From Urbifossiella limnaea (GTDB taxonomy: Bacteria; Planctomycetota; Planctomycetia; Gemmatales; Gemmataceae): DNA of 64,000 bases. The stretch covers positions 868,001-932,000 of the forward strand of contig NZ_CP036273.1 of the NCBI RefSeq assembly GCF_007747215.1. The letters run 5' to 3'. Positions within the stretch are counted from its first letter, which is position 1. Each line of letters begins with the position of its first letter. Made by a program: the position numbers and the translations under genes. This document shows, in pieces, positions 1 through 64,000 of the stretch. The notes under the pieces are model-generated. The model was not told the DNA's origin and made no database searches. It saw only the letters and a program-made list of their open reading frames with translations.

Positions 1-413
1 CCGGCGCCGCCGGGGCGGGCGACCAGCACGTCGCCGGCACGTCCGGGGCGAACGTCTTGAACTTCAGCCAGACCCTGCTGACGAACCTGCTGTACGTGGA
101 CGGCCGCGGCGGGAACGACGCCGTCACCGCGTCGGCGCTCACCTCCGGGATGCGCTACGTCGGCGGCGGCGGGGGCGACCTGTTCGCCGTGACCGCCGCC
201 GCCGCCGGGACGGAGGCCGTGATCGACAACTTCAAGAGCGGTACCGACAAGCTCGACCTGCGGGCGCTCGGCGTGACCGCGGCGAACCTGACGTTCATCG
301 CCGCCGGGGCCGACCGGCTCGTCCGCATCCAGCTGGCGAACGGCGGAGTCATCACGCTGCGGCTGAAGAACTTCAGCGGCGACCCGCCGGCGTCCGACTT
401 CTTGTTCACATGA
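1..413 (+). CDS. C-terminal part of an RTX-like calcium-binding protein (5' end outside window)
   Basis: Only the last 136 residues are visible; the reading frame is open to the left edge and ends in TGA at 411-413. The segment has glycine/aspartate-rich turns (GRGGND, GGGGGD) followed by a block reading VIDNFKSGTDKLDLRAL. That block resembles the C-terminal module of RTX and serralysin-type secreted proteins, where a xxDFxxGxDKIDL strand closes a calcium-binding beta-roll. By family knowledge such proteins leave the cell through type I secretion, but no secretion gene is visible here. The stop overlaps the start of the next gene (ATGA), so the two are probably co-transcribed. The full size and any catalytic domain lie outside the window. 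Confidence 0.6.
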   Translation, partial: GAAGAGDQHVAGTSGANVLNFSQTLLTNLLYVDGRGGNDAVTASALTSGMRYVGGGGGDLFAVTAAAAGTEAVIDNFKSGTDKLDLRALGVTAANLTFIAAGADRLVRIQLANGGVITLRLKNFSGDPPASDFLFT

Positions 414-2077
414 CCGCGCCCGCCGTCGCCCTGTACTACGACCCCGACGGGTACGTCGAGCGGACCGCCCCCGGCCCGGCGGGGGCGGCGCGCGGGCTCA
501 TGGGGCGGCAGGTCGCCGGGCGAACCTTCCTCGACGCCTACCTCGCCCACGGCACCTGGGACACGCTCACGGCCGTGGTCCGCGACCGGCGGCGGGCGGC
601 GCCGCTCGCCGCCGCCGGCCGGGCGCACCCCGCGGCCCGCGGCCGGCGGCTGCGGGTGCTCACCGAGCGCGAGTTCCCGCCGGCCGCCGACCCGCCCGCC
701 GTCCTCCACTTCCCGAACCCGCCCGACCCGCGGTTCGCGTGGGCCCGCCACGCCGGCGGCTCCGGCGCCGCACTGTGCGGCGTCACCCACACCCTGGCCA
801 CGCCCGCCGCCGCCGCCGCGCTGTGCGACCTCGTCGCCGCCCCGTTCGAGCCGTGCGACGCGCTCGTGTGTACGTCCCGCGCCGTCGCCGCGATGGTCCG
901 CGCCGTCACCGACAGCTACCGGGCGTACCTCGCCGACCGCTGCGGCGCCGCACCGCCGCTGCGGCCGCGGCTCGAAATCATCCCGCTCGGGGTGGACCCG
1001 GCCGCGTTCCGCCCGCCCGACGCGGCCGCCCGCGCGGCCGCCCGGGCGCGGTTCGGCATCACCGACGACGAGGTGGTGGTGCTGTGCGTCGGCCGCCTGT
1101 CGCACCACGCCAAGGCGCACCCGTACCCGCTGTTCCACGCGGCGAGCGAGGCGGCCCGGCGGACCGGCGCGCGGGTGCGGCTGCTGATGGCCGGGTGGGC
1201 GGCGAACCCGGCGGTCGCGGCGGCGTTCGAGGGCGGGGCGCGCGTGTTCGCGCCGGCCGCGCGGGTGACGTTCGCCGACGGCCAGCACCCGGCCGTGCGC
1301 GCCGCCGCGTGGCCGGCCGCGGACGTGTTCGCGTCCCTGCCGGACAACGTGCAGGAGACGTTCGGCCTGGTCGTGGCCGAAGCGATGGCCAGCGGGCTGC
1401 CGGTCGTCGCCGCCGACTGGGACGGCTACCGCGACCTCGTCGCCGACGGCGAAACCGGCCTCCTGGTGCCGACGCGGCTCGTGGCCGGGGCGACCACGGG
1501 GGCGACGGGCCGGCTCCTCGGCGGCCTCACGAACTACGACCACTTCCTCGCCGAGTGCAGCCAGGCGGCGGCGGTCGATGCCGCGGCGGCGGCGGACGCG
1601 CTGACCCGGTTCGTGGCCGACGCGGCGCTGCGGGCGCGGCTCGGCGCGGCCGGGCGGGCGCGGGCCGTCGAGCGGTTCGCGTGGGGGCACGTCATCGCCG
1701 CCTACGAGGCGTTGTGGGCCGACCAGGCGCGGGAGTTCGCCGCGCGCCCGCCGCGGGCACACGGCCCGGTACGCTACCCGCCGCCCGAGGTGTCGTTCGC
1801 CGGCTACCCGACGGCGTGGCTGACCGACGCCGACGCGCTCGCCGCGGCGCCGGACGCGGCCCCGCGGCTGGCGGCGCTGCTCACGATGCCGCTCACCAAC
1901 CTCGCCGCCGCGAGCCGCTGCGCCGACCCGGCCGCGCTCGCGGCGCTGCTCGCCGCCGCACCGGCGACCCTCGGCGACCTCGCGCGCTCGCTGGAAAGTC
2001 GTGGCGTTCCCGCGGAGGCGGCGCGGGCCACGGTGGCGTGGCTGCTCAAGTACGGGCTGCTGGCGCCGGCCGGATGA
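410..2077 (+). CDS. Glycosyltransferase family 4 / GT-B type protein
   Basis: 555 residues; ATG overlaps the stop of the previous gene by 4 nt. The C-terminal half carries the GT-B donor-binding signature: an LCVGRLS strand, then DNVQETFGLVVAEAMASG with the EX7E spacing typical of GT4 retaining transferases, then GLPVVAADWDGYRDLV and a GETGLLVP loop. The N-terminal half is the acceptor-side Rossmann domain. About 130 extra residues follow the glycosyltransferase core and end in an alanine-rich helical tail of unknown role. The enzyme should transfer a sugar from an activated nucleotide sugar at the cytoplasmic face; the substrate cannot be told. Its 3' end overlaps the convergent gene at 2046-2906 by 32 nt. 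Confidence 0.8.
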   Translation: MTAPAVALYYDPDGYVERTAPGPAGAARGLMGRQVAGRTFLDAYLAHGTWDTLTAVVRDRRRAAPLAAAGRAHPAARGRRLRVLTEREFPPAADPPAVLHFPNPPDPRFAWARHAGGSGAALCGVTHTLATPAAAAALCDLVAAPFEPCDALVCTSRAVAAMVRAVTDSYRAYLADRCGAAPPLRPRLEIIPLGVDPAAFRPPDAAARAAARARFGITDDEVVVLCVGRLSHHAKAHPYPLFHAASEAARRTGARVRLLMAGWAANPAVAAAFEGGARVFAPAARVTFADGQHPAVRAAAWPAADVFASLPDNVQETFGLVVAEAMASGLPVVAADWDGYRDLVADGETGLLVPTRLVAGATTGATGRLLGGLTNYDHFLAECSQAAAVDAAAAADALTRFVADAALRARLGAAGRARAVERFAWGHVIAAYEALWADQAREFAARPPRAHGPVRYPPPEVSFAGYPTAWLTDADALAAAPDAAPRLAALLTMPLTNLAAASRCADPAALAALLAAAPATLGDLARSLESRGVPAEAARATVAWLLKYGLLAPAG

Positions 2078-2906
2078 GCGACAGGAAGGCGTCGCCGGCG
2101 TGCTCCACTTCGAGGAACGCGGCACACCCGTCGGCCGGCTTGTACACCCGGAACGCGCGCATGACGCCGAGCGTGGCCGCGCTCTCCAGCGGGCCGACGA
2201 ACGCGGCCGAGCGGTCGAGGAAGTCCGGCCGCACCGCCCACGCCGCCATCTGCCCGGCGGTGAGGAAGAAGCAGCCGGCGTGCGGGTTCAGCGGCCGGCG
2301 GAACACGAGCGGCAGGCCGAGCGCGTCGGCGCGCAACTCCGGCGTGTCGGTCACGTCCTGGAAGCGGGCGGTCACGTCGGGCCGGAGCGGGCCGTCGAGG
2401 TACGCCTTGTTCGCGGCCTTCCCGGCGGCCGCCTCGTAGCGGTTCGGTTGCAGCAGCGCCCCCTCGCCGAACGCCGCCGCGAACCAGCGGAGCTTCACGA
2501 AGAACAGCGGGTCGCGGAGCACGAGGTCGTCTTCGAGGTAGCAGTAGTAGTCGTACCCGGCGGCGAGCCGGTCGCGGAGCGCGGCGTGGCACTCGTACCC
2601 GAGCAGCCGGGGCTCGGCGGCGGTGGGCAGGTGCGCGAACCCGAGGCCGGCCGGGAGCCGGTCGAGGACGTGCCGGCCGCCGGTGGTGCAGACGAGCACG
2701 TCGGCGGTGCCGGCGGTGAGGTGGTTGGCGGGCGTGGTGGTGCGCCGGGCGATGTCGAGCACGCACTGCGGGCGGGCGAAGGTGCGGACGCCGGCGAGCA
2801 GGTCGGCGAGCGCCCGGGCGCGGGCGGCGGCGTCCGGGCGCGTGGACCCGTACCGCCCGCCGGGCTCGGGCGCAAAGTAGTGCGGGACGCAGAACAGCAG
2901 CCGCAT
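2046..2906 (-). CDS. Hypothetical protein resembling a GT-A type glycosyltransferase
   Basis: 286 residues from ATG at 2906; the frame is open further upstream, but this start gives a natural hydrophobic beta strand (MRLLFCVPHYFAP). A central YCYLEDDLVLRDP segment looks like the DxD-type metal/sugar-nucleotide motif of GT-A enzymes. It is followed by a conserved-looking FFVKLRWF and, later, a PLNPHAGCFFLTAGQ stretch. No signal peptide or membrane segment is seen. The neighbouring convergent gene is a GT4 enzyme, which fits a small glycan-modification locus. The tail-to-tail overlap of 32 nt is unusual but both reading frames look genuine. Family assignment is tentative; I recognise the motif, not the exact family. 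Confidence 0.6.
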   Translation of the reverse strand: MRLLFCVPHYFAPEPGGRYGSTRPDAAARARALADLLAGVRTFARPQCVLDIARRTTTPANHLTAGTADVLVCTTGGRHVLDRLPAGLGFAHLPTAAEPRLLGYECHAALRDRLAAGYDYYCYLEDDLVLRDPLFFVKLRWFAAAFGEGALLQPNRYEAAAGKAANKAYLDGPLRPDVTARFQDVTDTPELRADALGLPLVFRRPLNPHAGCFFLTAGQMAAWAVRPDFLDRSAAFVGPLESAATLGVMRAFRVYKPADGCAAFLEVEHAGDAFLSLIRPAPAART

Positions 2907-3134
2907 CCGACGCCCCCGCCTCGCTGGTGACCGCCGCCGGCGGTCGGAGTCACTGTACGGCCGGCGACCGTCGCGCGGGACGCGGTCAGCGGGCGGAAAC
3001 CCCGCCGGCGCCTGTCCCCGGGTGTTCTTCCCCACTACACCGTCTCGGGAGCCACCCGGAACGACCCACCACCGGCCCGCCGCACCGCACTTCGGTCGTC
3101 CGGCTGTCGAAAGCCCGAGTCGGGGGATCGGCCC

Positions 3135-5582
3135 ATGCCCGCGACACTGTCGCCACCGTGTCGGACCAACCGCCGCGGCCGCGGCGGACGATACCCGTTG
3201 ATGCTCGCGCTGGTCGCGGGGCTCGGGTTGCAAGGCCAGGGGGCGAGCGGGCCGGCCGACCCCGCCTCCAAGGTCGGCCCGGCCGCGCCCCTCTTCGCAC
3301 AACACTGCCAGGCGTGCCACACCGGCGACAAGGCGAAGGGCCAGTTCCGCCTCGACAGCCTCACGTCGGACTTCAGCGACAAGGCCAACCGCGAGCGCTG
3401 GGCCGCGGTACTGGAGCAGGTCGAGTCCGGGGCCATGCCGCCGAAAGGGAAGGCCCGCCCGGCGGAGAAGGATGTCGCCGCGCTGGTCGGGTGGGTCAAC
3501 GGGCGGGCCTCGGCGGCGCAGGCGGTGCAGGGGCGCGTCCCGCTGCGCCGGCTCAATCGCGCCGAGTACCAGAACACCGTCCGCGACCTGCTCGGCGTGG
3601 ACCTCGACCTGACCGACCTGCTCCCCCCGGACGCGGCCGCGAACGGGTTCGACAACGCCGCCGAGGCGCTGCACGTCTCGTCGTTCCTGATGGAGCAGTA
3701 CCTCGAAGCCGCCGACAAGGTGCTCGACGCCGCGGTGGCCAACGGGCCGCGGCCGTGGCTGCTGAAGAAGCGCTACGACATCAAGGACGAGAAGTCGGTG
3801 CGGCCCACCGGCAGCGTCTACCGACACCTGGAGGACTCGGTCGCCATCTTCGGCTCGTGGGTGTCAGCGAACATCCAGGTCACCCTGTGGAACTTCCGCA
3901 CGCACTTCCGCGGCAACTACCGCGTCCGCATCTCGGCCTACGCCTTCCAGACGGACAAGCCCGTCACCTTCCACGTGACCGCCGGCACACTCACGGCCGT
4001 GACCGAGGAGCGGATCGTCGGCTACCACGACGTGCCGCCCGGCCGGCCGACGGTGATCGAGTTCGTCGAGAAGCTGGAGGCGAAGAACTGCATGCGGCTC
4101 GTCGTGGACGGGCTCGGCGTGACGCCGCCGGTGATCGAGAAGGTGGGGGCGGACAAGTACACCGGGCCGGGCCTGGCCGTGCAGTGGGTGGAAGTCGAGG
4201 GGCCGCTGCACGACACCTGGCCGCCCGCGAGTCACCGCCGGCTGTTCGGCGACCTGAAGCAGGCGCCGGCCCCGACGCCGGAGGACAAGAACCGCCTGGA
4301 GGTCGCGTCGACGCAACCGCTGGCCGACGCCGAGCGCCTCCTCCGCGGCTTCCTCCCGCGGGCCTTCCGCCGGCCGGTGACCGACGACGAGGTGAAGCCG
4401 TTCCTGGCCCGCGTGAAGGCCAAGCTGGACGCGGGCTTCTCGTTCGAGCAGGCGATGCGCGTCGGGTACAAGGCCGCGCTCGTCTCGCCGCACTTCCTGT
4501 TCCTGCGCGAGAAGCCCGGCCGGCTGGACGACTTCGCCCTTGCCAGCCGGCTGTCGTACTTCCTGTGGAGTTCCATGCCCGACGAGGAACTCCTCACCCT
4601 CGCCGCGGCCGGGAAGCTGACCGACGCCGGCACGCTGCGCACTCAGGTCGAGCGGATGCTGAGGGACCGGAAGGCGGCCGCGTTCACCGAGAACTTCGCC
4701 GGCCAGTGGCTCGACCTCCGCAAGATCGACGACACCGCCCCCGACCCGGCGCTCTACCCGGAGTACGACGACATCCTCAAGACGGCGATGGTGAAGGAGG
4801 CGCAGCTGTTCTTCGACGAGGTGCTCAAGAACGACCTGCCCCTGACGACGTTCGTGGCCTCCGACTTCACGCTGCTCAACGGCCGGCTGGCGCGGCACTA
4901 CCGCATCCCCGGCGTGACCGGCCAGGAGTTCCGGCGCGTGGCGCTGCCGCCGGGGAGCCACCGCGGCGGCGTCCTCACGATGGCGGCCGTGATGAAGGTG
5001 ACGGCCAACGGCACCACCACGTCGCCGGTCCAGCGCGGGTCGTGGGTACTCGATCGCATCCTCGGCACGCCGCCGCCGAAGCCGACGGTGGACGTGGAGG
5101 CCGTCGAGCCGGACATTCGCGGCGCGACGACGATCCGCGAGCAGCTGGCGAAGCACCGGGCGCGGGCCGAGTGCGCCGGCTGTCACGCGAAGATCGACCC
5201 GCCGGGGTTCGCGCTGGAGAGCTTCGACGTGATCGGCGGCTGGCGCGACTACTACCGGAGCGTCGGAGCCGGCGGCCCGGCGGTCGTGGACGGCCGCACC
5301 ATGCGGTACAAGAAGGGTCCAGACGTGAACCCGGCCGACGCGCTGCCGGACGGGGCGCGGTTCAAGGACGTGGACGAGTTCCGGCAACTCCTGCTGCGCG
5401 ACCGTGACCAGCTCGCCCGCGCGATGACCCAACGGCTGCTGACCTACGCCACCGGCGGCGCGCCCACGTCGGCCGACCGGCCGGAGGTCGAGGGGATCGT
5501 CGCCCGGGTCCGCGAGAAGAACTACAGCTTCCGGGCGCTCGTCCACGAGGTGGTGCAGAGCCGGCTGTTCCAGAGTAAGTGA
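3135..5582 (+). CDS. DUF1592-family protein with planctomycete cytochrome c domain (copy 1)
   Basis: 815 residues with a possible N-terminal export helix (the hydrophobic run begins near residue 22; an ATG at 3201 is an alternative start). Domain order fits the planctomycete PSD architecture: a haem-binding CQACH at residues 58-62, then DUF1587 (RRLNRAEYQNTVRDLLG), DUF1595, DUF1592 (LASRLSYFLWSSMPDEEL), DUF1588 with a second CAGCH at about 680-684, and DUF1585 at the C-terminus. It probably acts outside the cytoplasmic membrane as a c-type cytochrome subunit. The catalytic reaction of the DUF domains is not known to me. It is translationally coupled to the DUF1552 gene that follows, the usual partner. 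Confidence 0.9.
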   Translation: MPATLSPPCRTNRRGRGGRYPLMLALVAGLGLQGQGASGPADPASKVGPAAPLFAQHCQACHTGDKAKGQFRLDSLTSDFSDKANRERWAAVLEQVESGAMPPKGKARPAEKDVAALVGWVNGRASAAQAVQGRVPLRRLNRAEYQNTVRDLLGVDLDLTDLLPPDAAANGFDNAAEALHVSSFLMEQYLEAADKVLDAAVANGPRPWLLKKRYDIKDEKSVRPTGSVYRHLEDSVAIFGSWVSANIQVTLWNFRTHFRGNYRVRISAYAFQTDKPVTFHVTAGTLTAVTEERIVGYHDVPPGRPTVIEFVEKLEAKNCMRLVVDGLGVTPPVIEKVGADKYTGPGLAVQWVEVEGPLHDTWPPASHRRLFGDLKQAPAPTPEDKNRLEVASTQPLADAERLLRGFLPRAFRRPVTDDEVKPFLARVKAKLDAGFSFEQAMRVGYKAALVSPHFLFLREKPGRLDDFALASRLSYFLWSSMPDEELLTLAAAGKLTDAGTLRTQVERMLRDRKAAAFTENFAGQWLDLRKIDDTAPDPALYPEYDDILKTAMVKEAQLFFDEVLKNDLPLTTFVASDFTLLNGRLARHYRIPGVTGQEFRRVALPPGSHRGGVLTMAAVMKVTANGTTTSPVQRGSWVLDRILGTPPPKPTVDVEAVEPDIRGATTIREQLAKHRARAECAGCHAKIDPPGFALESFDVIGGWRDYYRSVGAGGPAVVDGRTMRYKKGPDVNPADALPDGARFKDVDEFRQLLLRDRDQLARAMTQRLLTYATGGAPTSADRPEVEGIVARVREKNYSFRALVHEVVQSRLFQSK

Positions 5583-5605
5583 GTCCTGACGACCGAGGTA
5601 CTCCC

Positions 5606-6868
5606 GTGACCCTCCACCGTCGCACGCTCCTCCGCGCCGCCGGCGTGTCGCTGGCGCTCCCGTGCCTCGACGCCCTCGCGCGCGGCGACGACCGGGCCGC
5701 GCAGCCGCGGCGCCGCATGGTCTGCGTCTGCACGCCGCTCGGGCTCCACCCGCCGTACTTCTTCCCGGAGAAGGACGGCGCGGACTACGAGCTGACCCCC
5801 TACCTCGACGTGCTCAAGGATTTCCGCCGCGACATCACCGTGGTGTCCGGGCTGGCGCACGCGGGGCAGAGCCCGGGGTTCGCCCACCAGGCTTCCGCCA
5901 GCTTCCTGACCGGCGCGCAGAACGCCGGGCGCCCCGGGTTCCGGAACTCGATCTCGCTCGACCAGTACGCCGCCGAGCACATCGGCGGGCGGACGCGGTT
6001 CCCGAGCCTGGCCCTGTCGGGCGAAGGCGCCGGCCTGTCGTGGACGCGCACCGGCGCGCTGGTGCCCGCGGCCACGTCGCCGGCGCGGGTGTTCGCCCGG
6101 CTGTTCCTCGACGGCCGGCCCGAGGAGGTTCGCGCGCAGGTCGCCCGCCTCGCGGACGGCCGCAGCATCCTCGACGACGTGGGCGGGCAGGCCGCGGCGC
6201 TGCGGTCGGGCCTCGGCGCCGGCGACCGCGACCGGCTCGACGAGTACATGACCAGCGTCCGCGACCTGGAGCGGCGGCTGGCGCGCGACGAGACGTGGGC
6301 CCGGACGCCCAAGCCGAAGGTGAGCGCCGAGCCGCCGCGGGACATCCCCAACGCCGCGGACCTGCTCGGCCGCACGCGGCTGCTGTTCGACCTCACCCAC
6401 CTGGCGCTCCAGACCGACTCGACGCGGCTGGTCACGATCATGCTGGGCGGCTCGACCTACGTCCCGCCGATCCCGGGGGTGACGCTCGGCCACCACGACC
6501 TGTCCCACCACGGCCGCGACCCGGGGAAGTTAGAGCAGCTCAAGACAGTGGAGAGCGAGACGATGAAGGTCGTCCGCGACCTGCTCGCCAAGCTCAAGCA
6601 GACGCGGGAGGACGGGGCGACGCTCCTCGACCGCACGACGGTCTTCCTCGGCAGCAACCTGGGCGACGGCAGCAGCCACTCGGTGCGGAACCTGCCGGTC
6701 CTCCTCGCCGGCGGCGGGTTCCGGCACGGCAAGCACCTGCGGTTCAACCCCGAGAACCCGCCGCCGCTGTGCAACCTGTTCGTCAGCATGTTGCAGCGGC
6801 TGGGGGTCGAAACGGACCGGTTCAGCTCCGGCACGAGCACGCTCACCGGCCTCGACCCGGTCGGCTGA
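5606..6868 (+). CDS. DUF1552 domain-containing, Tat-exported protein (copy 1)
   Basis: 420 residues from GTG at 5606, chosen because a GAGGT lies just upstream and because the product then begins MTLHRRTLLRAAG, a twin-arginine signal. An in-frame GTG at 5579 overlaps the DUF1592 stop and would add 9 residues before the Tat motif. The body carries DUF1552 hallmarks: a LGLHPPYFFPEK start to the mature protein, a DEYMTSVRDLERRLARDE helix and a C-terminal SNLGDGSSHSVRNLPVLLAGGG block. DUF1552 proteins are exported partners of DUF1592 cytochromes in planctomycetes; their reaction is unknown, though the fold is thought to be sulfatase/alkaline-phosphatase-like. Confidence 0.88.
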   Translation: MTLHRRTLLRAAGVSLALPCLDALARGDDRAAQPRRRMVCVCTPLGLHPPYFFPEKDGADYELTPYLDVLKDFRRDITVVSGLAHAGQSPGFAHQASASFLTGAQNAGRPGFRNSISLDQYAAEHIGGRTRFPSLALSGEGAGLSWTRTGALVPAATSPARVFARLFLDGRPEEVRAQVARLADGRSILDDVGGQAAALRSGLGAGDRDRLDEYMTSVRDLERRLARDETWARTPKPKVSAEPPRDIPNAADLLGRTRLLFDLTHLALQTDSTRLVTIMLGGSTYVPPIPGVTLGHHDLSHHGRDPGKLEQLKTVESETMKVVRDLLAKLKQTREDGATLLDRTTVFLGSNLGDGSSHSVRNLPVLLAGGGFRHGKHLRFNPENPPPLCNLFVSMLQRLGVETDRFSSGTSTLTGLDPVG

Positions 6869-6881
6869 AACGGGGGACGCC

Positions 6882-7601
6882 ATGAGCCGTCGGTTCGCCG
6901 CCCTGCTCCCGCTGCTCGCGCTGTCGGCGGCCTCCTCCTCCGCGGAGGTGATCTGGCGCGGCGACTTCGAGACGGGCGACACGTCGCAGTGGAAGGCCGC
7001 CCCCAAGGCCGGCGTCACGGTCGTCCGCGACCCCGTGCGCGAGGGGAAGTACGCGGTGCGGATCGACGGGACCGACGCGGCGCGGAAGGGGAAGCTCGAC
7101 CGCATCGAGTTCCAGCACCAGCCCGCGCCGCCCGGCACGGCCGAGGGGGCGGAGCGGTACTTCGGCTGGAGCGTGTACCTGCCGAAACGGCTCACCGACG
7201 CCACCCACTCGCTCGCGTACTTCGAGACGCGGAACACCTGGAGCCAGCTGATGGCGTTCGAGGTGAAGGGCGAGGACGTCCTGTTCACGACCCGCGTGCC
7301 GTACGCCCGCCACTGGTCCGGCAGGGGAAAAATGACGGCGGGCCGGTGGCACGACTTCGCCGTCCACGTCCTGTGGTCGCGCGACCCCGGGAAGGGGTTC
7401 GTCGAGGTGTGGTTCGACGGGGAGCAGGTCGTGCCACGCACGAAGACGGCGACGCTCCGCGACGAAAACGCGGCCTTCCTCCAACTCGGCTTACTCCGCG
7501 AGACGAGCGCCGTGCCCGAGACGATCGTGATCGACCACGTGACCGAGGCGACCACGCTGGACGACGTGACGCCCCGCCGACCCCGCCCCGCCTCACCCTG
7601 A
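6882..7601 (+). CDS. Secreted polysaccharide lyase-like protein (heparin lyase I type)
   Basis: 239 residues with an N-terminal signal peptide (hydrophobic run ending in SAASSSAEV). The mature part opens with WRGDFETGDTSQWK, then a YFGWSVYLP strand, TWSQLMAFEVKG, and a GRWHDFAVHVLWS segment with a VEVWFDGEQV strand. This pattern matches the concanavalin-like Polysacc_lyase family related to heparin lyase I. Such proteins cleave or bind acidic polysaccharides outside the cell. It starts 13 nt after the DUF1552 gene with GGGGGA upstream of the ATG, so it belongs to the same transcription unit. I did not verify the catalytic residues, so binding without catalysis remains possible. Confidence 0.75.
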   Translation: MSRRFAALLPLLALSAASSSAEVIWRGDFETGDTSQWKAAPKAGVTVVRDPVREGKYAVRIDGTDAARKGKLDRIEFQHQPAPPGTAEGAERYFGWSVYLPKRLTDATHSLAYFETRNTWSQLMAFEVKGEDVLFTTRVPYARHWSGRGKMTAGRWHDFAVHVLWSRDPGKGFVEVWFDGEQVVPRTKTATLRDENAAFLQLGLLRETSAVPETIVIDHVTEATTLDDVTPRRPRPASP

Positions 7602-7655
7602 CGCGGCGGGGCCGGACACGACCGGGAACACCACGACCGACTCGGAGGAGCCCCC

Positions 7656-10600
7656 ATGCGTCGGCCCGTTCTCCTCGCCCTCGCCGCCGCCCTCGTCCCC
7701 GCCGCGGCCGCCGCGCAGCCGCCCGCGCTCAAGGTCGGCGTCGCCAAGGCGGACATCACCCCGGCGCACCCGATCCGCCTGAACGGGTTCGGCAGCCGGC
7801 GCGCCGAGTCGGACGGCGTGTACCAGAAGCTGTGGGCGCGGGGGCTCGCCGTCCACGACGGCACGGCGCCGGTCGTCCTCCTTACCGTGGACGTGCTCGG
7901 CATCCCCGCCGACGTCCACGACGAACTCGCCCGCCGGCTGGCGAAGAAGGCCGGGCTGCCGAAGGAGCGGCTGTCCGTCACCGCCACCCACACGCACACC
8001 GGGCCGATGCTCACCGGCGCGAACCCCACGCTGTTCGGCGTCCCCATCCCGAACGCGCACCAGGCGAACATCGACAAGTACACGCCTGTGTTCCTCGACA
8101 AGCTCGAAGAAGCCGCGCTCGCGGCGCTGGCCGACCTGAAGCCCGGCCGCCTGGAGTGGGGCGTCGGCTCGGCGACGTTCGCGATGAACCGTCGCACCCG
8201 CGGCGGGCCGACCGACCACGACCTTCCGGTGCTCGTTGTCCGCGACGCGGCCGGGGCCGTGCGCGCCGTTTACCTCGGCTACGCCTGCCACGCCGTCACC
8301 CTGTCGCACAACCGCCTCGGCGGCGACTGGCCGGGGTACGCCGCGGCGGCGGTCGAGGACGACCACCCCGGCGCCGTCGCGCTCGTCGCCGTCGGCTGCG
8401 GGGCCGACCAGAACCCGACCTCCGGCGTGACCGGCGAGAACCTCGAAGCGGCGCGCGTGCAGGGCCGCGAGATCGCCGCCGAGGTCCGCCGCCTCCTCAC
8501 CGCGCCGCTGACGCGCGTGAGCGGCCCGATCACCGCGCGCGTGGCGACGCTCGACCTGCCGCTCGCCGCGCTCCCTACCCGCGCGGAGTGGGAGGAGAAG
8601 GCGAAGCGCGCCGACGCCGTCGGCCACCACGCTCGCGTGAACCTGGCCCGCCTCGACCGCGGGGAGAAACTGCCGACTTCCGTCCCGTACCCGGTCCAGA
8701 CGTGGGCCTTCGCCGATGGGCTGGCGATGGTTCACCTCCCGGGCGAGGTGGTGGTCGACTATTCGCGCAGGCTCAAGGGCGAACTCGACGGCCGCCGCCT
8801 GTGGGTGACCGCCTACGCGAACCACGCCCCGTGCTACATCCCGAGCGAGCGCGTGCTGAAGGAGGGCGGCTACGAGGGCGGCGGGGCGATGATCTACTAC
8901 GACCAGCCGGTGCCGTTCCGGCCGGGCCTCGAAGACCGCATCGTCGGCGCCGTGACGGAGCAGCTGAAGGCGTTCGCGGCGAAGGTCGATCCCGCGAAGA
9001 ACGGCGGGTCGCGGCCGCTGTCGCCGCACCAGTCGCTCGCCCGCATCCACGCCGCGGCCGGGCTGAAGGTCGAACTCGCCGCCGCCGAGCCGCTCGTCGC
9101 CGACCCGGTGGCCGTGGCCTTCGGGCCGGACGGGAAGGTGTGGGTGGCCGAGATGGCCGACTACCCGACCGGCCGCACCGACGGCAAGTTCGACCCCGGC
9201 GGCCGCGTCGTCGTTCTGGAAGACCGCGACCGCGACGGCGTGCTCGACACCTCGACCGTGTTCCTCGACAACCTCCCCTTCCCGACCGGGCTGCTGCCGT
9301 GGCGCGGCGGCGTGCTGGTGTGCGCCGCCCCGGACATCCTCTTCGCCGCGGACACGACCGGCGACGGCAAGGCGGACGTGGTGACGAAGCTGTACTCGGG
9401 CTTCGGCACGCAGAACTACCAGGCCCGGGTGAACAGCTTGCAGTACGGCCTCGACGGCTGGGTCCACGGCTCGTGCGGCCTGTTCGGCGGCGCGATCGTG
9501 AGCCACAAGACGGGGAAGACCCACGCCCTCGGCGACCGCGACTTCCGCATCAAGCCCGACACCGGCGAGCTGGAGCCGGCGACCGGCCGGACGCAGCAGG
9601 GCCGCGTCCGCGACGACGCCGGCAACTGGTTCGGCTGCGACAACAGCACGCTCCTGAAGCACTACACCCTCGCCGACCACGAGTTGGCGCGGAACCCGGC
9701 TGTGGCGTACCCGAGCGGCACCGCGGTGCTGGTCGGCGGCGACCGGCTGTTCCCGCTCGCCGCCGGCACGCGCTACGCCCTGTCCGGCCCGCCGAACTCG
9801 GTCACCGCCGCGTGCGGGCTCGGCGTCTACCGCGACGACCTGCTCGGCGGCAATTTCACCGGCAACGCCTTCACCTGCGAGCCGGTGAACCTCCTCGTCC
9901 ACCGCCGCGTGCTGACGCCGGCCGGCGCCAACTTCACGGCGGCGCGGGCCCCCGAGGACGCGGCCGGCGAGTTCCTGGCGTCGTCCGACCCGTGGTTCCG
10001 CCCGGTCCACGCCACGACCGGCCCCGACGGCGCGCTGTGGGTCGCCGACATGTACCGGTTCCTGATCGAGCACCCGAAGTTCCTGCCCGACGCGGAGCGC
10101 GCGAAGGTCGACCCGCGCGCCGGGGCCGGGCTCGGCCGCCTCTACCGCGTGCGGCCCGAAGCCGGCCCGCTCGGCCCGTGGGTGCGCGTCCGCGAGCTGG
10201 CCACGCCGGCTCTCGTGGCGGCGCTCGACAGCCCGAACGGCGTCCAGCGCGACGGCGCAATGATGGAGCTGATCTGGAACGCCGACCCGGCGGCGGTCGC
10301 GCCGCTCGAAGCGCTGCTGGCGACGGGATCGCGCCCGCTCGCTCGATTGCACGCGCTCTGCACCCTCGACGCGCTCGGGAAGCTCTCACCCGCCGCGCTC
10401 GCGGGGGCACTCGCCGACGCCGACCCGACAGTCCGCCGCCACGCGGCCCGCGCGGCCGAGTCGCGCCTGGCCGACCCCGCGATCGCCGCGGCCGTGGCGA
10501 ATCTGGCTGCCGACCCCGACGTGCCGGTGCGGGTGCAGGCGGCGTATTCCCTCGGCGTATGGCGCGACGCGAAGGCCGGCGCGGTGCTGGCGCGGCTCGC

Positions 10601-13004
10601 GCTCGACGCGAAGGGCGACCCGTACCTGACGGCCGCGGCGGTGAGCAGTCTGACGGCCGATAACTTGCCGTCGTTTGCCGCCGCGCTGTTCGCTGCCGCC
10701 GGGCCAGACGGGCCGCCCCCGCCGCTCGTCCGCGACCTGTTCGCCACCGCCGCCGCTGCCGGCGACGGGGCCGCGCTGCCGGGCCTGCTCGACGCCGCGA
10801 CGAAGTCCGCCGACGGGACGTACCGGACGTGGCAGCTCACCGCAGCGACCGGCGCGCTCGACGCCCTCGCCCGCCGCGGTCGGTCGTGGGAGAAGCTGCC
10901 GGAGCCGACGCGGGCGGCGCTCGCCCCGCTGGTCGCGTCGGCCCGTGTCACGATCGACGCGCCCGCTTCAACGGAGGCCGAGCTTCTCGCCGCCGCCCCG
11001 CTCCTCGGCCGCGACCCGGCGGCGCGCCGCGACGACCTCGCCCGCCTCGCGGCGCAGCTGGCCGCGACACGCCCCGCCGCCGTACAGCAGGCCGCGCTCG
11101 CCGCCCTCGCCCGCCAGACGGACGACGCCGTTCCCGCCGCCCTCGTCGCCGCCTGGCCCGGGGCGACGCCCACCCTCCGCGGCCGCCTTCTCGACACGCT
11201 CCTCGGCCGCCCGGCGTGGGCGCCGGCGCTCCTCGACGCCGTCGAGAAGGGAACGATTCCCGCCGGCCTGATCGACGCCGGCCGCCGCCAGCGGCTCGCC
11301 GGCCACCCCGACGCGGCGGTGCGGGAGCGCGCGGCGAAGCGGTTCGCGGGCGCGTCCGACCCGGACCGGGCGAAGGTGGTCGAGGCCGCGCGCCCGGCGC
11401 TCGCGCTGGCCGGCGACCGCGACCGCGGCAAGGCCGTGTTCGCCCGCGCCTGCGCCGCCTGTCACGCGCTCGGCGGCGTCGGCAGCGCCGTCGGCCCGGA
11501 CCTCGCCGCGCTGGCGAACAAGAGCCCGCTCTACCTCCTGACCGAAATTCTCGACCCCAACCGGAACGTCGATTCGCGGTTCGTGGAGTACCGCGCCGAG
11601 ACGGCCGACGGTCGAACCGTCGCGGGGCTCCTCGCGGCCGAGACGGCGGCGGCGGTCACGCTCCGCGGCCAGCAGGGGAAGGACGACACGATCCTGCGTG
11701 CCGACCTCGTCGCGCTCCGCGGCACGGCCAAGTCGCTGATGCCCGAGGGGCTCGAAAAGGACCTGCCGCCGCGCGACCTCGCCGACCTGCTCGCCTACCT
11801 CACGACCACCGACGCGCCGCCGAAGCGGCTTGCCGGCAACACTCCGGCGGAGGTGACGGTCCGCGACGGGTCGGCGGCGCTGCGGACGAGTGCGGCGTTC
11901 GTGTACGGCGGGGCGATCACGTTCGAGGCGGAGTTCGGCAACCTCGGCTACTGGCACGGCGAGGCCGACCACGCCGTGTGGCACGTCCGCAACCCCGCCG
12001 CGTCCGCGTTCGACGTGTACCTCGACTACGCCTGCGCGCCCGACTCCGCCGGCAACGCCCTTGTGCTCGACGCCGGCGACGCGGTGCTCCGCGGCAAGGT
12101 CGCGTCCACCGGCGGGTGGGCCCGCTACCGCACGGTGAAGCTCGGCACGCTGAACCTTCCGGCCGGCGCCGCCCGCGTCACCGTCCGCCCCGACGGCCCC
12201 GTCCGCGGCGCGCTGCTCGACCTGCGGACGGTCTACCTCGTGCCGCCGGGGCAAACCCCGGTCGCGGGGAAGGCCGCTTCCCCCGCGGACGAGCTGCGGG
12301 CGCTCACCGCCGACCTGAAGGCCGGCGACGCGGCCGAGGAGTACCGCCGCATCCCGCGCGTCTTCACCGTGACGCTCGCCGCCGGCAAGGCGAACGACGC
12401 CGCAACCCTGCGCGCCCTCCTCGACGCGGCGCTGCCGAAGGTGGGCGACCCGCTCCGCGACTGGCAGGCGGTCGCGCTCGGCGGTGGTGTGGTGAACGGC
12501 CTGAGTCAGGTGGGCGTGTGGCCCGCGGCGCGCGTCGCCGAGCTGACGAAGGACGACGCCGCGCTCGCGGCCCGCTGGAAGGCGGTGCTGCCGCGGGCGC
12601 ACGCGATGGCCGACGACGAGAAGTTGCCGCCCGGCACCCGCTACGACGCCCTCCGCCTCGTCGCCCTCGACGGCTGGGACGCCGCCCGCCCGCGCCTCAC
12701 GAAGTATTTGGCGAAGGCGGCGCACGCCGAGTTGCAGATGGGCGCGGTGAGCGGCCTCGCGGACGTGAACCACGCCGACGTTGGTCCGCTGCTGGTGAAG
12801 GCGCTCCCGGACCTGACCGCCGGGAACCGCGCCCTCGCGGTGGCCGCGCTGCTGCGGACGACCGACCGCGCGGCCGCGCTGCTGTCGGGCGTGGAGGCGG
12901 GGTCGGTGCCGGCGGCGTGGCTCACGGTGGCGCAGAAGGAAGCGTTGCGGCGGCACCCGGACGAGGCGGTCCGCACCCGGGCGGTGCGGGCGCTCGGCCC
13001 GTGA
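7656..13004 (+). CDS. Giant fusion: ceramidase-type domain + PVC dehydrogenase propeller + HEAT repeats + cytochrome c + C-terminal module
   Basis: 1782 residues; ATG preceded by GGAGGAG at 7644-7650 and a clear signal peptide (VLLALAAALVPAAAAAQ). Residues about 25-430 resemble the N-terminal domain of neutral/alkaline ceramidases (KADITPAHPIRLNGF, ATHTHTGPM, GYACHAVTLSHN). From about 450 the PVC membrane-bound dehydrogenase propeller begins (ARIHAAAGLKVELAAAEP, FGPDGKVWVAEMADYP). Alanine-rich HEAT-like repeats follow, then a haem-binding CAACH at 1266-1270 with GPDLAALANKS, a jelly-roll-like segment (FEAEFGNLGYWHGE) and further helical repeats. The ceramidase nucleophile motif GDVSPN reads GADQNP here, so lipid amidase activity is doubtful. 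It is probably a periplasmic multi-domain oxidoreductase; the substrate is unknown. Confidence 0.85.
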   Translation: MRRPVLLALAAALVPAAAAAQPPALKVGVAKADITPAHPIRLNGFGSRRAESDGVYQKLWARGLAVHDGTAPVVLLTVDVLGIPADVHDELARRLAKKAGLPKERLSVTATHTHTGPMLTGANPTLFGVPIPNAHQANIDKYTPVFLDKLEEAALAALADLKPGRLEWGVGSATFAMNRRTRGGPTDHDLPVLVVRDAAGAVRAVYLGYACHAVTLSHNRLGGDWPGYAAAAVEDDHPGAVALVAVGCGADQNPTSGVTGENLEAARVQGREIAAEVRRLLTAPLTRVSGPITARVATLDLPLAALPTRAEWEEKAKRADAVGHHARVNLARLDRGEKLPTSVPYPVQTWAFADGLAMVHLPGEVVVDYSRRLKGELDGRRLWVTAYANHAPCYIPSERVLKEGGYEGGGAMIYYDQPVPFRPGLEDRIVGAVTEQLKAFAAKVDPAKNGGSRPLSPHQSLARIHAAAGLKVELAAAEPLVADPVAVAFGPDGKVWVAEMADYPTGRTDGKFDPGGRVVVLEDRDRDGVLDTSTVFLDNLPFPTGLLPWRGGVLVCAAPDILFAADTTGDGKADVVTKLYSGFGTQNYQARVNSLQYGLDGWVHGSCGLFGGAIVSHKTGKTHALGDRDFRIKPDTGELEPATGRTQQGRVRDDAGNWFGCDNSTLLKHYTLADHELARNPAVAYPSGTAVLVGGDRLFPLAAGTRYALSGPPNSVTAACGLGVYRDDLLGGNFTGNAFTCEPVNLLVHRRVLTPAGANFTAARAPEDAAGEFLASSDPWFRPVHATTGPDGALWVADMYRFLIEHPKFLPDAERAKVDPRAGAGLGRLYRVRPEAGPLGPWVRVRELATPALVAALDSPNGVQRDGAMMELIWNADPAAVAPLEALLATGSRPLARLHALCTLDALGKLSPAALAGALADADPTVRRHAARAAESRLADPAIAAAVANLAADPDVPVRVQAAYSLGVWRDAKAGAVLARLALDAKGDPYLTAAAVSSLTADNLPSFAAALFAAAGPDGPPPPLVRDLFATAAAAGDGAALPGLLDAATKSADGTYRTWQLTAATGALDALARRGRSWEKLPEPTRAALAPLVASARVTIDAPASTEAELLAAAPLLGRDPAARRDDLARLAAQLAATRPAAVQQAALAALARQTDDAVPAALVAAWPGATPTLRGRLLDTLLGRPAWAPALLDAVEKGTIPAGLIDAGRRQRLAGHPDAAVRERAAKRFAGASDPDRAKVVEAARPALALAGDRDRGKAVFARACAACHALGGVGSAVGPDLAALANKSPLYLLTEILDPNRNVDSRFVEYRAETADGRTVAGLLAAETAAAVTLRGQQGKDDTILRADLVALRGTAKSLMPEGLEKDLPPRDLADLLAYLTTTDAPPKRLAGNTPAEVTVRDGSAALRTSAAFVYGGAITFEAEFGNLGYWHGEADHAVWHVRNPAASAFDVYLDYACAPDSAGNALVLDAGDAVLRGKVASTGGWARYRTVKLGTLNLPAGAARVTVRPDGPVRGALLDLRTVYLVPPGQTPVAGKAASPADELRALTADLKAGDAAEEYRRIPRVFTVTLAAGKANDAATLRALLDAALPKVGDPLRDWQAVALGGGVVNGLSQVGVWPAARVAELTKDDAALAARWKAVLPRAHAMADDEKLPPGTRYDALRLVALDGWDAARPRLTKYLAKAAHAELQMGAVSGLADVNHADVGPLLVKALPDLTAGNRALAVAALLRTTDRAAALLSGVEAGSVPAAWLTVAQKEALRRHPDEAVRTRAVRALGP

Positions 13005-13063
13005 CCCGAATCGCTCACGCGGATGTCAGCGCGCGCTCCCGCCCCCGAGCCGACAGCCCGCGC

Positions 13064-13717
13064 TCACGTTTTCCCCAGAACGAGATCGACGACCCAGCAC
13101 CCGCGGACGTGCGGCCCCGGCCCGCGGCAGTGGGCGAGCACGGCGCCGTCGGCGCAGCCGGCGTCCTCCAGCGCGTCGGCCAGCACCGGCAGGCGGTCGA
13201 AGGCGCGGTCCTCGTAGGCGCCGCGGGCGAGGCCGACGACGGCCTCGGTCCGCCACGCGGGGTCGAGCGCGACGGGGTGAAATGGGTTGCCGAAGATGTC
13301 GCGGAGAAGGCGAACCTGCTCAGCGGTTTCGGTGCTTCGTGCTCGGGCGCTATCGACAGGAATCCTGGCCAGTTCGGACGCGACAGTCAGACACGCAGGC
13401 TCTGACCGGGTCAACCAATGCGCGGCAGTAGCGATCCGAACCATTCTGCCCTGACTACCCTGCTTAGACAGCCACTCATTCCTGGCTGACCAAGCAGTCT
13501 CGCAAACAAGGTCAAGATCGCCAATCCGGTCCTCGTCATCGGCGAACGCTTCAGCGACGTCGCCCGCCGTGCGACACCTCTCGTCGGTGACGTACTTCCA
13601 TTTCCGCCGGTAGCACGCACAGGCCAACAGCCGGCCTTTCCGACTGCTGAGCTGTCCGCGCAGGAAGTAAAGCATCCGGCCGAGGTCGTCACTCGCCAGC
13701 CACTCGGCTTCGGTCAC
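13064..13717 (-). CDS. Gemmata-type MTEAEWL paralog family protein
   Basis: 217 residues from GTG at 13717. The N-terminus (MTEAEWLASDDLGRMLYFLRG), a CACYRRKW segment, RDIFGNPFHPVALDP and the C-terminal HCRGPGPHVRGCWVVD are hallmarks of a large paralog family that I recognise from Gemmata and relatives. Function is unknown; other members often lie beside repeat-rich or WD40 genes. No signal peptide or membrane segment is seen. The middle of the gene (about 13381-13560) is roughly 55-62% GC by hand count, clearly lower than its neighbours. This may reflect recent recombination among paralogs or transfer. It is convergent with the fusion gene that ends at 13004. Confidence 0.8.
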   Translation of the reverse strand: MTEAEWLASDDLGRMLYFLRGQLSSRKGRLLACACYRRKWKYVTDERCRTAGDVAEAFADDEDRIGDLDLVCETAWSARNEWLSKQGSQGRMVRIATAAHWLTRSEPACLTVASELARIPVDSARARSTETAEQVRLLRDIFGNPFHPVALDPAWRTEAVVGLARGAYEDRAFDRLPVLADALEDAGCADGAVLAHCRGPGPHVRGCWVVDLVLGKT

Positions 13718-13732
13718 GGTCGGCGCCCCCGG

Positions 13733-14698
13733 TCAGATGCCGTAGACCCGCACGGCGTTGTCGTGGAACAGCTTCCGCTGCTGGTCCGCCAGCCGGTCCG
13801 CGACGATCGCCTTCAGCGCCCCCGCCCAGTCGGAATACTTCTCGACGCCGAGCAGGCACACCGGCCAGTCGCCGCCGAACATCACCCGGTCGGGGCCGAA
13901 CACTTCGAGCGTGTGGTTCACGATCGGCGCCAGGTCGTCCAGCGTCCACTTCCCGCGGGCCGGGGCCGACGCGATGAACCCGCTCACCTTCCCCACCACG
14001 TTCTTCCGCTTCCCCATCTCGGCCATGTCGCGCCGCCACCGGTCGCGCTCGGCCATCGTGTGCGTCAGCTTGCCGTTGCCGCAGTGGTCCAGGATGAACC
14101 GCGTGTTCGGGCACTGGTCCACCAGCTTGATGTGGTCGGGCAACTCCTCCGGCCGCACGCACAGGTCGAAGCTCAGCCCCAGCTCGCCCAGCAGCTTGAT
14201 GCCGGCCACGAACTTCTCGTCGAGGAAGTACGCCGCGTTCACGCCGGCGACGTGCAGCACCTGGCGGATCCCCTTCACGTAGCGGTGGCCGCGGAACTGG
14301 CGGGCGTAGGCGGCGAACCCGTCGGCGTTCGGCCGGCCGCTGACGACCGCGGCGCACGTCGGCGTGTTGCGGGCCTCGCACAGCGCGACGATGAAGTCGG
14401 CCTCCTGCTGCTGCTGCTCGGGCACCACGTCCACCTCCATGTACACCGCCTTCACGACGCCGACGCCGCGGGTGGCCTCGGCGTACTGCGGCGACAGGAA
14501 GTTGTGGCCGAGAATCTTCCCCTCGGGCGTGGCGGGGTTGAACCACGCGAGCTTGAACCGCTGCAAGTCCCACAGGTGCTGGTGGGTGTCGACGATCGGG
14601 AAGGCGGGTGCGGGGGTCACGGGTTGGCGCTCCGGCTGGGCGAGGACGGGGGAGGCGGTGGCGGCCGCGGAGGCGGCCAGGAAGTCGCGGCGGTTCAT
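13733..14698 (-). CDS. Tat-exported amidohydrolase (amidohydrolase_2 family)
   Basis: 321 residues from ATG at 14698, which gives a perfect Tat leader MNRRDFLAASAAATASP. The mature part starts with the metal motif VDTHQHLWDLQ (HxH) of TIM-barrel amidohydrolases. It continues with a KAVYMEVDV strand, KGIRQVLHV, RFILDHCGNGK (barrel histidine) and ends with RVMFGGDWPVCLLG, where the Asp is the last metal ligand. This resembles the 2-pyrone-4,6-dicarboxylate hydrolase / L-fuconolactonase branch, so lactone hydrolysis of a sugar acid or aromatic intermediate is likely, outside the cytoplasm. The divergent neighbour (14767) is an NAD-dependent epimerase/dehydrogenase, which fits a sugar-acid pathway. 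The exact substrate is unknown. Confidence 0.85.
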   Translation of the reverse strand: MNRRDFLAASAAATASPVLAQPERQPVTPAPAFPIVDTHQHLWDLQRFKLAWFNPATPEGKILGHNFLSPQYAEATRGVGVVKAVYMEVDVVPEQQQQEADFIVALCEARNTPTCAAVVSGRPNADGFAAYARQFRGHRYVKGIRQVLHVAGVNAAYFLDEKFVAGIKLLGELGLSFDLCVRPEELPDHIKLVDQCPNTRFILDHCGNGKLTHTMAERDRWRRDMAEMGKRKNVVGKVSGFIASAPARGKWTLDDLAPIVNHTLEVFGPDRVMFGGDWPVCLLGVEKYSDWAGALKAIVADRLADQQRKLFHDNAVRVYGI

Positions 14699-14766
14699 AC
14701 GAGTCCCCGGGGTGAGGTGCGGGCGATTGTAGCACCGCCGCCGCGGACCCGCCATAAACTGACGCG

Positions 14767-15555
14767 ATGATCACCAAGCGCGTTCTCGTCACCGGCTCCG
14801 CCGGGCGCGTCGGCCGGGCCGCCGTCCGCGAGCTGGCCGCCCGCGGGCACCACGTCGTCGGCTTCGACCTCCGCCCGACCCCCGGCATTCCTGCGGCGCA
14901 GTCCGTCGTCGGGCCGCTCGGCGAGGTCGAGGCGCTGCGGAAGGCCGCGGCCGGCGTCGATTGCATCATCCACCTCGCCGCCACGCCCGACGACGCCCGC
15001 TACCCCCGCGGCGCAGCCCCAGACGACGGCGATAACTTCCTGTCGGAGCTCGTGCCGAACAACGTGATCGCCCCCTATCAGATCATGGAGACGTGCCGCG
15101 TTCTGAACATCCCGCGCGTCGTGCTCGCCAGCACGGGGCAGGTCATCGGCGGGCACCTGATCGAGGGGACCACGCCGGTCACGGCGGCGCACCCGTACAA
15201 GCCGCGCTACCTGTACGCGGCGACGAAGGTGTTCCTCGAAGCGCTCGGCCAGGTGTACGCGAAGGAGCACGGCATGCAGGTGCTGGCCGTGCGGCTGGGG
15301 TGGTGCCCGCGCGACCCGGGGCAGGTCGCCGAGATCGCCGCGTCGGAGCTGTTCCAGGACGTGTTCTTCAGCCCCGGCGACGCCGGCCGCTTCTTCGCCG
15401 CGGCAGTCGAGGCCGCGAACCTGCCGGACTACGCGGTCGTCCATGCGACCAGCCGGCACCTCCACGCCCCGCGGTACGACCTGAGCGACGCCGGGCGCCT
15501 GCTCGGGTGGCAGCCGCGCGAGAGCTGGCCGACGGGGGCGTCGGAGTTCGCGTGA
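14767..15555 (+). CDS. NAD(P)-dependent epimerase/dehydratase family protein (uronate dehydrogenase-like)
   Basis: 262 residues. The N-terminal VLVTGSAGRVGRAAVREL has the TGxxGxxG Rossmann motif of extended short-chain dehydrogenases, followed by DLRPT as the likely NAD ribose-binding acid. The catalytic YLYAATKVFLEAL segment supplies the YxxxK pair. The length and a C-terminal LGWQPRESWP fit the compact uronate dehydrogenase/SDR-e group. It is cytoplasmic, with no signal. It is transcribed divergently from the exported amidohydrolase with 68 nt between starts, a typical shared-promoter layout; together they could oxidise a uronic acid and open its lactone, but that is inference. A long hairpin repeat follows its stop. 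Confidence 0.8.
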   Translation: MITKRVLVTGSAGRVGRAAVRELAARGHHVVGFDLRPTPGIPAAQSVVGPLGEVEALRKAAAGVDCIIHLAATPDDARYPRGAAPDDGDNFLSELVPNNVIAPYQIMETCRVLNIPRVVLASTGQVIGGHLIEGTTPVTAAHPYKPRYLYAATKVFLEALGQVYAKEHGMQVLAVRLGWCPRDPGQVAEIAASELFQDVFFSPGDAGRFFAAAVEAANLPDYAVVHATSRHLHAPRYDLSDAGRLLGWQPRESWPTGASEFA

Positions 15556-15570
15556 CGCGAAGGAAAAAGC

Positions 15571-15662
15571 AGTTTAGTCAGGATAACAGGATGAACGGGA
15601 TGCCGAACCGGGCTGATGATCTCGGTGCGGCATCCCGTTCATCCTGTTATCCTGTCTAAACT
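15571..15662. repeat. ACAGGAT-type hairpin element, copy 1
   Basis: Arms 15571-15610 and 15623-15662 pair over 40 positions with about two mismatches and a 12-nt loop. Each arm is a run of the word ACAGGAT/ACGGGAT (GTCAGGATAACAGGATGAACGGGATG on the left, shown in part). It sits between the epimerase and dus, both on the + strand. The arms are much less GC-rich than the surrounding genes. Confidence 0.85.
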
Positions 15663-15725
15663 CCGGTGCGTCCGACCCACCAGCCGCCTGAGGGCGGTCG
15701 GCTCGCAGGGCCGTAAACTACACCC

Positions 15726-16823
15726 ATGACGCAGCCCGACCTCCCGCCGCCGCCGGCCTGGTACCGCGAGCCCGTCGCCATCGGCGGCATCCCGATGGCG
15801 TCGCGGTTCAACCTCGCCCCGCTCGCCGGGTACACCAACCTGCCGTTCCGCCTGTCCGTCCGCGAGATCGGCGGCGTCGGCCTCTGCACCAGCGACCTCG
15901 TCAACGCCCGCGCCATCCTCGAAGGCCTGAAGAAGACTCAGGAACTGCTCGCCACCGCGCCCGCGGAGCGGCCGCTGTTCGTGCAAATCTTCGGCAGCAA
16001 CGCCGACGAGATGGGCCGCGCCGCGGCGTGGCTCGTGGCCCACGAAAAGGCCGACGGCGTCGACATCAACATGGGCTGCCCGGTCCGCAAGGTCGTGAAG
16101 ACCGGCGGCGGATCCAGCATGTTGTGCGACACCTCCGGCGCCACCGTCGCGCTGGTGCGCCGCGTCGTGGAGGCGGTGACGGTGCCGGTGACGGTGAAGA
16201 TGCGGCTCGGCTGGGACGACGACCAACTCACGGCGCCGTTCTTTGCCCGCGAGTTCGAGCAGGCCGGCGTGGCAGCGCTCACCATCCACGGCCGGACGCG
16301 CGAGCAGGGGTTTAGCGGCGGCGTCAACCACGACGGCATCCGGCGCGTGGTGGAGGCGGTGCAGCGCATCCCGGTGTACGGCAACGGCGACGTGCGGAGC
16401 GTGGCCGACGCGGCGCGGATGATCGACGAGACGGGGTGTCACGGCATCGCGCTGGGCCGCGGGGCGCTGGCGAACCCGTGGGTGTTCCGCCAGTTCGACC
16501 GCTGGGTGCGGACCGGCGACCCCGGCCCCCGGGCGACGTACCACGAGCGGCTCGACTTCATGCGGCTCCACCTGCGCCGGCTGATCGACTGGCGCGGCGG
16601 CGAGAAGTACGGGTGCGTGCAGTTCCGCAAGGTGGCGACGTGGTACACGAAGGCGCTGCGGATGCCGAAGCGCACGCAGGCGGCGCTGGTGATGCTGGAG
16701 AACCTGGCGCAGTTCGAGGAGCTGGTGGCGCCGTTCGCGGCAGAGCCGCCGCCGGGGTGGAGCGAGTACGACGCGCAGCAGGCGCACGTCGCGGTGCCGG
16801 CCGGCCCCATCAGCCACTGGTGA
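15726..16823 (+). CDS. dus: tRNA-dihydrouridine synthase (DusB-type)
   Basis: 365 residues. FMN-dependent reduction of uridine to dihydrouridine in tRNA. The sequence shows the Dus signatures in order: NLAPLAGYTNLPFR at the first barrel strand, FVQIFGSN, DINMGCPVRKVVK with the catalytic Cys at residue 118, VKMRLGWDD, TIHGRTREQGF, PVYGNGDV and GIALGRGALANPW. The C-terminal helical tRNA-binding domain (residues about 255-345) is present, so the enzyme looks complete. It is cytoplasmic. Assignment to DusB rather than another bacterial Dus is by resemblance only. The stop is followed by a TGACGAA-word hairpin shared with the convergent Gfo/Idh gene. Confidence 0.92.
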   Translation: MTQPDLPPPPAWYREPVAIGGIPMASRFNLAPLAGYTNLPFRLSVREIGGVGLCTSDLVNARAILEGLKKTQELLATAPAERPLFVQIFGSNADEMGRAAAWLVAHEKADGVDINMGCPVRKVVKTGGGSSMLCDTSGATVALVRRVVEAVTVPVTVKMRLGWDDDQLTAPFFAREFEQAGVAALTIHGRTREQGFSGGVNHDGIRRVVEAVQRIPVYGNGDVRSVADAARMIDETGCHGIALGRGALANPWVFRQFDRWVRTGDPGPRATYHERLDFMRLHLRRLIDWRGGEKYGCVQFRKVATWYTKALRMPKRTQAALVMLENLAQFEELVAPFAAEPPPGWSEYDAQQAHVAVPAGPISHW

Positions 16824-16830
16824 CGCGGCA

Positions 16831-16898
16831 CATGACGAAGGACGAATGACGAATGACGACACCGGTTCTCGTCCTTCGTCATTCGTCCTTCGTCATTC
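16831..16898. repeat. TGACGAA-word hairpin between convergent genes
   Basis: Left arm about 16832-16859 and right arm about 16869-16896 are tandem TGACGAA/GGACGAA words and pair over roughly 27 nt with a loop near CACCGGTTCT. The hairpin lies exactly between the stop of dus (16823) and the stop of the opposing oxidoreductase (16904), so it could end transcription from both sides. There is no T-run as in a classical intrinsic terminator. Confidence 0.8.
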
Positions 16899-16903
16899 CC
16901 GAG

Positions 16904-18319
16904 TCATTGGCCCCGTACCACGTCCCAGCCGCGGCGGTACTCCTTCCGTACCAGCCGGTTCGCCGCCTCGTTGTTGCTGATCGCCGCCTTCGCCGCGTCC
17001 CAGCGGATCTCGGTGCCGGCGAACCGCACCGCGATGTTCCCCAGCAGCATCGCCTCCGTCAGCCGGCCGGCGTAGTCGAAGTTGCTGAACGCCATCTCGG
17101 GACGGCCCGCCCGGATGGCGTCGGCCCACTCCTTCTTCTGGTAGGCGTCGTGGGCGCCGCCCTGGTCGGTCGTCGCGCCCGCGGGAATCGTCTCGGGGCG
17201 CTCCAGCTGTCGGCCCATCGCCAGCGCGTCGGGCACGATCCGCCAGCGGTTGCCGTAGTCGCTCGGGCTGAACAGGATGCCCTTGTCGCCGACCAGGAGC
17301 GAGCCGCTGTCGGTCAGCTGCTCGCCGGGCCGCAGCACCTTCGACACCAGCTCGGCCGGCGGCAGCACCTTGTTCGTGCCGCGCTTCCCCTCGTACCAGT
17401 GGAGCGTCACCGCCGGCTGCGAGTTGCGGGCTGGGAACTTGTACTGGATGTGGCCCCACGCGGGGAACGTCTCGGCGTTGATCTCGCCGGCCTGCGCGAC
17501 CACCGACTCGGGGGCGTCCAGGTTCAGGGCGCGGAACGGCATGTTCGCCGTGTGGCAGGCCATGTCGCCGAGGGCGCCGGTGCCGAAGTCCCAGAACCCG
17601 CGCCAGTCGTGCGGGTGGTACGCCGGCCGCGGGGCGAACGCCACCGCGTACGGCCGCATCGGCGCCGGCCCGATCCACTCCTCCCAGTGGACGTGCTTCG
17701 GCACCGGCGCCTCCGTCGGCCGCGCCGTGATGTCCGGCGACTGCTTCCAGTACTGCGCCGGGCGGTTCGTCCAGACGTGCGCCTCGGCCACGGTACCGAT
17801 GATGCCGCCGCGGACCAGCTCGACGGCGCGGCGGAGGCCGTTCAGCGCCGAGCCCTGGTTCCCCATCTGGGTGCACACCTTGTAGCGCGCCGCGGCCTCG
17901 CGCAGGAGGCGCGCCTCCTCGACGGTGTGGGTCAGCGGCTTCTGGCAGTAGACGTGCTTGCGCTGCCGCATGGCCAGCATCGCGGCCGGGGCGTGGTGGT
18001 GGTCGGCGGTGGACACGACGACGGCGTCGAAGGTGCCGGCGGCGCGCTCGAACAGGGTGCGGTAGTCGAAGAACTTCGCGGCCCGCGGGAAGGTGGCGGC
18101 CTTCTGGTCGAGCCGCTGGTCGTCGATGTCGCAGAGGGCGACGACCTCCATCTCGCGGCCGGCCTGGTCGATGTCGGACGAACCCTTGCCGCCGATGCCG
18201 ATGCCGGCGACGCGGAGGCGGTCGTTGGCCCCGGCGGCGCGGGTGACGGAGAAGGCGGGGCCGGTGAGGAGGTAGCCGGCGGCGGCGAGGGCGCGGCGGC
18301 GGCTGACGCGGCGGGTCAT
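16904..18319 (-). CDS. Gfo/Idh/MocA family oxidoreductase, Tat-exported
   Basis: 471 residues. The N-terminus MTRRVSRRRALAAAGYLL is a Tat-type leader; the mature domain opens with RLRVAGIGIGGKGSSD, a GxGxxG dinucleotide-binding fold, followed by VVALCDIDDQR. The family's conserved CQKPLTHTVEEARLLREAA (the EKP-type catalytic lysine) and a GNQGS segment are visible, and the C-terminal half is the substrate-binding alpha/beta domain (GALGDMACHTANMPFRALNL). Such planctomycete proteins are periplasmic sugar oxidoreductases that carry a tightly bound NAD(P); the substrate is unknown. The stop codon TGA is embedded in AATGACTCGG at the edge of the adjacent hairpin. Confidence 0.88.
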   Translation of the reverse strand: MTRRVSRRRALAAAGYLLTGPAFSVTRAAGANDRLRVAGIGIGGKGSSDIDQAGREMEVVALCDIDDQRLDQKAATFPRAAKFFDYRTLFERAAGTFDAVVVSTADHHHAPAAMLAMRQRKHVYCQKPLTHTVEEARLLREAAARYKVCTQMGNQGSALNGLRRAVELVRGGIIGTVAEAHVWTNRPAQYWKQSPDITARPTEAPVPKHVHWEEWIGPAPMRPYAVAFAPRPAYHPHDWRGFWDFGTGALGDMACHTANMPFRALNLDAPESVVAQAGEINAETFPAWGHIQYKFPARNSQPAVTLHWYEGKRGTNKVLPPAELVSKVLRPGEQLTDSGSLLVGDKGILFSPSDYGNRWRIVPDALAMGRQLERPETIPAGATTDQGGAHDAYQKKEWADAIRAGRPEMAFSNFDYAGRLTEAMLLGNIAVRFAGTEIRWDAAKAAISNNEAANRLVRKEYRRGWDVVRGQ

Positions 18320-18385
18320 GCGGGAACCTCGGGGGAGAGCGATGGGGCGAAGGTATCCGCCCGCCCGCCGCGTGTCCAGCGCCCG

Positions 18386-18949
18386 CTAGTCCACGCGCAC
18401 GATTCGCCCCGCCAGCACGCGAATCCGGTCCGCGACGCGGACCGCCCGGGCGCCGTTCTCCGGCACCACCCACACGGCGTAGTCGCCCTCTGGCACCAGC
18501 ATCTCGACGCGGAAGTCGTTGGCCGACTGCACCGCGACGTGCCCCTTCTCGTCGGGGCCGGCGTCGAACGGGTCGGTGACCACGATCCTCCCCACGCGCG
18601 GCGAGTCGTCGCGCCGGAACACGTCGACGACGCCGAGCTTCTCGACGAGCTTGATCGTGTGCGTCTTGCCGGGCTCGACGGTCACGACCTGCCCGACGAC
18701 CACCTGCTTGCCGCCCTTCGGCGTCACGAAGAACGTGAACGGCCCGCGGTCGGGCAGGGTGATGGGCTGGTCGAGCTTCGTGGCCGTGACGATTGCCTTC
18801 GCCCGCGCCTCGCGCGCCTGCGCGACGGCCCGATAGACGCTGACCGACTCGATCGCCGGCTGCGACTTCGCCGTCACGACGGACAGGCGGGACGGCTCGT
18901 CGGCGCGGGCGGCGGACGCGAACAACACGACGGCGACGGCAAGGCGCAT
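18386..18949 (-). CDS. Secreted hypothetical protein with carboxypeptidase-regulatory-like fold
   Basis: 187 residues from ATG at 18949, which gives a signal peptide (MRLAVAVVLFASAARA, cleavage near ADE). The rest is beta-rich: PFTFFVTPKGGKQVVVGQVV, GKTHTIKLVEKLGVVDV and a final VPEGDYAVWVVPENG strand, which resembles the transthyretin-like/CarboxypepD_reg fold. No catalytic motif is visible. It lies 66 nt upstream of the Gfo/Idh gene on the same strand, so it may be co-expressed with it. A longer in-frame start exists upstream but would put about 12 residues before the signal peptide. Function unknown. Confidence 0.65.
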   Translation of the reverse strand: MRLAVAVVLFASAARADEPSRLSVVTAKSQPAIESVSVYRAVAQAREARAKAIVTATKLDQPITLPDRGPFTFFVTPKGGKQVVVGQVVTVEPGKTHTIKLVEKLGVVDVFRRDDSPRVGRIVVTDPFDAGPDEKGHVAVQSANDFRVEMLVPEGDYAVWVVPENGARAVRVADRIRVLAGRIVRVD

Positions 18950-19023
18950 GGCACGGCTCCGGGGGACGCTGCCATTGAACCACATTGCGGGCCGCGCGTG
19001 TGTCACAAGCTGTAACGACTCGC

Positions 19024-19902
19024 TCAGTCGATGACCTTGTTGAGCGGGAACTCGACGATGCCGCACGCCCCGGCGCGCTTCAAGGAGGGGATCAGTTGGC
19101 GCACCTCGTTCTCGGTCAGAATGACGAGCACGTCCACCCACTCGGGGTCGGACAGCGCCGAGAGCGTCGGCTTGTGCCCCGGCAGCAGCGCCACCACGGC
19201 GGCCTGCTTCTCGCGCGGCACGTTCATCATCAGCCCGACCTTCCCCTCCGCCGCCATCGCCCCCTTCAGCATCAGCACCAGGTCGTCCATCTTCTGCCGC
19301 TTCCACGGGTCGGCGGCGGCGGCCGGGTTGGCGATGAACCGCGTCGTGCTCGTCAGCAGGTCGGCCACGATGCGGAGGTTGTTCGCCTTCAGGCTGCTGC
19401 CCGTCTCCGTCACCTCGACGATGGCGTCGGCCAGCTTCGGCGGCTTCACCTCGGTGGCGCCCCAGCTGAACTCCACGCTCGCCGTCACGCCGTGCGAGGC
19501 GAGCCACTTGCGGGTGATGTTCACCACCTCGGTGGCGATCCGCTTCCCCTGCAGGTCCTTCGGCGTCTGGATCGGCGAGTCGTTCGGCACGGCCAGCACC
19601 CAGCGCACCGGCCGCCGGCTGACCTTGCTGAACACCAGCTCTGCCAGCTCGACCACGTCCTTCTCGGCGTCGTTCTCGACGACCCAGTCGTGCCCGGTGA
19701 GGCCGCAGTCGAGCGACCCGTCGCGGACGTACCGGGCCATCTCCTGGGCGCGGATGAGGGTGCAGTGGATGTCCGGGTCGTCGATCGTGGGGTAGTAGCT
19801 ACGGCTGGCGAACGTGACCTTGTAGCCGGCCTTGCGGAACAGCTCGGCGGTGGCGTCCTGGAGGGAGCCGGCGGGGAGACCCAGCTTCAGTTGGTTGCTC
19901 AT
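19024..19902 (-). CDS. hisG: ATP phosphoribosyltransferase, long form
   Basis: 292 residues from ATG at 19902. First step of histidine synthesis: ATP + PRPP to phosphoribosyl-ATP. Seen in the sequence: [14 protein letters not shown] at the N-terminus, [23 protein letters not shown], the PRPP-loop region [18 protein letters not shown], and a C-terminal regulatory ACT-like domain (from about residue 215, [13 protein letters not shown]). The C-terminal domain makes it the hexameric, histidine-inhibited long form, which does not need HisZ. No other his gene is present in the window, so it is an orphan locus. It is divergent from the CbiX-like gene with 43 nt between the starts. Confidence 0.93.
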
Positions 19903-19945
19903 CGGGAAAGGATACGGCGGGCGGCGGGCGGCGTACACTCACCTC

Positions 19946-20320
19946 ATGACATCGCTGCTGCTGATCGCGCACGGGAGCCGCCGGGCCGAGGCGAACGCCG
20001 ACCTGGAGTTTGTCGCGGCGCAACTCCGCGCCCGCGGCCACCCGGACGTGCAGCCGTCGTTCCTGGAGCTGGCCGAGCCGTCGATCGACGGCGGCGGGGC
20101 GCTGTGCGCCGGCCGCGGCGCGACGGTGGTGGTGATGCTGCCGTACTTCCTGTCGCCGGGGAAGCACGTCGTCGAAGACCTGACGGCGGCGCGCGACCGG
20201 CTGACGGCGGCGTTCCACGGCGTGCGGTTCGTGCTCGCGGCGCCGCTCGGCGGGCACGCGGGGTTGATCGACATTTTGGAGGAGCGAGCGGCTTCGGGCT
20301 TGATGATTGATGATCGGTGA
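19946..20320 (+). CDS. CbiX/SirB-type sirohydrochlorin chelatase-like protein
   Basis: 124 residues from ATG at 19946. The N-terminal SLLLIAHGSRRAEAN carries the metal-binding His at residue 9 in the HGSR motif. A VVVMLPYFLSPGKHVVEDL segment holds the second chelatase histidine. This is the size of a single-domain CbiX-S subunit that inserts cobalt or iron into sirohydrochlorin as a dimer. No other tetrapyrrole gene is nearby, so substrate and metal are open. The last residues (GLMIDDR) are encoded by the left arm of a hairpin repeat (20303-20328), so the C-terminus appears to have been altered by that element. Confidence 0.8.
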   Translation: MTSLLLIAHGSRRAEANADLEFVAAQLRARGHPDVQPSFLELAEPSIDGGGALCAGRGATVVVMLPYFLSPGKHVVEDLTAARDRLTAAFHGVRFVLAAPLGGHAGLIDILEERAASGLMIDDR

Positions 20321-20393
20321 TGGATGAATGGAGGAGTGCAGAGCTGCAAATCTGCTCGTATCTCCCCTTCATCCATCACCGATCATCAATCAT
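20303..20393. repeat. GATGATTGATGATC-type hairpin between convergent genes
   Basis: A 26-bp stem with perfect pairing joins 20303-20328 and 20368-20393; the 39-nt loop contains a further short stem (GCAGA/TCTGC). The words are GATGATT, GATGATC and GATGGATGAA. The left arm encodes the last residues and stop of the chelatase gene; the right arm ends 9 nt before the stop of the kinase gene on the other strand. It probably acts as a bidirectional 3' end structure. Confidence 0.8.
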
Positions 20394-20402
20394 AAAATCC
20401 CG

Positions 20403-22709
20403 TCACTTCACTTCCCACACCCGCACGGTGCCGTCGCGGCCGGCGGCGGCCAGGGTGCGGCCGTCCGGGGCGAACCGCACCGAGTGCAGCGGCCGGCCGC
20501 CGGCGCGGAACGACTGCCGCTCGGCGCCCGTCGCCACGTCCCACACCTTCACCGTGCCGTCCTGGCTCGCCGACGCCAGCAGCTTGCCGTCGCGGCTGAA
20601 GTTCAGCGACCACACGTCGCCGGCGTGCCGCAGCACCTGCTCCTGCCCGCCGCTCGTCGCGTTCCAGACGCGGACCGTCTGGTCCCAGCCGCCGCTCGCC
20701 ACCCGCGGCACGGAAGCGTCGGGGCTGTACGCCACCGCGTACACCGGCCCCTCGTGCAGGTCCAGCTTCACCGGCAGCTCCGCGTTCGGGCCGCCGACGC
20801 GGTACTTGGCCAGCGTCCACAGCTTCACGGCGCCGTCGCTGCCGCTACTCACCAGTTTGCCGCCGTCGGGGCTGAACGCCACGCCGTGGATCGTGCCCGT
20901 GTGCCCGACCAACTCGATCGGCACCTGCGTCTGCGTGTCCCACACCCGCAGCGTCGAGTTGCGGTCGCCGGTGGCCAGCTTCGACCCGTCGGCGTTGAAC
21001 GCCGCCGTCCGCGCCGACGTGGGGTGCGGGAAGACGCGGAACTCGCCCGTCGCCAGGTCGTACACGCGCACCATGGCGTCGTCGGTGACGACCGCCACCG
21101 ACTTGCCGTCCCCGGCGGCGTCCACGGCCCAGACGGTGCCGCTGCCGCGGGAGAAGTTGCGGTTGAACGTCCACTTCGCCGTGTCGATGAACCGCACCAT
21201 GCCGTTCTCGGAGCCGACCACGATGGCGCTACCGTCCGGCGTGTACGACACGCTCCACACCGGCCCGGCCTTCCCGGCGATGGTGTGCTTCGGCTCCGGC
21301 CCCGGGTCGGGCTCGGCCGCGGTGGCGGGGGGCGTCGGGGTGGGCACGGCCACCTCGACGGTCCGCGGCGGGACCAGCAGCGCGGCGGCGAGCACGCCGG
21401 CGACCGCGCCGCCGACCCACGGCAGCACGACCCGGCCGACGGACTTCATGCAGATGTGCCGGCGGCGGGCGTACACCGAGCCGCCGCACACCCCGGACTG
21501 CTCCGACGGCTGCCCGGCCTGGAGGCGCGACAGTTCGGTGGTGAAGATGTCGGCCACCTCCTGGGCCGTCTGGAAGCGGTCGGCGGGCCGCTTCTCCAGC
21601 AGCCGGTCCACCACGTCGGACAGCCAGTGCGGCACGTCCGGCGTCACCGCCCGCAGCGGCGGCTGGGTGTCGTCGGTGACGCGGTTGAGCACCACCAGTG
21701 GCGTCTTGCCGTCGAACGGGGCGACGCCGGTGGCCGCCTCGTACAGCACGCTGCCGAGGCTGAACAGGTCGGAGCGGGCGTCCACGGTGTCGCCGCGGGC
21801 CTGCTCGGGGGCCATGTACAGCGGGGTGCCGGCGACGAACCCGGTCCGCGTCAGCTTCACGTCCTCGGCGGCGCGGGCCAGCCCGAAGTCGGTCAGCTTC
21901 ACCCGGTCGGTGCCGGCCTCCAGGAGGATGTTGCCGGGCTTGATGTCGCGGTGGATGAGCCCTTCCTTGTGCGCCGCCGCCAGCCCCGCCGCGGCCTGCT
22001 GGCCGAGCCGCGCCACCTCGGCGGCGCTCATCTTCCCGGCGCGGCGGATGCGCTGCTCCAGCGACTCGCCGGTGACGAGCTGCATCACGAAGTACGGCAG
22101 GCCGCTCTCGGCGTCCTCGTCCACGGTGTGGACGGCGACGAGGTTCTCGTGCGTGAGCTTGGCGGCGGCGCGGGCCTCGCGGCAGAACCGCTGCCGGGCC
22201 ACCTCGTTGTCGGCCAGCTGCGGGTCGAGCACCTTCACCGCGACCTCGCGCTCCAGGCACGGGTCGTGGGCGCGGAGCACCACGCCCATGCCGCCGCGGC
22301 CGATCTCGGCGATCACGTCGAACGTGCCGAGCATGCCGATCCGGCCGCGTGTGGTGGTGGGCCGGAGGAACGACAGCTTGTACTCGCCGGTGCGGTTGCC
22401 GGACCGCGGCGTGGCGGCCGACGGCGGCGGCATCAGGGCCGTGGCCGACACCTCGGCGGCGGCGGCGGAGAGGGCCGGCCAGAACGCCGAGTCGGGCGGC
22501 GGCCGGTCGGCGACGCACTGGCGGACGGTGGTGGTGAGGAGCGGGTCGCCGCCGGCCGCCAGCGACTCCATGCGGAGCTGGCACTCGGGGCAGCGGTCGA
22601 GGTGCGCGGTGACGGCCTTGGCGCGCGCCTCGCCGAGCCGGCCGACGATGAGCCGGTCCAACTCGCCGGTCGCGGGGCAGTCGTGCGGGTGGGGGGTGTC
22701 GGGAGGCAT
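20403..22709 (-). CDS. Membrane Ser/Thr protein kinase with N-terminal zinc-finger and C-terminal WD40 propeller
   Basis: 768 residues. An HLDRCPEC motif (H36, C40, C43; also C11) resembles the zinc-binding anti-sigma (zf-HC2) domain. The kinase domain (about 130-390) is complete: glycine loop IGRGGMGVV, AVKV lysine, IHRDIKPGN, TDFGLA and APEQ. A transmembrane helix follows at about 430-445 (VLPWVGGAVAGVLAAALLVP). The rest is a WD40 beta-propeller, with repeats ending in xVRVW or VKLW, probably outside the membrane. The ECF sigma gene lies 64 nt upstream on the same strand, so the kinase may sense a signal through the propeller and control that sigma factor through its zinc finger; this link is inferred. 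Confidence 0.92.
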   Translation of the reverse strand: MPPDTPHPHDCPATGELDRLIVGRLGEARAKAVTAHLDRCPECQLRMESLAAGGDPLLTTTVRQCVADRPPPDSAFWPALSAAAAEVSATALMPPPSAATPRSGNRTGEYKLSFLRPTTTRGRIGMLGTFDVIAEIGRGGMGVVLRAHDPCLEREVAVKVLDPQLADNEVARQRFCREARAAAKLTHENLVAVHTVDEDAESGLPYFVMQLVTGESLEQRIRRAGKMSAAEVARLGQQAAAGLAAAHKEGLIHRDIKPGNILLEAGTDRVKLTDFGLARAAEDVKLTRTGFVAGTPLYMAPEQARGDTVDARSDLFSLGSVLYEAATGVAPFDGKTPLVVLNRVTDDTQPPLRAVTPDVPHWLSDVVDRLLEKRPADRFQTAQEVADIFTTELSRLQAGQPSEQSGVCGGSVYARRRHICMKSVGRVVLPWVGGAVAGVLAAALLVPPRTVEVAVPTPTPPATAAEPDPGPEPKHTIAGKAGPVWSVSYTPDGSAIVVGSENGMVRFIDTAKWTFNRNFSRGSGTVWAVDAAGDGKSVAVVTDDAMVRVYDLATGEFRVFPHPTSARTAAFNADGSKLATGDRNSTLRVWDTQTQVPIELVGHTGTIHGVAFSPDGGKLVSSGSDGAVKLWTLAKYRVGGPNAELPVKLDLHEGPVYAVAYSPDASVPRVASGGWDQTVRVWNATSGGQEQVLRHAGDVWSLNFSRDGKLLASASQDGTVKVWDVATGAERQSFRAGGRPLHSVRFAPDGRTLAAAGRDGTVRVWEVK

Positions 22710-22773
22710 GATCGTTTCGTGTTCGGTGTCGAGTGTCGCCGGCGGTCCGTCAGGCGGCGGGTGGCTCGCCCCG

Positions 22774-23385
22774 CTACTCGCCGTCCTCGTCGTCCATCAT
22801 CGTTCGCACTTCGTCCCGCAGGCGGGCGATCACGCGGCTCTTGGCCACGTACACCGCCCCCGGCGACATCCCCAGCCCGGCCCCGACCTCCGCGGCCGGC
22901 TTGCCGTCCACGGCCGTGCCCCAGAACGCCTGCCACGTCGCCGGCTGGAATTCGGCCTTCACGACCTCCATCGCCCGGTCGGTCAGCTTCCGCTGGTACT
23001 CCTTCTCCCAGTCGGCGTCGGGGCCGGCCTCCTCGCGGGCCGGGGCGGCGTCCAGCTGCTCCTTCGCGTCCGGGTCGCCGCTGGCCCGCGGGCGGTGCCG
23101 CTGCGCCGACAGGAAGTTGTAAATCTTGTTCCGCGTGATGGTGTACAGCCACCCGCGGAAGGTGCCGCGCTTCGGGTCGTACTCCAGCTTCGCGGCGTTC
23201 CGGGCCACGCTCCGCATCACGTCCTGCATCAGGTCGGCGGCGTCGGCGTCCTGCAACCCGCGGTTCCGGGCGAACCCGTACACGACCGGCCCGTACAACC
23301 GGACGAACTCCCCCCACGCGGCGGCGTCGCGGCCGTCGCGGATGCGGGCGAGCAGGGTCACCCGGGTGGCGGGGGGTTCGGCCAT
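22774..23385 (-). CDS. ECF-type RNA polymerase sigma factor
   Basis: 203 residues. Sigma region 2 is visible at about residues 25-92 (FVRLYGPVVYGFARNRG, then DLMQDVMRSVARN and FRGWLYTITRNKIYNFL), and region 4 at about 140-195 (WGTAVDGKPAAEVGAGLGMSPGAVYVAKSRVIARL, quoted in part), the helix-turn-helix that reads the -35 element. Between them is a charged linker. The protein ends in an acidic DDEDGE tail. The layout, sigma gene then zinc-finger kinase, is the common planctomycete ECF/STPK pair. Target promoters cannot be read here. Start chosen at ATG 23385, upstream of region 2 by a normal margin. Confidence 0.92.
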   Translation of the reverse strand: MAEPPATRVTLLARIRDGRDAAAWGEFVRLYGPVVYGFARNRGLQDADAADLMQDVMRSVARNAAKLEYDPKRGTFRGWLYTITRNKIYNFLSAQRHRPRASGDPDAKEQLDAAPAREEAGPDADWEKEYQRKLTDRAMEVVKAEFQPATWQAFWGTAVDGKPAAEVGAGLGMSPGAVYVAKSRVIARLRDEVRTMMDDEDGE

Positions 23386-23553
23386 GCGGGCGGTCCTACA
23401 GGGAATACCGGCGGCCGGCGGCGGCCATTACACGCGCCCGTGCGGAAGGGAAGCCCGGGCATTCTACGACCCGCCGGCCGGATTCGTTCACGTCCAACAT
23501 CACCGCCGGCCGATGCGTGGGGTGGTGGTGAACACCCGGATACTTTCAACGAC

Positions 23554-23558
23554 GGAGG
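23554..23558 (+). promoter_or_regulatory. Ribosome binding site deciding the VOC gene start
   Basis: GGAGG five nt before GTG at 23564. It favours this GTG over the in-frame ATG at 23513, which has no such site and would add a low-complexity leader. Confidence 0.7.
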
Positions 23559-23563
23559 CCGAC

Positions 23564-24031
23564 GTGACGACGAGCGTGCTGGTGCCGCACCTGGTGGTGA
23601 AGGGCGCGGCCAAGGCGGTGGACTTCTACAAGGCGGCGCTGGGGGCGGAGGAGGTGATGGTGATGCCCGACCCGGGCGGGAGCGGCCGGCTGATGCACGC
23701 CCACCTCAAGGTGGCCGGCGCCGACCTGTTCCTGGCCGACGACTTCCCCGAGTACTGCGGCGGCGTCAGCCGCGCGCCGCAGGGGCCGAGCCCGGTGACG
23801 ATCCACCTGTGCGTGGCGAACGCCGACGCCGCCATCGCCCAGGCGGCCGCCGCCGGCGCGACGGTGACGATGCCGGCCGACGACATGTTCTGGGGCGACC
23901 GGTACGGGAAGGTGACGGACCCGTTCGGCCACGACTGGTCGTTCAGCCACCCGCTGACCGCGGAGCAGAAGGCCGCGGCGGAGGCGGCGTTCGCGGCGTT
24001 CTGCGGCGGTCAGGCGCCGGCGGCCGGCTGA
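23564..24031 (+). CDS. VOC family (glyoxalase/bleomycin resistance-like, PhnB type) protein
   Basis: 155 residues from GTG at 23564 with GGAGG at 23554-23558. The sequence follows the PhnB/VOC pattern: VPHLVVKGAAKAVDFYKAALGAEEV, MHAHLKVAGADLFLADD, TIHLCVANADAAI and WGDRYGKVTDPFGHDWSF, giving two beta-alpha-beta-beta-beta units. The metal or substrate contacts of such proteins vary, so no reaction is assigned. It is soluble and has no signal. The stop codon is immediately followed by tandem AATGACG words of an intergenic hairpin. Confidence 0.85.
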   Translation: MTTSVLVPHLVVKGAAKAVDFYKAALGAEEVMVMPDPGGSGRLMHAHLKVAGADLFLADDFPEYCGGVSRAPQGPSPVTIHLCVANADAAIAQAAAAGATVTMPADDMFWGDRYGKVTDPFGHDWSFSHPLTAEQKAAAEAAFAAFCGGQAPAAG

Positions 24032-24092
24032 ATGACGAATGACGAATGACGACTGACGAATGACGCGGTTCGTCATTCGTCAGTCGTCATTT
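24031..24092. repeat. AATGACG-word hairpin between convergent genes
   Basis: 24045-24065 and 24071-24091 form a perfect 21-bp stem with loop CGGTT; two further AATGACG words precede the left arm (24031-24044). Genes from both sides stop at its edges: the VOC gene (TGA at 24029-24031) and the secreted protein (TAA followed directly by ATGACGA on its strand). Confidence 0.85.
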
Positions 24093-24570
24093 ACTTCTGC
24101 TTCTTCTCGGTGATGATGAGCGTGCCCTTCTCGTTCTTCTTCTCGAAGCTGCCGACCCAGATGTCGTACTGGCCGGTCTTCGGGTTGTTGAACGTGATCC
24201 GCGGGTTGTCGTCGCCGTCGCTGTCGTCGTCGGCCACCCACTTGCCGTCGGGCGTGTTGATGAGCAGCGTGGTGTCGCCCTTGCTGGCGAACTTGATGGT
24301 CAGCTTGAACTCGCCGGTGGTGTAGTTCAGGCGGTAGTCCGGAGCCTTCGAGATCCAGGCGGTGACGCCGCCCTTGTCGGTCTGGACGTTGCCGCCGGTG
24401 ACGATGTCGGGCACCACGAACGGGTCGGGCTCGAAGCCGCCCTTGAGGCGGGCCGAGCCGAACGTCGGGGCGAGGGACACGTCCTGCGACACGGCCCGGT
24501 CGCCGAACCCGACCAGTGCCGTCGCGGCGACGCCGAGCAGGACGAGCCGCTTTCCGGAAGCCAGTTTCAT
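24091..24570 (-). CDS. Small secreted protein with pre-peptidase C-terminal (PPC)-like fold
   Basis: 159 residues from ATG at 24570, fixed by a perfect AGGAGG at 24578-24583. It begins with a signal peptide (KRLVLLGVAATALVGF, cleavage near AVSQ). The mature part has a beta-sandwich pattern (YTTGEFKLTIKFASKGDTTL, LINTPDGKWVADDDSDGDDN, GQYDIWVGSFEK) reminiscent of PPC domains, in which acidic turns bind calcium. It ends KKQK. There is no catalytic motif; PPC domains usually bind or help secretion of enzymes, but here the domain stands alone. Strong ribosome binding suggests it is well expressed. Function unknown. Confidence 0.7.
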   Translation of the reverse strand: MKLASGKRLVLLGVAATALVGFGDRAVSQDVSLAPTFGSARLKGGFEPDPFVVPDIVTGGNVQTDKGGVTAWISKAPDYRLNYTTGEFKLTIKFASKGDTTLLINTPDGKWVADDDSDGDDNPRITFNNPKTGQYDIWVGSFEKKNEKGTLIITEKKQK

Positions 24571-24577
24571 CCGCGAA

Positions 24578-24583
24578 CCTCCT
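24578..24583 (-). promoter_or_regulatory. Consensus ribosome binding site of the PPC-like gene
   Basis: AGGAGG on the minus strand, seven nt before ATG at 24570. It excludes the longer in-frame start at 24630. Full consensus sites are rare in this window. Confidence 0.75.
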
Positions 24584-24718
24584 ACACGGGGCGAGACCGC
24601 CGCGGTACGGATGCGTGTAGCGGGGGTCATTGGAGTCGTACCCCGCGAGCCTAACCCCGGCCCGGCGGCTCGTCAACAACCAACCGGACGTGCGGGCGAA
24701 CGCCGGCCGTCGCAACCA

Positions 24719-26719
24719 CTACCGCCCCGCACCGCGGAGCAACCGCAGCCGCTCGGCGTCGGTCGCCCCCGCCGCGCGGCGGAGCGCCGCGGTCAGGCCC
24801 TCGCGCCCCGGGCCGGCCGGGAGGGCGTCGCGGGCCGCGGTCAGCCCGCGCTCCAGCCACCCGGCCGGCACCCCCGGCGCGCCGGGGAATTTCTTCTCCA
24901 GCGCGTCCGCCTGTTCGTTCAGGTCAGTGACCAGGTTCGTGAGCGAGCCGGCGTCCGCCCGGACGGCGTCGCCCACGGCCGAGGCCGCGTCGGCGTCCTT
25001 GCCCAGTTCCAGGAGGACGCGCACGAGTTTGCGGCGGCTCGCGGTGTCGGCCGGGTCGGCGTCGAGGAGGCGCTCCAGGTCGCCGCGGGCGGCGCGCCAG
25101 TCGGTGGCCCGCACGCTCAGGTCGGCCCGCAGGCGCAACGCCGGGGCGTGGAAGCGGCCGCCACTCAGCGCGGGGTCGAGGAAGTCGCGCGCCTCCCGCG
25201 GCGCGAAGCCGCGCTCGAACAGCTGCGTAGCCTGCGCCAGATGCGCCTCGGGGCACGCCGGGTCGAACGCCAGGGCGTCGGTCAGCTTTCCGTGCCTCGC
25301 CAACGCGACGGCGACCTGCGCCGCGACGCGCCCCGGCACCGCATTCAGCCGCGCCGCCAGCCCCGGCAGCGTTCGCGGCAGCCGTGTGACATCGTTGGCG
25401 TCGAGGAACGCGCCGACCTCGGCGGGATCGGCGGCGTAGCCGACGCTCTGCGCGCCGTCCCGCGCCGCGAGGACGCCGACGAGTTCGCCGCGGGCGTTGG
25501 CCACCGGCCCGCCGGGCGACCCGGCCTGCGTCGGCAGTTGCAGTACGAGCGCGCCGACGCGCGGGGCCTTCTCCCCGTCGCCGAGCGCGACCCGGCCGCG
25601 CTGCCGGACCACGCCCGCGGCGTACACGAACGCGAACTCGACGCCGCCGGGATGACTGACGGCGTGGACCGCGTCGCCGGCCGCGGGTGGATTCGCGGCG
25701 AGGTTCACGCCCTGTGCCGAAGCGGGGACCGAATCGACCCGCAACAGCGCCAGGTCGCGGTCGGTGTCGCGCGCCAGCACCGCGGCGGCGCGCCACGCGC
25801 CCTTCAGCTGGAGCCCGACCGGGTCGCGGTACGGCGCCCGTTCGCCGACCACACCCGCGCCGCGCGGCAGGGCGAAGGCCAACCCCACCCGGTCGCCGAC
25901 GGCCAGCCCCTTCGCCGAGGAGAGGACGAGTCCGCGGTCGCGGTCGATCAGCACGCCGCCCGCGAACCGCTCGGTGGCCGTCGGCCGTACCCACACCGCC
26001 GCCCGTTGCAACGACTCGGCTGCGTTCGACCGTTCGGCCGGTGGCGCGTCCGCTGCGGCAGACAGGAACCGGCGGATTTCGTCGGCCGAGATCACGACCG
26101 CGGCGTCGGGCGCCTGCCGCCGCAGCGCCGCCGCCATGCCGACGCAGTTCCCACGGGAATCGAACGCCGGGCCGCCGCTGTCGCCTTCCTCGATAGGCAG
26201 CTGCCCCAGCACGACGCCCGCGCCGGCGGCGAGGGTGCGGCCGCGCCAGGTGTAGCCCGCAGCGAGCACGCCGACCTGCCGGGCCGGGCCGCTGGTGCGG
26301 TTCCACAGCGTGTCCAGGTCGAGCCGGTGGCCGACGACGCGCAGCGGCTCGCCGACCCGCGCCGCCGCCAGCGTCACGGCCGGCGTTCCCGCCGGGAACG
26401 ACGGCAGCTCGACGAGAGCCAGGTCGGCGGCGTCGTGGGTGCGGACGACGGTGCCGGTGACGAGCAGGCCGCGCTCGCGGAGCCGGCCGCGGGCGCGGAG
26501 GTACGCGGCGCGGTCGGTGACGAGCGTTCCGTTCTCGACCCACGGGAAGAACACGTCCACGGCCGTGTGGTCGGCGACGACGTGGCGGGCGGTGACGAGC
26601 CAGCGCTTCTGTGAATCGACGACGAAGCCGGCGCCGGCGGTCTCGCCCTCGGCGCGGACCCAGGCGCACGCCGGCAGCGGCACCGGCTGCAGCGCGGCGG
26701 CGAGAACGAGGGCGGTCAT
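24719..26719 (-). CDS. Tandem trypsin-like protein: active first domain, degenerate second domain, TPR-like tail
   Basis: 666 residues from ATG at 26719, with a short export leader (MTALVLAAALQPVPLPA). Domain 1 (about 20-240) has a full triad: H46 in TARHVV, D99 in DAADLALVE, S181 in EGDSGGPAF. Domain 2 (about 265-465) keeps DRDLALLRV, but the His site reads LVLSSAKGL and the Ser site reads AGSPGGPVAN (Pro where Ser aligns), so it should not be catalytic. Residues about 480-666 are helical pairs of TPR character. It is probably a periplasmic or secreted HtrA-like protease whose second domain has a binding role. No PDZ domain is visible. An AGCCCGC/GCGGGCT hairpin and an ACAGGAT hairpin lie upstream. 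Confidence 0.82.
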   Translation of the reverse strand: MTALVLAAALQPVPLPACAWVRAEGETAGAGFVVDSQKRWLVTARHVVADHTAVDVFFPWVENGTLVTDRAAYLRARGRLRERGLLVTGTVVRTHDAADLALVELPSFPAGTPAVTLAAARVGEPLRVVGHRLDLDTLWNRTSGPARQVGVLAAGYTWRGRTLAAGAGVVLGQLPIEEGDSGGPAFDSRGNCVGMAAALRRQAPDAAVVISADEIRRFLSAAADAPPAERSNAAESLQRAAVWVRPTATERFAGGVLIDRDRGLVLSSAKGLAVGDRVGLAFALPRGAGVVGERAPYRDPVGLQLKGAWRAAAVLARDTDRDLALLRVDSVPASAQGVNLAANPPAAGDAVHAVSHPGGVEFAFVYAAGVVRQRGRVALGDGEKAPRVGALVLQLPTQAGSPGGPVANARGELVGVLAARDGAQSVGYAADPAEVGAFLDANDVTRLPRTLPGLAARLNAVPGRVAAQVAVALARHGKLTDALAFDPACPEAHLAQATQLFERGFAPREARDFLDPALSGGRFHAPALRLRADLSVRATDWRAARGDLERLLDADPADTASRRKLVRVLLELGKDADAASAVGDAVRADAGSLTNLVTDLNEQADALEKKFPGAPGVPAGWLERGLTAARDALPAGPGREGLTAALRRAAGATDAERLRLLRGAGR

Positions 26720-26745
26720 GCGCGGGGCCAAAGAGACGAGCGAGC

Positions 26746-26763
26746 AGCCCGCGTGAGCGGGCT
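26746..26763. repeat. AGCCCGC-GTGA-GCGGGCT hairpin
   Basis: Perfect 7-bp stem with GTGA loop, in the leader of the protease gene. The same element in the opposite orientation occurs at 26882-26898 and, with a stem change on both sides, at 62430-62445. Flanks also match (GAACAGCCCGCTCACGCGGG on the minus strand here). Confidence 0.7.
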
Positions 26764-26783
26764 GTTCACACGTCAAGAATCAT

Positions 26784-26860
26784 GGACAGGATAACAGGAT
26801 GAACAGGATCACCGAACCCTCGCTCGGTTCGGCATCCTGTTCATCCTGTGTATCCTGTCC
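26784..26860. repeat. ACAGGAT-type hairpin element, copy 2
   Basis: Arms 26784-26818 and 26826-26860 pair with a small insertion (ATAACAGG versus ATACACAGG) and a 7-nt loop. It is bracketed by two inverted AGCCCGC hairpins, forming a composite of about 150 nt between the protease gene and the PVC cytochrome gene. Confidence 0.82.
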
Positions 26861-26881
26861 AACTGGCTTTCGAGGTTCAAC

Positions 26882-26898
26882 AGCCCGCTCACGCGGGC
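26882..26898. repeat. AGCCCGC-TCAC-GCGGGC hairpin
   Basis: Stem of 6-7 bp with TCAC loop, the inverse orientation of the element at 26746-26763. It lies 16 nt beyond the stop of the PVC cytochrome gene and could serve as its 3' end structure. Confidence 0.65.
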
Positions 26899-26914
26899 CG
26901 CTCGCCGGGGCGCG

Positions 26915-29518
26915 CTACTTCTTCCCGAACACCGGGTGGTTGCGCCGCCCACCCGCCTCCAGGTACGCCAGCAGGTCCAGCACCTCGTCGCGGGTGAGCA
27001 CGTCGGCCAGGTTCGCCGGCATCGGCGACAGCCGCGACGCCACCCGGCTCTCCAGGTCGTCCTTGCGGATCAGCACCCGCGCCGGGTCCAGCGGGTCCGG
27101 CTGCACCGAGATCGTGTCCTTCGTCTCGTCCACCACCCGGCCGGTCACGCTCTTGCCGGAGCCGGTGGTGAACGTCTCGTTCTGGTACTGGTCGCTCAGC
27201 GTCTTCGACGGCTCCAGGATCGACTCCAGCACCTGAGCCCGGCCGAACCGGCTGCTGATCGCGGTCAGGTCCGGGCCGACCGCGCCGCCGGTGTCGCCGA
27301 CGCGGTGGCACTTCGCGCACTGCGCCGCCAGGTACGCGTCCTTCCCCTTCTCGTAGCTGCGACCCTTCTCGAACCCGTCGGCCAGCAGCGGCGTGATCTC
27401 GGCCATCGTCCACTGCTTCACCACCGGCCGCGGCTTCACGTCGTACTGCGGGGTGATGTCCTTGTTGATCGCGGTGATCGTCGGGGCCAGCGCCTTCTGC
27501 TCGGCCGGCGACATGGCCGCGACGTTCTCCCGCAGGAAGTTCTTGAGGAAGTTGGCGAAGCTGTTGCCGTTCGCGTACGGCCGGCCGGCCTCGTCGAACC
27601 ACTTCGTGAGGTCCGCCGGCTGCTTGAAGTCGGGCCGCTTCGTCCAGTAGCCGAGGTACGTCTTGCGCTGCTCCGGGGTCCAGTTGCCGACGCCGACGTT
27701 CCGCAGGTGGAACAGGTCGTGGAACAGCGTCTGCTGGTCCTTCGCCGCGGCCATGCGGGCGAGCCCCTTCGTGACCACGCCGGGGGCGTTGAGGTACACG
27801 AGCATCTGGAACTGCTCGCGGTTCAGTTCCTCGTCGGGGCCGGGGAAGCCGGCCTCGACCTCGGCGATGAGCTTCTTCACGCCGCCGGCCGGCGGCCCCT
27901 GGCGGATGAACGTCAGCTGCAGGGCGCGGAATTTCTCCAGCTTCTGCTCGCGGGTGAGCTTGGCGAACGGCAGCTTCTCCAACGCCGCGAGGATGGCCGG
28001 CTGGTCCTTCGCGGTGCCGTAGCGGGCCAGGGCCACGAGGGCGTTCAGCGCGGCCTGCGGGTCGCTCTCCGCGAGCGCCTTCGCCTTCCAGGTGTCCACG
28101 GGCTGGAACTCGACGGCCACCCGCGCGGCGTTGCGGACGAACCGGTCCGGGCTGCCGAGGTGCGGCCACGCGGCGTCGAGCGCTTTCGGATCCACCTTGC
28201 CGTGGAACGCTTCGAGGCCGTGGCGTAGCTCGCGCTCCTTCGCGCCGGCGGTGTTCACGACCGTGTCGCCGCCGCTGTCGATCTTCAGGTTGGCGTCGTA
28301 CGTCACGCGGTACAGCGCCCCCTGCGTGTTGCGGCCGCCGATGGTGAAGTACATCGCGCCGTCGGAGCCGATCACGGCGTCGGTCAGGTTCAGCGCCTTC
28401 TTCGGGGCGCCCGCCTTCACCAGCCCGAGCGGGGCGACGAAGTTCTCGAACGTGGCCGAGTACGTCGACCCCTTCGGCGTCGGATGCACGGCCATGAGCC
28501 GGCCGTACGTCCAGTCGCAGATGAAGATCGCGCGCTGGTAGCGCGCCGGGAACGCGGCGCCGACGCCGTTGGTGACGCCGGTCGGCGAGCCGAGGCCGAT
28601 GTCGAGCGTGGTGGGGAGGCTGTCCGGGTAGTAGTCGGGCCACACGCCGGAGCCGTACCGCCAGCCGAAGTCGGCGCCGCTGACGCAGTGGTTGATGCGC
28701 GTCGGCCGGTACCACGGCATGCCCCAGTCCCACTCCATGTCGCTGTCGAACGTGAACAGTTCGCCGTCGGGGTTGAAGGCCATGTCGTAGGCGTTGCGGA
28801 AGCCGCCGAGCACCATCTCCCACGTCTTGCCGTCGGGGTCGGTGCGGAGGACGTAGCCGCCGGGGGCCATGCGGCCGGTGGCGTGGCCGTTGCCGTCCGG
28901 GGCGCGGCCGAGGAGGTGGTCTTCCGCGTAGTTCCGCAGGGCGCTCGTCGGCGCCAGCCCCTCGGGGACGTTGGTGTGGTTGCCGTTCATGACGTACAGC
29001 TTGCCGTCCTTGCCGAGCACGACGGCGTGCGCCCCGTGCTCGCCGCCGGCGCCGAAGATCTTCATCACCTGCACGTCGAACTTGCCGTCCGCGCCTTCCT
29101 TGCACTTGTAGAGGCCGTACCCCTTCGGGCCGGCGCCGGTGACGTACAGGTGGTCGAAGGCGTACAGCAGGCCCATCGTCTCGCCGATCGGCAGCGGCAG
29201 CTTCTCGACGCCGGCCACCTTGCCGTCCTTGATCGTGAACCGGAGGACGGGCTGCCCGCCCTGCCCGCCGACGATCAGCCGGCCGGGCTTCTCGGCGCAC
29301 ATGTTGATCCACGAGCCCTCGGTGTCGGGCTCGGCGACGTACAGCAGCTCGACCTTGAAGCCGGGGGCGACGTACAGCTCGTCGGGCTGCGGCACGTCGC
29401 GCTTCTTGGGGGGGGCTTTCTTCTTGGGCTGTTGCGCCTCGGCGGTGTCGGTCGGCCCGACGCCGGCGGCGAGCAGCGCCGCGGCGAGGACGAGAGCGGT
29501 GCCAACGAATCGGGTCAC
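26915..29518 (-). CDS. PVC-type membrane-bound dehydrogenase with C-terminal haem-binding domain
   Basis: 867 residues from GTG at 29518, which gives a signal peptide (FVGTALVLAAALLAAGVG). A lysine/proline linker (KKKAPPKK) leads into a beta-propeller of the glucose/sorbosone dehydrogenase type (YVAPGFKVELLYVAEPD, HAVVLGKDGKLYVMNGNH, GGFRNAYDMAFNPDGELF). A helical middle follows, then the planctomycete haem-binding domain with CAKCH at about 734-738 and GGAVGPDLTAISSRFG. The C-terminal LTRDEVLDLLAYLEAGG is typical of TIGR02603. It is probably a periplasmic, electron-transferring sugar or aldose oxidase-type protein. It is followed on the same strand upstream by a DUF1501 gene, the common partner. 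Substrate unknown. Confidence 0.88.
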   Translation of the reverse strand: MTRFVGTALVLAAALLAAGVGPTDTAEAQQPKKKAPPKKRDVPQPDELYVAPGFKVELLYVAEPDTEGSWINMCAEKPGRLIVGGQGGQPVLRFTIKDGKVAGVEKLPLPIGETMGLLYAFDHLYVTGAGPKGYGLYKCKEGADGKFDVQVMKIFGAGGEHGAHAVVLGKDGKLYVMNGNHTNVPEGLAPTSALRNYAEDHLLGRAPDGNGHATGRMAPGGYVLRTDPDGKTWEMVLGGFRNAYDMAFNPDGELFTFDSDMEWDWGMPWYRPTRINHCVSGADFGWRYGSGVWPDYYPDSLPTTLDIGLGSPTGVTNGVGAAFPARYQRAIFICDWTYGRLMAVHPTPKGSTYSATFENFVAPLGLVKAGAPKKALNLTDAVIGSDGAMYFTIGGRNTQGALYRVTYDANLKIDSGGDTVVNTAGAKERELRHGLEAFHGKVDPKALDAAWPHLGSPDRFVRNAARVAVEFQPVDTWKAKALAESDPQAALNALVALARYGTAKDQPAILAALEKLPFAKLTREQKLEKFRALQLTFIRQGPPAGGVKKLIAEVEAGFPGPDEELNREQFQMLVYLNAPGVVTKGLARMAAAKDQQTLFHDLFHLRNVGVGNWTPEQRKTYLGYWTKRPDFKQPADLTKWFDEAGRPYANGNSFANFLKNFLRENVAAMSPAEQKALAPTITAINKDITPQYDVKPRPVVKQWTMAEITPLLADGFEKGRSYEKGKDAYLAAQCAKCHRVGDTGGAVGPDLTAISSRFGRAQVLESILEPSKTLSDQYQNETFTTGSGKSVTGRVVDETKDTISVQPDPLDPARVLIRKDDLESRVASRLSPMPANLADVLTRDEVLDLLAYLEAGGRRNHPVFGKK

Positions 29519-29608
29519 GGATGCGGCTCCGGGGAGGGGCGCGGGGTGGGACAGGAATCCTACCCCGCGGGCCGGCGGCGGGAAAGCGAGAACCCAGATT
29601 GCCGTAGG

Positions 29609-29659
29609 TCCGGAACCCCGGAGGGGCGGCAGCCAACAGCCCAGGGCGCAAGCCCTGGG
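29609..29659. repeat. Intergenic double hairpin (CCGGAACCCCGG... and CCCAGGGC-GCAA-GCCCTGGG)
   Basis: CCCAGGGC (29640-29647) pairs perfectly with GCCCTGGG (29652-29659) around a GCAA tetraloop; upstream is a CCCCGGAGGGGCGG segment that can fold as well. It lies just after the DUF1501 stop, read on the minus strand, so it may act as a terminator-like 3' end. I recognise the motif as a recurring planctomycete intergenic repeat, from memory. Confidence 0.65.
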
Positions 29660-29664
29660 AAGCC

Positions 29665-31080
29665 TCACATCAGGGCCGCGATCGGGCTGCCGGCGTGGCC
29701 GATGTACACCGGCCGGTTGCTGCTCGTGTACAGCGGCGCCGACCGGTCGATGCCGAGCTTCTCGTACACCGTCGCGGCGTAGTCCTCGGGCGTGACCGCG
29801 GCGTCGGTCACGTACCCGCCGTCGCGGTCGGTCCGGCCCACCACCTGCCCGCCGCGGACGCCAGCCCCGGCGAACACCATCGAGTACGCCTTCACCCAGT
29901 GGTCGCGGCCCTGGAACTTGTTCAGCCGCGGCGTCCGCCCGAACTCCGTCACGAAGCACACGAGCGTCTCGGCCAGCAGCCCGCGCTGGTCCATGTCCCG
30001 CACGAGCGCCGCGAACGCCCGGTCCACGCTCCCCATCATCACCCAGTGGCCGATGCCGTAGCGGCCCTCGCCGCCGGCCTTGTCGCGCACGGTGCCGCAG
30101 CTGCCGGGCGCGTAGATGGCGTCGTGGTGGTCCCAGTTCAGGTTGAACCCGCCCGGCACGGCCGGGGTCAGCGGCCAGCGCACGTCGACGGTGGCGAACC
30201 GGACGCCGGCCTCGACCAGCTTGCGGCCCATCAGGTAGCACGCCCCGCGGTGCCCGGCCCCGTACGCCTCGCGGACGGCCGCGGGCTCGGTCTTCAGGTC
30301 GAACGCCGCCGCCACCCGCGGGCTGGTGAGCATGTCGAACGCCTGGTCGTAGAACCGGTCCATGCCGCGCGGGTCGATTGACGTGCGCGGGGCGCCGTCG
30401 AGGGCGCCGCGGAGGGCGTGGCGGTCGGCCAGCCGCGGGCCGGCGGCGTCGGCGCGGGCGGCGATCCCCTGGATCGTCCACGCCGGGTCGGACAGGTCGC
30501 GGCCGCCGGTCTTGAACACCCGGGTGGCCGCGGGGAGGAACCCGGTCCGCGTCTCGTTCGCCTGCTCGTGGTTCCCCGGCACCATCACGTACGGCGGCAG
30601 CGCCCGGTCGACGCCGCCGAGGGCGTGCGCCGCGACGGCCCCGAGGTCGGGCATCTCGAGCGCGGCCCCGCTCGGGTGCGAGCCCGAGAGGACGTACTGC
30701 GTGCCGTTCGGGTGCGCGTCGGCGCCGCCCTTCGCGTGGTGGAACGACCGCACCACCGCGAGCTTGTCGGCGACGGCGGCGGTGCGCGGCAGCAGGTCGG
30801 TGAACTGCACCCCGGGTACGGCTGTGGCGATCGGCCGGTGCGGGCTGCGGTGCTCGGCCACGGCGTCGGGCTTCGGGTCCCAGGTGTCCATGTGGGACAG
30901 CCCGCCCTGCTCCAGAATGACGAGCACGTTCTTCGCCGCGGCGCGGCCGGCGGCGTGGGCGCGGGCCAGGCACGCCGGCAGCGACAGGCCGAGGGCGCCG
31001 GCGGCGGCAAGGCGGAGGGCGTCGCGGCGGGTCGCCGGCCGCCCGGCGGCGCGGGTGCGGAACCAGTCGGGCGGGGGCAT
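29665..31080 (-). CDS. DUF1501 domain-containing, Tat-exported protein
   Basis: 471 residues from ATG at 31080 (a GTG at 31122 would add 14 residues). The N-terminal PATRRDALRLAAAGALGLS is a twin-arginine leader. The mature part begins KNVLVILEQGGLSHMDTWDPKPD, the DUF1501 start, followed by VVRSFHHAKGGADAHPNG, a YLMGRKLVEAGVRFATVDV segment and ETLVCFVTEFGRTPRLNK, where the family shows sulfatase-like metal residues. It ends with a GHAGSPIAAL tail common to these proteins. DUF1501 proteins are typically encoded next to PSD or PVC cytochromes, as here (147 nt apart). The reaction is unknown, but the fold is related to alkaline phosphatase. Confidence 0.9.
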   Translation of the reverse strand: MPPPDWFRTRAAGRPATRRDALRLAAAGALGLSLPACLARAHAAGRAAAKNVLVILEQGGLSHMDTWDPKPDAVAEHRSPHRPIATAVPGVQFTDLLPRTAAVADKLAVVRSFHHAKGGADAHPNGTQYVLSGSHPSGAALEMPDLGAVAAHALGGVDRALPPYVMVPGNHEQANETRTGFLPAATRVFKTGGRDLSDPAWTIQGIAARADAAGPRLADRHALRGALDGAPRTSIDPRGMDRFYDQAFDMLTSPRVAAAFDLKTEPAAVREAYGAGHRGACYLMGRKLVEAGVRFATVDVRWPLTPAVPGGFNLNWDHHDAIYAPGSCGTVRDKAGGEGRYGIGHWVMMGSVDRAFAALVRDMDQRGLLAETLVCFVTEFGRTPRLNKFQGRDHWVKAYSMVFAGAGVRGGQVVGRTDRDGGYVTDAAVTPEDYAATVYEKLGIDRSAPLYTSSNRPVYIGHAGSPIAALM

Positions 31081-31263
31081 GAGGGGCGTCCGGGCGGGCG
31101 CGGCAGCGCGGGGGGTAGGCACCCTGATCCTACCCCACGCCGCGCACGCCGGGAAGCGCGAACCGGCGAGCTGCGGCCCGGTGAGATCGTGTCAAGCCCA
31201 ACTTCCGCCCCGGCCGATAGACGGTTAACGACCGTGCCGCCCTCCCTCCGCCGGGGACCGCCC

Positions 31264-31974
31264 GTGAAGAAGCTGAAGCTCGACTACCACATCTTCAAGG
31301 GAGCGGTGAACGGCTACCTGTCCCTGTACACCGGCGGCAAGGAGCGCCCCGCCTACTTCGACATCGCCAAGACCGTCCCGCAGCTCGACACGCTCACGAA
31401 GGGCTTCCCGGTCATCAAGGCGGAGCTGGACGCGGCGCTGCGCGAGACGCCGCGGTTCCGCCGCTACCAGGACGTGGACCCCGGCGAGGCGAAGATCACC
31501 GGCACCGACACCGCCAAGACGTGGAAGGTGTTCATGCTGTACCTCCTCGGCCACAAGCCCGAGGGGAACCGCTCGCTGTGCCCGCAGACGTGCGCGCTGC
31601 TGGACCAGGTGCCGGGGCTGATCCAGGCGTTCTTCTCGGTGCTCGACCCGGGCAAGTCGGTGCCGGCGCACGAGGGGCCGTACTACGGCTACCTCCGCTA
31701 CCACCTGGCCCTCAAGGTGCCGGCCGAGAGCCCGCCGAAGCTGGTGGTGGCCGGGCAGGACCACGTGTGGCGCGAGGGCGAGGCGGTGCTGTTCGACGAC
31801 TCGCACACGCACGAGGTGGTGAACCACAGCCCCGGCACACGGGTGGTACTGATCGTGGACGTGCGCCGCCCGATGCCGCTGCTGCCGAGCCTGCTGAACA
31901 AGTTCGTCACCGACGTGGTGGCGCGGCACACCTACGGCCGCAGCGTCATGAAGCGGCTGAAGGCCGCGGGGTGA
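31264..31974 (+). CDS. Aspartyl/asparaginyl beta-hydroxylase-type 2-oxoglutarate oxygenase
   Basis: 236 residues from GTG at 31264 (a GTG at 31234 is possible but has no better ribosome site). The sequence has the Asp/Asn hydroxylase (LpxO-like) pattern: PGLIQAFFSVLDPGKSVPAHEGPYYGYLRYHLAL, quoted in part, with a metal-binding His in AHEGP. VLFDDSHTHEVVNHS then supplies the distal His, followed by TRVVLIVDVRRPM. Such enzymes use Fe(II), oxygen and 2-oxoglutarate to hydroxylate peptides or lipid A acyl chains. There is no membrane segment. The neighbours do not tell the substrate. Convergent with the esterase gene at 31985 with 10 nt between the stops. Confidence 0.85.
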   Translation: MKKLKLDYHIFKGAVNGYLSLYTGGKERPAYFDIAKTVPQLDTLTKGFPVIKAELDAALRETPRFRRYQDVDPGEAKITGTDTAKTWKVFMLYLLGHKPEGNRSLCPQTCALLDQVPGLIQAFFSVLDPGKSVPAHEGPYYGYLRYHLALKVPAESPPKLVVAGQDHVWREGEAVLFDDSHTHEVVNHSPGTRVVLIVDVRRPMPLLPSLLNKFVTDVVARHTYGRSVMKRLKAAG

Positions 31975-31984
31975 CCCACCGGGG

Positions 31985-32797
31985 TCACTTCCCCGGGTTC
32001 TCCTGGAAGAACCGCACGACCAGCGGCACCGCGTCGGCGGCCGGGAAGGCGTGGTCGCCGGGGTACGTCAGCGTCACCACCGGGGTGCCGCCCTTCGACT
32101 CGTAGCGCACCCCCGTCACCACCCCGGCCTTCGCCCAGTCCTTCCCCTCGGCCGCACATCCGTTCAGCGCCTTCACCGCGGCGATCGTCCGCTGCTGCGC
32201 CGCGAACGGCACCAGCTGGTCCGTCTCGCCGGCGACGTGCAAGTACGGCTTCGCCTTGTACCCCTTCACCAGCCCCGCGGCGATGCTGGCCGACGGCGCG
32301 AACGCCGCGAACCCGTCGCCGCGCTCGGCCATCAGCAGGTGCGTGAACCGGCCGCCGTTCGAGTGGCCCGTCACGAAGACGCGCTTCTCGTCGATCTTGT
32401 AGTCGGCCTTGATGGTCTTGAGCATGGCGTCGAAGAAGGCGAGGTCGCGGCCGGCCTGCTCGCCGGCGGTGTGCTGCCAGCCGGCCTTCTTGCCGTCGGG
32501 GTCCACCAGCTTGCTCGGCGTCGGCAGCCCCTGCGGGTAGACGCACACCGCCTCGGGCCAGTGCTTGTGGAAGGCGTGGGCGCGGGCGACGTTCGTCATG
32601 CTGCCGCCGTGGCCGTGGAACGCGAACACCAGCGGGCTCGGGCTCGCCTTCGCGGCCGCCGGCGCGGCGACGAGCGCCTCCCGCTTCACCCCGCCGACGG
32701 TCCACTCGACGCGGGTGGTGCCGGCCACGGGCACCTGCGCGGGGGCGTTGGCGAAGCCGACGGCCAGCAGCGCGAGCGCGAACAGGGGGCGGGTCAC
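31985..32797 (-). CDS. Secreted LpqC/PHB-depolymerase-type esterase
   Basis: 270 residues from GTG at 32797, with AAGGAGG at 32804-32810. The signal peptide is PLFALALLAVGFANAPAQ. An alpha/beta-hydrolase fold is clear: PLVFAFHGHGGSMTNVAR (oxyanion region), RVFVTGHSNGGRF with nucleophile S146, HVAGETDQLVPF with the Asp, and YPGDHAFP with the His. This is the esterase/feruloyl-esterase/PHB-depolymerase group, acting on ester bonds outside the cell. The start lies within the end of tsaB (4-nt overlap), and its ribosome site is read inside the tsaB C-terminus, so the two are translationally coupled although unrelated in job. Confidence 0.85.
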   Translation of the reverse strand: MTRPLFALALLAVGFANAPAQVPVAGTTRVEWTVGGVKREALVAAPAAAKASPSPLVFAFHGHGGSMTNVARAHAFHKHWPEAVCVYPQGLPTPSKLVDPDGKKAGWQHTAGEQAGRDLAFFDAMLKTIKADYKIDEKRVFVTGHSNGGRFTHLLMAERGDGFAAFAPSASIAAGLVKGYKAKPYLHVAGETDQLVPFAAQQRTIAAVKALNGCAAEGKDWAKAGVVTGVRYESKGGTPVVTLTYPGDHAFPAADAVPLVVRFFQENPGK

Positions 32798-33471
32798 GGC
32801 GAGCCTCCTTCGTGGGCCTGCTTCTTCGCCGCCTCCTCGGCCGAGCTGCCGCGGAGGTACAGCGGCTCCAGCTCGAACATCTCGGCTCGGGTCAGCGGGG
32901 CGATCCCGCGACTCGCGGCATACAGCGACTCCACGCTCGGCTCGCGCTCGGCCGCCGCAGACCGGTCGGCGAGCAGGGGCTCGAACGTGGCGACGCCGGG
33001 TCCGCTGAACCACACGTCCGCCGGCGCCGCCGGCAGCACCTCGGCCGCGGTTACGATCCGCAGCGGCTCCACGGCTTCGCCCCCGCGGTAGCGCTGCAAG
33101 TACGCCTGCCCCTGGAGCGCGTCGGCGATCACCCACAGGTTCGCGGCTTCAGCCGGGGCGCGGTTGGCGATCGCGGCAAACGTGGGCACCGCGACGAGGG
33201 CGCAGCCGGTGGCGTAGCTCAACGCCTTCGCGGCCATGATGCCGACGCGCAGCCCGGTGAAGCTGCCGGGGCCGACACTCACCACTACCCCGGTCAGGCC
33301 CGCGGGTTTCACCCCGGCCGCGTCGAGCAGCGCCGCAGCCGCCGGCGTCAGGTCGCGGGCGTGGCGGCGGGCGGCGTCCAGCGCCGCGGCGCCGACCACG
33401 GTGCCGTCGCGCACCAGCCCGAGCCGGCCGGTCCGGGAGGCGGTGTCGATCACCAGCCAGTGCTCGCCCAT
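32794..33471 (-). CDS. tsaB: tRNA threonylcarbamoyladenosine biosynthesis protein TsaB
   Basis: 225 residues. TsaB is the inactive ASKHA-fold partner of TsaD in making the universal t6A37 modification of ANN-reading tRNAs. The start is HWLVIDTASRTGRLGLV, and the characteristic VVSVGPGSFTGLRVGIMAAKALSYA segment (quoted in part) is present at about residues 63-87, followed by VPTFAAIANRA and WVIADALQGQAYLQRY. The length is normal. tsaD and tsaE are not in the window. Overlapping stop/start (GTGA) couples it to the esterase gene downstream. It starts 64 nt from the divergent RNase H-like gene. Confidence 0.9.
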   Translation of the reverse strand: MGEHWLVIDTASRTGRLGLVRDGTVVGAAALDAARRHARDLTPAAAALLDAAGVKPAGLTGVVVSVGPGSFTGLRVGIMAAKALSYATGCALVAVPTFAAIANRAPAEAANLWVIADALQGQAYLQRYRGGEAVEPLRIVTAAEVLPAAPADVWFSGPGVATFEPLLADRSAAAEREPSVESLYAASRGIAPLTRAEMFELEPLYLRGSSAEEAAKKQAHEGGSP

Positions 33472-33535
33472 TTCCGCCCCGCGGGTTACAATTCGGGTTC
33501 ATTCTCGCACGACCCCACCCCCGCGGCGAGCCGGC

Positions 33536-34126
33536 ATGGACGCGACCATTCACATCGACGGCGGCGCCCGCGGCAACCCCGGCCCGGCGGCGTACGCCGT
33601 CGTGCTGGAACGGCCGGGCCAGCCGGCCGTCGAGGAGAGCGGCACCCTCGGCACCGCCACGAACAACGTCGCCGAGTACACGGCGCTCGTGAGCGCCCTC
33701 CACCTCGCCACCGAACTCGGCTTGAAGACGCTCGACATCTTCAGCGACAGCGAGCTGCTGGTGAAGCAGATGGCCAGCGAGTACCGCGTGAAGCACCCGG
33801 ACCTGCAGCCGCTGCACAAGAAGGCGAGCGAGCTGCGGAAGGGGTTCGCGGAAGTGCGGATCACGCACGTGCGGCGCGAGCAGAACAAGCGCGCCGACGC
33901 ACTCTACAACGAGGCGCTCGACGGCAAGAAGAAGGCGGGCGCGGCCCCGGCGAGCCCGAAGGCGCCGGCGAAGGCGGTGGCCGACGACCGCGTGCGGGCC
34001 GACGCGCTGGAGGTGCTCCGCTCGGCGGCGCGGGCGTGGGCCGACGGCGCGACGGTGCCGCCGGAGGCGGTGTGGGAGCAGCTGTGGTCGGTGCTGGAAG
34101 ACGGCGGCGTGCTGCGGAAGAAGTGA
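33536..34126 (+). CDS. Ribonuclease HI-like protein with C-terminal extension
   Basis: 196 residues from ATG at 33536. Hydrolyses the RNA strand of RNA/DNA hybrids by two-metal catalysis. All four acidic residues are present: D8 in HIDGGARGNPGPA, E47 in TNNVAEYTAL, D71 in IFSDSELLV and D121 in NKRADALYNEAL. The N-terminal hybrid-binding domain of some RNases H is missing. After about residue 128 comes a Lys/Ala/Pro linker and a 55-residue helical domain (ALEVLRSAARAWADGA) of unknown role. The group is the archaeal/Sulfolobus-like RnhA family rather than E. coli type. A GC-rich hairpin (34136-34196) follows the stop. Confidence 0.87.
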   Translation: MDATIHIDGGARGNPGPAAYAVVLERPGQPAVEESGTLGTATNNVAEYTALVSALHLATELGLKTLDIFSDSELLVKQMASEYRVKHPDLQPLHKKASELRKGFAEVRITHVRREQNKRADALYNEALDGKKKAGAAPASPKAPAKAVADDRVRADALEVLRSAARAWADGATVPPEAVWEQLWSVLEDGGVLRKK

Positions 34127-34135
34127 CCGGATCGT

Positions 34136-34196
34136 TAGGCCGGGGCGCGAGCCCCGTCGGGCTCTTCATACCCGACGGGGGTTGCGCCCCGGCCTG
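34136..34196. terminator. Long GC-rich hairpin between convergent genes
   Basis: About 27 bp pair between 34136-34161 and 34170-34196 (TAGGCCGGGGCGC...GTCGGG with its complement) around CTCTTCATA. An inner GGGGC-GCGA-GCCCC stem is also possible. It sits between the stops of the RNase H-like gene and the permease, so a bidirectional transcription end is likely although there is no T-run. Confidence 0.6.
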
Positions 34197-34206
34197 ACGG
34201 GCTGTC

Positions 34207-36303
34207 CTACCCCACGAGCACGCGCGGCTTGCGGTCGGCGGGGAAGTCGGCGGCGCGGATCAGCTCGTACACCATCCACGGCACGTTCCCGTGCCCGAAC
34301 AGCACGAAGTGCAGGTTCGCCGTCAGCGGGTTCTCCGCCGACCACCCGAAGTGCAGCTCCGGCACCACCCCGCACTTCGCCGCGTCCAGCGCCGCCGCGG
34401 CGATCACGTGCGGGATCGACGCGCACCGGCTCACCTGCGCCACCACCCGGCCGTTCTCGCGCGTCACCCGCATCCGCGGCTCGTGGTAGAAGTCGCTCGG
34501 GTCGGCCAGTTCGGCCTGCAGGAACAGGATCGGCATCCCGGGCGGCAGCCGGTGGAAGCGGCGGATCTCGGCCTCCTTCCCGGCCACGTCGCCGCCCATG
34601 TCCATCGACCGCACCGGCACGATCACCGGGAAGTCGTGCGCCACCACGTCCTGCCACAGCCGCTGCGACTCGGCGTCGGCGAACTCGAACCCGCGAAACC
34701 GCAGCTCGGTCGTGCGGAAGAACCGCGTGACGACCGACACCAGCAGCGTCAGCCCGACGAACCACAGCGACATCTTCAGCCCGCCCGGCTGCTGCCACAC
34801 CACCACCGCGAGGCTGCCGGCGAACGCCGCGAGCCCGGTCAGGAACACCGGCGAAACGCGGAACAGCACGAACCGCCCGGCCCGCTTCTTCCACACGTCG
34901 AGGACGGCGGCGACGCTCGCGGCCGTGAACACGCTCAGCACGCCGGTGAGGTACGCGCCGCGCTGCGCCTCCGGGTCGGCGTCGTAGGCGAAGGTGACGC
35001 CGACCTTCACCAGCCCGAACAGGACCGCGAGCACGCCCCACCGCTGCGACCACTTCCAGTCCATGCCGAGGCGGTACAGGTACGGCGGGATGAGGTGCCG
35101 CATGCCGACCATCACCACGATGCCGGCGAGCGTCAGCACCGCGACCGCGGCCAGGTCGTAGGCGGCGCCGAGCCACGGGCCGGCGAACGGGATCACGGCC
35201 GTCGGCGAGAGGCCGGCGGCGAGCGGCTGGCCGTGCGCCAGGTACGCCAGCGCCCGGTTCGCGGCGCGGCCGTCGGTGAAGAGCGCGTCGGCGGGGACGA
35301 GTACCGTCGTGACGAGCGTCGAGGCCAACAGCAGGGCGGACATCACGATCGCGGCGACGGCCAGCAGGACGCGCGTGTTGCGGACGCGGCCGCGCGGGTT
35401 CTCGGTGGTGTCGGTGCCGCCGCCGCGGACGAGCGGCATCGACGTGAGCGCCAGCTCGTACCCGCTGAGGCCGAGCGCCAGCCGCGGGAACAGCGCCGCC
35501 GACGCCAGCACCAGCGGCAGCCACCCGACCGCGGGGCCGGCCGCGTCGCCGGGCTTCCACGCGCCGCCTTCCACGGCGGCCCACCACGCTTCGACCAGCT
35601 CCGGGTGATTCACCAGATACGCGACGCCGTAGCCGACCACGATGCCGGTCACCGTCAGGTACGCGACGACGCCGGCGACCGCCATGCGGACGAGCCCGCG
35701 GGTGACGCCGCGGCGGAAAACGCGGGCCGCGCCGAAGCCGAGGACGAGGATCAGCAGCGTGATGACGACGCGCGGGTTCTTCAGCCCGCGGGCGTGTTCG
35801 CTCACCTGGTCCGGCAGCGCCCCGGCGAGCGCCCCGCAGGCCTCGCCCACGACACGCACGCCGGCCTGCCACTGCGGGATGGGGTTGTGCAGCAGGTGCT
35901 CGGCGGCGTCGGCCGCGGAGAACGTGCGGGTGAAGATCAGGTCCGTCGCCGCGAACCCGAGCACGACCAGCACCAGCAACTTGCCGTGCCAGCCGGGGAC
36001 GAGGCGTTCGAGCAGGCCGACGGAGCCGGACCCGTGCGGCGAGCGGCCGGCGAGGTAGCAGTACAGCGGCAGGGCGCCGAACAGCGTGACGAGAACGACG
36101 CCGAGCGTGGCGACGGGGGCGAGGCGGCCGGCCGAGGCGAACGCGACCGACGGCTGGTACGCGAGGCTGGAGAGGTAGTCGAGGGCGACGACGCAGAGAA
36201 CCCAGGGCCAGGCGGTGCGGAAGCGGCTGCGGCGGAGTGGCGCCGGGGCCGCGTCGGTACTTGGGGGTTCCGGCTCGGCGGCCGGCGTCTCCGGGGCGGG
36301 CAT
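34207..36303 (-). CDS. APC-superfamily permease with long cytoplasmic C-terminal domain
   Basis: 698 residues from ATG at 36303. The first 60 residues include a proline/alanine tail and then the first helix (WPWVLCVVALDYLSSLAYQPSV, quoted in part). About a dozen hydrophobic helices follow up to about residue 520, including LGLSGYELALTSMPLVRGGG and LLLASTLVTTVLVP, and resemble the amino-acid/polyamine/organocation family (helix 1 with GxxSS-like break). The last roughly 170 residues are soluble (FEFADAESQRLWQDVV, HDFPVIVPVRSMDMGGD) and are a separate, probably regulatory domain. The transported solute is unknown; amino acids are likely by family. Confidence 0.8.
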   Translation of the reverse strand: MPAPETPAAEPEPPSTDAAPAPLRRSRFRTAWPWVLCVVALDYLSSLAYQPSVAFASAGRLAPVATLGVVLVTLFGALPLYCYLAGRSPHGSGSVGLLERLVPGWHGKLLVLVVLGFAATDLIFTRTFSAADAAEHLLHNPIPQWQAGVRVVGEACGALAGALPDQVSEHARGLKNPRVVITLLILVLGFGAARVFRRGVTRGLVRMAVAGVVAYLTVTGIVVGYGVAYLVNHPELVEAWWAAVEGGAWKPGDAAGPAVGWLPLVLASAALFPRLALGLSGYELALTSMPLVRGGGTDTTENPRGRVRNTRVLLAVAAIVMSALLLASTLVTTVLVPADALFTDGRAANRALAYLAHGQPLAAGLSPTAVIPFAGPWLGAAYDLAAVAVLTLAGIVVMVGMRHLIPPYLYRLGMDWKWSQRWGVLAVLFGLVKVGVTFAYDADPEAQRGAYLTGVLSVFTAASVAAVLDVWKKRAGRFVLFRVSPVFLTGLAAFAGSLAVVVWQQPGGLKMSLWFVGLTLLVSVVTRFFRTTELRFRGFEFADAESQRLWQDVVAHDFPVIVPVRSMDMGGDVAGKEAEIRRFHRLPPGMPILFLQAELADPSDFYHEPRMRVTRENGRVVAQVSRCASIPHVIAAAALDAAKCGVVPELHFGWSAENPLTANLHFVLFGHGNVPWMVYELIRAADFPADRKPRVLVG

Positions 36304-36355
36304 GACGGGGAACCTCGGGGCGGGCCGGTGTTGGCCCGCCCGTGATTGTATCCCG

Positions 36356-36592
36356 TCACGCCGGCTCGATGCTCGCCGGCAGGCCGCGGGCGGCGAACTG
36401 CTCGACGTACAGCTCGGCCCGCTCCAGGTGCGTGACGAGCACGACGGCCCGGCCGCGGTGGAACGCCTCCCACATGCGGAACTCGGCCTCGGCGGCGGCG
36501 AACCGCGTGAGGTCCACGACGGCCCGCACGACGGCCATGAGGCCGCGGTCGGCGGGGCGGTGGAGGAAGACCTTGTAGCGGGGGAACGACAT
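36356..36592 (-). CDS. ClpS-like adaptor lacking the N-degron-binding NDD motif
   Basis: 78 residues from ATG at 36592. The pattern matches the ClpS fold: PRYKVFLH, an AVVRAVVDLT helix, EAEFRMWEAFHRGRAVVLVTHLERAEL and YVEQFAARGLPASIEP. Canonical ClpS has an Asn-Asp-Asp loop after the first strand and a later His that hold N-terminal destabilising residues. Here the loop is HRPADRG, so Asn and the first Asp are gone, while the later His (H45) remains. It may still bind the ClpA/ClpC N-domain but is unlikely to read N-degrons in the usual way. It starts 289 nt before the large permease gene's end on the same strand. The start 48 nt further up is less likely. Confidence 0.7.
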   Translation of the reverse strand: MSFPRYKVFLHRPADRGLMAVVRAVVDLTRFAAAEAEFRMWEAFHRGRAVVLVTHLERAELYVEQFAARGLPASIEPA

Positions 36593-37143
36593 GGCTGCCC
36601 TCGGGGTGGGAGCCGCTGCGAGCTGGTCGGCCGGGCGCACCGGGGAGAAGGCCCGGCCGACGGACCCACTCTAAACCTGTAGCCGCACCGGTCGCAACAA
36701 CCGAGTCCGCGGGCCGGTGTGGTCGCCCCTGGGGCGGGTGCGGTGGTGCCGGTTGCGCCGTGCGCGCGGGCGCCGGGTTACGCCCGGCGCATACTTTCAC
36801 CCCACGCCACACTTCCGCCGCTGGCCGAATTCGGGGGCCATTTTCCGCCGCCCGCTGAGGCGCCGTTCCAGGTGTTTACAGCGCGTAAACCCCCGGCATT
36901 TCCAATCCTTTTTCCGCCCCCTCGGCCGGCCGACCGCCCCGCTCCCTGTCCTACATCTCTGGTGTCGCGGTCGCCCCCACCTGCTCCCGAGCGGGCGGCC
37001 GACCGCCCCGGGCCGCGAGCCCGGCACACCGGCGCCGACCAACCCCGTCGTCGGCCTGCTTCCTCGACACACGACCCGCCGCACCCGACGGCCGGCCCCG
37101 CGCCGGCCCCGTCCGGGGTGCGCGCCGAGGGCCGGGCTCCCCC
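36593..37143. other. Long intergenic region without a convincing gene
   Basis: 551 nt between the ClpS-like gene (reading left) and the exported protease gene (reading right), so it should hold the promoters for both. The only marked structure is the GTTTAC/GTAAAC inverted repeat at 36874-36890, followed by an AT-richer stretch (GGCATTTCCAATCCTTTTTCC). Open frames here are without recognisable domains or ribosome sites and are best read as high-GC chance. Confidence 0.6.
36874..36890. promoter_or_regulatory. Perfect inverted repeat, candidate operator
   Basis: GTTTAC (36874-36879), spacer AGCGC, GTAAAC (36885-36890). A 6-5-6 palindrome of this size is typical of a dimeric regulator site and is AT-rich compared with its surroundings. 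It lies about 254 nt upstream of the exported protease gene. The regulator is unknown. Confidence 0.45.
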
Positions 37144-38967
37144 ATGAGCAACGCCACGACGCTGAAGCTGGAAGGCCTCGAAGCCCGCGAGTGCCCGGCC
37201 GTCGTCTTCCAGATCGACTACTCGTTCGACACCAACGGGTTCTTCAACGACCCGGGCCGCCGGGCCGTTCTCCAGTCGGCCGCCGACGCCATCGGCGCCC
37301 ACCTCGACGCCAACCTCCCCGCCCTCGTCCCCGGCGGCGGCAACACCTGGGCCGCCCGCTTCTTCAACCCCGCGACCGGCGGCGAAGTTCAAATCCCGAA
37401 CCTGGCCGTCGGCGCGAACACGATCGTCATCTACGCCGGCGGCCGCAACCTCGAAGGTGCCGAGGCCGGCGAGGGCGGCTACGGCGGGTACTCGGCCGGC
37501 GGCTCGCAGGCGTGGTTCGACAGCATCCGCGGCCGCGCCGGCTTCGGCCTCTGGGGCGGCGCGCTGTCCTTCGACACGGTCGGCACCAACTGGTACTTCG
37601 GCGGCGGCATCAGCGGCATCGGCGCCAACCAGCTGGACTTCTACAGCACGGCCGTCCACGAGCTGACGCACGTCCTCGGCATCGGCACCAGCCCGCAGTG
37701 GAACAGCCTCACCGCGGGCGGCGCGTTCGTCGGCCCCACGGCCACGGCCGTCCTCGGCGGCCCGGTGCCGCTGAGCGCCGACGGCGACCACTGGGCCGAG
37801 GGGATCACCGTCCGCGGCGACGTCGTCTCGATGGACCCCTACGCCAGCCTCGGCCGGCGGGTGGAACTGTCCGCGCTCGACTTCGCCGGCCTCAAAGACC
37901 TCGGCTGGACGGTCTCCGACGTGGCCGGGGTGCCGGGCGCGGCGTCGTCGTTCACCCCGCCGGTGTCCGTGGGCGGCGGCGGCACCCCGGTCGTGCTGAC
38001 GGGGGCGACCGACGGCACGGCGCAGATTTACACCCTAAACTCGGACGACACGCTGGTCGCGGCCGGGGCCCCGTCCACGCCGTTCGGCGGGTGGACGGGC
38101 GTCATCCGCTCGGTGGTCGGCGACTTCAACGGCGACGGCACGAAGGACTACGCCTTCGCCACCGGCGCGGGCACGGCCGGCACCGTCCGCGTCTACGACG
38201 GCAAGACCGGGGCCGACCTGGTGGGCCGCACGACGGTCCTCGACGGCTTCGCCGGCGGGCTGTTCCTGGCGGCCGGCGACGTGGACCGCGACGGCCGCGA
38301 CGAGCTGGCCTTGTCGGCCGACGCCGGCGGCGGCACCCGCGTCGTGCTGTTCCGCGTCTACGGCGGCCGGCTGACGGTGGCCGCCGACTTCCTGGCGTTC
38401 GGCGACGCCAGCTTCCGCGGCGGCAGCCGGGTGGCGATGGCCGACGTCAACCGCGACGGCGCCGCCGACCTGGTGGTCGGGGCCGGCCTCGGCGGCGGCC
38501 CGCGGGTGGCGGTGTACGACGGCGCGGCGCTGGCCGCGGGCAAGGCCGACCGGCTGGTGCCCGACTTCTTCGCGCTGGACTCGTCACTCCGCAGCGGCGT
38601 GTACGTGGCGGCCGCGGACGTGGACGGCGACGGCAGTGCCGACGTGATCTACAGCACCGGCAACACCGGCGGCCCGCGGGTCCGCATCGTCAGCGGGGCG
38701 GTGCTGGTGGCCAACCCGGGGGCGGACATGGCGGCGCTGCCGGCGCTGGCCGACTTCTTCACCTGGGACCAGAACGACCGGGCCGGCATCCGCGTGGCCG
38801 CGAAGGACGTGGACGGCGACGGCCGGGCCGAGCTGATCGTCGGCAGCGGCAACACGAACAGTGCGATGGTGCGGGTGATCCCGTTCAGCGAGATGAACAC
38901 GCCGACGACGAAGCTGACGAACCCGTTCGGTAACCCGGCCACGATCGACGGCGTGTACGTGGGCTGA
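37144..38967 (+). CDS. Exported metalloprotease-like protein with FG-GAP/VCBS repeats
   Basis: 607 residues. The N-terminus (TTLKLEGLEARECPAV) has the LExRxxPA-type motif of planctomycete exported proteins in place of a normal signal peptide. Residues about 20-265 form a protease-like domain with zinc motif HELTHVLGIG (172-181), the first two metal histidines and Glu of HExxH. A third ligand is not obvious: GTSPQW follows instead of the metzincin His. From about 315 onwards are four to five FG-GAP/VCBS repeats with calcium-type DxNxDG motifs (GDFNGDGTKDY, GDVDRDGRDEL, ADVNRDGAADL, ADVDGDGSADV, KDVDGDGRAEL), which should form a propeller that binds an outside target. Confidence 0.82.
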   Translation: MSNATTLKLEGLEARECPAVVFQIDYSFDTNGFFNDPGRRAVLQSAADAIGAHLDANLPALVPGGGNTWAARFFNPATGGEVQIPNLAVGANTIVIYAGGRNLEGAEAGEGGYGGYSAGGSQAWFDSIRGRAGFGLWGGALSFDTVGTNWYFGGGISGIGANQLDFYSTAVHELTHVLGIGTSPQWNSLTAGGAFVGPTATAVLGGPVPLSADGDHWAEGITVRGDVVSMDPYASLGRRVELSALDFAGLKDLGWTVSDVAGVPGAASSFTPPVSVGGGGTPVVLTGATDGTAQIYTLNSDDTLVAAGAPSTPFGGWTGVIRSVVGDFNGDGTKDYAFATGAGTAGTVRVYDGKTGADLVGRTTVLDGFAGGLFLAAGDVDRDGRDELALSADAGGGTRVVLFRVYGGRLTVAADFLAFGDASFRGGSRVAMADVNRDGAADLVVGAGLGGGPRVAVYDGAALAAGKADRLVPDFFALDSSLRSGVYVAAADVDGDGSADVIYSTGNTGGPRVRIVSGAVLVANPGADMAALPALADFFTWDQNDRAGIRVAAKDVDGDGRAELIVGSGNTNSAMVRVIPFSEMNTPTTKLTNPFGNPATIDGVYVG

Positions 38968-38979
38968 GTGTCGAAGAAG

Positions 38980-39071
38980 AGTTTAGACAGGATAACAGGA
39001 TGAACAGGATACCGAACCGAAGGCACGGCCTTGGTTCGGTATCCTGTTCATCCTGTTATCCTGTCTAAACT
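38980..39071. repeat. ACAGGAT-type hairpin element, copy 3 (perfect)
   Basis: 38980-39018 and 39033-39071 form a perfect 39-bp stem; the 14-nt loop extends it by AAGGC/GCCTT. Each arm runs GACAGGATAACAGGATGAAC then AGGATACCGAACC. It lies between convergent genes ending at 38967 and 39083. Confidence 0.9.
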
Positions 39072-39082
39072 CCTGGTTTTCG

Positions 39083-39574
39083 TCAGCGCCGGGCGGCGAG
39101 CGCGAAGAACATGGTCTGCTCCGGGCCGCCGGGCTTACGGGTGTACATCACCCCGAGCCACACGCCGGGGCTCACCTCGCGCACCTCGTCGCGCACGTCC
39201 GGGAACAGCCGCGACGCGCCGGCGTAGTCCATGATCACCGACGGCCGCCCGTCCAGCCAGCTCTCGCCGACGTACACCCGGGCGTGGACCGCGCGCAGCC
39301 CCAGCACGCGGTTCACCATCATCCCGTCGTCCTTGAACACCTTCCCCTGCCACAGCACGTGGATCACCCGCGACGAGGGTACCGTCAGCCGGCTGCCGGG
39401 GTTGCGGATCGCGCGGCCGTTCGTGACGCCGTAAGGCGTCTGCCCCATCTCGGCCGAGCGGTATAGCGTTTCGAGCTGCTCGCGGTTCATGCGCACGAGC
39501 TGGTCGAGCGTGTAGACGGGGCAGCACGGCTGCGCCACACTCACGACCCCGGCGGCGACGACGGCGGCGAACAT
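39083..39574 (-). CDS. Secreted hypothetical protein, distantly GXWXG/DUF4334-like
   Basis: 163 residues with an N-terminal hydrophobic leader (MFAAVVAAGVVSVAQP) and a CCPVYTL start to the mature part. The remainder is beta-rich: VIHVLWQGKVFKDDGMMVNR, RVYVGESWLDGRPSVIMDYA, PGVWLGVMYTRKPGG and a final FFALAA strand. The order (WxGK, a charged loop, a conserved IMDYAGAS and a GxWLGxMY strand) is reminiscent of DUF4334-type lipocalin-like folds, but this is weak. No enzyme motif is seen. It ends 3 nt upstream of the AhpD-like gene's 3' end on the same strand, so the two form a small operon. Function unknown. Confidence 0.55.
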   Translation of the reverse strand: MFAAVVAAGVVSVAQPCCPVYTLDQLVRMNREQLETLYRSAEMGQTPYGVTNGRAIRNPGSRLTVPSSRVIHVLWQGKVFKDDGMMVNRVLGLRAVHARVYVGESWLDGRPSVIMDYAGASRLFPDVRDEVREVSPGVWLGVMYTRKPGGPEQTMFFALAARR

Positions 39575-39577
39575 GTG

Positions 39578-39991
39578 CTACTCCAGCGGCGGGAGGATGT
39601 CGGGCTCGATCTGGTAGCCGTCGGCCAGGGCGTTGGTCGTGTTGAACATCCCGACCACGGCCAGCGCCTCGCCCAGCGTTTCGACGTCAACGCCGAGCTT
39701 TCGCAGGGCGGCGGTGTGCGAGTTCACGCAGTACGCGCAGCCGTTCGTGGCCGACACCGCGAGCGCGATCAGTTCGCGCTCGCGCGGCGTCAGCCGGCCG
39801 CCCTCGGGGTGCATGACCGCCTTGAGGCGCGACCACACGAGTTCGAGGTGCGCCGGGTTCGTGGCCAGCACGCGCCACAGGTTGGGGACGCGGTCGATCC
39901 CCTTGGTGCGGCGGATGTCGGCGTAGACCTCGGCGACGAGCCCGGTCGCGGACTCCTCCGCGACCGGCGGGACCGTGGCGACGCGCGTCAT
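39578..39991 (-). CDS. AhpD-like / carboxymuconolactone decarboxylase family protein
   Basis: 137 residues. The core is the CMD helical domain: LTPRERELIALAVSATNGCAYCVNSHTAAL, quoted in part, with the redox CxxC (C85, C88) and H92 of the AhpD thiol centre. After it comes DVETLGEALAVVGMFNTTNAL, typical of alkylhydroperoxidase AhpD and CMD-like proteins. It likely reduces peroxides or recycles a thiol partner in the cytoplasm, since no signal is present. An AhpC gene is not visible in the window. The hypothetical protein gene (39083-39574) lies 3 nt downstream on the same strand. Confidence 0.85.
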   Translation of the reverse strand: MTRVATVPPVAEESATGLVAEVYADIRRTKGIDRVPNLWRVLATNPAHLELVWSRLKAVMHPEGGRLTPRERELIALAVSATNGCAYCVNSHTAALRKLGVDVETLGEALAVVGMFNTTNALADGYQIEPDILPPLE

Positions 39992-40009
39992 GCTTGACCC
40001 CCGGATTCG

Positions 40010-40837
40010 CTACGGGATCGACGTGAGGGTCACCTCGAACACCAGGTCCGAGTTGGCCGGGATGCCGGGCCGGGCCGTGCTGCCGTACCCCAGCGCCGCC
40101 GGGATGACGATCCGCCGCGTGCCGCCGACCTGCATCCCGGCCAGGCCGCTGACGAACCCGGCGATGTAGTTCGACGTGCTCAGGTTCCGCCCGGTCAGGG
40201 TGCCGCTGTCGAAGACGGTGCCGTTCGTCAGGTAGCCGGTGTACGAGGCCGTGAAGTTCGAGCCGTTCGCCGTCAGGGTGGCGCCGCTGCCGGTCGTCAC
40301 GTCCCACACCCTCACGCCGTCGGGCAGCGTGCGGAAGTTCGGGTCCGTCAGCGAGAACGGCAGCGTGCTGGTCGGCGGGGACAGGTCCGGGCCGAACACG
40401 GTCCCGCCGCCCGGCGGGGGCGACGGCGGCACCGGCGGCGGGATCGGCGTACCCCCGAACCCGCGGGCGTAAAGGTCCGCGTACACCCCGTTCAGGATGG
40501 CCTGAGCTTCCGCGCCGGCGACCTGCATCAGGAATTCTTGTACGGCCGGAGTGCTCGCGGCGGGGTTGAGCGCCAGCGACTGCTGGAGGCTGGTGCGGTA
40601 CGTGGTCAGCGTGCCGGCGTCGGTGCGGCTCTGGAGGCCGGTCTGCGGCAGCTGTGTGGCGAGGATGCTGATCGTGTTCGCGGTGCGGCCGCGGTGCAGG
40701 GTGGTGCCGAGGTGGAACAGGTCTTCGGTGTTCGTGACGGTGCGGGTGTACGCGGCGACGACGTCGGCCTCGAGCGAGGCCGGGACGAGGCGGGATTCCA
40801 GCCCGTCGACGGCGGGGCGGAACAGGCGCGGGTCCAT
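40010..40837 (-). CDS. Exported FKBP-type peptidyl-prolyl isomerase with LExR motif
   Basis: 275 residues from ATG at 40837. The N-terminus PAVDGLESRLVPASL carries the planctomycete exported-protein motif instead of an ordinary signal peptide. Residues 25-130 are a helical segment (VTNTEDLFHLGTTLHRGRT) of unknown role, followed by a proline-rich linker (PIPPPVPPSPPPGGG). The C-terminal 105 residues are a complete FKBP domain: GVRVWDVTTGSGATLTANG, FTASYTGYLTNGTVFDSG, VSGLAGMQVGGTRRIVIPAALGYG (quoted in part) and ELTLTSIP-like end (VFEVTLTSIP). It should catalyse proline isomerisation outside the cytoplasm and could fold exported proteins. Confidence 0.85.
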   Translation of the reverse strand: MDPRLFRPAVDGLESRLVPASLEADVVAAYTRTVTNTEDLFHLGTTLHRGRTANTISILATQLPQTGLQSRTDAGTLTTYRTSLQQSLALNPAASTPAVQEFLMQVAGAEAQAILNGVYADLYARGFGGTPIPPPVPPSPPPGGGTVFGPDLSPPTSTLPFSLTDPNFRTLPDGVRVWDVTTGSGATLTANGSNFTASYTGYLTNGTVFDSGTLTGRNLSTSNYIAGFVSGLAGMQVGGTRRIVIPAALGYGSTARPGIPANSDLVFEVTLTSIP

Positions 40838-40969
40838 GCGGCGTCCTGCGGTTGGTGCGGCGGCCGTCTGCGGGGCGGCCTGTAACGGGTGTATCGGCTG
40901 TGCGGCGGGCGCGACTTGAGCCCGCCGCCGCAGTGTGGTATTCCGGAGGCTCACCCCGGAGCCCCGCCC

Positions 40970-42721
40970 GTGAAACTCCCCCTCGCCGCGCTCGCCGCCC
41001 TTCTCGCGGTCCCCGTCGCCGCACAGGAACCAGGGGCCGACCCCCCCGGCTCGCCCGCCGACCTGATCGTGCACCGGGCGAAGGTGCTGACCGTGGACGC
41101 CAGGTTCACCGTCGCCGAGGCCGTGGCCGTGAGCGGCGGGAAGATCGTCGCCGTCGGCTCGAACGCCGACGTGCTGAAGCGGAAGGGGCCGGCCACGCGC
41201 GTCATCGACGCCGCGGGCAAGACGGTGATGCCCGGCCTGTACGACAGCCACACCCACCCCACCGGGGCCGCCGCCAGCGAGGCCGGCGAGCCGCTGCCGC
41301 TGCTGAAATCCATCCCGGAGGTGCAGGCGTTCGTCCGCGACAGGGCGAAGACCACGCCGGCCGGGAAGTGGATCGTCATCCGCTACGCCTTCCCGACGCG
41401 GCTCGCGGAGGCGCGCTTCCCCACGCGGGCCGAGCTCGACGCCGCCGCGCCGGACCACCCCGTCCTGTACCACGCCGGCCCCGCGGGCGTCGTCAACACC
41501 GCGGGGCTGAAGGCGTCCGGCGTCACGAAGGACACGCCGAACCCGCGCGCCGGGCAGGTCGTGAAAGACCCCGTCACCGGCGAGCCGACGGGGATGCTCC
41601 GCAACGCCTACGGCGTGCTGAAGGGCGTGCCCGGCGGCGGCGAGAACCTGACCGCGGGGCAGAAGCGGGCGGCGCTCCTGAAGCTGTTCGCCCGGTACAA
41701 CCAGCTCGGCCTCACCAGCATCGCCGACCGCAACGCCGGCCGCGGCGACCTCGACGCCTACCTCGCCCTCCAGCGTGACAACGCGTTGACACTCCGCGTC
41801 AACGTGGCGCGCGGCTTCAACCCGATCGGCACCCGCGACGAGCTGGCCCGCCGGTTCGACGACCTCCCCGGCGCCGACGGCCGCGGCGGCCCCACCGGCG
41901 CCGGCGACGAGTGGGTGAAGATCGGCCCCATCAAGGTGTTCCTCGACGGCGGCATGTTGAACGGCTCGGCCTACATGCGCGAGCCGTGGCCGAAGGGGCC
42001 GACGTACCAGGTGACGGACGACGCCTACCGCGGCCTGCTGTTCATCCCGCCGGAGCAGCTGAAGGTGCTGGCCGAGGAGGCCGCCCGCCGCAAGTGGCAG
42101 CTGACGGCCCACACCGCCGGCGAGGGCGCGATGGACGTGCTGCTCGACGCCTACGAGTTCGCCGACCGCATGACGCCGATCAAGGACCTGCGCTTCTGCA
42201 TCACGCACGCCAACTTCCCGAGCCGGAACAACCTCGAGCGCTGCAAGCGGCTCGGCGTCTGCGCCGACGTGCAGCCGGCGTGGCTGTGGAAGGACGGCCA
42301 CACGCTGCTGAACGTGCTCGGCCCGGCGCGGATGCGGTGGTTCCAGCCGTACAAGAGCTGGCTCGACTACACGACGGTCGGCGGCGGCAGCGACCACATG
42401 CTCCGCTTCGACCCGCTGGACGCGACGAACCCGTGGCACCCGTGGCTCGGCATCTGGGTGGCGCTGACGCGCAACCTGGAGCGGGGCGGCGTGCTCGAAC
42501 CGACGGAGGCGCTGACCCGCGAGCAGGCGCTGCGGCTGTACACGATCAACAACGCGTACCTGCACCACGAGGAGCGCCTGAAGGGCTCGCTGGAGGCGGG
42601 CAAACTCGCCGACCTGATCGTGATCGACCGCGACTACTTGACGTGCCCGGTGGACGCGGTGAAGGACACGCGCGTCCTGCTGACGGTGGTCGGCGGCCGC
42701 GTCGTGTGGGAGGCGAAGTGA
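40970..42721 (+). CDS. Exported YtcJ-type amidohydrolase
   Basis: 583 residues from GTG at 40970 with CGGAG just upstream. A signal peptide (LPLAALAALLAVPVAAQ) precedes an amidohydrolase-3 domain: the beta-sandwich start ADLIVHRAKVLTVD, the metal-binding VMPGLYDSHTHPTG (HxH), a KVFLDGGMLNGSAYM segment, TAHTAGEGAMDVL, FCITHANFPS, GGGSDHMLRFDP and a C-terminal EAGKLADLIVIDRD. This matches the YtcJ/metal-dependent hydrolase family with a one- or two-metal site; substrates are usually N-acyl compounds or cyclic amides. It acts in the periplasm. Divergent from the FKBP gene with 132 nt between the starts. Confidence 0.87.
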   Translation: MKLPLAALAALLAVPVAAQEPGADPPGSPADLIVHRAKVLTVDARFTVAEAVAVSGGKIVAVGSNADVLKRKGPATRVIDAAGKTVMPGLYDSHTHPTGAAASEAGEPLPLLKSIPEVQAFVRDRAKTTPAGKWIVIRYAFPTRLAEARFPTRAELDAAAPDHPVLYHAGPAGVVNTAGLKASGVTKDTPNPRAGQVVKDPVTGEPTGMLRNAYGVLKGVPGGGENLTAGQKRAALLKLFARYNQLGLTSIADRNAGRGDLDAYLALQRDNALTLRVNVARGFNPIGTRDELARRFDDLPGADGRGGPTGAGDEWVKIGPIKVFLDGGMLNGSAYMREPWPKGPTYQVTDDAYRGLLFIPPEQLKVLAEEAARRKWQLTAHTAGEGAMDVLLDAYEFADRMTPIKDLRFCITHANFPSRNNLERCKRLGVCADVQPAWLWKDGHTLLNVLGPARMRWFQPYKSWLDYTTVGGGSDHMLRFDPLDATNPWHPWLGIWVALTRNLERGGVLEPTEALTREQALRLYTINNAYLHHEERLKGSLEAGKLADLIVIDRDYLTCPVDAVKDTRVLLTVVGGRVVWEAK

Positions 42722-42738
42722 CGCCGGGCGCGCGCCGG

Positions 42739-43665
42739 TCAGCGCGGGGCGGCGGCGCGGGTCCGGGGGACGGCCAGCCGGGCGAGGTGGTCGGCCAGGG
42801 CCGCGTCCGGGTCGCCGATCGCCTCGCGTAGCCGCGGCATCAGCGGGCCGGGGCGGTCGGTGCCGCGCAGCTGCTGAAGGTACTCCGCCAGCGCCGCCTT
42901 CCCCGGGGCCGGGCCGCGCAGCATCAGGTGGACCCACGCCCACGCCTCGCGGTACTCCGGCTTCTCCATCTGCCGCACCTGGTCGAGCCGTTCGAGGCGG
43001 CCGAGGTCCGGCTGGAACGGCCCGCGGCGGAGCATCTCCAGGTGCTGCGGGTTCACCCCGCGCTGCTCCGGCGGCAGCTCGAAGTAGCCGGCCAGGCCTT
43101 CGTCCAGCCACAGCGGCACGTCCTTCAGCACGCCGTGCAGCAGGGCGTGCGTGAGTTCGTGCCGCAAGTCGGTGCGGAGGTGGTCGCCGGTCCAGGTGAA
43201 GACCTTCAGGTCGTCGGCCCCGCCGCCGACGCGCGGCTCGGCGATGAAGTACGCCCGCCGCGTCGGCAGGTGCCGGTAGCGGGAGCGCATGTACCGCTCG
43301 TACCGGTCCTGGGTGTCGAACAGGAACACCTGCACGATGCCGGTGTACGGCGGCAGGCCGAGCTCGCCGCACACCTGGTCCGGCAGCGCTTCGAGTTCGG
43401 CGAACAGCGGGTCGGCGCGGTCGACCGTGAAGTCGTGGTAGAAGACGTAGGGGCCGCGGCGGGTGCTCTCCTTGCCGGGCGGCGTGGCCGGCGGCGGGCC
43501 GGGCTCGGTGCCGCGGGCGGGCACCACGTCGGACTTGGTCTCGGCGACCGGTTCGGGGGGCTGGGGGCGCGGCAGGAGCGTCTCGCAGCCGGCGGCCGTG
43601 AGGAGGGCGCCGGCCCAGCCGAGGAGGCGGGCGGCGGCTCGGCGGCGGACCGGGGAACACGGCAT
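42739..43665 (-). CDS. Lipoprotein with DUF1570-like gluzincin metallopeptidase domain
   Basis: 308 residues from ATG at 43665. A lipobox LTAAGC (C27) predicts lipid anchoring. A proline-rich linker leads to the domain: GIVQVFLFDTQDRYERYMRS, YFIAEPRVGGGADDL, LRHELTHALLHGVLKDVPLWLDEGLAGYFE (quoted in part), where H169, E170, H173 and E189 form the HExxH...E zinc site of gluzincin/peptidase-MA-like DUF1570 proteins. The C-terminal helices (REAWAWVHLMLRGPAPG) are typical. It should be an outer surface or periplasmic peptidase. Convergent with the amidohydrolase gene, which ends 17 nt away; the FKBP and the metalloprotease at 37144 are other exported neighbours. Confidence 0.82.
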   Translation of the reverse strand: MPCSPVRRRAAARLLGWAGALLTAAGCETLLPRPQPPEPVAETKSDVVPARGTEPGPPPATPPGKESTRRGPYVFYHDFTVDRADPLFAELEALPDQVCGELGLPPYTGIVQVFLFDTQDRYERYMRSRYRHLPTRRAYFIAEPRVGGGADDLKVFTWTGDHLRTDLRHELTHALLHGVLKDVPLWLDEGLAGYFELPPEQRGVNPQHLEMLRRGPFQPDLGRLERLDQVRQMEKPEYREAWAWVHLMLRGPAPGKAALAEYLQQLRGTDRPGPLMPRLREAIGDPDAALADHLARLAVPRTRAAAPR

Positions 43666-43896
43666 GTCGGCTTGCCCCGCGGCGGCGGACCGACCCCGGC
43701 CCCGCGGCTTCCGTGGAAGCGCGGGCGCCCGGAGGGGTGGGGACAATACCCGACCCCCGGCGGTCGCCGCCAGACCAGTTGACGCGGATAAGTTCGGTCG
43801 TGCGGCCGGGGCGGCTTCAGGGGAAGGGGAAAGGAAGCCGGGTTGAATCAATTGTGTTCGAGGAAGCGAGGCCCACCCGCCGCCGCGGGCGGGTGT

Positions 43897-45501
43897 TCAC
43901 TTCAACTCGCGCCCCGACTTGCGGTTCTTCGCCACCTTCGCGTCGGTCGCCCGACTGACCGCAGCCCACCAGCTTCTCCAACCCCCGCCGAGCGCCGGGC
44001 CGGCGGCGAGGTACGCGCGCAGGAAACGGAGCCGGTCGGCGCGGCGGACTCGCGGCGACGCCAGAAAACTGGCGTTCAGCCGGGCCAGTTCCTTCGCCCG
44101 CTGCGCCGCCGACACCGGCCGACCGACGCGGACGCCGACCAGATCGACGAACACCGGGTCGGTGCCGTTCCCCAGCAGCAGGTTCGCCGCCTTCAGGTCG
44201 CGGTGCGAGACGTGCCGGTCGTGCATCAGTCGGAGGGTTCGCGCCAGTCGTGGGACAAGATCGCCGAGCGGGGCGCCCGCGGCAACCGCTTCCGCGAGGC
44301 CGACCGCCCCGGGAACCTCTTCCACGAGCAGGAAGCCTTCCGCGGGTAGTCCGAAGCGGCGGCGGTGGAGCACGGCGAGGGGCCGAGGCGTCGGCAGCCA
44401 GCGGTCGCGCAGGGCGTGGCCGGCGACCCACGACCGCAGCACGGCCGACGGGCGGAACAGGTTCTTCAGCGGCTCGAACCAGCGGCGGACGTTCACGCGC
44501 TTGAGCACGACGCGTCGGCCGCCGGGCAGCGCGAACGCGGTGACCGTCGAGGTCCGCGAGTCCTTCAGCACGCGGCCGGCGGCGGCCAGTTCGTCGAGCG
44601 TCGTGAGTACGTCCGCGGGGAGGTCGCGCACGGCGTACCCGCCGCGGACCCGCGGGTAGTGCCGCGTGCGGCCGAGGCAGTCGCGCACCCGCGCCGCCCA
44701 GAAGCGGAGGTTCGACGCCGCGGTCGCCCGTTCGATCTGCCGGCACGCCGTGCGTTCGATCGGGACGCGGCGCGCGGCCCGGTACGCGGCCCAGAAGCGG
44801 CACCGGTCGGCGCGGCCGGCGCGGAGCTGGAACCAGCGGTTGAACAGCACCAGGTTCGCCCGCGCCTCCGCCCACGTCAGCGGGGCCGAGACGCGGACGG
44901 CGTGCAGGTCCAGCAGGTCGAACCGGTCGCCCTCGACGAGCAGGTTGCCGGGGTGCGGGTCGGGGTGCGTCACGCCGGCGTCGTGGAGTTGCGCGAGGAA
45001 GCGGCCGAGCGCCACGGCCACCCGGCGGCGCTCGGCGGGCGGCCTCGCCGGCAGCGCTTCCAGCAGGTCGGTGAAGGGCACGGCCGAGTCGCGGGCGCGG
45101 GTGACGAGGAGGCTCTCGCCGGGCCACGCCGAGTCGGGCCCGCCCCACGCCAGCGGCTCGACGGTGGGCACGCCCCGGGCCGCGAGCAGCAGCGCGTTCT
45201 CGAACTCCAGGCGGGCCTTCGGCGGCCGCACGACTTCGCGCAGCCACGCCCGCAGGCCGCGCGGCCGGAGGTGCTTCACGTACACGGCGCCGCCCGGGAG
45301 CGCGACGCGGTAAATGGTGCGGTACGGGTTCGACTTCACGACGACGGCCGACCCGTCGGCGACCCACGCGGACAGGTCCGGGGCGCCGCCGAGGTCGGCG
45401 CCGGGCGCGAGGCGCCACTTCATTCCCGCGGCGCGGACCACCGCCGCGGCGGGGATGTCCCACCGGACGGCGCCGACCCGGCGGAGGAAGTGGCTGAACA
45501 T
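43897..45501 (-). CDS. Double WaaP/InaA-type (lipopolysaccharide kinase-like) kinase
   Basis: 534 residues from ATG at 45501, two nt after the upstream glycosyltransferase stop. Two protein-kinase-like lobes follow each other. Lobe 1 (about 45-250) has VYVKHL (K76), THPDPHPGNLL (D181, N186) and DLLDLHAVRV. Lobe 2 (about 300-520) has VVLKRVNVRRW, VSHRDLKAANLL and VFVDLVGVRV. The HxDxxxxN and DL(H/V) forms belong to the Kdo/WaaP/InaA group, which phosphorylates heptose or Kdo in lipopolysaccharide core. With the GT4 gene it forms a likely core-glycan operon. Both lobes keep the catalytic Asp and the Asn, so both could be active; the tandem form is uncommon. Confidence 0.78.
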   Translation of the reverse strand: MFSHFLRRVGAVRWDIPAAAVVRAAGMKWRLAPGADLGGAPDLSAWVADGSAVVVKSNPYRTIYRVALPGGAVYVKHLRPRGLRAWLREVVRPPKARLEFENALLLAARGVPTVEPLAWGGPDSAWPGESLLVTRARDSAVPFTDLLEALPARPPAERRRVAVALGRFLAQLHDAGVTHPDPHPGNLLVEGDRFDLLDLHAVRVSAPLTWAEARANLVLFNRWFQLRAGRADRCRFWAAYRAARRVPIERTACRQIERATAASNLRFWAARVRDCLGRTRHYPRVRGGYAVRDLPADVLTTLDELAAAGRVLKDSRTSTVTAFALPGGRRVVLKRVNVRRWFEPLKNLFRPSAVLRSWVAGHALRDRWLPTPRPLAVLHRRRFGLPAEGFLLVEEVPGAVGLAEAVAAGAPLGDLVPRLARTLRLMHDRHVSHRDLKAANLLLGNGTDPVFVDLVGVRVGRPVSAAQRAKELARLNASFLASPRVRRADRLRFLRAYLAAGPALGGGWRSWWAAVSRATDAKVAKNRKSGRELK

Positions 45502-45503
45502 GG

Positions 45504-46505
45504 TCACGCCGCCCGCGCCGGTGCGAGTCGGTCCAGCGCCGCGTTCCAGAGGGCACCCGCCGCCGGCACGCTGTAGCGGGCTTCGACCTGCCGCCGGCCC
45601 GTGGCGCCGAGCCGCGCCCGCAGCGCGGCATCGTCCGCGAGCCGGCGCACGGCGGTCACCCACTCGTCGGTCGTCGTCGCGGTGAACCCGGTGTCGGGGG
45701 TGACGAAATCGGCCTGCACGCCCACCGGGTTGGCGACGACGGGCAGCCCCGCGGCCTGGTACTGGAGCACCTTCAGCCCGCACTTGCCGCGGCTCCACGG
45801 GTCGTCCGGCACCCAGCCGATGCCCACGTCCGCGGCCGCCAGCTCGGCCGGCTCCGTCGCCTCGTTCCAGACGCACTCCTCGACCGGCAGGTCGGGAATC
45901 GAGATGAACCGGTCGCACACGAGCTTCAGCCGCACGCCAGGAACGGCGCGGCCGATTGCCGACAGCGTGGGGGTGAACCGCTCCAGCCCTCGGAGAGTGC
46001 TCGACGAGCCCACCCACACCAGCCGCAGGCCCGCGCCCGGCGGCGCCGGCGGCGGGTACTTCGCCACGTCCACGACGGTCGGCACCACGACCACGCGCCC
46101 GGCCGGCGCCCACCGCCGCGCCTCGGCGGCGAGGTACGGGTTCCCCGCGACCACCAAATCGGCCGCGGCGCAGACGGCGCGAAAGCCGCGGAGCCGGCGC
46201 GGGTCGTCGAACCCCTTCGCGGAGTACGAGTCGCGCAGCCACACGGCGTCGTCGAAGTCGAAGATGAGGCGCTTCACGCGGCGCCGGAGCAGCGCCAGCG
46301 CCACCCGCGGCAGCAGCTTCCGCTGAAGGATCACGGCGTCGGCGTCGCCGAGGTCGCGGCCGAGGGCGAGGCGGCCGGCCCAGCCGCGGGGAAGGGTGCG
46401 GAAGTGGAGGGCGTGCCCGGCGGCGGCGAGCGGCGGGCGCAGGGCCGCGAGCCGGTACCGGCAGCAGACGTGGTGCTCGTCCTCGACCAGCGCGACCAGT
46501 TGCAC
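45504..46505 (-). CDS. GT-B glycosyltransferase (family 4-like)
   Basis: 333 residues from GTG at 46505. The N-terminal domain begins QLVALVEDEHHVCCRYRL, and a FDFDDAVWLRDSYSA stretch is reminiscent of some teichuronic/LPS transferases. The C-terminal donor domain has GLRLVWVGSSSTLRGL, VECVWNEATEPAEL, IGWVPDDPWSRGKCGLKVLQYQAAGLPVVANPVG (quoted in part) and an ATGRRQVEARYS end. The usual EX7E is replaced by a KCGLKVLQYQAAG block, typical of this GT4 subgroup. Sugar is unknown. It is followed by the double WaaP-like kinase gene and preceded by seven CGTCATT repeats and smpB. Confidence 0.8.
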   Translation of the reverse strand: MQLVALVEDEHHVCCRYRLAALRPPLAAAGHALHFRTLPRGWAGRLALGRDLGDADAVILQRKLLPRVALALLRRRVKRLIFDFDDAVWLRDSYSAKGFDDPRRLRGFRAVCAAADLVVAGNPYLAAEARRWAPAGRVVVVPTVVDVAKYPPPAPPGAGLRLVWVGSSSTLRGLERFTPTLSAIGRAVPGVRLKLVCDRFISIPDLPVEECVWNEATEPAELAAADVGIGWVPDDPWSRGKCGLKVLQYQAAGLPVVANPVGVQADFVTPDTGFTATTTDEWVTAVRRLADDAALRARLGATGRRQVEARYSVPAAGALWNAALDRLAPARAA

Positions 46506-46527
46506 CGCGACCCTCCCTGGTCCGGTT

Positions 46528-46576
46528 CGTCATTCGTCATTCGTCATTCGTCATTCGTCATTCGTCATTCGTCATT
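46528..46576. repeat. Seven tandem CGTCATT units (TGACGAA word, minus-strand orientation)
   Basis: Seven nearly perfect 7-nt units between the glycosyltransferase start and smpB. On the minus strand they read AATGACG repeated; the stop codon of smpB (TGA at 46572-46574) is part of the last unit. Unlike other copies it has no inverted partner beside it, but the same word in opposite orientation lies at 47415-47443. Confidence 0.85.
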
Positions 46577-47054
46577 TGCGTCGCCGCGACGCGGACATCG
46601 CCCGGTCGATCTCGCGCCGGGCGTCGGCCGTCTTCAGCGACTCGCGCTTGTCGTGGCTCTGCTTCCCCTTGCCGACGCCCAGCTCCAGCTTGGCGCGGCC
46701 GTCCCGGAAGTACAGCCGCAGCGGCACCAGCGTGAACCCCTTGATGTCCGCCTTCTCGGCGAACTTGGCGATCTCGCGGCGGTGCAGCAGCAACTTCCGC
46801 GGCCGCTTCGGCTTGTGGTTCTGGCGGTTGCCGTACAGGTACTCCGGAATCTCGGCGCCGATCAGCCACACCTCGCGGCCGTCGATGCGGGCGTAGGCCT
46901 CGTCGATGGTGGCGTGCCCGTCGCGGAGGCTCTTCACCTCGGTGCCCACGAGCACGAGGCCGCACTCGATCGTGTCGGTGACGGCGTAGTCGTGCGTGGC
47001 GCGGCGGTTGCGGCAGACGGTCGTCTGGCCTTCGGGGTCCTTCGACTTCGCCAT
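46572..47054 (-). CDS. smpB: SsrA-binding protein SmpB
   Basis: 160 residues from ATG at 47054. SmpB binds tmRNA and brings it to stalled ribosomes for trans-translation. The OB-fold core is plain: RRATHDYAVTDTIECGLVLVGTEVKSLRDG, then EAYARIDGREVWLIGAEIPEYLYGN (both quoted in part), PKRPRKLLLHRREIAKF and KGFTLVPLRLYFRDGRAKLELGVGKGK. The conserved C-terminal tail (KRESLKTADARREIDRAMSA) that enters the decoding site is present. Complete and normal in size. The tmRNA gene is not seen in this window. The stop codon belongs to a tandem TGACGAA repeat. Confidence 0.95.
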   Translation of the reverse strand: MAKSKDPEGQTTVCRNRRATHDYAVTDTIECGLVLVGTEVKSLRDGHATIDEAYARIDGREVWLIGAEIPEYLYGNRQNHKPKRPRKLLLHRREIAKFAEKADIKGFTLVPLRLYFRDGRAKLELGVGKGKQSHDKRESLKTADARREIDRAMSASRRRK

Positions 47055-47101
47055 GTGCCGTATCTTACGGACTGGGTTCCCGGGCCGATAGAGCAACCGC
47101 C

Positions 47102-47431
47102 GTGCCCCGCTTCGTGGTCCTTTCGCACGACTGGCCGGAGCCGCACTTCGACCTGCTGCTCGAAGCGGGGCCGGTGCTGCGGGCGTGGCGGCTGCGCGGC
47201 GAGCCGGGCGCGGCGGCGGTGCCGGCCGAGCCGAACGCCGACCACCGCACGCTCTACCTCGACTACGAAGGCCCGGTGTCCGGCGGCCGCGGCAGCGTGA
47301 CGCGCTGGGACGCGGGGACGTTCGACTGGATTGTGGAGGCGGCGTGCGCCGTGGTGGAGTTGCGCGGCGAGCGGCTCACGGGGCGGTTCGTGATCGGCGA
47401 CGGGCTCTGCCGAGTGACGAATGACGAATGA
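47102..47431 (+). CDS. Stand-alone LigD-type 3'-phosphoesterase domain protein
   Basis: 109 residues from GTG at 47102. The sequence matches the phosphoesterase (PE) part of multidomain DNA ligase D: FVVLSHDWPEPHFDLLLEAG gives H9, D10, H15 and D17, the metal-binding set, and HRTLYLDYEGPVSGGRGSVTRWDAG follows (quoted in part). No ligase or polymerase domain is present, so it may trim 3'-phosphates or 3'-ribonucleotides from broken ends together with enzymes encoded elsewhere. The last residues (VTNDE) and stop come from a tandem TGACGAA repeat. It is divergent from smpB with 47 nt between starts. Other homologues of this stand-alone type are known from planctomycetes, from memory. Confidence 0.72.
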   Translation: MPRFVVLSHDWPEPHFDLLLEAGPVLRAWRLRGEPGAAAVPAEPNADHRTLYLDYEGPVSGGRGSVTRWDAGTFDWIVEAACAVVELRGERLTGRFVIGDGLCRVTNDE

Positions 47432-47443
47432 CGAATGACGACG
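47415..47443. repeat. Four tandem TGACGAA units (plus orientation)
   Basis: Four units at the 3' end of the phosphoesterase gene; the first units encode its last residues and the stop. It mirrors the seven units at 46528-46576, so the pair flanks the smpB/phosphoesterase segment in inverted orientation. Confidence 0.8.
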
Positions 47444-47469
47444 GAGCCGGTGGCGTATGATGACCCGAC

Positions 47470-48735
47470 ATGCCGTCCCCCTTCCGCTCCCTCCGGCACC
47501 CCAACTACCGCCGCTACTTCCTCGGGCAGATCGTCTCGTTCACCGGGTCGTGGATGCAGAGCGCCGCGCTCATGTGGCTCCTCTACGACCGCACCGGCGA
47601 CGTGCGCTGGCCCTCCTACCTCCTCGTGGCGCAGGTCGGCCCGACGCTGCTCCTCGGCACCTGGGCCGGCCACCTCGCCGACCGCTGGCCGAAGCGCGAC
47701 CTCATCGTCCGCACGCAGGCCGCGTTCCTCGTGAACGCCGTCGTGCTCGCGGTGCTGGTCGCCGGCGGGTGGGCGGCGCCGCTGCTGGTGCTGGCGCTGC
47801 AACTCCTCAACGGCGTCATCCAGGCCGTGGACCTGCCGACCCGGCTGGCGTTCGTGCCGGACCTGGTCCCGCGGGAAGACCTGATCAACGCCGTCGGCCT
47901 GAACGCGATGCTGTTCAACTCCGGCCGGGCGGTCGGCCCCGCGGCCACGGGGCTGCTGTTCCTCCTCGCCGCGGAAGTGGCGCCGCACGTCGGCCGGCTG
48001 AGTGCCGTCGAACTCGGCGCCGTCGGCTGCTTCGCGCTGAACGCGGTCAGCTTCCTCGCGGTGCTGCTGGCGCTGCGGCGGATCGAGATTCCCGGCCTGC
48101 CGGCGGACCACGTGCGGCCGCCGCCGGGGTCGATGTGGGACGGCGTCCGCTACCTGGCCGGGCGGCGGCGGCTCGGCGGGCTGGTGGTGCTGACGTTCGT
48201 GCTGTGCGCGTTCGCGTGGCCGGTGCTCACGCTGTTCCCCGGCTACACCCGCACGCAACTCGGGCTCGCCGAGGAGTCGTACAGCTTCCTCGTGAGCGCG
48301 CTCGGCGGCGGGGCGCTGCTGGGGGCGCTGGCGTGCGCCACCTACGGCACGCCGGCGCGGCGCGGCGCGTTCCTGGTGTGCGGCGCCGCCGCGGCCGCGG
48401 CCGGGCTGATCGGGCTGGCGGCGGCGACGAGTTTGACCGTCGCCGTCGGCTGGGCCGGGTGCGTCGGCGGCGGACTGATCCTGTTCCTTTCGACGGGCCA
48501 GTCGGCGGTGCAGCTGGCGGTGCCGGACGACGTGCGCGGCCGGGTGATGGCCGTGTGGGCGATGACGCTCAGCGCCAGCGCCCCGGCCGGCCACCTGCTC
48601 GCCGGTCAGCTGGCCGACGCGGTGGGGGTGGCGGCGGTATTCGAGGGCATGGCGCTCGGGTGCATTTTGGTGGCGTGTGCGCTGCTCGTGGTACTCCTGA
48701 AGGGCTTTGAACCCCGTGAAGGGGTTAAGGGGTGA
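47470..48735 (+). CDS. MFS transporter (MFS_3/EntS-like exporter)
   Basis: 421 residues, 12 predicted helices. The start SPFRSLRHPNYRRYFLGQIVSFTG and the loop between helices 2 and 3 (LGTWAGHLADRWPKRDLI) are typical of the MFS_3 group, which exports small molecules such as siderophores. Helix 4-5 residues read NGVIQAVDLPTRLAFVPDLV, with the DxxTRxxF-like signature of this group. The substrate is unknown; a siderophore gene is not present. The last residues (GFEPREGVKG) are encoded by a repeat of GGGGTGA words, so the natural C-terminus was probably extended or replaced. Cytoplasmic membrane. Confidence 0.85.
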   Translation: MPSPFRSLRHPNYRRYFLGQIVSFTGSWMQSAALMWLLYDRTGDVRWPSYLLVAQVGPTLLLGTWAGHLADRWPKRDLIVRTQAAFLVNAVVLAVLVAGGWAAPLLVLALQLLNGVIQAVDLPTRLAFVPDLVPREDLINAVGLNAMLFNSGRAVGPAATGLLFLLAAEVAPHVGRLSAVELGAVGCFALNAVSFLAVLLALRRIEIPGLPADHVRPPPGSMWDGVRYLAGRRRLGGLVVLTFVLCAFAWPVLTLFPGYTRTQLGLAEESYSFLVSALGGGALLGALACATYGTPARRGAFLVCGAAAAAAGLIGLAAATSLTVAVGWAGCVGGGLILFLSTGQSAVQLAVPDDVRGRVMAVWAMTLSASAPAGHLLAGQLADAVGVAAVFEGMALGCILVACALLVVLLKGFEPREGVKG

Positions 48736-48818
48736 AGGGGTGAGGGGGTGAAGTGGCGGACGGGTGAGACGCAGATACCTCTGGTCGCCCCTTTACCCCC
48801 TCACCCCATCACCCCGTC
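48712..48818. repeat. GGGGTGA-word hairpin
   Basis: Left arm about 48712-48753 (AAGGGGTTAAGGGGTGAAGG and following) and right arm about 48787-48818 (CCCCTTTACCCCCTCACCCC and following) pair in tandem word form with a loop of about 33 nt. The MFS stop TGA lies inside the left arm (48733-48735). It is upstream of the DUF1080 gene. Confidence 0.75.
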
Positions 48819-48876
48819 ATCCGCACCCGCTTACTGCTGGCGGACCGGCCCCGCGGCGGGGTATCATTTCCCCACC

Positions 48877-50199
48877 ATGAAACACCTCCTCCCCCTCGCC
48901 GTCCTCGCCGCCGTTGCCGTCGGCCGCGCACCGGCCGCAGAGCCCGGCTTCACCCCGCTGTTCAACGGCCGCGATCTCGGCGGCTGGCACGGCTGGAACA
49001 TCCACGCCAAAGGCGCGGACCCCGCCGCGTTCGACAAGCTGAGCGCCGCCGAGAAGGAACAGGCGATCGCCGGCTGGACCGCGGACGCGAAGAAGCACTG
49101 GTCCGTCGACAACGGCGAGCTCGTGAACGACGGGCACGGCGCGTACCTCGCCACCGACAAGGAGTACGGCGACGTCGAGCTCGTGCTCGACTACAAGACC
49201 GTGCCGAAGGCCGACAGCGGCGTCTACCTCCGCTCGACCCCGCAGGTGCAAATCTGGGACTGGAACCAGGTGTTCGACCCGAAGAACCCGACGCGGCGGC
49301 CGCACCTCGGCTCCGGCGGCCTGTTCAACAACACGCCGGACGCCCCCGGCCGCGACCCGCTCGTCCGCGCCGACCGGCCGTTCGGCGAGTGGAACCGCTT
49401 CCGCGTCGTGCAGGTCGGCGAGCGCACGTCCGTGTGGCTGAACGACAAGCTCGTCGTCGATCACGCCCGCATGGAGAACTACTGGAAGCGCGCCGACCCG
49501 CTCCGCAAGCGCGGCAAGATTCTGCTGCAAACCCACGGCGGCGAGATCCGCTGGAAGAACCTCGCCGTCCGCGAGATTCCCGCGGCCGAGGCCAACGCCG
49601 TCCTGGCGAAGCACGGCGCGGCCGGGTTCGAGGCGGTGTTCAACGGCACCGACTTCGCCGGCTGGCAGGGGCCGACCGAGAACTACGAGGTGATCGACCG
49701 GGCGATCGTGTGCCGGCCGAAGAAGGGCGGCAACATCTACACCGCGGCCGAGTACGGCGACTTCGCCGCCCGGCTGGAGTACAAGGTGCCGCCGCGCGGC
49801 AACAACGGCCTGGCCATCCGCTACCCCGGCGCCGGCAAGCACGCCGCGACCGAGGCGATGTGCGAGCTGCAAATCCTGGACGACGACCACCCGAGCTACG
49901 CGAAGCTCGACCCGCGCCAGTTCAACGGCTCGGCCTACGGCATGGTCGCGGCGCACCGCGGCTACGGCCGCCCGGCCGGCGAGTGGAACTTCGTCGAGGT
50001 GACGGCCGTGGGCCACCGGCTGCGCGTGGAGCTGAACGGCACCCGCATCCTCGACGCCGACCTGAGCACGGTGACGACGTTCAAGGACAACCAGCCGCAC
50101 CCCGGGAAGGACCGGCTGACGGGGCACTTCGGCTTCTGCGGGCACAACGACCCGGTGGCGTTCCGCGACATCCGGGTGAAGCGGCTGGAGAAGAGGTAG
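48877..50199 (+). CDS. Secreted double DUF1080 (3-keto-disaccharide hydrolase type) protein
   Basis: 440 residues from ATG at 48877, with a signal peptide (HLLPLAVLAAVAVGRAPAAEP). Two DUF1080 domains are in tandem. Domain 1 (about 22-245) has FTPLFNGRDLGGWHGWN, WSVDNGELVNDGHGAYLA and the beta-sandwich core DVELVLDYKTVPKADSGVYLR. Domain 2 (about 255-440) has FEAVFNGTDFAGWQGP, FAARLEYKVPPRGNNGLAIR and a final GHFGFCGHNDPVAFRDIRV. DUF1080 proteins hydrolyse 3-keto-glycosides or bind carbohydrates outside the cell. Two copies in one chain are common in planctomycetes. Followed by an ACAGGAT hairpin and two amidohydrolase genes. Confidence 0.88.
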   Translation: MKHLLPLAVLAAVAVGRAPAAEPGFTPLFNGRDLGGWHGWNIHAKGADPAAFDKLSAAEKEQAIAGWTADAKKHWSVDNGELVNDGHGAYLATDKEYGDVELVLDYKTVPKADSGVYLRSTPQVQIWDWNQVFDPKNPTRRPHLGSGGLFNNTPDAPGRDPLVRADRPFGEWNRFRVVQVGERTSVWLNDKLVVDHARMENYWKRADPLRKRGKILLQTHGGEIRWKNLAVREIPAAEANAVLAKHGAAGFEAVFNGTDFAGWQGPTENYEVIDRAIVCRPKKGGNIYTAAEYGDFAARLEYKVPPRGNNGLAIRYPGAGKHAATEAMCELQILDDDHPSYAKLDPRQFNGSAYGMVAAHRGYGRPAGEWNFVEVTAVGHRLRVELNGTRILDADLSTVTTFKDNQPHPGKDRLTGHFGFCGHNDPVAFRDIRVKRLEKR

Positions 50200-50215
50200 C
50201 AGGCCAGGAATTATC

Positions 50216-50312
50216 GACAGGATAACAGGATGAAGCAGGACGGAAAACAAAGACAGAATTCAATTCGATTTTTGCCTTTGTTTTCCATCCTGCTTCATCC
50301 TGTTATCCTGTC
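50216..50312. repeat. ACAGGAT-type hairpin element, copy 4
   Basis: Arms about 50216-50254 and 50274-50312 (GACAGGATAACAGGATGAAG then CAGGAYGGAAAACAAAG) pair with two mismatches around a 19-nt AT-rich loop. The third word differs from the other copies (GAAGCAGGAC/T instead of GAACAGGAT) but does so on both arms. Confidence 0.85.
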
Positions 50313-50345
50313 AAAACTCTTCTTCCTCCTTTGGTGAGGGTTCCC

Positions 50346-51128
50346 ATGATCTGGGACGTTCACGCCCACCTGCACGGCGTGGAGGGCCGCACGCCCGAGG
50401 AGCGGATGGCCAACATCGTCCGCTTCATGGACCGCATGGGCGTCGACCGCGTCTGCATCTCCATGGGCTTCCCGCACGTCATGGACCCGTCGCCCGAACA
50501 ACTCAAGGCCCAGAACGACTACGCCATGCGGGCCATCGCCCACCACCACGACCGGGCGTTCGGGTTCGTCTACTGCAGCGGCAAGCACCCGACCGAGAGC
50601 GTCCGTGAGATCGAGCGGTGCGTCAAGAACGGCCCCATGGTCGGCGTCAAGCTGTGGGTCGCGCAGCTGGCCCGCGACCGCCGGCTCGACGCCATCATCA
50701 CCGCCGCCACCGCGCTGAAGGCGCCCATCCTGCAACACACGTGGTTCAAGGCCACCGGCAACCACCCCGGCGAGTCCACGCCGAGCGACCTGGTCGAACT
50801 CGCCCGCCGGCACCCGACCGCGAAGCTGATCTGCGGCCACTCCGGCGGCGACTGGGAGCGCGGCTTCGCGGCCATCCGCGGCACGCCGTCGATCGCCGCC
50901 GAGGTCGGCGGGTTCGACCCGTCGGCCGGGTGCGTCGAGATGGGCGTGCGCGACCTGGGCGCCGACCGGATGCTGTACGGCAGCGACGTGGGCGGGCGCA
51001 GCTTCGGCTCGCAGCTGGCGAAGGTGCAGGCCGCCGACATCCCGGCCGACGCCAAGCGGAAGATTCTCGGCGAGAACCTGCGCGCCCTGCTCCGCCCGAT
51101 CCTCGCCGACAAGGGGATGAAGCCGTGA
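50346..51128 (+). CDS. Amidohydrolase_2 family protein with intact metal motifs
   Basis: 260 residues from ATG at 50346, with GGTGAGGG upstream. A TIM-barrel amidohydrolase: MIWDVHAHLHGVEG gives HxH, ILQHTWFKATG the second-site His, LICGHSGGDWERG another, and RMLYGSDVGGRSFG the final Asp. There is no signal, so it is cytoplasmic. It would hydrolyse or decarboxylate an organic acid or lactone; the substrate is unknown. Its stop overlaps the GTG of the next amidohydrolase (GTGA), a close operon pair in which the second member has lost the metal residues. The arrangement suggests a heteromeric complex. Confidence 0.87.
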   Translation: MIWDVHAHLHGVEGRTPEERMANIVRFMDRMGVDRVCISMGFPHVMDPSPEQLKAQNDYAMRAIAHHHDRAFGFVYCSGKHPTESVREIERCVKNGPMVGVKLWVAQLARDRRLDAIITAATALKAPILQHTWFKATGNHPGESTPSDLVELARRHPTAKLICGHSGGDWERGFAAIRGTPSIAAEVGGFDPSAGCVEMGVRDLGADRMLYGSDVGGRSFGSQLAKVQAADIPADAKRKILGENLRALLRPILADKGMKP

Positions 51129-51892
51129 TCGTGGACACGAACCTCGCGGTCGGCCCGTACCCGTTCCGCCACCTGCCGCTCGCCGAACCCGCCGCGATGG
51201 CGAAGTTCCTCAAGGAAAAGGGCGTGACCCGCGCCTGGGCCGGCAGCACCGACGCGCTGTTGCACCGCGACGTGCGCGGCGTGAACGACCGCCTCGCGGC
51301 GACGTGCCAGGCCCACGGCGGCGGCATCCTCGTGCCGTTCGGCACGGTGAACCCGAAGCAGCCGGGCTGGGAGGACGACCTGAAGCGCTGCGCCGACGTG
51401 CACAAGATGCCCGGCCTGCGGCTGCACCCGGACTACCACAACTACACCCTCGCCGACCCGGCGCTGCCGCCGCTGCTGGAGGCGGCGAGCGCGAAGAAGC
51501 TGGTGGTGGTGATCGTCGGCCGGATGGAGGAGGAGCGGGTGCAACACCCGGTGTTCCACGTCACGCCGGCGGCGTTCGCGCCGCTGCCGGGGGTGCTGGC
51601 CGCCCTGCCGGACCTGAAGGTGGTGATGGCGAACTGGCGGCTGGACCCGTCGTCGGACGGCTTCGGGGTGTACGCGCGGGTGCCGAACCTGTTCTTCGAC
51701 ATCGCCATGATCGAGGGGCTGGGCCGGACGGCGCGGCTGGTGGAGCGGGTGGGGGCGGGGCGGGTGCTGTTCGGGTCGCACGCGCCGGTGTTCGTGTGGG
51801 AGTCGGCGGCGCTGAAGCTGCGCGAGGCGGCGCTGCGCGACGAGGACGCGGCGAAGGTGCGGGCGGGGAACGCCACGGCGCTGGTGCCGTAG
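51125..51892 (+). CDS. Amidohydrolase-like TIM-barrel protein with altered metal site
   Basis: 255 residues from GTG at 51125, overlapping the previous stop by 4 nt. It has the VxDTNLAVGPYPFRHLP start of a known planctomycete/Bacteroidetes subgroup. The canonical HxH is replaced by TNLAVG, the barrel-His region reads KVVMANWRLD, and the last Asp site reads FGSHAPVFVWES; only LRLHPDYHNY keeps histidines. It should not bind two metals in the usual way. It probably forms a complex with the intact neighbour or uses another chemistry. Strict translational coupling supports a joint role. Confidence 0.78.
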   Translation: MIVDTNLAVGPYPFRHLPLAEPAAMAKFLKEKGVTRAWAGSTDALLHRDVRGVNDRLAATCQAHGGGILVPFGTVNPKQPGWEDDLKRCADVHKMPGLRLHPDYHNYTLADPALPPLLEAASAKKLVVVIVGRMEEERVQHPVFHVTPAAFAPLPGVLAALPDLKVVMANWRLDPSSDGFGVYARVPNLFFDIAMIEGLGRTARLVERVGAGRVLFGSHAPVFVWESAALKLREAALRDEDAAKVRAGNATALVP

Positions 51893-51977
51893 CCGTCCGC
51901 GTGCCGTGCGGTGACGGCTCGCCGCCGCCGCCGCCGGCGCGTACACCGGGAGGGTTCCCGCCCCGGAGCCCCTCCCC

Positions 51978-53252
51978 ATGCCCGCCCCCTCCCCCGTCGC
52001 CACCTGGCGGTGGTCCGTCGTCTGGCTGCTGTTCCTCGCCACCATGCTGAACTACATGGACCGGCAGGCGCTGAACAACACCCAGCGCCACCTCCTCGCC
52101 GAGTTCGAGCCCGACCCCGCCCGCCGCAACGCCGTCTACGCCGACATCCAGTTCGCGTTCGGCGTCTCGTTCGCCCTGTTCCAGATCGTCGCCGGCCTCC
52201 TCATCGACCGGTTCAGCCTCCGCTGGCTGTACCTCGGCGCCATCGTCGTGTGGAGCGGCGCCGGGGTGCTCACCGGGATGGTCCCCGCCGGCGCGGTGGG
52301 GGCGCTGATCGCCTGCCGGGTGATGCTCGGCGTCGGCGAGGCGTTCAACTGGCCGTGCGCCGTGGCGTGCGTCCGCCGGGTGATCCCGCGCGAGAGCCGC
52401 GGCCTGGCCAACGGCATCTTCCACAGCGGCGCCAGCATCGGCGCCGTGGCCACGCCGTTCCTCGTGCTGCTGGCCGTGAACCGGGAGACGGGTGAAGGCT
52501 GGCGCGGCCTGTTCGTGGTGGTCGGCGCCGTCGGGGCCGTGTGGGCGGCGCTGTGGATGGCGACGACCCGCGGCGACCGCGCCGCCGTCATCGACCACGT
52601 CGAGCCGGCCGACCCCGCGGTCCCCGGGAGCTCGACCCCGTTCACCGCCGCGTTCGGGATGCGGGCGTTCTGGGTGTGCCTGGCGACGGGCGTGTGCGTG
52701 AACCTGTGCTGGCACTTCTACAACCAGTGGTTCCCGCGCTACCTCACCGAAGACCTCCGCGTCGCGGCGGACACGGAGCTGTACATCCTCGCCGGGTTCT
52801 ACGTCGCCGCCGACCTCGGCAGCCTGGTCAGCGGCTGGACCACGCGCCGGCTCGTCCGCGCCGGCCACACTGTCGAACGCTCGCGGCAGCTGGTGATGAC
52901 CGGCGTGGCGGTCGTGCTGCTGGCCGCGACGGTGCCGGCGGCGCTGCTGCCGGCCGGCGCCTTGTTCGGGCTGAAGGTGGGGATGTTCTTCGTGGTCGCG
53001 GCGGCGGCGATGGGCGGGTTCGCCATCTTCTTCTCGCTCGCGCAGGACGTAATCCCGCGTCACACCGCCACGATCCTGGGTGTGTGCGGCTGCATGTCGT
53101 GGCTGGTCATCAGCGGCGTGACGAAGACGATCGGCGAGTTCGGCCTCGCCGGCCCGGGGAAGTACGCGACGCTGTTCGTGGTGATCGGCTGCGTGCCGCT
53201 CCTGGCCGCGGCGGCGGGATGGCTGTGGCCGCGGGACACGCTCCAACACTAA
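51978..53252 (+). CDS. MFS transporter (anion:cation symporter/hexuronate type)
   Basis: 424 residues with 12 helices. The N-terminal WRWSVVWLLFLATMLNYMDRQALNN and the helix 4 region RVMLGVGEAFNWPCAVACVRRVIPRESR (both quoted in part) match the ACS/hexuronate transporter family (ExuT/GudP-like), which imports sugar acids with a cation. It follows the two amidohydrolase genes in the same direction, 86 nt after the second, so it may bring in their substrate. That would fit a sugar-acid catabolic unit with the DUF1080 protein. The exact sugar acid cannot be told. Confidence 0.85.
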   Translation: MPAPSPVATWRWSVVWLLFLATMLNYMDRQALNNTQRHLLAEFEPDPARRNAVYADIQFAFGVSFALFQIVAGLLIDRFSLRWLYLGAIVVWSGAGVLTGMVPAGAVGALIACRVMLGVGEAFNWPCAVACVRRVIPRESRGLANGIFHSGASIGAVATPFLVLLAVNRETGEGWRGLFVVVGAVGAVWAALWMATTRGDRAAVIDHVEPADPAVPGSSTPFTAAFGMRAFWVCLATGVCVNLCWHFYNQWFPRYLTEDLRVAADTELYILAGFYVAADLGSLVSGWTTRRLVRAGHTVERSRQLVMTGVAVVLLAATVPAALLPAGALFGLKVGMFFVVAAAAMGGFAIFFSLAQDVIPRHTATILGVCGCMSWLVISGVTKTIGEFGLAGPGKYATLFVVIGCVPLLAAAAGWLWPRDTLQH

Positions 53253-53413
53253 TTTGTGGCATCGACTCAATTCGTGCCTCGACCCCCCGGGGGGGAGTCG
53301 TACACACAATGGCGCCGGGCCGAGGGTCCGGGATTGTCCTCCCTTTCGGCCGCCGGGCGGGGTATAAAAGAGGAACCCGCCCCACCGCTTTTCGCGCCCG
53401 CAGGACCGTTTTC

Positions 53414-56266
53414 ATGCCCGTTCGGGGAGTGTTCGCCGCCCTGGCGCTGGCCGTCGCGCTGCTGACGCCGCGCCCCGGCGCCGAGGCGCAGCCGGCGAAG
53501 GACCTGGACGCCGACTTCCGCACGACCGTCCGGCCATTTCTGGACACGCACTGCGGCGGCTGCCACGGCGCCGAGCGGCCGAAAGCCGACCTGAACCTGC
53601 AGCGCTTCACGACGCCCGCCAGCATCGCCGCCGAGTTCGCGCAGTGGGAAGAGGTGCTGTCGCAGCTCAAGAGCGGCGAGATGCCGCCGCGGACGGCGAA
53701 GGCGCAGCCGACCGCGGCACAGCGGCAGGCGGTGGTGGCGTGGCTGGAGGCGTTCCGCGCCCGCGAGGCGGAACGCAACGCCGGCGACCCCGGCGTCGTG
53801 CTGCCGCGGCGGCTCAGCGTCGCCGAGTACGACGCCACCATCCGCGACCTGACCGGCGTGGACATCCGCCCGGCCCGCGACTTCCCCGTGGACCCCGCCA
53901 ACGCCGCCGGGTTCGACAACACCGGCGAGTCGCTGACGATGTCGCCGGCGCTGCTGGCCAAGTACCTGCAAGCGGCGAAGTTCGTGGCCGAGCACCTGGT
54001 GCTGAACCCGGACGGGTTCACGTTCGCGCCGTACCCGGTGATCGCCGAGACGGACCGCGACAAGTACCACGTCCGCCGCATCGTGGACTTCTACCTCGCC
54101 CAGCCGACCGACCTGGCGCCGTACTTCTTCGCCGCGTGGCAGGGGAAGGCCGACCCGAAGCTGAGCCCGAAGTACCAGGCGACGGTGACGGCGCTGCTGA
54201 CGGAAAAGACGGCCGAGCGCGGCCCCGTGGCCGCGGTGCAGGCGCTGTTCCAGGCGCTGCCGAAGGACGAGCCCGCCGCCCGCCGCGGCTGCGAGCAGTT
54301 GCGCGACGTGGTGCAGAAGGTACGGAGCCGCACGCAGGTGAAGGTGCGGAACCTGAGCGTGCCGGGGATGAACGCCGGGGCGCAGGCGCTCGTGCTGTGG
54401 AAGGACCGCGAGATGGCGAGCAACCGCCGCACCTACGGCGGCGGGGCGCTGACGCTACGGACCGACGACCTCCCCGCCGCCGCGAAGGCGAAGCTGACGC
54501 CGCCGGACGACGACGCGAAGAAGGCCTACGAGGACGGCTTCAATCGCTTCTGCGACGTGTTCCCCGACGCCTTCTACGTGAAGGAGCGGGCGCGGGTGTT
54601 CCTCGGCCCGAACGGCGAGCAGGGGAACGCCGGCCGGCTGCTGAGCGCCGGCTTCCACAACCAGATGGGCTACTTCCGCGACGACCAGCCGCTGTGCGAG
54701 CTGGTCCTCGACGCGAAGGGTAAGCGCGACCTGGACCGGTTGTGGGACGAGTTCGACTTCGCGTGTGACATACCGGCGCGGATGCACTCGGGGCTGGTGT
54801 GGTTCGAGCGGTCGGAGTCGCCGTACCTCGAGGGTAAGCAGTTCGACTTCGCCCGCGCCGAGGACAAGGACGTTGTGTCGCCGGCGAAGTTCGGCCGGTT
54901 CCGCGACGAGTACGTGAAGCACACGCTGAAGCAGAGCCGCGACGCCACCGCGACGCAGGCGGTGAAGGACCACTTCAAGATCAGCGAGGCGAACATCCGC
55001 CGCGTGGAAGCGGCCCGCGCTGCGGCCGAGCCGAAGCACGTCGCCGCGCTGCAGGCGTTCGCGGAGAAGGCCTACCGCCGCAAGCTGACCGCGGCCGAGA
55101 AGGACGGCGTGGCGGCGTTCTACCGCGCTCTCCGCGGCGCGGACGCGACGCACGAGGAAGCCGTGCGCGACACCGTGGTGCGCGTGCTGGCGTCGCCGCA
55201 CTTCTGCTTCCGCGTCGATTTGCCGGCGCAGGGCAAGACCGCGCTCACCGACGAAGCGCTGGCCAGCCGACTGAGTTACTTCCTGTGGTCGAGCATGCCC
55301 GACGCCGAGCTGCTGGACCACGCCGCGAAGGGGTCGTTGCACACGCCCGACGTGCTGACCGCACAGGTCCGCCGCATGCTGAAGGACGACCGCGCCCGCG
55401 GGCTGGCGGCGAACTTCGGCGGCAGCTGGCTCGATTTCCGCCGGTTCGACGAGCACAACGCCGTGGACCGCGGCCGCTTCCCGCAGTTCACCAATGACCT
55501 CCGCGCCGCGATGGCCGAGGAGCCCGTGCGGTTCCTGCTCGACGTGATGCAGACCGACCGCCCCGTGACCGACGTGCTGAGCGGGAAGCACACGTTCGTG
55601 AACGCCGCGCTGGCGAAGCACTACGGGATGCCGATGCCGGCGCAGGGCTGGGCGCGGGTCGACGACGCCGACAAGTACGGCCGCGGCGGCGTGCTGCCGA
55701 TGGGCGTGTTCCTGACGAAGAACGCCCCGGGCCTCCGCACCAGCCCCGTGAAGCGCGGCTACTGGGTGGTGACGAAGCTGCTCGGCGAGCGCATCCCGCC
55801 GCCACCGCCGGACGTGCCCGAACTGCCGGCCGACGAGGGGAAGCTCGGCACGCTGACCGTCCGCGAGGCGCTGGCGAAGCACCGCGAGCACCCGAGCTGC
55901 GCCGGCTGCCACGCCCGCTTCGACTCCTTCGGCCTGGCCTTCGAGGGCTTCGGCCCCGTCGGCGAGAAGCGGTCGAAGGACCTGGCCGGCAACGCCGTTG
56001 ACACCCGGGTGTCGTTCCCGGGGAGTGTCGAGGCAGACGGCGTCGGCGGGCTGCGCGACTACCTGAAGGACCGGCGGCAGGCGGCGTTCGTGGACACGCT
56101 GTGCCGCAAGCTGCTGAGCTACGGCCTGGGCCGGACGTTGCTGCTGACGGACGAGCCGACGGTTGCGGCGATGAAGGCCCGGCTGGCGCGCGACGGCGGC
56201 CGCTTCGCCGGGCTGGCCGAGGTGGTGGCGACGAGCCCGCAGTTTTTGAACAAGCGAGCGCAATGA
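53414..56266 (+). CDS. DUF1592-family protein with planctomycete cytochrome c domain (copy 2)
   Basis: 950 residues from ATG at 53414, with a signal peptide (GVFAALALAVALLTP). The domains are as in the copy at 3135 but spaced further apart: N-terminal haem CGGCH (C47-H51), DUF1587 (LPRRLSVAEYDATIRDLTG), a long extra region (about 200-430), DUF1595, DUF1592 (LASRLSYFLWSSMPDAEL), DUF1588 with CAGCH at 829-833, and DUF1585 (LCRKLLSYGLGRTLLL). It should be a periplasmic two-haem protein. The extra 135 residues relative to copy 1 lie mainly between DUF1587 and DUF1595. Partner gene DUF1552 follows after 38 nt. Confidence 0.9.
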   Translation: MPVRGVFAALALAVALLTPRPGAEAQPAKDLDADFRTTVRPFLDTHCGGCHGAERPKADLNLQRFTTPASIAAEFAQWEEVLSQLKSGEMPPRTAKAQPTAAQRQAVVAWLEAFRAREAERNAGDPGVVLPRRLSVAEYDATIRDLTGVDIRPARDFPVDPANAAGFDNTGESLTMSPALLAKYLQAAKFVAEHLVLNPDGFTFAPYPVIAETDRDKYHVRRIVDFYLAQPTDLAPYFFAAWQGKADPKLSPKYQATVTALLTEKTAERGPVAAVQALFQALPKDEPAARRGCEQLRDVVQKVRSRTQVKVRNLSVPGMNAGAQALVLWKDREMASNRRTYGGGALTLRTDDLPAAAKAKLTPPDDDAKKAYEDGFNRFCDVFPDAFYVKERARVFLGPNGEQGNAGRLLSAGFHNQMGYFRDDQPLCELVLDAKGKRDLDRLWDEFDFACDIPARMHSGLVWFERSESPYLEGKQFDFARAEDKDVVSPAKFGRFRDEYVKHTLKQSRDATATQAVKDHFKISEANIRRVEAARAAAEPKHVAALQAFAEKAYRRKLTAAEKDGVAAFYRALRGADATHEEAVRDTVVRVLASPHFCFRVDLPAQGKTALTDEALASRLSYFLWSSMPDAELLDHAAKGSLHTPDVLTAQVRRMLKDDRARGLAANFGGSWLDFRRFDEHNAVDRGRFPQFTNDLRAAMAEEPVRFLLDVMQTDRPVTDVLSGKHTFVNAALAKHYGMPMPAQGWARVDDADKYGRGGVLPMGVFLTKNAPGLRTSPVKRGYWVVTKLLGERIPPPPPDVPELPADEGKLGTLTVREALAKHREHPSCAGCHARFDSFGLAFEGFGPVGEKRSKDLAGNAVDTRVSFPGSVEADGVGGLRDYLKDRRQAAFVDTLCRKLLSYGLGRTLLLTDEPTVAAMKARLARDGGRFAGLAEVVATSPQFLNKRAQ

Positions 56267-56304
56267 CCGCCGCTCGCGGCGGTGCAATACCTGAGGAGCC
56301 CCCG

Positions 56305-57600
56305 ATGAGCCCGAAGCCCCCGATCGCCCGGCGGACGTTCCTCCGCGGGGCCGGCGTCGCGGTCGCCCTGCCGTGGCTCGAATCTGTCCCGGTGTGGGGC
56401 GCCGACCCGGCCGCGCCGCCGAAGCGGTTCGCCGCCCTGTTCATGGGCAACGGCATCAACGGCAACCACTGGTGGGGCAAGGGCGAGGGCGCCACCCTCG
56501 AACTCGGCAAGAGCCTCCAGCCGCTGAACCCCGTGAAGTCGCGGGTGAACGTGCTGAACGGCCTGTTCAACAAGTCGGCCACCGGCGTCGGCATCCACCC
56601 CGGCCAGACCGGCAACGTGCTGTCGGGGGCCGCCCTCCAGAAGGGCGCCGAGTTGCGTGGCGGCGTCAGCATCGACCAGGTGCTCGCCCAACACGTCGGC
56701 CAGCACACGCCGCAGCCGAGCCTGGTGCTCGGGTGCGAGCAGCCGACCACGGGCTACCACGAGACGAACTTCTCGCTGGCGTACAGCTCGCACATCTCGT
56801 GGCAGAACGCCACGTCGCCGGTGCCGATGGAGGTGTACCCGTCGCTGGCGTTCGACGCCCTGTTCGGCGGCCGCGGCGACCGCCGCACCCGCAGCGTACT
56901 GGACGCCGTGCACGGCGACGCGGCGTCCCTGAGCAACCGCGTGAGCGGCGCCGACCGCGCCCGGCTCGACGAGTACCTGACAAGCGTGCGCGAGGTCGAG
57001 AAGCGCGTCGCCCCGGCACGGGCGGAGCGGGATGCCGCGATCGACCGCGGCGCGACCCCCACGATGCCGCGGCCCGCGAACGGCCTCCCCGAAGACCTCC
57101 GCGACCACCTCCGCCTGATGTGCGACGTGATCGCCCTCGGCTTCCAGACCGACCGCACCCGCGTGGCGACGCTGCTGATGGCCCGCGACCTGTCCGGCCT
57201 GACGTACCCGTTCCTCGGCGTCCGCGGCGCCCACCACCCGGCGTCGCACAGCGACCTGTCCGACGAGTACGAGAAGATCACTACCTTCTACGTCAGCCAG
57301 CTGGCGTACCTCGCCACGCGCCTGGACGCGATGAAGGAGGGCGAGCGGTCGGTGCTGGACAACTCGTGCCTGATGTTCGTGTCGAACATGTGGGCCGGCA
57401 GCAGCCACAACTCGAACAAGCTGCCGGTGGTGCTGGTGGGCGGGCTCGGCGGCACGCTCCAGGGCGGCCGGGCGCTCGACTACCTGACCCGCGGCGACGC
57501 CAACCGCAAGCTGTGCAGCCTGTACCTGTCGATCCTCGACCGCATGGACGTGCGCCTCGACCGCTTCGGCGACGCCGACACGCGGCTGGTGGGGCTGTGA
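56305..57600 (+). CDS. DUF1552 domain-containing, Tat-exported protein (copy 2)
   Basis: 431 residues from ATG at 56305, with GAGGAG at 56293-56298 fixing the start. Twin-arginine leader: PPIARRTFLRGAGVAVALP. Family marks: RFAALFMGNGINGNHWWGKG, a GHQTGNVLSGA-like segment (GQTGNVLSGAALQKG), DEYLTSVREVEKRV, and SNMWAGSSHNSNKLPVVLVGG near the C-terminus, equivalent to the SNLGDGSSHS block of copy 1. Same pairing with DUF1592 as in the first cassette, but copies differ considerably, so this is an old duplication or two separately acquired pairs. Exported; the reaction is unknown. Confidence 0.88.
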   Translation: MSPKPPIARRTFLRGAGVAVALPWLESVPVWGADPAAPPKRFAALFMGNGINGNHWWGKGEGATLELGKSLQPLNPVKSRVNVLNGLFNKSATGVGIHPGQTGNVLSGAALQKGAELRGGVSIDQVLAQHVGQHTPQPSLVLGCEQPTTGYHETNFSLAYSSHISWQNATSPVPMEVYPSLAFDALFGGRGDRRTRSVLDAVHGDAASLSNRVSGADRARLDEYLTSVREVEKRVAPARAERDAAIDRGATPTMPRPANGLPEDLRDHLRLMCDVIALGFQTDRTRVATLLMARDLSGLTYPFLGVRGAHHPASHSDLSDEYEKITTFYVSQLAYLATRLDAMKEGERSVLDNSCLMFVSNMWAGSSHNSNKLPVVLVGGLGGTLQGGRALDYLTRGDANRKLCSLYLSILDRMDVRLDRFGDADTRLVGL

Positions 57601-57669
57601 ACACGGGCGTCGGCCCCGGCCTGCGTCGCCGCCGGCCTCGCCGGCGCGGCCGAGCGGTCTGACCCCACT

Positions 57670-59235
57670 TCAGCTCACCAGCAGCGCGTGCCCGGTGAGC
57701 ACCGTCAGCGCCGGGTCGAGGACTGCCGTCAGCGCCTCGCGCACGGCCGCGTCCCCCGTCACCGGCTTGCCGTTCCGCGCCACCTGTAGCTGCCCCGCCA
57801 CCGCGTCCGCGGTCAGCGCTTCCACCAGCTCCGGCCGCGTGCGGGTGCCGTCGAGCAGCGGCACCAGCCGCTTGTCCAGGTCGGTCAGCTTCACCAGCTC
57901 GTGCCGGCGGTTCGTGACCATCGCCGCGCCCGCCCCGGCCTGCAGCCGCGCCGACTTCACCACTTCCGGCTTCTCCCCCGGTACCCGCGACACCGCGATC
58001 GGCGCCGCGTGCAACTCCAGCAGGTCGGACGAGATGTACGTGTTCACCAGCCCCAGCGCCAGCGTCTTGCCGTCGTCGTCGAGCGTGTCCGCGGGGCGGC
58101 CGAGGAGGAGGCGCGACTCGGTCAGCAACTCGTCGAACGGCGTCGTACCCGGCCAGCGCTCGCCGAGCACCTGCATGGCCGCCTTCAGCAGCGGGCGGTT
58201 GGTCGAGAGCGTCATGCCGCTGCGCGTCTGGTACTGGGCCGGCGCCTCGGTGTTGATGTCGGGCGGGTTCTTGGTCGCCGGCTTGCCGGCGGACGCGACG
58301 TGCATCGTGCGCACGGCGGCGGGGTCGATCGTCCAGTTCGGCGTGGCCGCGGCGGGGACGAGGAGCGTTTCGCGGAACGTGCGGTTGCGCAGGAAGTCCA
58401 TGTACTGCTCGGTCTGCACCTGGTCCGCGGCGAGGGTGCGGAGCGTCTTCTGCACGTCCGGCCCGAAGTTGCCGGTGACCATCGTGCCGACACGTGCCTC
58501 GCCCATGTAGCGGAGGCCGTGCGCCTCCGCCATCGCCACGAACTGGTGGAAGTACAGCGGGTCGTTGTTCTCCTCCAGGTGTTCGTGGAAGAGGTAGTGG
58601 TCGGCCTGCTTGCGGACGCTCTCCAACTCGGCCTTCAGCAGCGCGGTGTAGGCGCCCTCCTGGCGGTTGGACGCGGCGAGGAAGTCGAGCAGCGCCCGCG
58701 CCTGGCCGACGCGCTGCTTCGCGTCCGGGAAGCGCATGGCGTGGTAGCGCATCATGTCGCGGATCATGCCGCGCATGTGCCACCCGGGGTACGTGTTGTA
58801 GCTGACGTAGGCGACGCCGTTCGGCGCCAGCCGGCGGGCGCACACGTCGAGGATCGCGTCGCGGACGGTGGTCGGCACCCACGAGAAGACGCCGTGGCAG
58901 ACCACGTAGTCGAACGTGCCGTAGGACTCGTCCACGTCGGTGATGCTCGCGTGGCGCAGCTCGATGTTCTTCAACCCGAGCCGCGTCACGAACGCGACGC
59001 CGTCGGCGACCTGGCGCGCGGACAGGTCCACGCCGACGCAGTGGGACTGCGGGAAGCGTTCGGCGACGGGGACGAGGTTGCCGCCGGCCGCGGCGCCGAG
59101 TTCGAGGACGCGCGCCGTCTGGACCGGCGGCGGGTTCAGACCGAACAGCCGGGCCACGACCGCGAGCCGCGACGGGTGCGTCTGGGCGTACGGGTGGCTG
59201 TCGTAGGGGACCTCGTCATACGTGTTCGATTCCAT
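57670..59235 (-). CDS. SAM-dependent methyltransferase with PKMT-type regulatory domain
   Basis: 521 residues. Class I methyltransferase fold at the N-terminus: RVLELGAAAGGNLVP (motif I, about 43-53), HCVGVDLSARQVAD (motif II), and FDYVVCHGVFSWVP. The middle (about 225-330) matches the methyltransferase regulatory domain found in rickettsial protein-lysine methyltransferases, with FLRNRTFRETLLVP typical of it. The C-terminal 170 residues have a winged-helix-like segment (LTDLDKRLVPLLDGTRT) as in those enzymes. It should methylate a protein or small molecule in the cytoplasm; no candidate target is nearby. The start lies next to a long AATGACC hairpin shared with the divergent channel gene. 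Confidence 0.85.
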   Translation of the reverse strand: MESNTYDEVPYDSHPYAQTHPSRLAVVARLFGLNPPPVQTARVLELGAAAGGNLVPVAERFPQSHCVGVDLSARQVADGVAFVTRLGLKNIELRHASITDVDESYGTFDYVVCHGVFSWVPTTVRDAILDVCARRLAPNGVAYVSYNTYPGWHMRGMIRDMMRYHAMRFPDAKQRVGQARALLDFLAASNRQEGAYTALLKAELESVRKQADHYLFHEHLEENNDPLYFHQFVAMAEAHGLRYMGEARVGTMVTGNFGPDVQKTLRTLAADQVQTEQYMDFLRNRTFRETLLVPAAATPNWTIDPAAVRTMHVASAGKPATKNPPDINTEAPAQYQTRSGMTLSTNRPLLKAAMQVLGERWPGTTPFDELLTESRLLLGRPADTLDDDGKTLALGLVNTYISSDLLELHAAPIAVSRVPGEKPEVVKSARLQAGAGAAMVTNRRHELVKLTDLDKRLVPLLDGTRTRPELVEALTADAVAGQLQVARNGKPVTGDAAVREALTAVLDPALTVLTGHALLVS

Positions 59236-59258
59236 TCCCGTGTTGTAGGCCGGCCCCC

Positions 59259-59393
59259 GGAATGACCAATTCCCAATGACCCGCCAATGACCAAGGGAAG
59301 GAACCGAACCCCACGGTAGGCGGTGCGGGCGGCGACCGACTCACACCACGTCCGGCCTTGGTCATTGGTGGGTCATTGGGATTTGGTCATTCC
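59259..59393. repeat. AATGACC-word hairpin between divergent genes
   Basis: 59259-59296 and 59356-59393 form a 38-bp stem with two mismatches (AATGACCAATTCCCAATGAC and following on the left) around a 59-nt loop. This copy lies between two gene starts (methyltransferase and RCK protein), so the element is not limited to gene ends. Confidence 0.85.
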
Positions 59394-59449
59394 GCGGCGC
59401 CAGGGTAGAACGGCCTCCGTCTAACACCTCGAACCGTGGAGGAGCCCAA

Positions 59450-61372
59450 GTGGACCGATCGGTCGTGCTGTGCGGGCTCGGGCGGGTCGGGTGGCGGGTG
59501 CTGGAGTCGCTCCGCGCCGCCGGCCAGCCCGTCGCCGTCGTCGACACGCACCCGCCGCTCGACGACCCGCGTCTCGCCGGCCTCACGGTCGTCGTCGGCG
59601 ACTGCCGCAAGCCCGAAGTGTTGGAAAGGGCGGGCGTCGGCGGCGCGGCCGCGGTCCTCATTGTCACCGGCGACGACCTGGTGAACGTGTCCGCGGCGCT
59701 GATCGTGCGGCAGCTCAACGCCGACGTCCGCGTCGTCCTGCGGATGTTCAACCAGAACCTCCTCGACCGGCTCGGCGCGGCCGTCAAGAACACCACCGCC
59801 CTGAGCGTCTCCGGCCTCGTCGCGCCGCTGCTGGCGCTGACCGCCGCCACCGGCGAGGCGCTCGGCGCGTTCAAGCTCGACAGCGGCCCCCAGCAGATCG
59901 CCGAGCTCGTCGTCGCCGACGGGACCGACCTCGCCGGCCGGCCGCTCGCCGACGTGGCGGGGCAGTACGGCGTCGTGCCGCTGGCCGTCGGCGCGGACGG
60001 CGCCGAGCCGCGCTTCTTGCTCGACGTGCGCGGCGACACCCGGTTGTCGGTCGGCGACCGGCTCGTCGTCGCCGGCGCGCCGGCGGCGGTGCGGCCGCTG
60101 CTGGAGACGGTCCGCGGCGACCTGCTGCCGGGCGTCCGCTGGGCCGGGGCCGTGCGCCGCTGGCTGCGCACCGCCGTCACCACGCTCGGCGAGGTGGACC
60201 TGGCGGTGAAGGTCATCACGCCGGTGCTGTTCGTCGCGCTCCTCGCCAGCACGCTGACGTTCCGGTACGGCCTCGAGTCGAGCTGGGCCGACGGCGTGTA
60301 CCAGTCGGTGAGCGTGATGGCGACCGGGGCCGAGCTCCGCGGCGACGCCCGGCCCGAGTGGGCGAAGGTGTTCCTGAGCGTGCTCAAGCTGGTCGGCGCG
60401 GCGCTGCTCGCCGGGTTCACCGCCATCCTGACGAACTACCTGATCCGCGCCCGCCTCGGCGGCGCGCTGGAGGTGCGGCGCGTGCCCGACGGCGGGCACG
60501 TCGTGGTGTGCGGCCTCGGCAACCTGGGCTACCGGTGCGTCGAGGCGCTGACCGCGATCGGCGAGCGGGTGGTGGCCATCGACCGGACCAACGACAACCC
60601 GTTCATCGCCACCTGCCGGCGGAAGGGGGTGCCGGCGTTCGTCGGCGACGCGACCGTGGCCGAGGTGTTGAGGCAGGCCCGCGCCGACACCGCGAAGGCC
60701 GTCATCGCCGCGACCGACTCCGAGCTGGCGAACCTGGAGATCGCACTGCTGGTGAAGGAGTTCGCGCCGAAGGCCCGGCTCGTGGTGCGGCTGTCGGACC
60801 CGCTCTTTGCCGGGGCGCTGCGCGAGTCGGCGGGGGTGCGGCACGCGGTGTCCGAGCCGGCGCTGGCGGCCCCGGCGTTCGCCGCGGCGCTGTTCGGCGA
60901 CCGCGTCCAGACGCTGGTGCGGGCGATCGGCCGCACGCTGGTCGTCGTCGAGTTCTCGCCGCAGCCCGACGGGTGCGGCCTGGCCGGGAAGTCGCTGCGG
61001 GCGGCGGCGGTCGACTACCGCTTCCTGCCGCTGTCGCTGAACGGCCAGAACCCGGCGACGATGCCGGACCGGCGGCTGAAGCCGGGCGACCGCGTGACCG
61101 CGGTGGCGGAGTTGCCGGACCTGGAGCGGCTGCTGCGGCGGGCGCCCGTGGCGAAGGACCGGCGGGTGGTGGTGGACGGCTTTCCGAAGACGGCTCGGGA
61201 GGCGCTCCTGCCGCTGGTGCGGGCGGCGCGGCGGTGCTCGCAGGACGAGGCGGACGCGGTGCTGGCGGCGCCGCCGTTCGTGGCCGCCGACGGGCTGACG
61301 CGCGGCGAGGCGGACGAACTGCTGGCGCAGCTCGGTCGGGAGCGGGTGACGGCGCGGGCGGAAGTGGGCTGA
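59450..61372 (+). CDS. RCK-TM2-RCK channel-like protein with non-standard selectivity filter
   Basis: 640 residues. An N-terminal TrkA/RCK domain (VLCGLGRVGWRVLESL, GxGxxG at 9-14; VVDTHPPL with ribose-binding acid) with a TrkA-C part is followed by two transmembrane helices (ITPVLFVALLASTLTFRYG and WAKVFLSVLKLVGAALLAG with a pore loop between), then a second RCK domain (VVVCGLGNLGYRCVEAL, GxGxxG at 355-360) and a C-terminal tail. The pore loop reads WADGVYQSVSVMATGAEL where potassium channels have TxGYG, so ion selectivity is uncertain. Such proteins are gated by NAD(H) or nucleotides through RCK. The domain order RCK-TM-RCK is rare compared with TM-RCK. No signal peptide. Confidence 0.8.
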   Translation: MDRSVVLCGLGRVGWRVLESLRAAGQPVAVVDTHPPLDDPRLAGLTVVVGDCRKPEVLERAGVGGAAAVLIVTGDDLVNVSAALIVRQLNADVRVVLRMFNQNLLDRLGAAVKNTTALSVSGLVAPLLALTAATGEALGAFKLDSGPQQIAELVVADGTDLAGRPLADVAGQYGVVPLAVGADGAEPRFLLDVRGDTRLSVGDRLVVAGAPAAVRPLLETVRGDLLPGVRWAGAVRRWLRTAVTTLGEVDLAVKVITPVLFVALLASTLTFRYGLESSWADGVYQSVSVMATGAELRGDARPEWAKVFLSVLKLVGAALLAGFTAILTNYLIRARLGGALEVRRVPDGGHVVVCGLGNLGYRCVEALTAIGERVVAIDRTNDNPFIATCRRKGVPAFVGDATVAEVLRQARADTAKAVIAATDSELANLEIALLVKEFAPKARLVVRLSDPLFAGALRESAGVRHAVSEPALAAPAFAAALFGDRVQTLVRAIGRTLVVVEFSPQPDGCGLAGKSLRAAAVDYRFLPLSLNGQNPATMPDRRLKPGDRVTAVAELPDLERLLRRAPVAKDRRVVVDGFPKTAREALLPLVRAARRCSQDEADAVLAAPPFVAADGLTRGEADELLAQLGRERVTARAEVG

Positions 61373-61464
61373 CCCGTCGCCGCATCCTGCCATTGGGCAA
61401 AACTTTCCCGCCGGGCGTGAGCTAGGCTGTGGAACACGTCCCCTGCTCGCACCCGGGTCGCTGC

Positions 61465-62418
61465 ATGAATCTGCTCACCCCACCGCCCGCCCCCGCCAGC
61501 GCCAAGGCCGTCGCCGAGTTCGCGGGCCATTCCTCGTCCGTCGCCGCCGTCGCGTTCACGCCGGACCGGTCGCTCCTCGTCTCCGCCGACCGCGACGGCA
61601 CCACCCGCGTCTGGGATTTGGGCGGCGCCAAGCCCGGCCCCCGCGGCGACGTGCCGCGCACCGGCGACCCCGTCCGCACCCTGTCCTGCGCGCCGAGCAG
61701 CCGGCTGGTCGCACTCGCCGCCGACGCCACCGGCGGGCTGGTGCGGTTGTTCGACATCACGGACAAATCGCCGGCCCCGAACGTCACCCTCCGCGGCGCC
61801 CGCGGGGCGGTGCTGGCGGTGGCCTACTCGGCCGACGGCAAGCTGATCGCCGGCGGCGGCGAGGACGGCACCCTCCGCCTGTGGGAACCCGGCCCCGGGT
61901 TCCGCGGCGACGCCCGCGCCATGCTGACCGGTCACACGAAGCCGATCGCCGCGGCCGCGGTCGCCCCGGACGGTCAGACGGCGGCGACCGGCTCGCTCGA
62001 CGGCACCGCCCGCACGTGGACGCTCGGCCGCATCCGGCCGGGGCCGCGGGCGACACTGCCGCACCCCGCCGCGGTGCAGGCCGTGGCCTACCTGCCCGAC
62101 GGCAAGAGCCTGGTGACGGCGTGCGCCGACGGCCGCGTCCGGGTGTGGGATTTGACGGCGCTGAAGCCGGCGGTCCGGGCCGAGTTCGCGGCGTCCGTGC
62201 GGGTGCTGGCGGTGACGGGGGACGCGATCGTGGGCACGGCCGAGGGTGCGGCGGTGACGACGTGGGACGCGCGGACCGGGGCGGTGCGGGCGGTGTGGGA
62301 AGTGCCCGGCGGGTCCGGCACCGCGGCGGCGCTGACGGCCGACGGGCGGTATTTGGCGCGCGGCACCTCGGCGGGCGTGGTGGGGGTGTACCGCGTGGCC
62401 GAGAAGCGGGCGCGATAA
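61465..62418 (+). CDS. WD40 repeat protein
   Basis: 317 residues from ATG at 61465 (GTG at 61429 possible, with no better ribosome site). The whole chain is WD40: GHSSSVAAVAFTPDRSLLVS then ADRDGTTRVWDLGG, followed by six further repeats with GxVRLFD, GTLRLWE, GTARTWTL, GRVRVWDL, AVTTWDA and GVVGVYR ends. So it forms a seven-bladed propeller with no other domain, probably a protein-binding platform. No signal is seen. It lies directly upstream of the Ser/Thr kinase-tubulin fusion gene on the same strand (161 nt between), separated by a hairpin. A functional link to that kinase is possible but not shown by the sequence. Confidence 0.85.
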   Translation: MNLLTPPPAPASAKAVAEFAGHSSSVAAVAFTPDRSLLVSADRDGTTRVWDLGGAKPGPRGDVPRTGDPVRTLSCAPSSRLVALAADATGGLVRLFDITDKSPAPNVTLRGARGAVLAVAYSADGKLIAGGGEDGTLRLWEPGPGFRGDARAMLTGHTKPIAAAAVAPDGQTAATGSLDGTARTWTLGRIRPGPRATLPHPAAVQAVAYLPDGKSLVTACADGRVRVWDLTALKPAVRAEFAASVRVLAVTGDAIVGTAEGAAVTTWDARTGAVRAVWEVPGGSGTAAALTADGRYLARGTSAGVVGVYRVAEKRAR

Positions 62419-62429
62419 CCGGGCGACCA

Positions 62430-62445
62430 GCCGGCTCACGCCGGC
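62430..62445. repeat. GCCGGC-TCAC-GCCGGC hairpin (third copy of the TCAC-loop element)
   Basis: Six-bp stem around TCAC, just after the WD40 gene stop. The flanks (CAG before, CGTTCGCC after) match the copy at 26882-26898, but one stem base pair is swapped on both arms (CCCGC versus CCGGC), as expected for a structure that is maintained. Confidence 0.6.
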
Positions 62446-62466
62446 CGTTCGCCGTCCTGAGCTCCC

Positions 62467-62499
62467 GCCCGGATGTTAACCCTGGTTAACACTCCGGGC
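62467..62499. terminator. Strong hairpin upstream of the kinase-tubulin gene
   Basis: GCCCGGA-TGTTAACC pairs with GGTTAACA-TCCGGGC around CT with one bulged C (62492), about 15 bp. It has no T-run, so it could be a terminator for the WD40 gene, an operator (TGTTAACC is a perfect half-site), or a leader structure of the kinase gene whose start is 81 nt downstream. Confidence 0.5.
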
Positions 62500-62579
62500 C
62501 GGTTCTTCCGCCCCGGCCGGAAATTCCTGTGCTAGGGTTCGAACGGTCCACCCCCTCCGCGCCGCCACCGGGGCCGCCG

Positions 62580-64000
62580 ATGTCCGTCCGTATCGAGAGC
62601 CACGCCGAGCCCATCCCGGGCTACAAGCTGCTCGACCGCCTCGGGTCGGGCGGGTTCGGCGAGGTGTGGCGGTGCGAGGCGCCCGGCGGCATCAACAAGG
62701 CCGTCAAGGTCATCTTCGGCGACCTCCGCAGCCAGGACAACGACCTCGTCCGCTACGCCGAGCAGGAGCTCAAGGCGCTCAAGCGCGTCAAGCAAGTCCG
62801 CCACCCGTACCTGCTCGCCCTCGACCGGTACGACATCGTCGACGGCAAGCTGATGATCGTGATGGAGTTGGCCGACTGCAACCTGTGGGACCGGTTTCGC
62901 GAGTGCCGCGAGAAGGGCCACCCGGGCATCCCGCGCGACGAGCTCCTCGGCTACATGCGCGAGGCCGCCGAAGTGCTCGACCTGATGAACGACCAGTTCG
63001 GGTTACAGCACCTCGACATCAAGCCGCAGAACCTGTTCCTGCTGTACAACCACGTGAAGGTCGCCGACTTCGGGCAGGTCAAGGACTTGCAAGGGGTCAT
63101 GGCCAGCGTCACCGGCGGCATCACCCCGGTGTACGCGGCCCCCGAGACGTTCGACGGCCTCGTGTCGCGGTACTGCGACCAGTACAGCCTGGCGTGCGTG
63201 TACCAGGAACTGCTGACGGGGCAGCGGCCGTTCGACGGCACCAGCATGAGCCAGCTGCTGATGCAGCACCTGCAGCTGCCGCCGGACCTGGCCCCGAGCC
63301 CACCCGCCGACCGGCCGGCGCTCCTGCGGGCGCTGGCGAAGCGGCCCGATGACCGCTGGCCGACCGTGTCCGCGTTCGTACGCGCCATCCAGGACGGCGG
63401 CGGCGGCAGCGGTGCCGTCGGCCGCGCCGCGCCGACGGCCGACTCGGCCAACGACCTCGGCCCGAAGCCCGGCTCCGGCATCCACGGCCTGGAGTTGGAG
63501 ACGCCTTCCCCGCGCGGCCTGCTCGACACCGACAACCACGCCGCCCTCATCACGCCCGCCCCGCCCGAGGTCACCGGCGACGGCCCGCTGCGGCCCGCCG
63601 TCGTCATCGGCATCGGGCAGGCCGGCCTGCGGGTGGCGCAGCGGCTGCGATTCGAGCTGGCCGAGCGGTACGGCCCGGCCGAGTTCACGCCACTGGTCCG
63701 CACCCTCGCCATCGACACCGACCCGGACACGCTCGACGACGCCGAGCGGCCGCGGCCACAGGACCGGCTGGCGGCGCTGCCGGCGGACTGCATCATTCCG
63801 GCGAAGCTGAACCGGGCCAGCCACTACCTCAAGCCGCGGCTCAACGGCCGCAACCTCACCGACGGCTGGTTCGACCCGCAGCTGCTGTACCGCATTCCGC
63901 GGACGCCCCAGACGATGGGCCTCCGCCTGTTCGGCCGGCTCGCATTCATGGACCACTACCGCACCGTCATGGCGAAGCTCGGCGCCGAGCTGGAAGCCGC
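62580..64000 (+). CDS. Ser/Thr protein kinase fused to a tubulin-like (Tubulin_2 type) domain (3' end outside window)
   Basis: At least 473 residues from ATG at 62580; open at the right edge. Residues about 15-275 are a kinase domain with all key residues: LGSGGFGEVW, KAVKVIFG, an AEQELKALKRV helix, LQHLDIKPQN (HLD for HRD), VADFGQV and AAPETFDG. A linker rich in Gly/Ala/Ser follows, then from about 338 RPAVVIGIGQAGLRVAQRL, a TLAIDTDPDTLDDA strand and GLRLFGRLAFMDHY, which matches the nucleotide-binding start of the Tubulin_2 family (GIGxxG at about 343-348). The fusion suggests a kinase-regulated filament or GTP-binding switch. Target and polymer formation are unknown. The upstream WD40 gene may be its partner. 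Confidence 0.8.
   Translation, partial: MSVRIESHAEPIPGYKLLDRLGSGGFGEVWRCEAPGGINKAVKVIFGDLRSQDNDLVRYAEQELKALKRVKQVRHPYLLALDRYDIVDGKLMIVMELADCNLWDRFRECREKGHPGIPRDELLGYMREAAEVLDLMNDQFGLQHLDIKPQNLFLLYNHVKVADFGQVKDLQGVMASVTGGITPVYAAPETFDGLVSRYCDQYSLACVYQELLTGQRPFDGTSMSQLLMQHLQLPPDLAPSPPADRPALLRALAKRPDDRWPTVSAFVRAIQDGGGGSGAVGRAAPTADSANDLGPKPGSGIHGLELETPSPRGLLDTDNHAALITPAPPEVTGDGPLRPAVVIGIGQAGLRVAQRLRFELAERYGPAEFTPLVRTLAIDTDPDTLDDAERPRPQDRLAALPADCIIPAKLNRASHYLKPRLNGRNLTDGWFDPQLLYRIPRTPQTMGLRLFGRLAFMDHYRTVMAKLGAELEA

What the first reader, a model, noticed from the sequence alone, without database searches (positions are those of the whole stretch)
59259..59393. AATGACC hairpin between divergent promoters
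A 38-bp near-perfect stem of AATGACC words occupies the shared upstream region of the methyltransferase and channel genes. Its word is close to the AATGACG type, but here it cannot be a transcription end for either gene, so the family must have another origin or role (mobile element, boundary, regulation).
Basis: partly seen in the sequence, partly recalled or inferred. Interest (0 to 1): 0.55.

Follow-up and report, generated by a model that had tools for sequence, protein, structure and literature searches.

The report
Gene-end palindrome between two promoters
This DNA hairpin is one copy of a repeat that a group of planctomycete bacteria carries mostly right behind the stop codons of genes, and this copy is one of the few that lie in front of genes instead.

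Summary
The hairpin is real: arms 59255-59296 and 59356-59397, 39 of 42 pairs matched, 59-nt loop. It is one of 53 copies of a palindromic repeat in this genome, also found in four of five other genomes of the genus. AATGACC and AATGACG forms are one family: mixed copies exist, and the same gene end can carry C-words in one species and G-words in the other. The family lives at gene ends: 17 convergent, 29 tandem, 5 divergent, 2 overlapping a gene; 62 of 63 gene ends facing a copy touch it or lie within 20 nt, and the repeat's own TGA is often the stop codon. So this divergent copy is the exception, not the key to the family. The closest relative has it too, before the same channel gene but behind a sigma-factor gene. 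The arms of a copy change together (93% alike within, 59% between species, 15 pairs) without excess of G-U over A-C mismatches (20:20), which points to DNA-level arm correction. Best reading: a long REP-like gene-end palindrome without a known transposase; terminator, translational brake or passenger is not settled.

The parts
59255..59296 (+). left arm of the palindrome (AATGACC words)
   Evidence: covariance model match 59253-59399, 84 bits
59297..59355 (.). loop, 59 nt; most own copies have a centre about 42 nt shorter
   Evidence: only 56% identical to the loop in G001, shuffles 51%
59356..59397 (+). right arm of the palindrome (GGTCATT words)
57670..59235 (-). methyltransferase gene (methyltransferase fold, regulatory and PKMT winged-helix domains); start 19 nt left of the stem
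59450..61372 (+). channel-type gene with TrkA-N/TrkA-C domains; start 52 nt right of the stem
16814..16913 (.). AATGACG-type copy of the same family, convergent gene ends
24037..24099 (.). AATGACG-type copy of the same family, convergent gene ends

Best explanation
It is one copy of a dispersed, REP-like palindromic repeat of this Gemmataceae genus. SHOWN: the copies sit directly behind stop codons, often supplying the stop codon itself; they occur in convergent and tandem gaps and rarely in divergent ones; 15 of 33 copies of the nearest relative are at the place of a copy here; the two arms of a copy stay complementary while the sequence is rewritten; no AATGAC copy was found beside a Y1/RAYT-type transposase gene. 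INFERRED: copies arise and spread as units; the arms are kept equal at DNA level by fold-back template switching or by conversion between copies; when transcribed, the hairpin acts at the 3' end of the message (slowing the ribosome at the stop codon, shielding or ending the transcript). At this window site there is no gene end, so that effect has no target here: the copy is a resident at least as old as the split from G001. Because only 19 nt separate it from the methyltransferase start, the promoter of that gene should overlap the left arm or lie inside the element, so an influence on that gene is possible but unproven.
For: Family and extent. Position: 46 of 53 copies convergent or tandem, 5 divergent, against 50 divergent of 142 element-free gaps (Fisher p 4.8e-4); 62 of 63 facing gene ends touch the copy or lie within 20 nt; 23 of 60 stop codons are a TGA inside the repeat (uncorrected context set). 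Same site in G001 with arms 95% and 83% identical while loop and flank are near random. Arms 0.93 alike within a copy, 0.59 between species, 15 of 15 pairs. G-U 20, A-C 20 in 50 tandem copies. Hairpins gained, lost or exchanged at mapped places. REPs are likewise mostly convergent/unidirectional, can supply stop codons (PMC3733652, passages) and within 15 nt of a stop codon stall ribosomes (PMC12306157, passages).
Against: No movement of an AATGAC copy was seen directly: no clean empty site of this family was available, and no transposase is linked to it. 15 shared places out of 33 mean that many copies are old. The strong tie to stop codons is also what terminators would show. Gene calls come from a simple caller of my own.
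Confidence: 0.58

Rival explanations
1. The family are bidirectional intrinsic transcription terminators of an unusually long kind without T-tract; the window copy is an orphan left when the gene that it ended was lost or moved.
For: Position behind stop codons and enrichment between convergent genes (17 convergent of 51 classed copies against 12 of 142 gaps, p 6.6e-5); long hairpins of other families at 16 of 25 convergent gaps without a copy against 6 of 58 divergent ones; different hairpin families at the same gene end in two species in 4 mapped places; in G001 a + strand gene precedes the copy.
Against: T is only 12% of the 12 bases after the stem; 11 of 29 tandem copies leave less than 20 nt before the next start codon; tandem gaps minus the copy are shorter than usual (median 42 against 75); copies follow both rpoA and rplQ in G005; no G-U excess in the stems; in G001 the copy lies 78 nt from the preceding stop, not snug.
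Confidence: 0.25
2. The stem is a regulatory DNA element of this gene pair: a cruciform or protein site between the divergent promoters that couples or insulates methyltransferase and channel genes.
For: Same spacing to the channel start in G001 (51 and 52 nt) and arms far better conserved than loop and flank; two further divergent copies, L011 and L079, are divergent in G001 too (L136, L088).
Against: 53 copies at unrelated genes; in G001 the methyltransferase is separated from the copy by a sigma-factor gene; in G002-G005 both genes lack a copy upstream. Arm similarity may come from homogenisation within the family.
Confidence: 0.1
3. The copies are true REPs moved by a RAYT (Y1 transposase) of the genus.
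For: Y1 genes in all six genomes of the genus searched; several are flanked by their own GC-rich hairpin families, on both sides in L129 and L130; in one place of the own genome such a gene with its hairpin stands where G001 has an AATGAC copy.
Against: 0 matches of the family model in the 31 Y1 loci tested; stems of about 40 bp against 5-13 bp of tagged REPs (PMC3733652, passages); no GTAG or CGTC unpaired tag recognised by eye.
Confidence: 0.06

Closest known systems
REP elements (repetitive extragenic palindromes; GTAG and CGTC super-families)
   Same: Dispersed palindromes, mostly between convergent or unidirectional genes, close to or overlapping stop codons, sometimes supplying the stop codon (PMC3733652, passages); many within 15 nt of a stop codon (PMC12306157, passages).
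   Different: Unit of about 88-105 bp with stems of about 40 bp, no tag seen, no RAYT link found, no G-U excess (PMC3733652 reports frequent GT pairing in REPs), arms evolve in concert.
RAYT-flanking hairpins of this same genus (found here: L129, L130, L150 and others)
   Same: Long palindromes at gene ends of the same genomes.
   Different: GC-rich and linked to a Y1 gene; the AATGAC family is AT-richer and is not.
Intrinsic transcription terminators
   Same: Strong hairpin behind genes, favoured between convergent genes.
   Different: No T-tract, stem far longer than usual, often with little room for a promoter of the next gene.
Template-switch-corrected (quasi)palindromes (PMC8794818, passages)
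   Same: Many-base mirrored changes of both arms, perfect stems kept.
   Different: That work treats RNA genes; here the RNA signature is missing. No ancestral reconstruction was done here.

Membership tests
REP elements | dispersed intergenic palindromes in many copies, mainly in convergent and unidirectional gaps | tested here: met
   53 own copies, 17 convergent, 29 tandem, 5 divergent, 2 overlapping a gene
REP elements | small unit (20-40 bp; stem 5-13 bp for tagged families) | tested here: not met
   units of 63-147 nt by the model, stems of 21-51 aligned pairs in own copies; REP sizes from PMC3733652
REP elements | unpaired GTAG or CGTC tag at one end | tested here: inconclusive
   none recognised by eye in alignment A1/A2 and flanks; no formal scan
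REP elements (RAYT-mobilised) | copies flanking a Y1/RAYT gene | tested here: not met
   0 family matches in 31 Y1 loci, although other hairpin families do flank them
Intrinsic terminator | hairpin followed by a T-tract | tested here: not met
   no terminator-like site at 59100-59600; 12% T after tandem copies
Intrinsic terminator | ends transcription | not testable with these tools
   no transcript data
Structured RNA kept by selection | covariation with G-U intermediates on the transcribed strand | tested here: not met
   covariation present (25 of 46 pairs) but G-U 20 against A-C 20 in 50 tandem copies
Insertion element (MITE type) | target site duplication and clean empty sites | tested here: inconclusive
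   no duplication apparent by eye in the flanks printed; no clean empty site of an AATGAC copy among held relatives

The most novel reading that the evidence does not exclude
In this genus the place right behind the stop codon is a kept 'hairpin slot': what is conserved between species is that a long, nearly perfect palindrome is there, while its sequence (AATGACC, AATGACG or an unrelated family) is exchanged or rewritten in both arms at once by a DNA-level process, and the repeat may supply the stop codon itself. Hairpins would then be domesticated as interchangeable gene ends, with stray copies such as this one between promoters.
Probability: 0.3. Interest if true: 0.75.

Novelty: new variant of a known kind. 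Interest (0 to 1): 0.47.

Why it matters
The family links gene ends, stop codons and concerted evolution of inverted repeats in a phylum whose gene-end signals are little known to me. Literature searches on Gemmata inverted repeats, planctomycete palindromes, terminators or transcription starts, RAYT in planctomycetes and Gemmataceae palindromes listed no paper on this family, judged by the listings alone. It also shows how covariation, usually taken as a mark of RNA structure, can be strong where no sign of selection on RNA pairing is seen.

Tried and rejected
Chance or low complexity: rejected. Rfam family: no match in 58500-60500. Sigma-70 promoter or T-tract terminator at the site: none found. 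Family moved by the Y1 genes found here: no AATGAC copy beside them. Genes between closely spaced copies being transposases: in L067, L041, L085 and L030 they are ordinary host genes. RNA-level selection as the keeper of pairing: not supported. Orphan-after-gene-loss for this copy: left open, because G001 has a sigma-factor gene between methyltransferase and copy, but the 15-bp direct repeat around it fits a gain in G001 as well as a loss here. G002-G005 gave no empty site: methyltransferase and channel genes lie apart there. The first context count gave 8 divergent copies; three of them (L022, L025, one of L067) were misses of my gene caller, corrected; the counts use the uncorrected contexts. 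Papers on template switching beyond the one cited were seen as listings only.

Full report
1. The observation. The stem exists: arms 59255-59296 and 59356-59397, 42 nt, 93% complementary, 59 nt apart. It lies between a methyltransferase gene (57670-59235, -) and a TrkA/channel-type gene (59450-61372, +), 19 and 52 nt from the start codons. Word pairs of this type are far above chance in the window (24 against 0.5). Rfam gives no match and simple scans give no promoter-like or terminator-like site.

2. A genome-wide family. A similarity search of the own genome (G000, 7.8 Mb) gave 100 matching pieces, which I group into about 32 places. The copies align as one palindrome with the left arm GGAATGACCAATTnCCAATGACCCACCAATGACCAAGG, a short centre, and the mirrored right arm. 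A covariance model (R1) was built from 25 copies: 23 own ones, L039 of G001 and L041 of G005. Left out of it were the window copy and the odd or partial own copies then held (L015, L023, one of the two of L030, L031, L032, L033, L036, L038) and the other relatives' copies then held (second of L041, L040, L042-L047). It has 46 pairs, 25 of them with changes on both sides, against 13.5 in shuffles and 11-16 in slid versions. R1 gives 103 matches, both strands counted, in the own genome at E 0.001 and 53 distinct copies at E 0.05 in the 50 own sources held. L031 holds only a right arm and is not among the 53. Of 41 genomes searched 7 match: the own one, G001, G002, G004 and G005 of the same genus (G003 of the genus has none), G015 of the same family and G035 of the same class (the last two not looked at further). 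Contigs of G001 and G005 have the same lengths as the records found for Bacterium isolate SCN18_30_10_14_R2_B_71_11 and a Gemmataceae bacterium MAG, from which I infer the family.

3. Where the copies sit. I called genes with a simple codon-usage caller. Of 53 own copies 17 are convergent, 29 tandem, 5 divergent and 2 overlap a gene; 142 element-free gaps of at least 100 nt are 12 convergent, 80 tandem, 50 divergent (Fisher p 6.6e-5 for convergent, 4.8e-4 for divergent). 62 of 63 gene ends that face a copy overlap its edge or lie within 20 nt, all 29 upstream stops of tandem copies included. In the first, uncorrected set 23 of 60 stop codons were a TGA inside the repeat, and 19 facing ends had the offset (-12) at which the stop is the TGA of the first AATGAC word of a full-length copy. 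In G001 33 copies give 22 tandem, 5 divergent, 3 convergent, 2 at contig ends, 1 overlapping a gene, with 25 of 28 facing gene ends close. The window copy is thus one of five tight divergent exceptions (with L011, L020, L073 and L079).

4. This site in relatives. Both genes have one match each in all five other genomes of the genus. Only in G001 (83-84% identical proteins) are they near each other: methyltransferase (-), an ECF sigma-factor gene with a long C-terminal part (+), then a copy, then the channel gene (+) (sigma-70 domains). Two blocks collinear with the window meet at window 59231-59232, where G001 has about 2 kb more; the extra piece has TCCATTCCGTTGTAC at both sides (seen). Spacing from copy to channel start is 51 and 52 nt. 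Arms are 95% and 83% identical, the loop 56% and the flank 62% (shuffles 51%), the first 600 nt of the channel gene 85%. One pair has changed between A-T and C-G on both arms (sequences). In G002-G005 I saw no copy before either gene in the stretches read.

5. Conserved place, rewritten sequence. 15 of 33 G001 copies lie at the place of an own copy; two of these pairs (L011/L136, L079/L088) are divergent in both. Of the other 18, 16 have no matching flank in the own sequence held, L147 is cut by a contig end, and L092:3974-4112 meets an own place that holds a Y1-transposase-like gene with another hairpin (weak Y1 and REP-transposase matches). In the 15 pairs the two arms of one copy agree at 0.93 on average, the same arm between species at 0.59, with the same direction in every pair. 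In 7 of the 15 pairs one species has AATGACC words and the other AATGACG (my reading), so both types are one family. Mismatches in the stems of 50 tandem copies (own and relatives, uncorrected contexts) are 20 G-U, 20 A-C and 39 other of 1939 pairs: no sign that RNA pairing is what selection sees. Mirrored changes without G-U steps are what template switching predicts (PMC8794818, passages); conversion between copies would do as well.

6. Other hairpins. In the same own sources 63 rows of other long hairpins (one place counted twice) are 16 convergent, 41 tandem, 5 divergent, 1 inside a gene (the printed counter also gives 48 rows for the AATGAC copies themselves). Of gaps without an AATGAC copy 16 of 25 convergent, 43 of 121 tandem and 6 of 58 divergent hold a hairpin of score 14 or more; in block-shuffled versions of 257 gaps 0 do. 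Several GC-rich families flank Y1 genes: both sides in L129 and L130, one side in L150 and others. None of 31 Y1 loci has an AATGAC copy. Of 20 hairpin places in G001 that map on own sequence 15 have an own hairpin nearby (one of them, L145:5886, probably a chance match in coding sequence), 4 of the 15 of another family, and 5 have none above threshold (one of these five, L138:1636, shows an imperfect inverted repeat by eye). One of the five, L040:2509-2594, separates two genes that overlap in the own genome.

7. Reading. Location, stop-codon supply and turnover resemble REPs (PMC3733652 and PMC12306157, passages), but the unit is longer, untagged as far as seen, and without a RAYT. Against plain terminators: no T-tract, 11 of 29 tandem copies leave less than 20 nt before the next start, tandem gaps minus the copy are shorter than usual (median 42 against 75), and copies follow both rpoA and rplQ in G005. 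For terminators: the tie to stop codons and convergent gaps, and the exchange of hairpin families at one place. I hold a REP-like gene-end palindrome most likely (0.58), with terminator as the main rival (0.25). For the window copy itself no function is shown.

Noticed in passing
window 46528-46577 and 47413-47440: Single arms without a partner: (CGTCATT)7 and (AATGACG)3 arrays, each right at a gene end with the stop codon inside the array. They may be half-made or half-lost copies.
   Followed up: partly
window 15571-15662, 38979-39072, 50216-50312: Another long palindrome family with CAGGAT words (arms 40-46 nt), also at gene ends; present in G001 at one place where the own genome has none (L040:2509-2594).
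   Followed up: partly
L129:1126-1929, L130:1361-1978, L150:1429-2151: Y1 (RAYT-like) genes flanked by their own GC-rich hairpins: probable REP/RAYT systems in this planctomycete.
   Followed up: partly
L041 (G005) 1423-3241: AATGAC copies directly behind rpoA and again behind rplQ, genes that are usually transcribed together (recalled).
   Followed up: no
window 59236-59254: Only 19 nt between methyltransferase start and stem; a GTACAACGGAATGGA-like stretch lies upstream of the methyltransferase and again beside the copy in G001 and may be its promoter.
   Followed up: no
L102, L088, L134, L136 and other G001 copies of 135-164 nt: Many G001 copies are longer, with the stem continued by CCCGAA-type words.
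   Followed up: no
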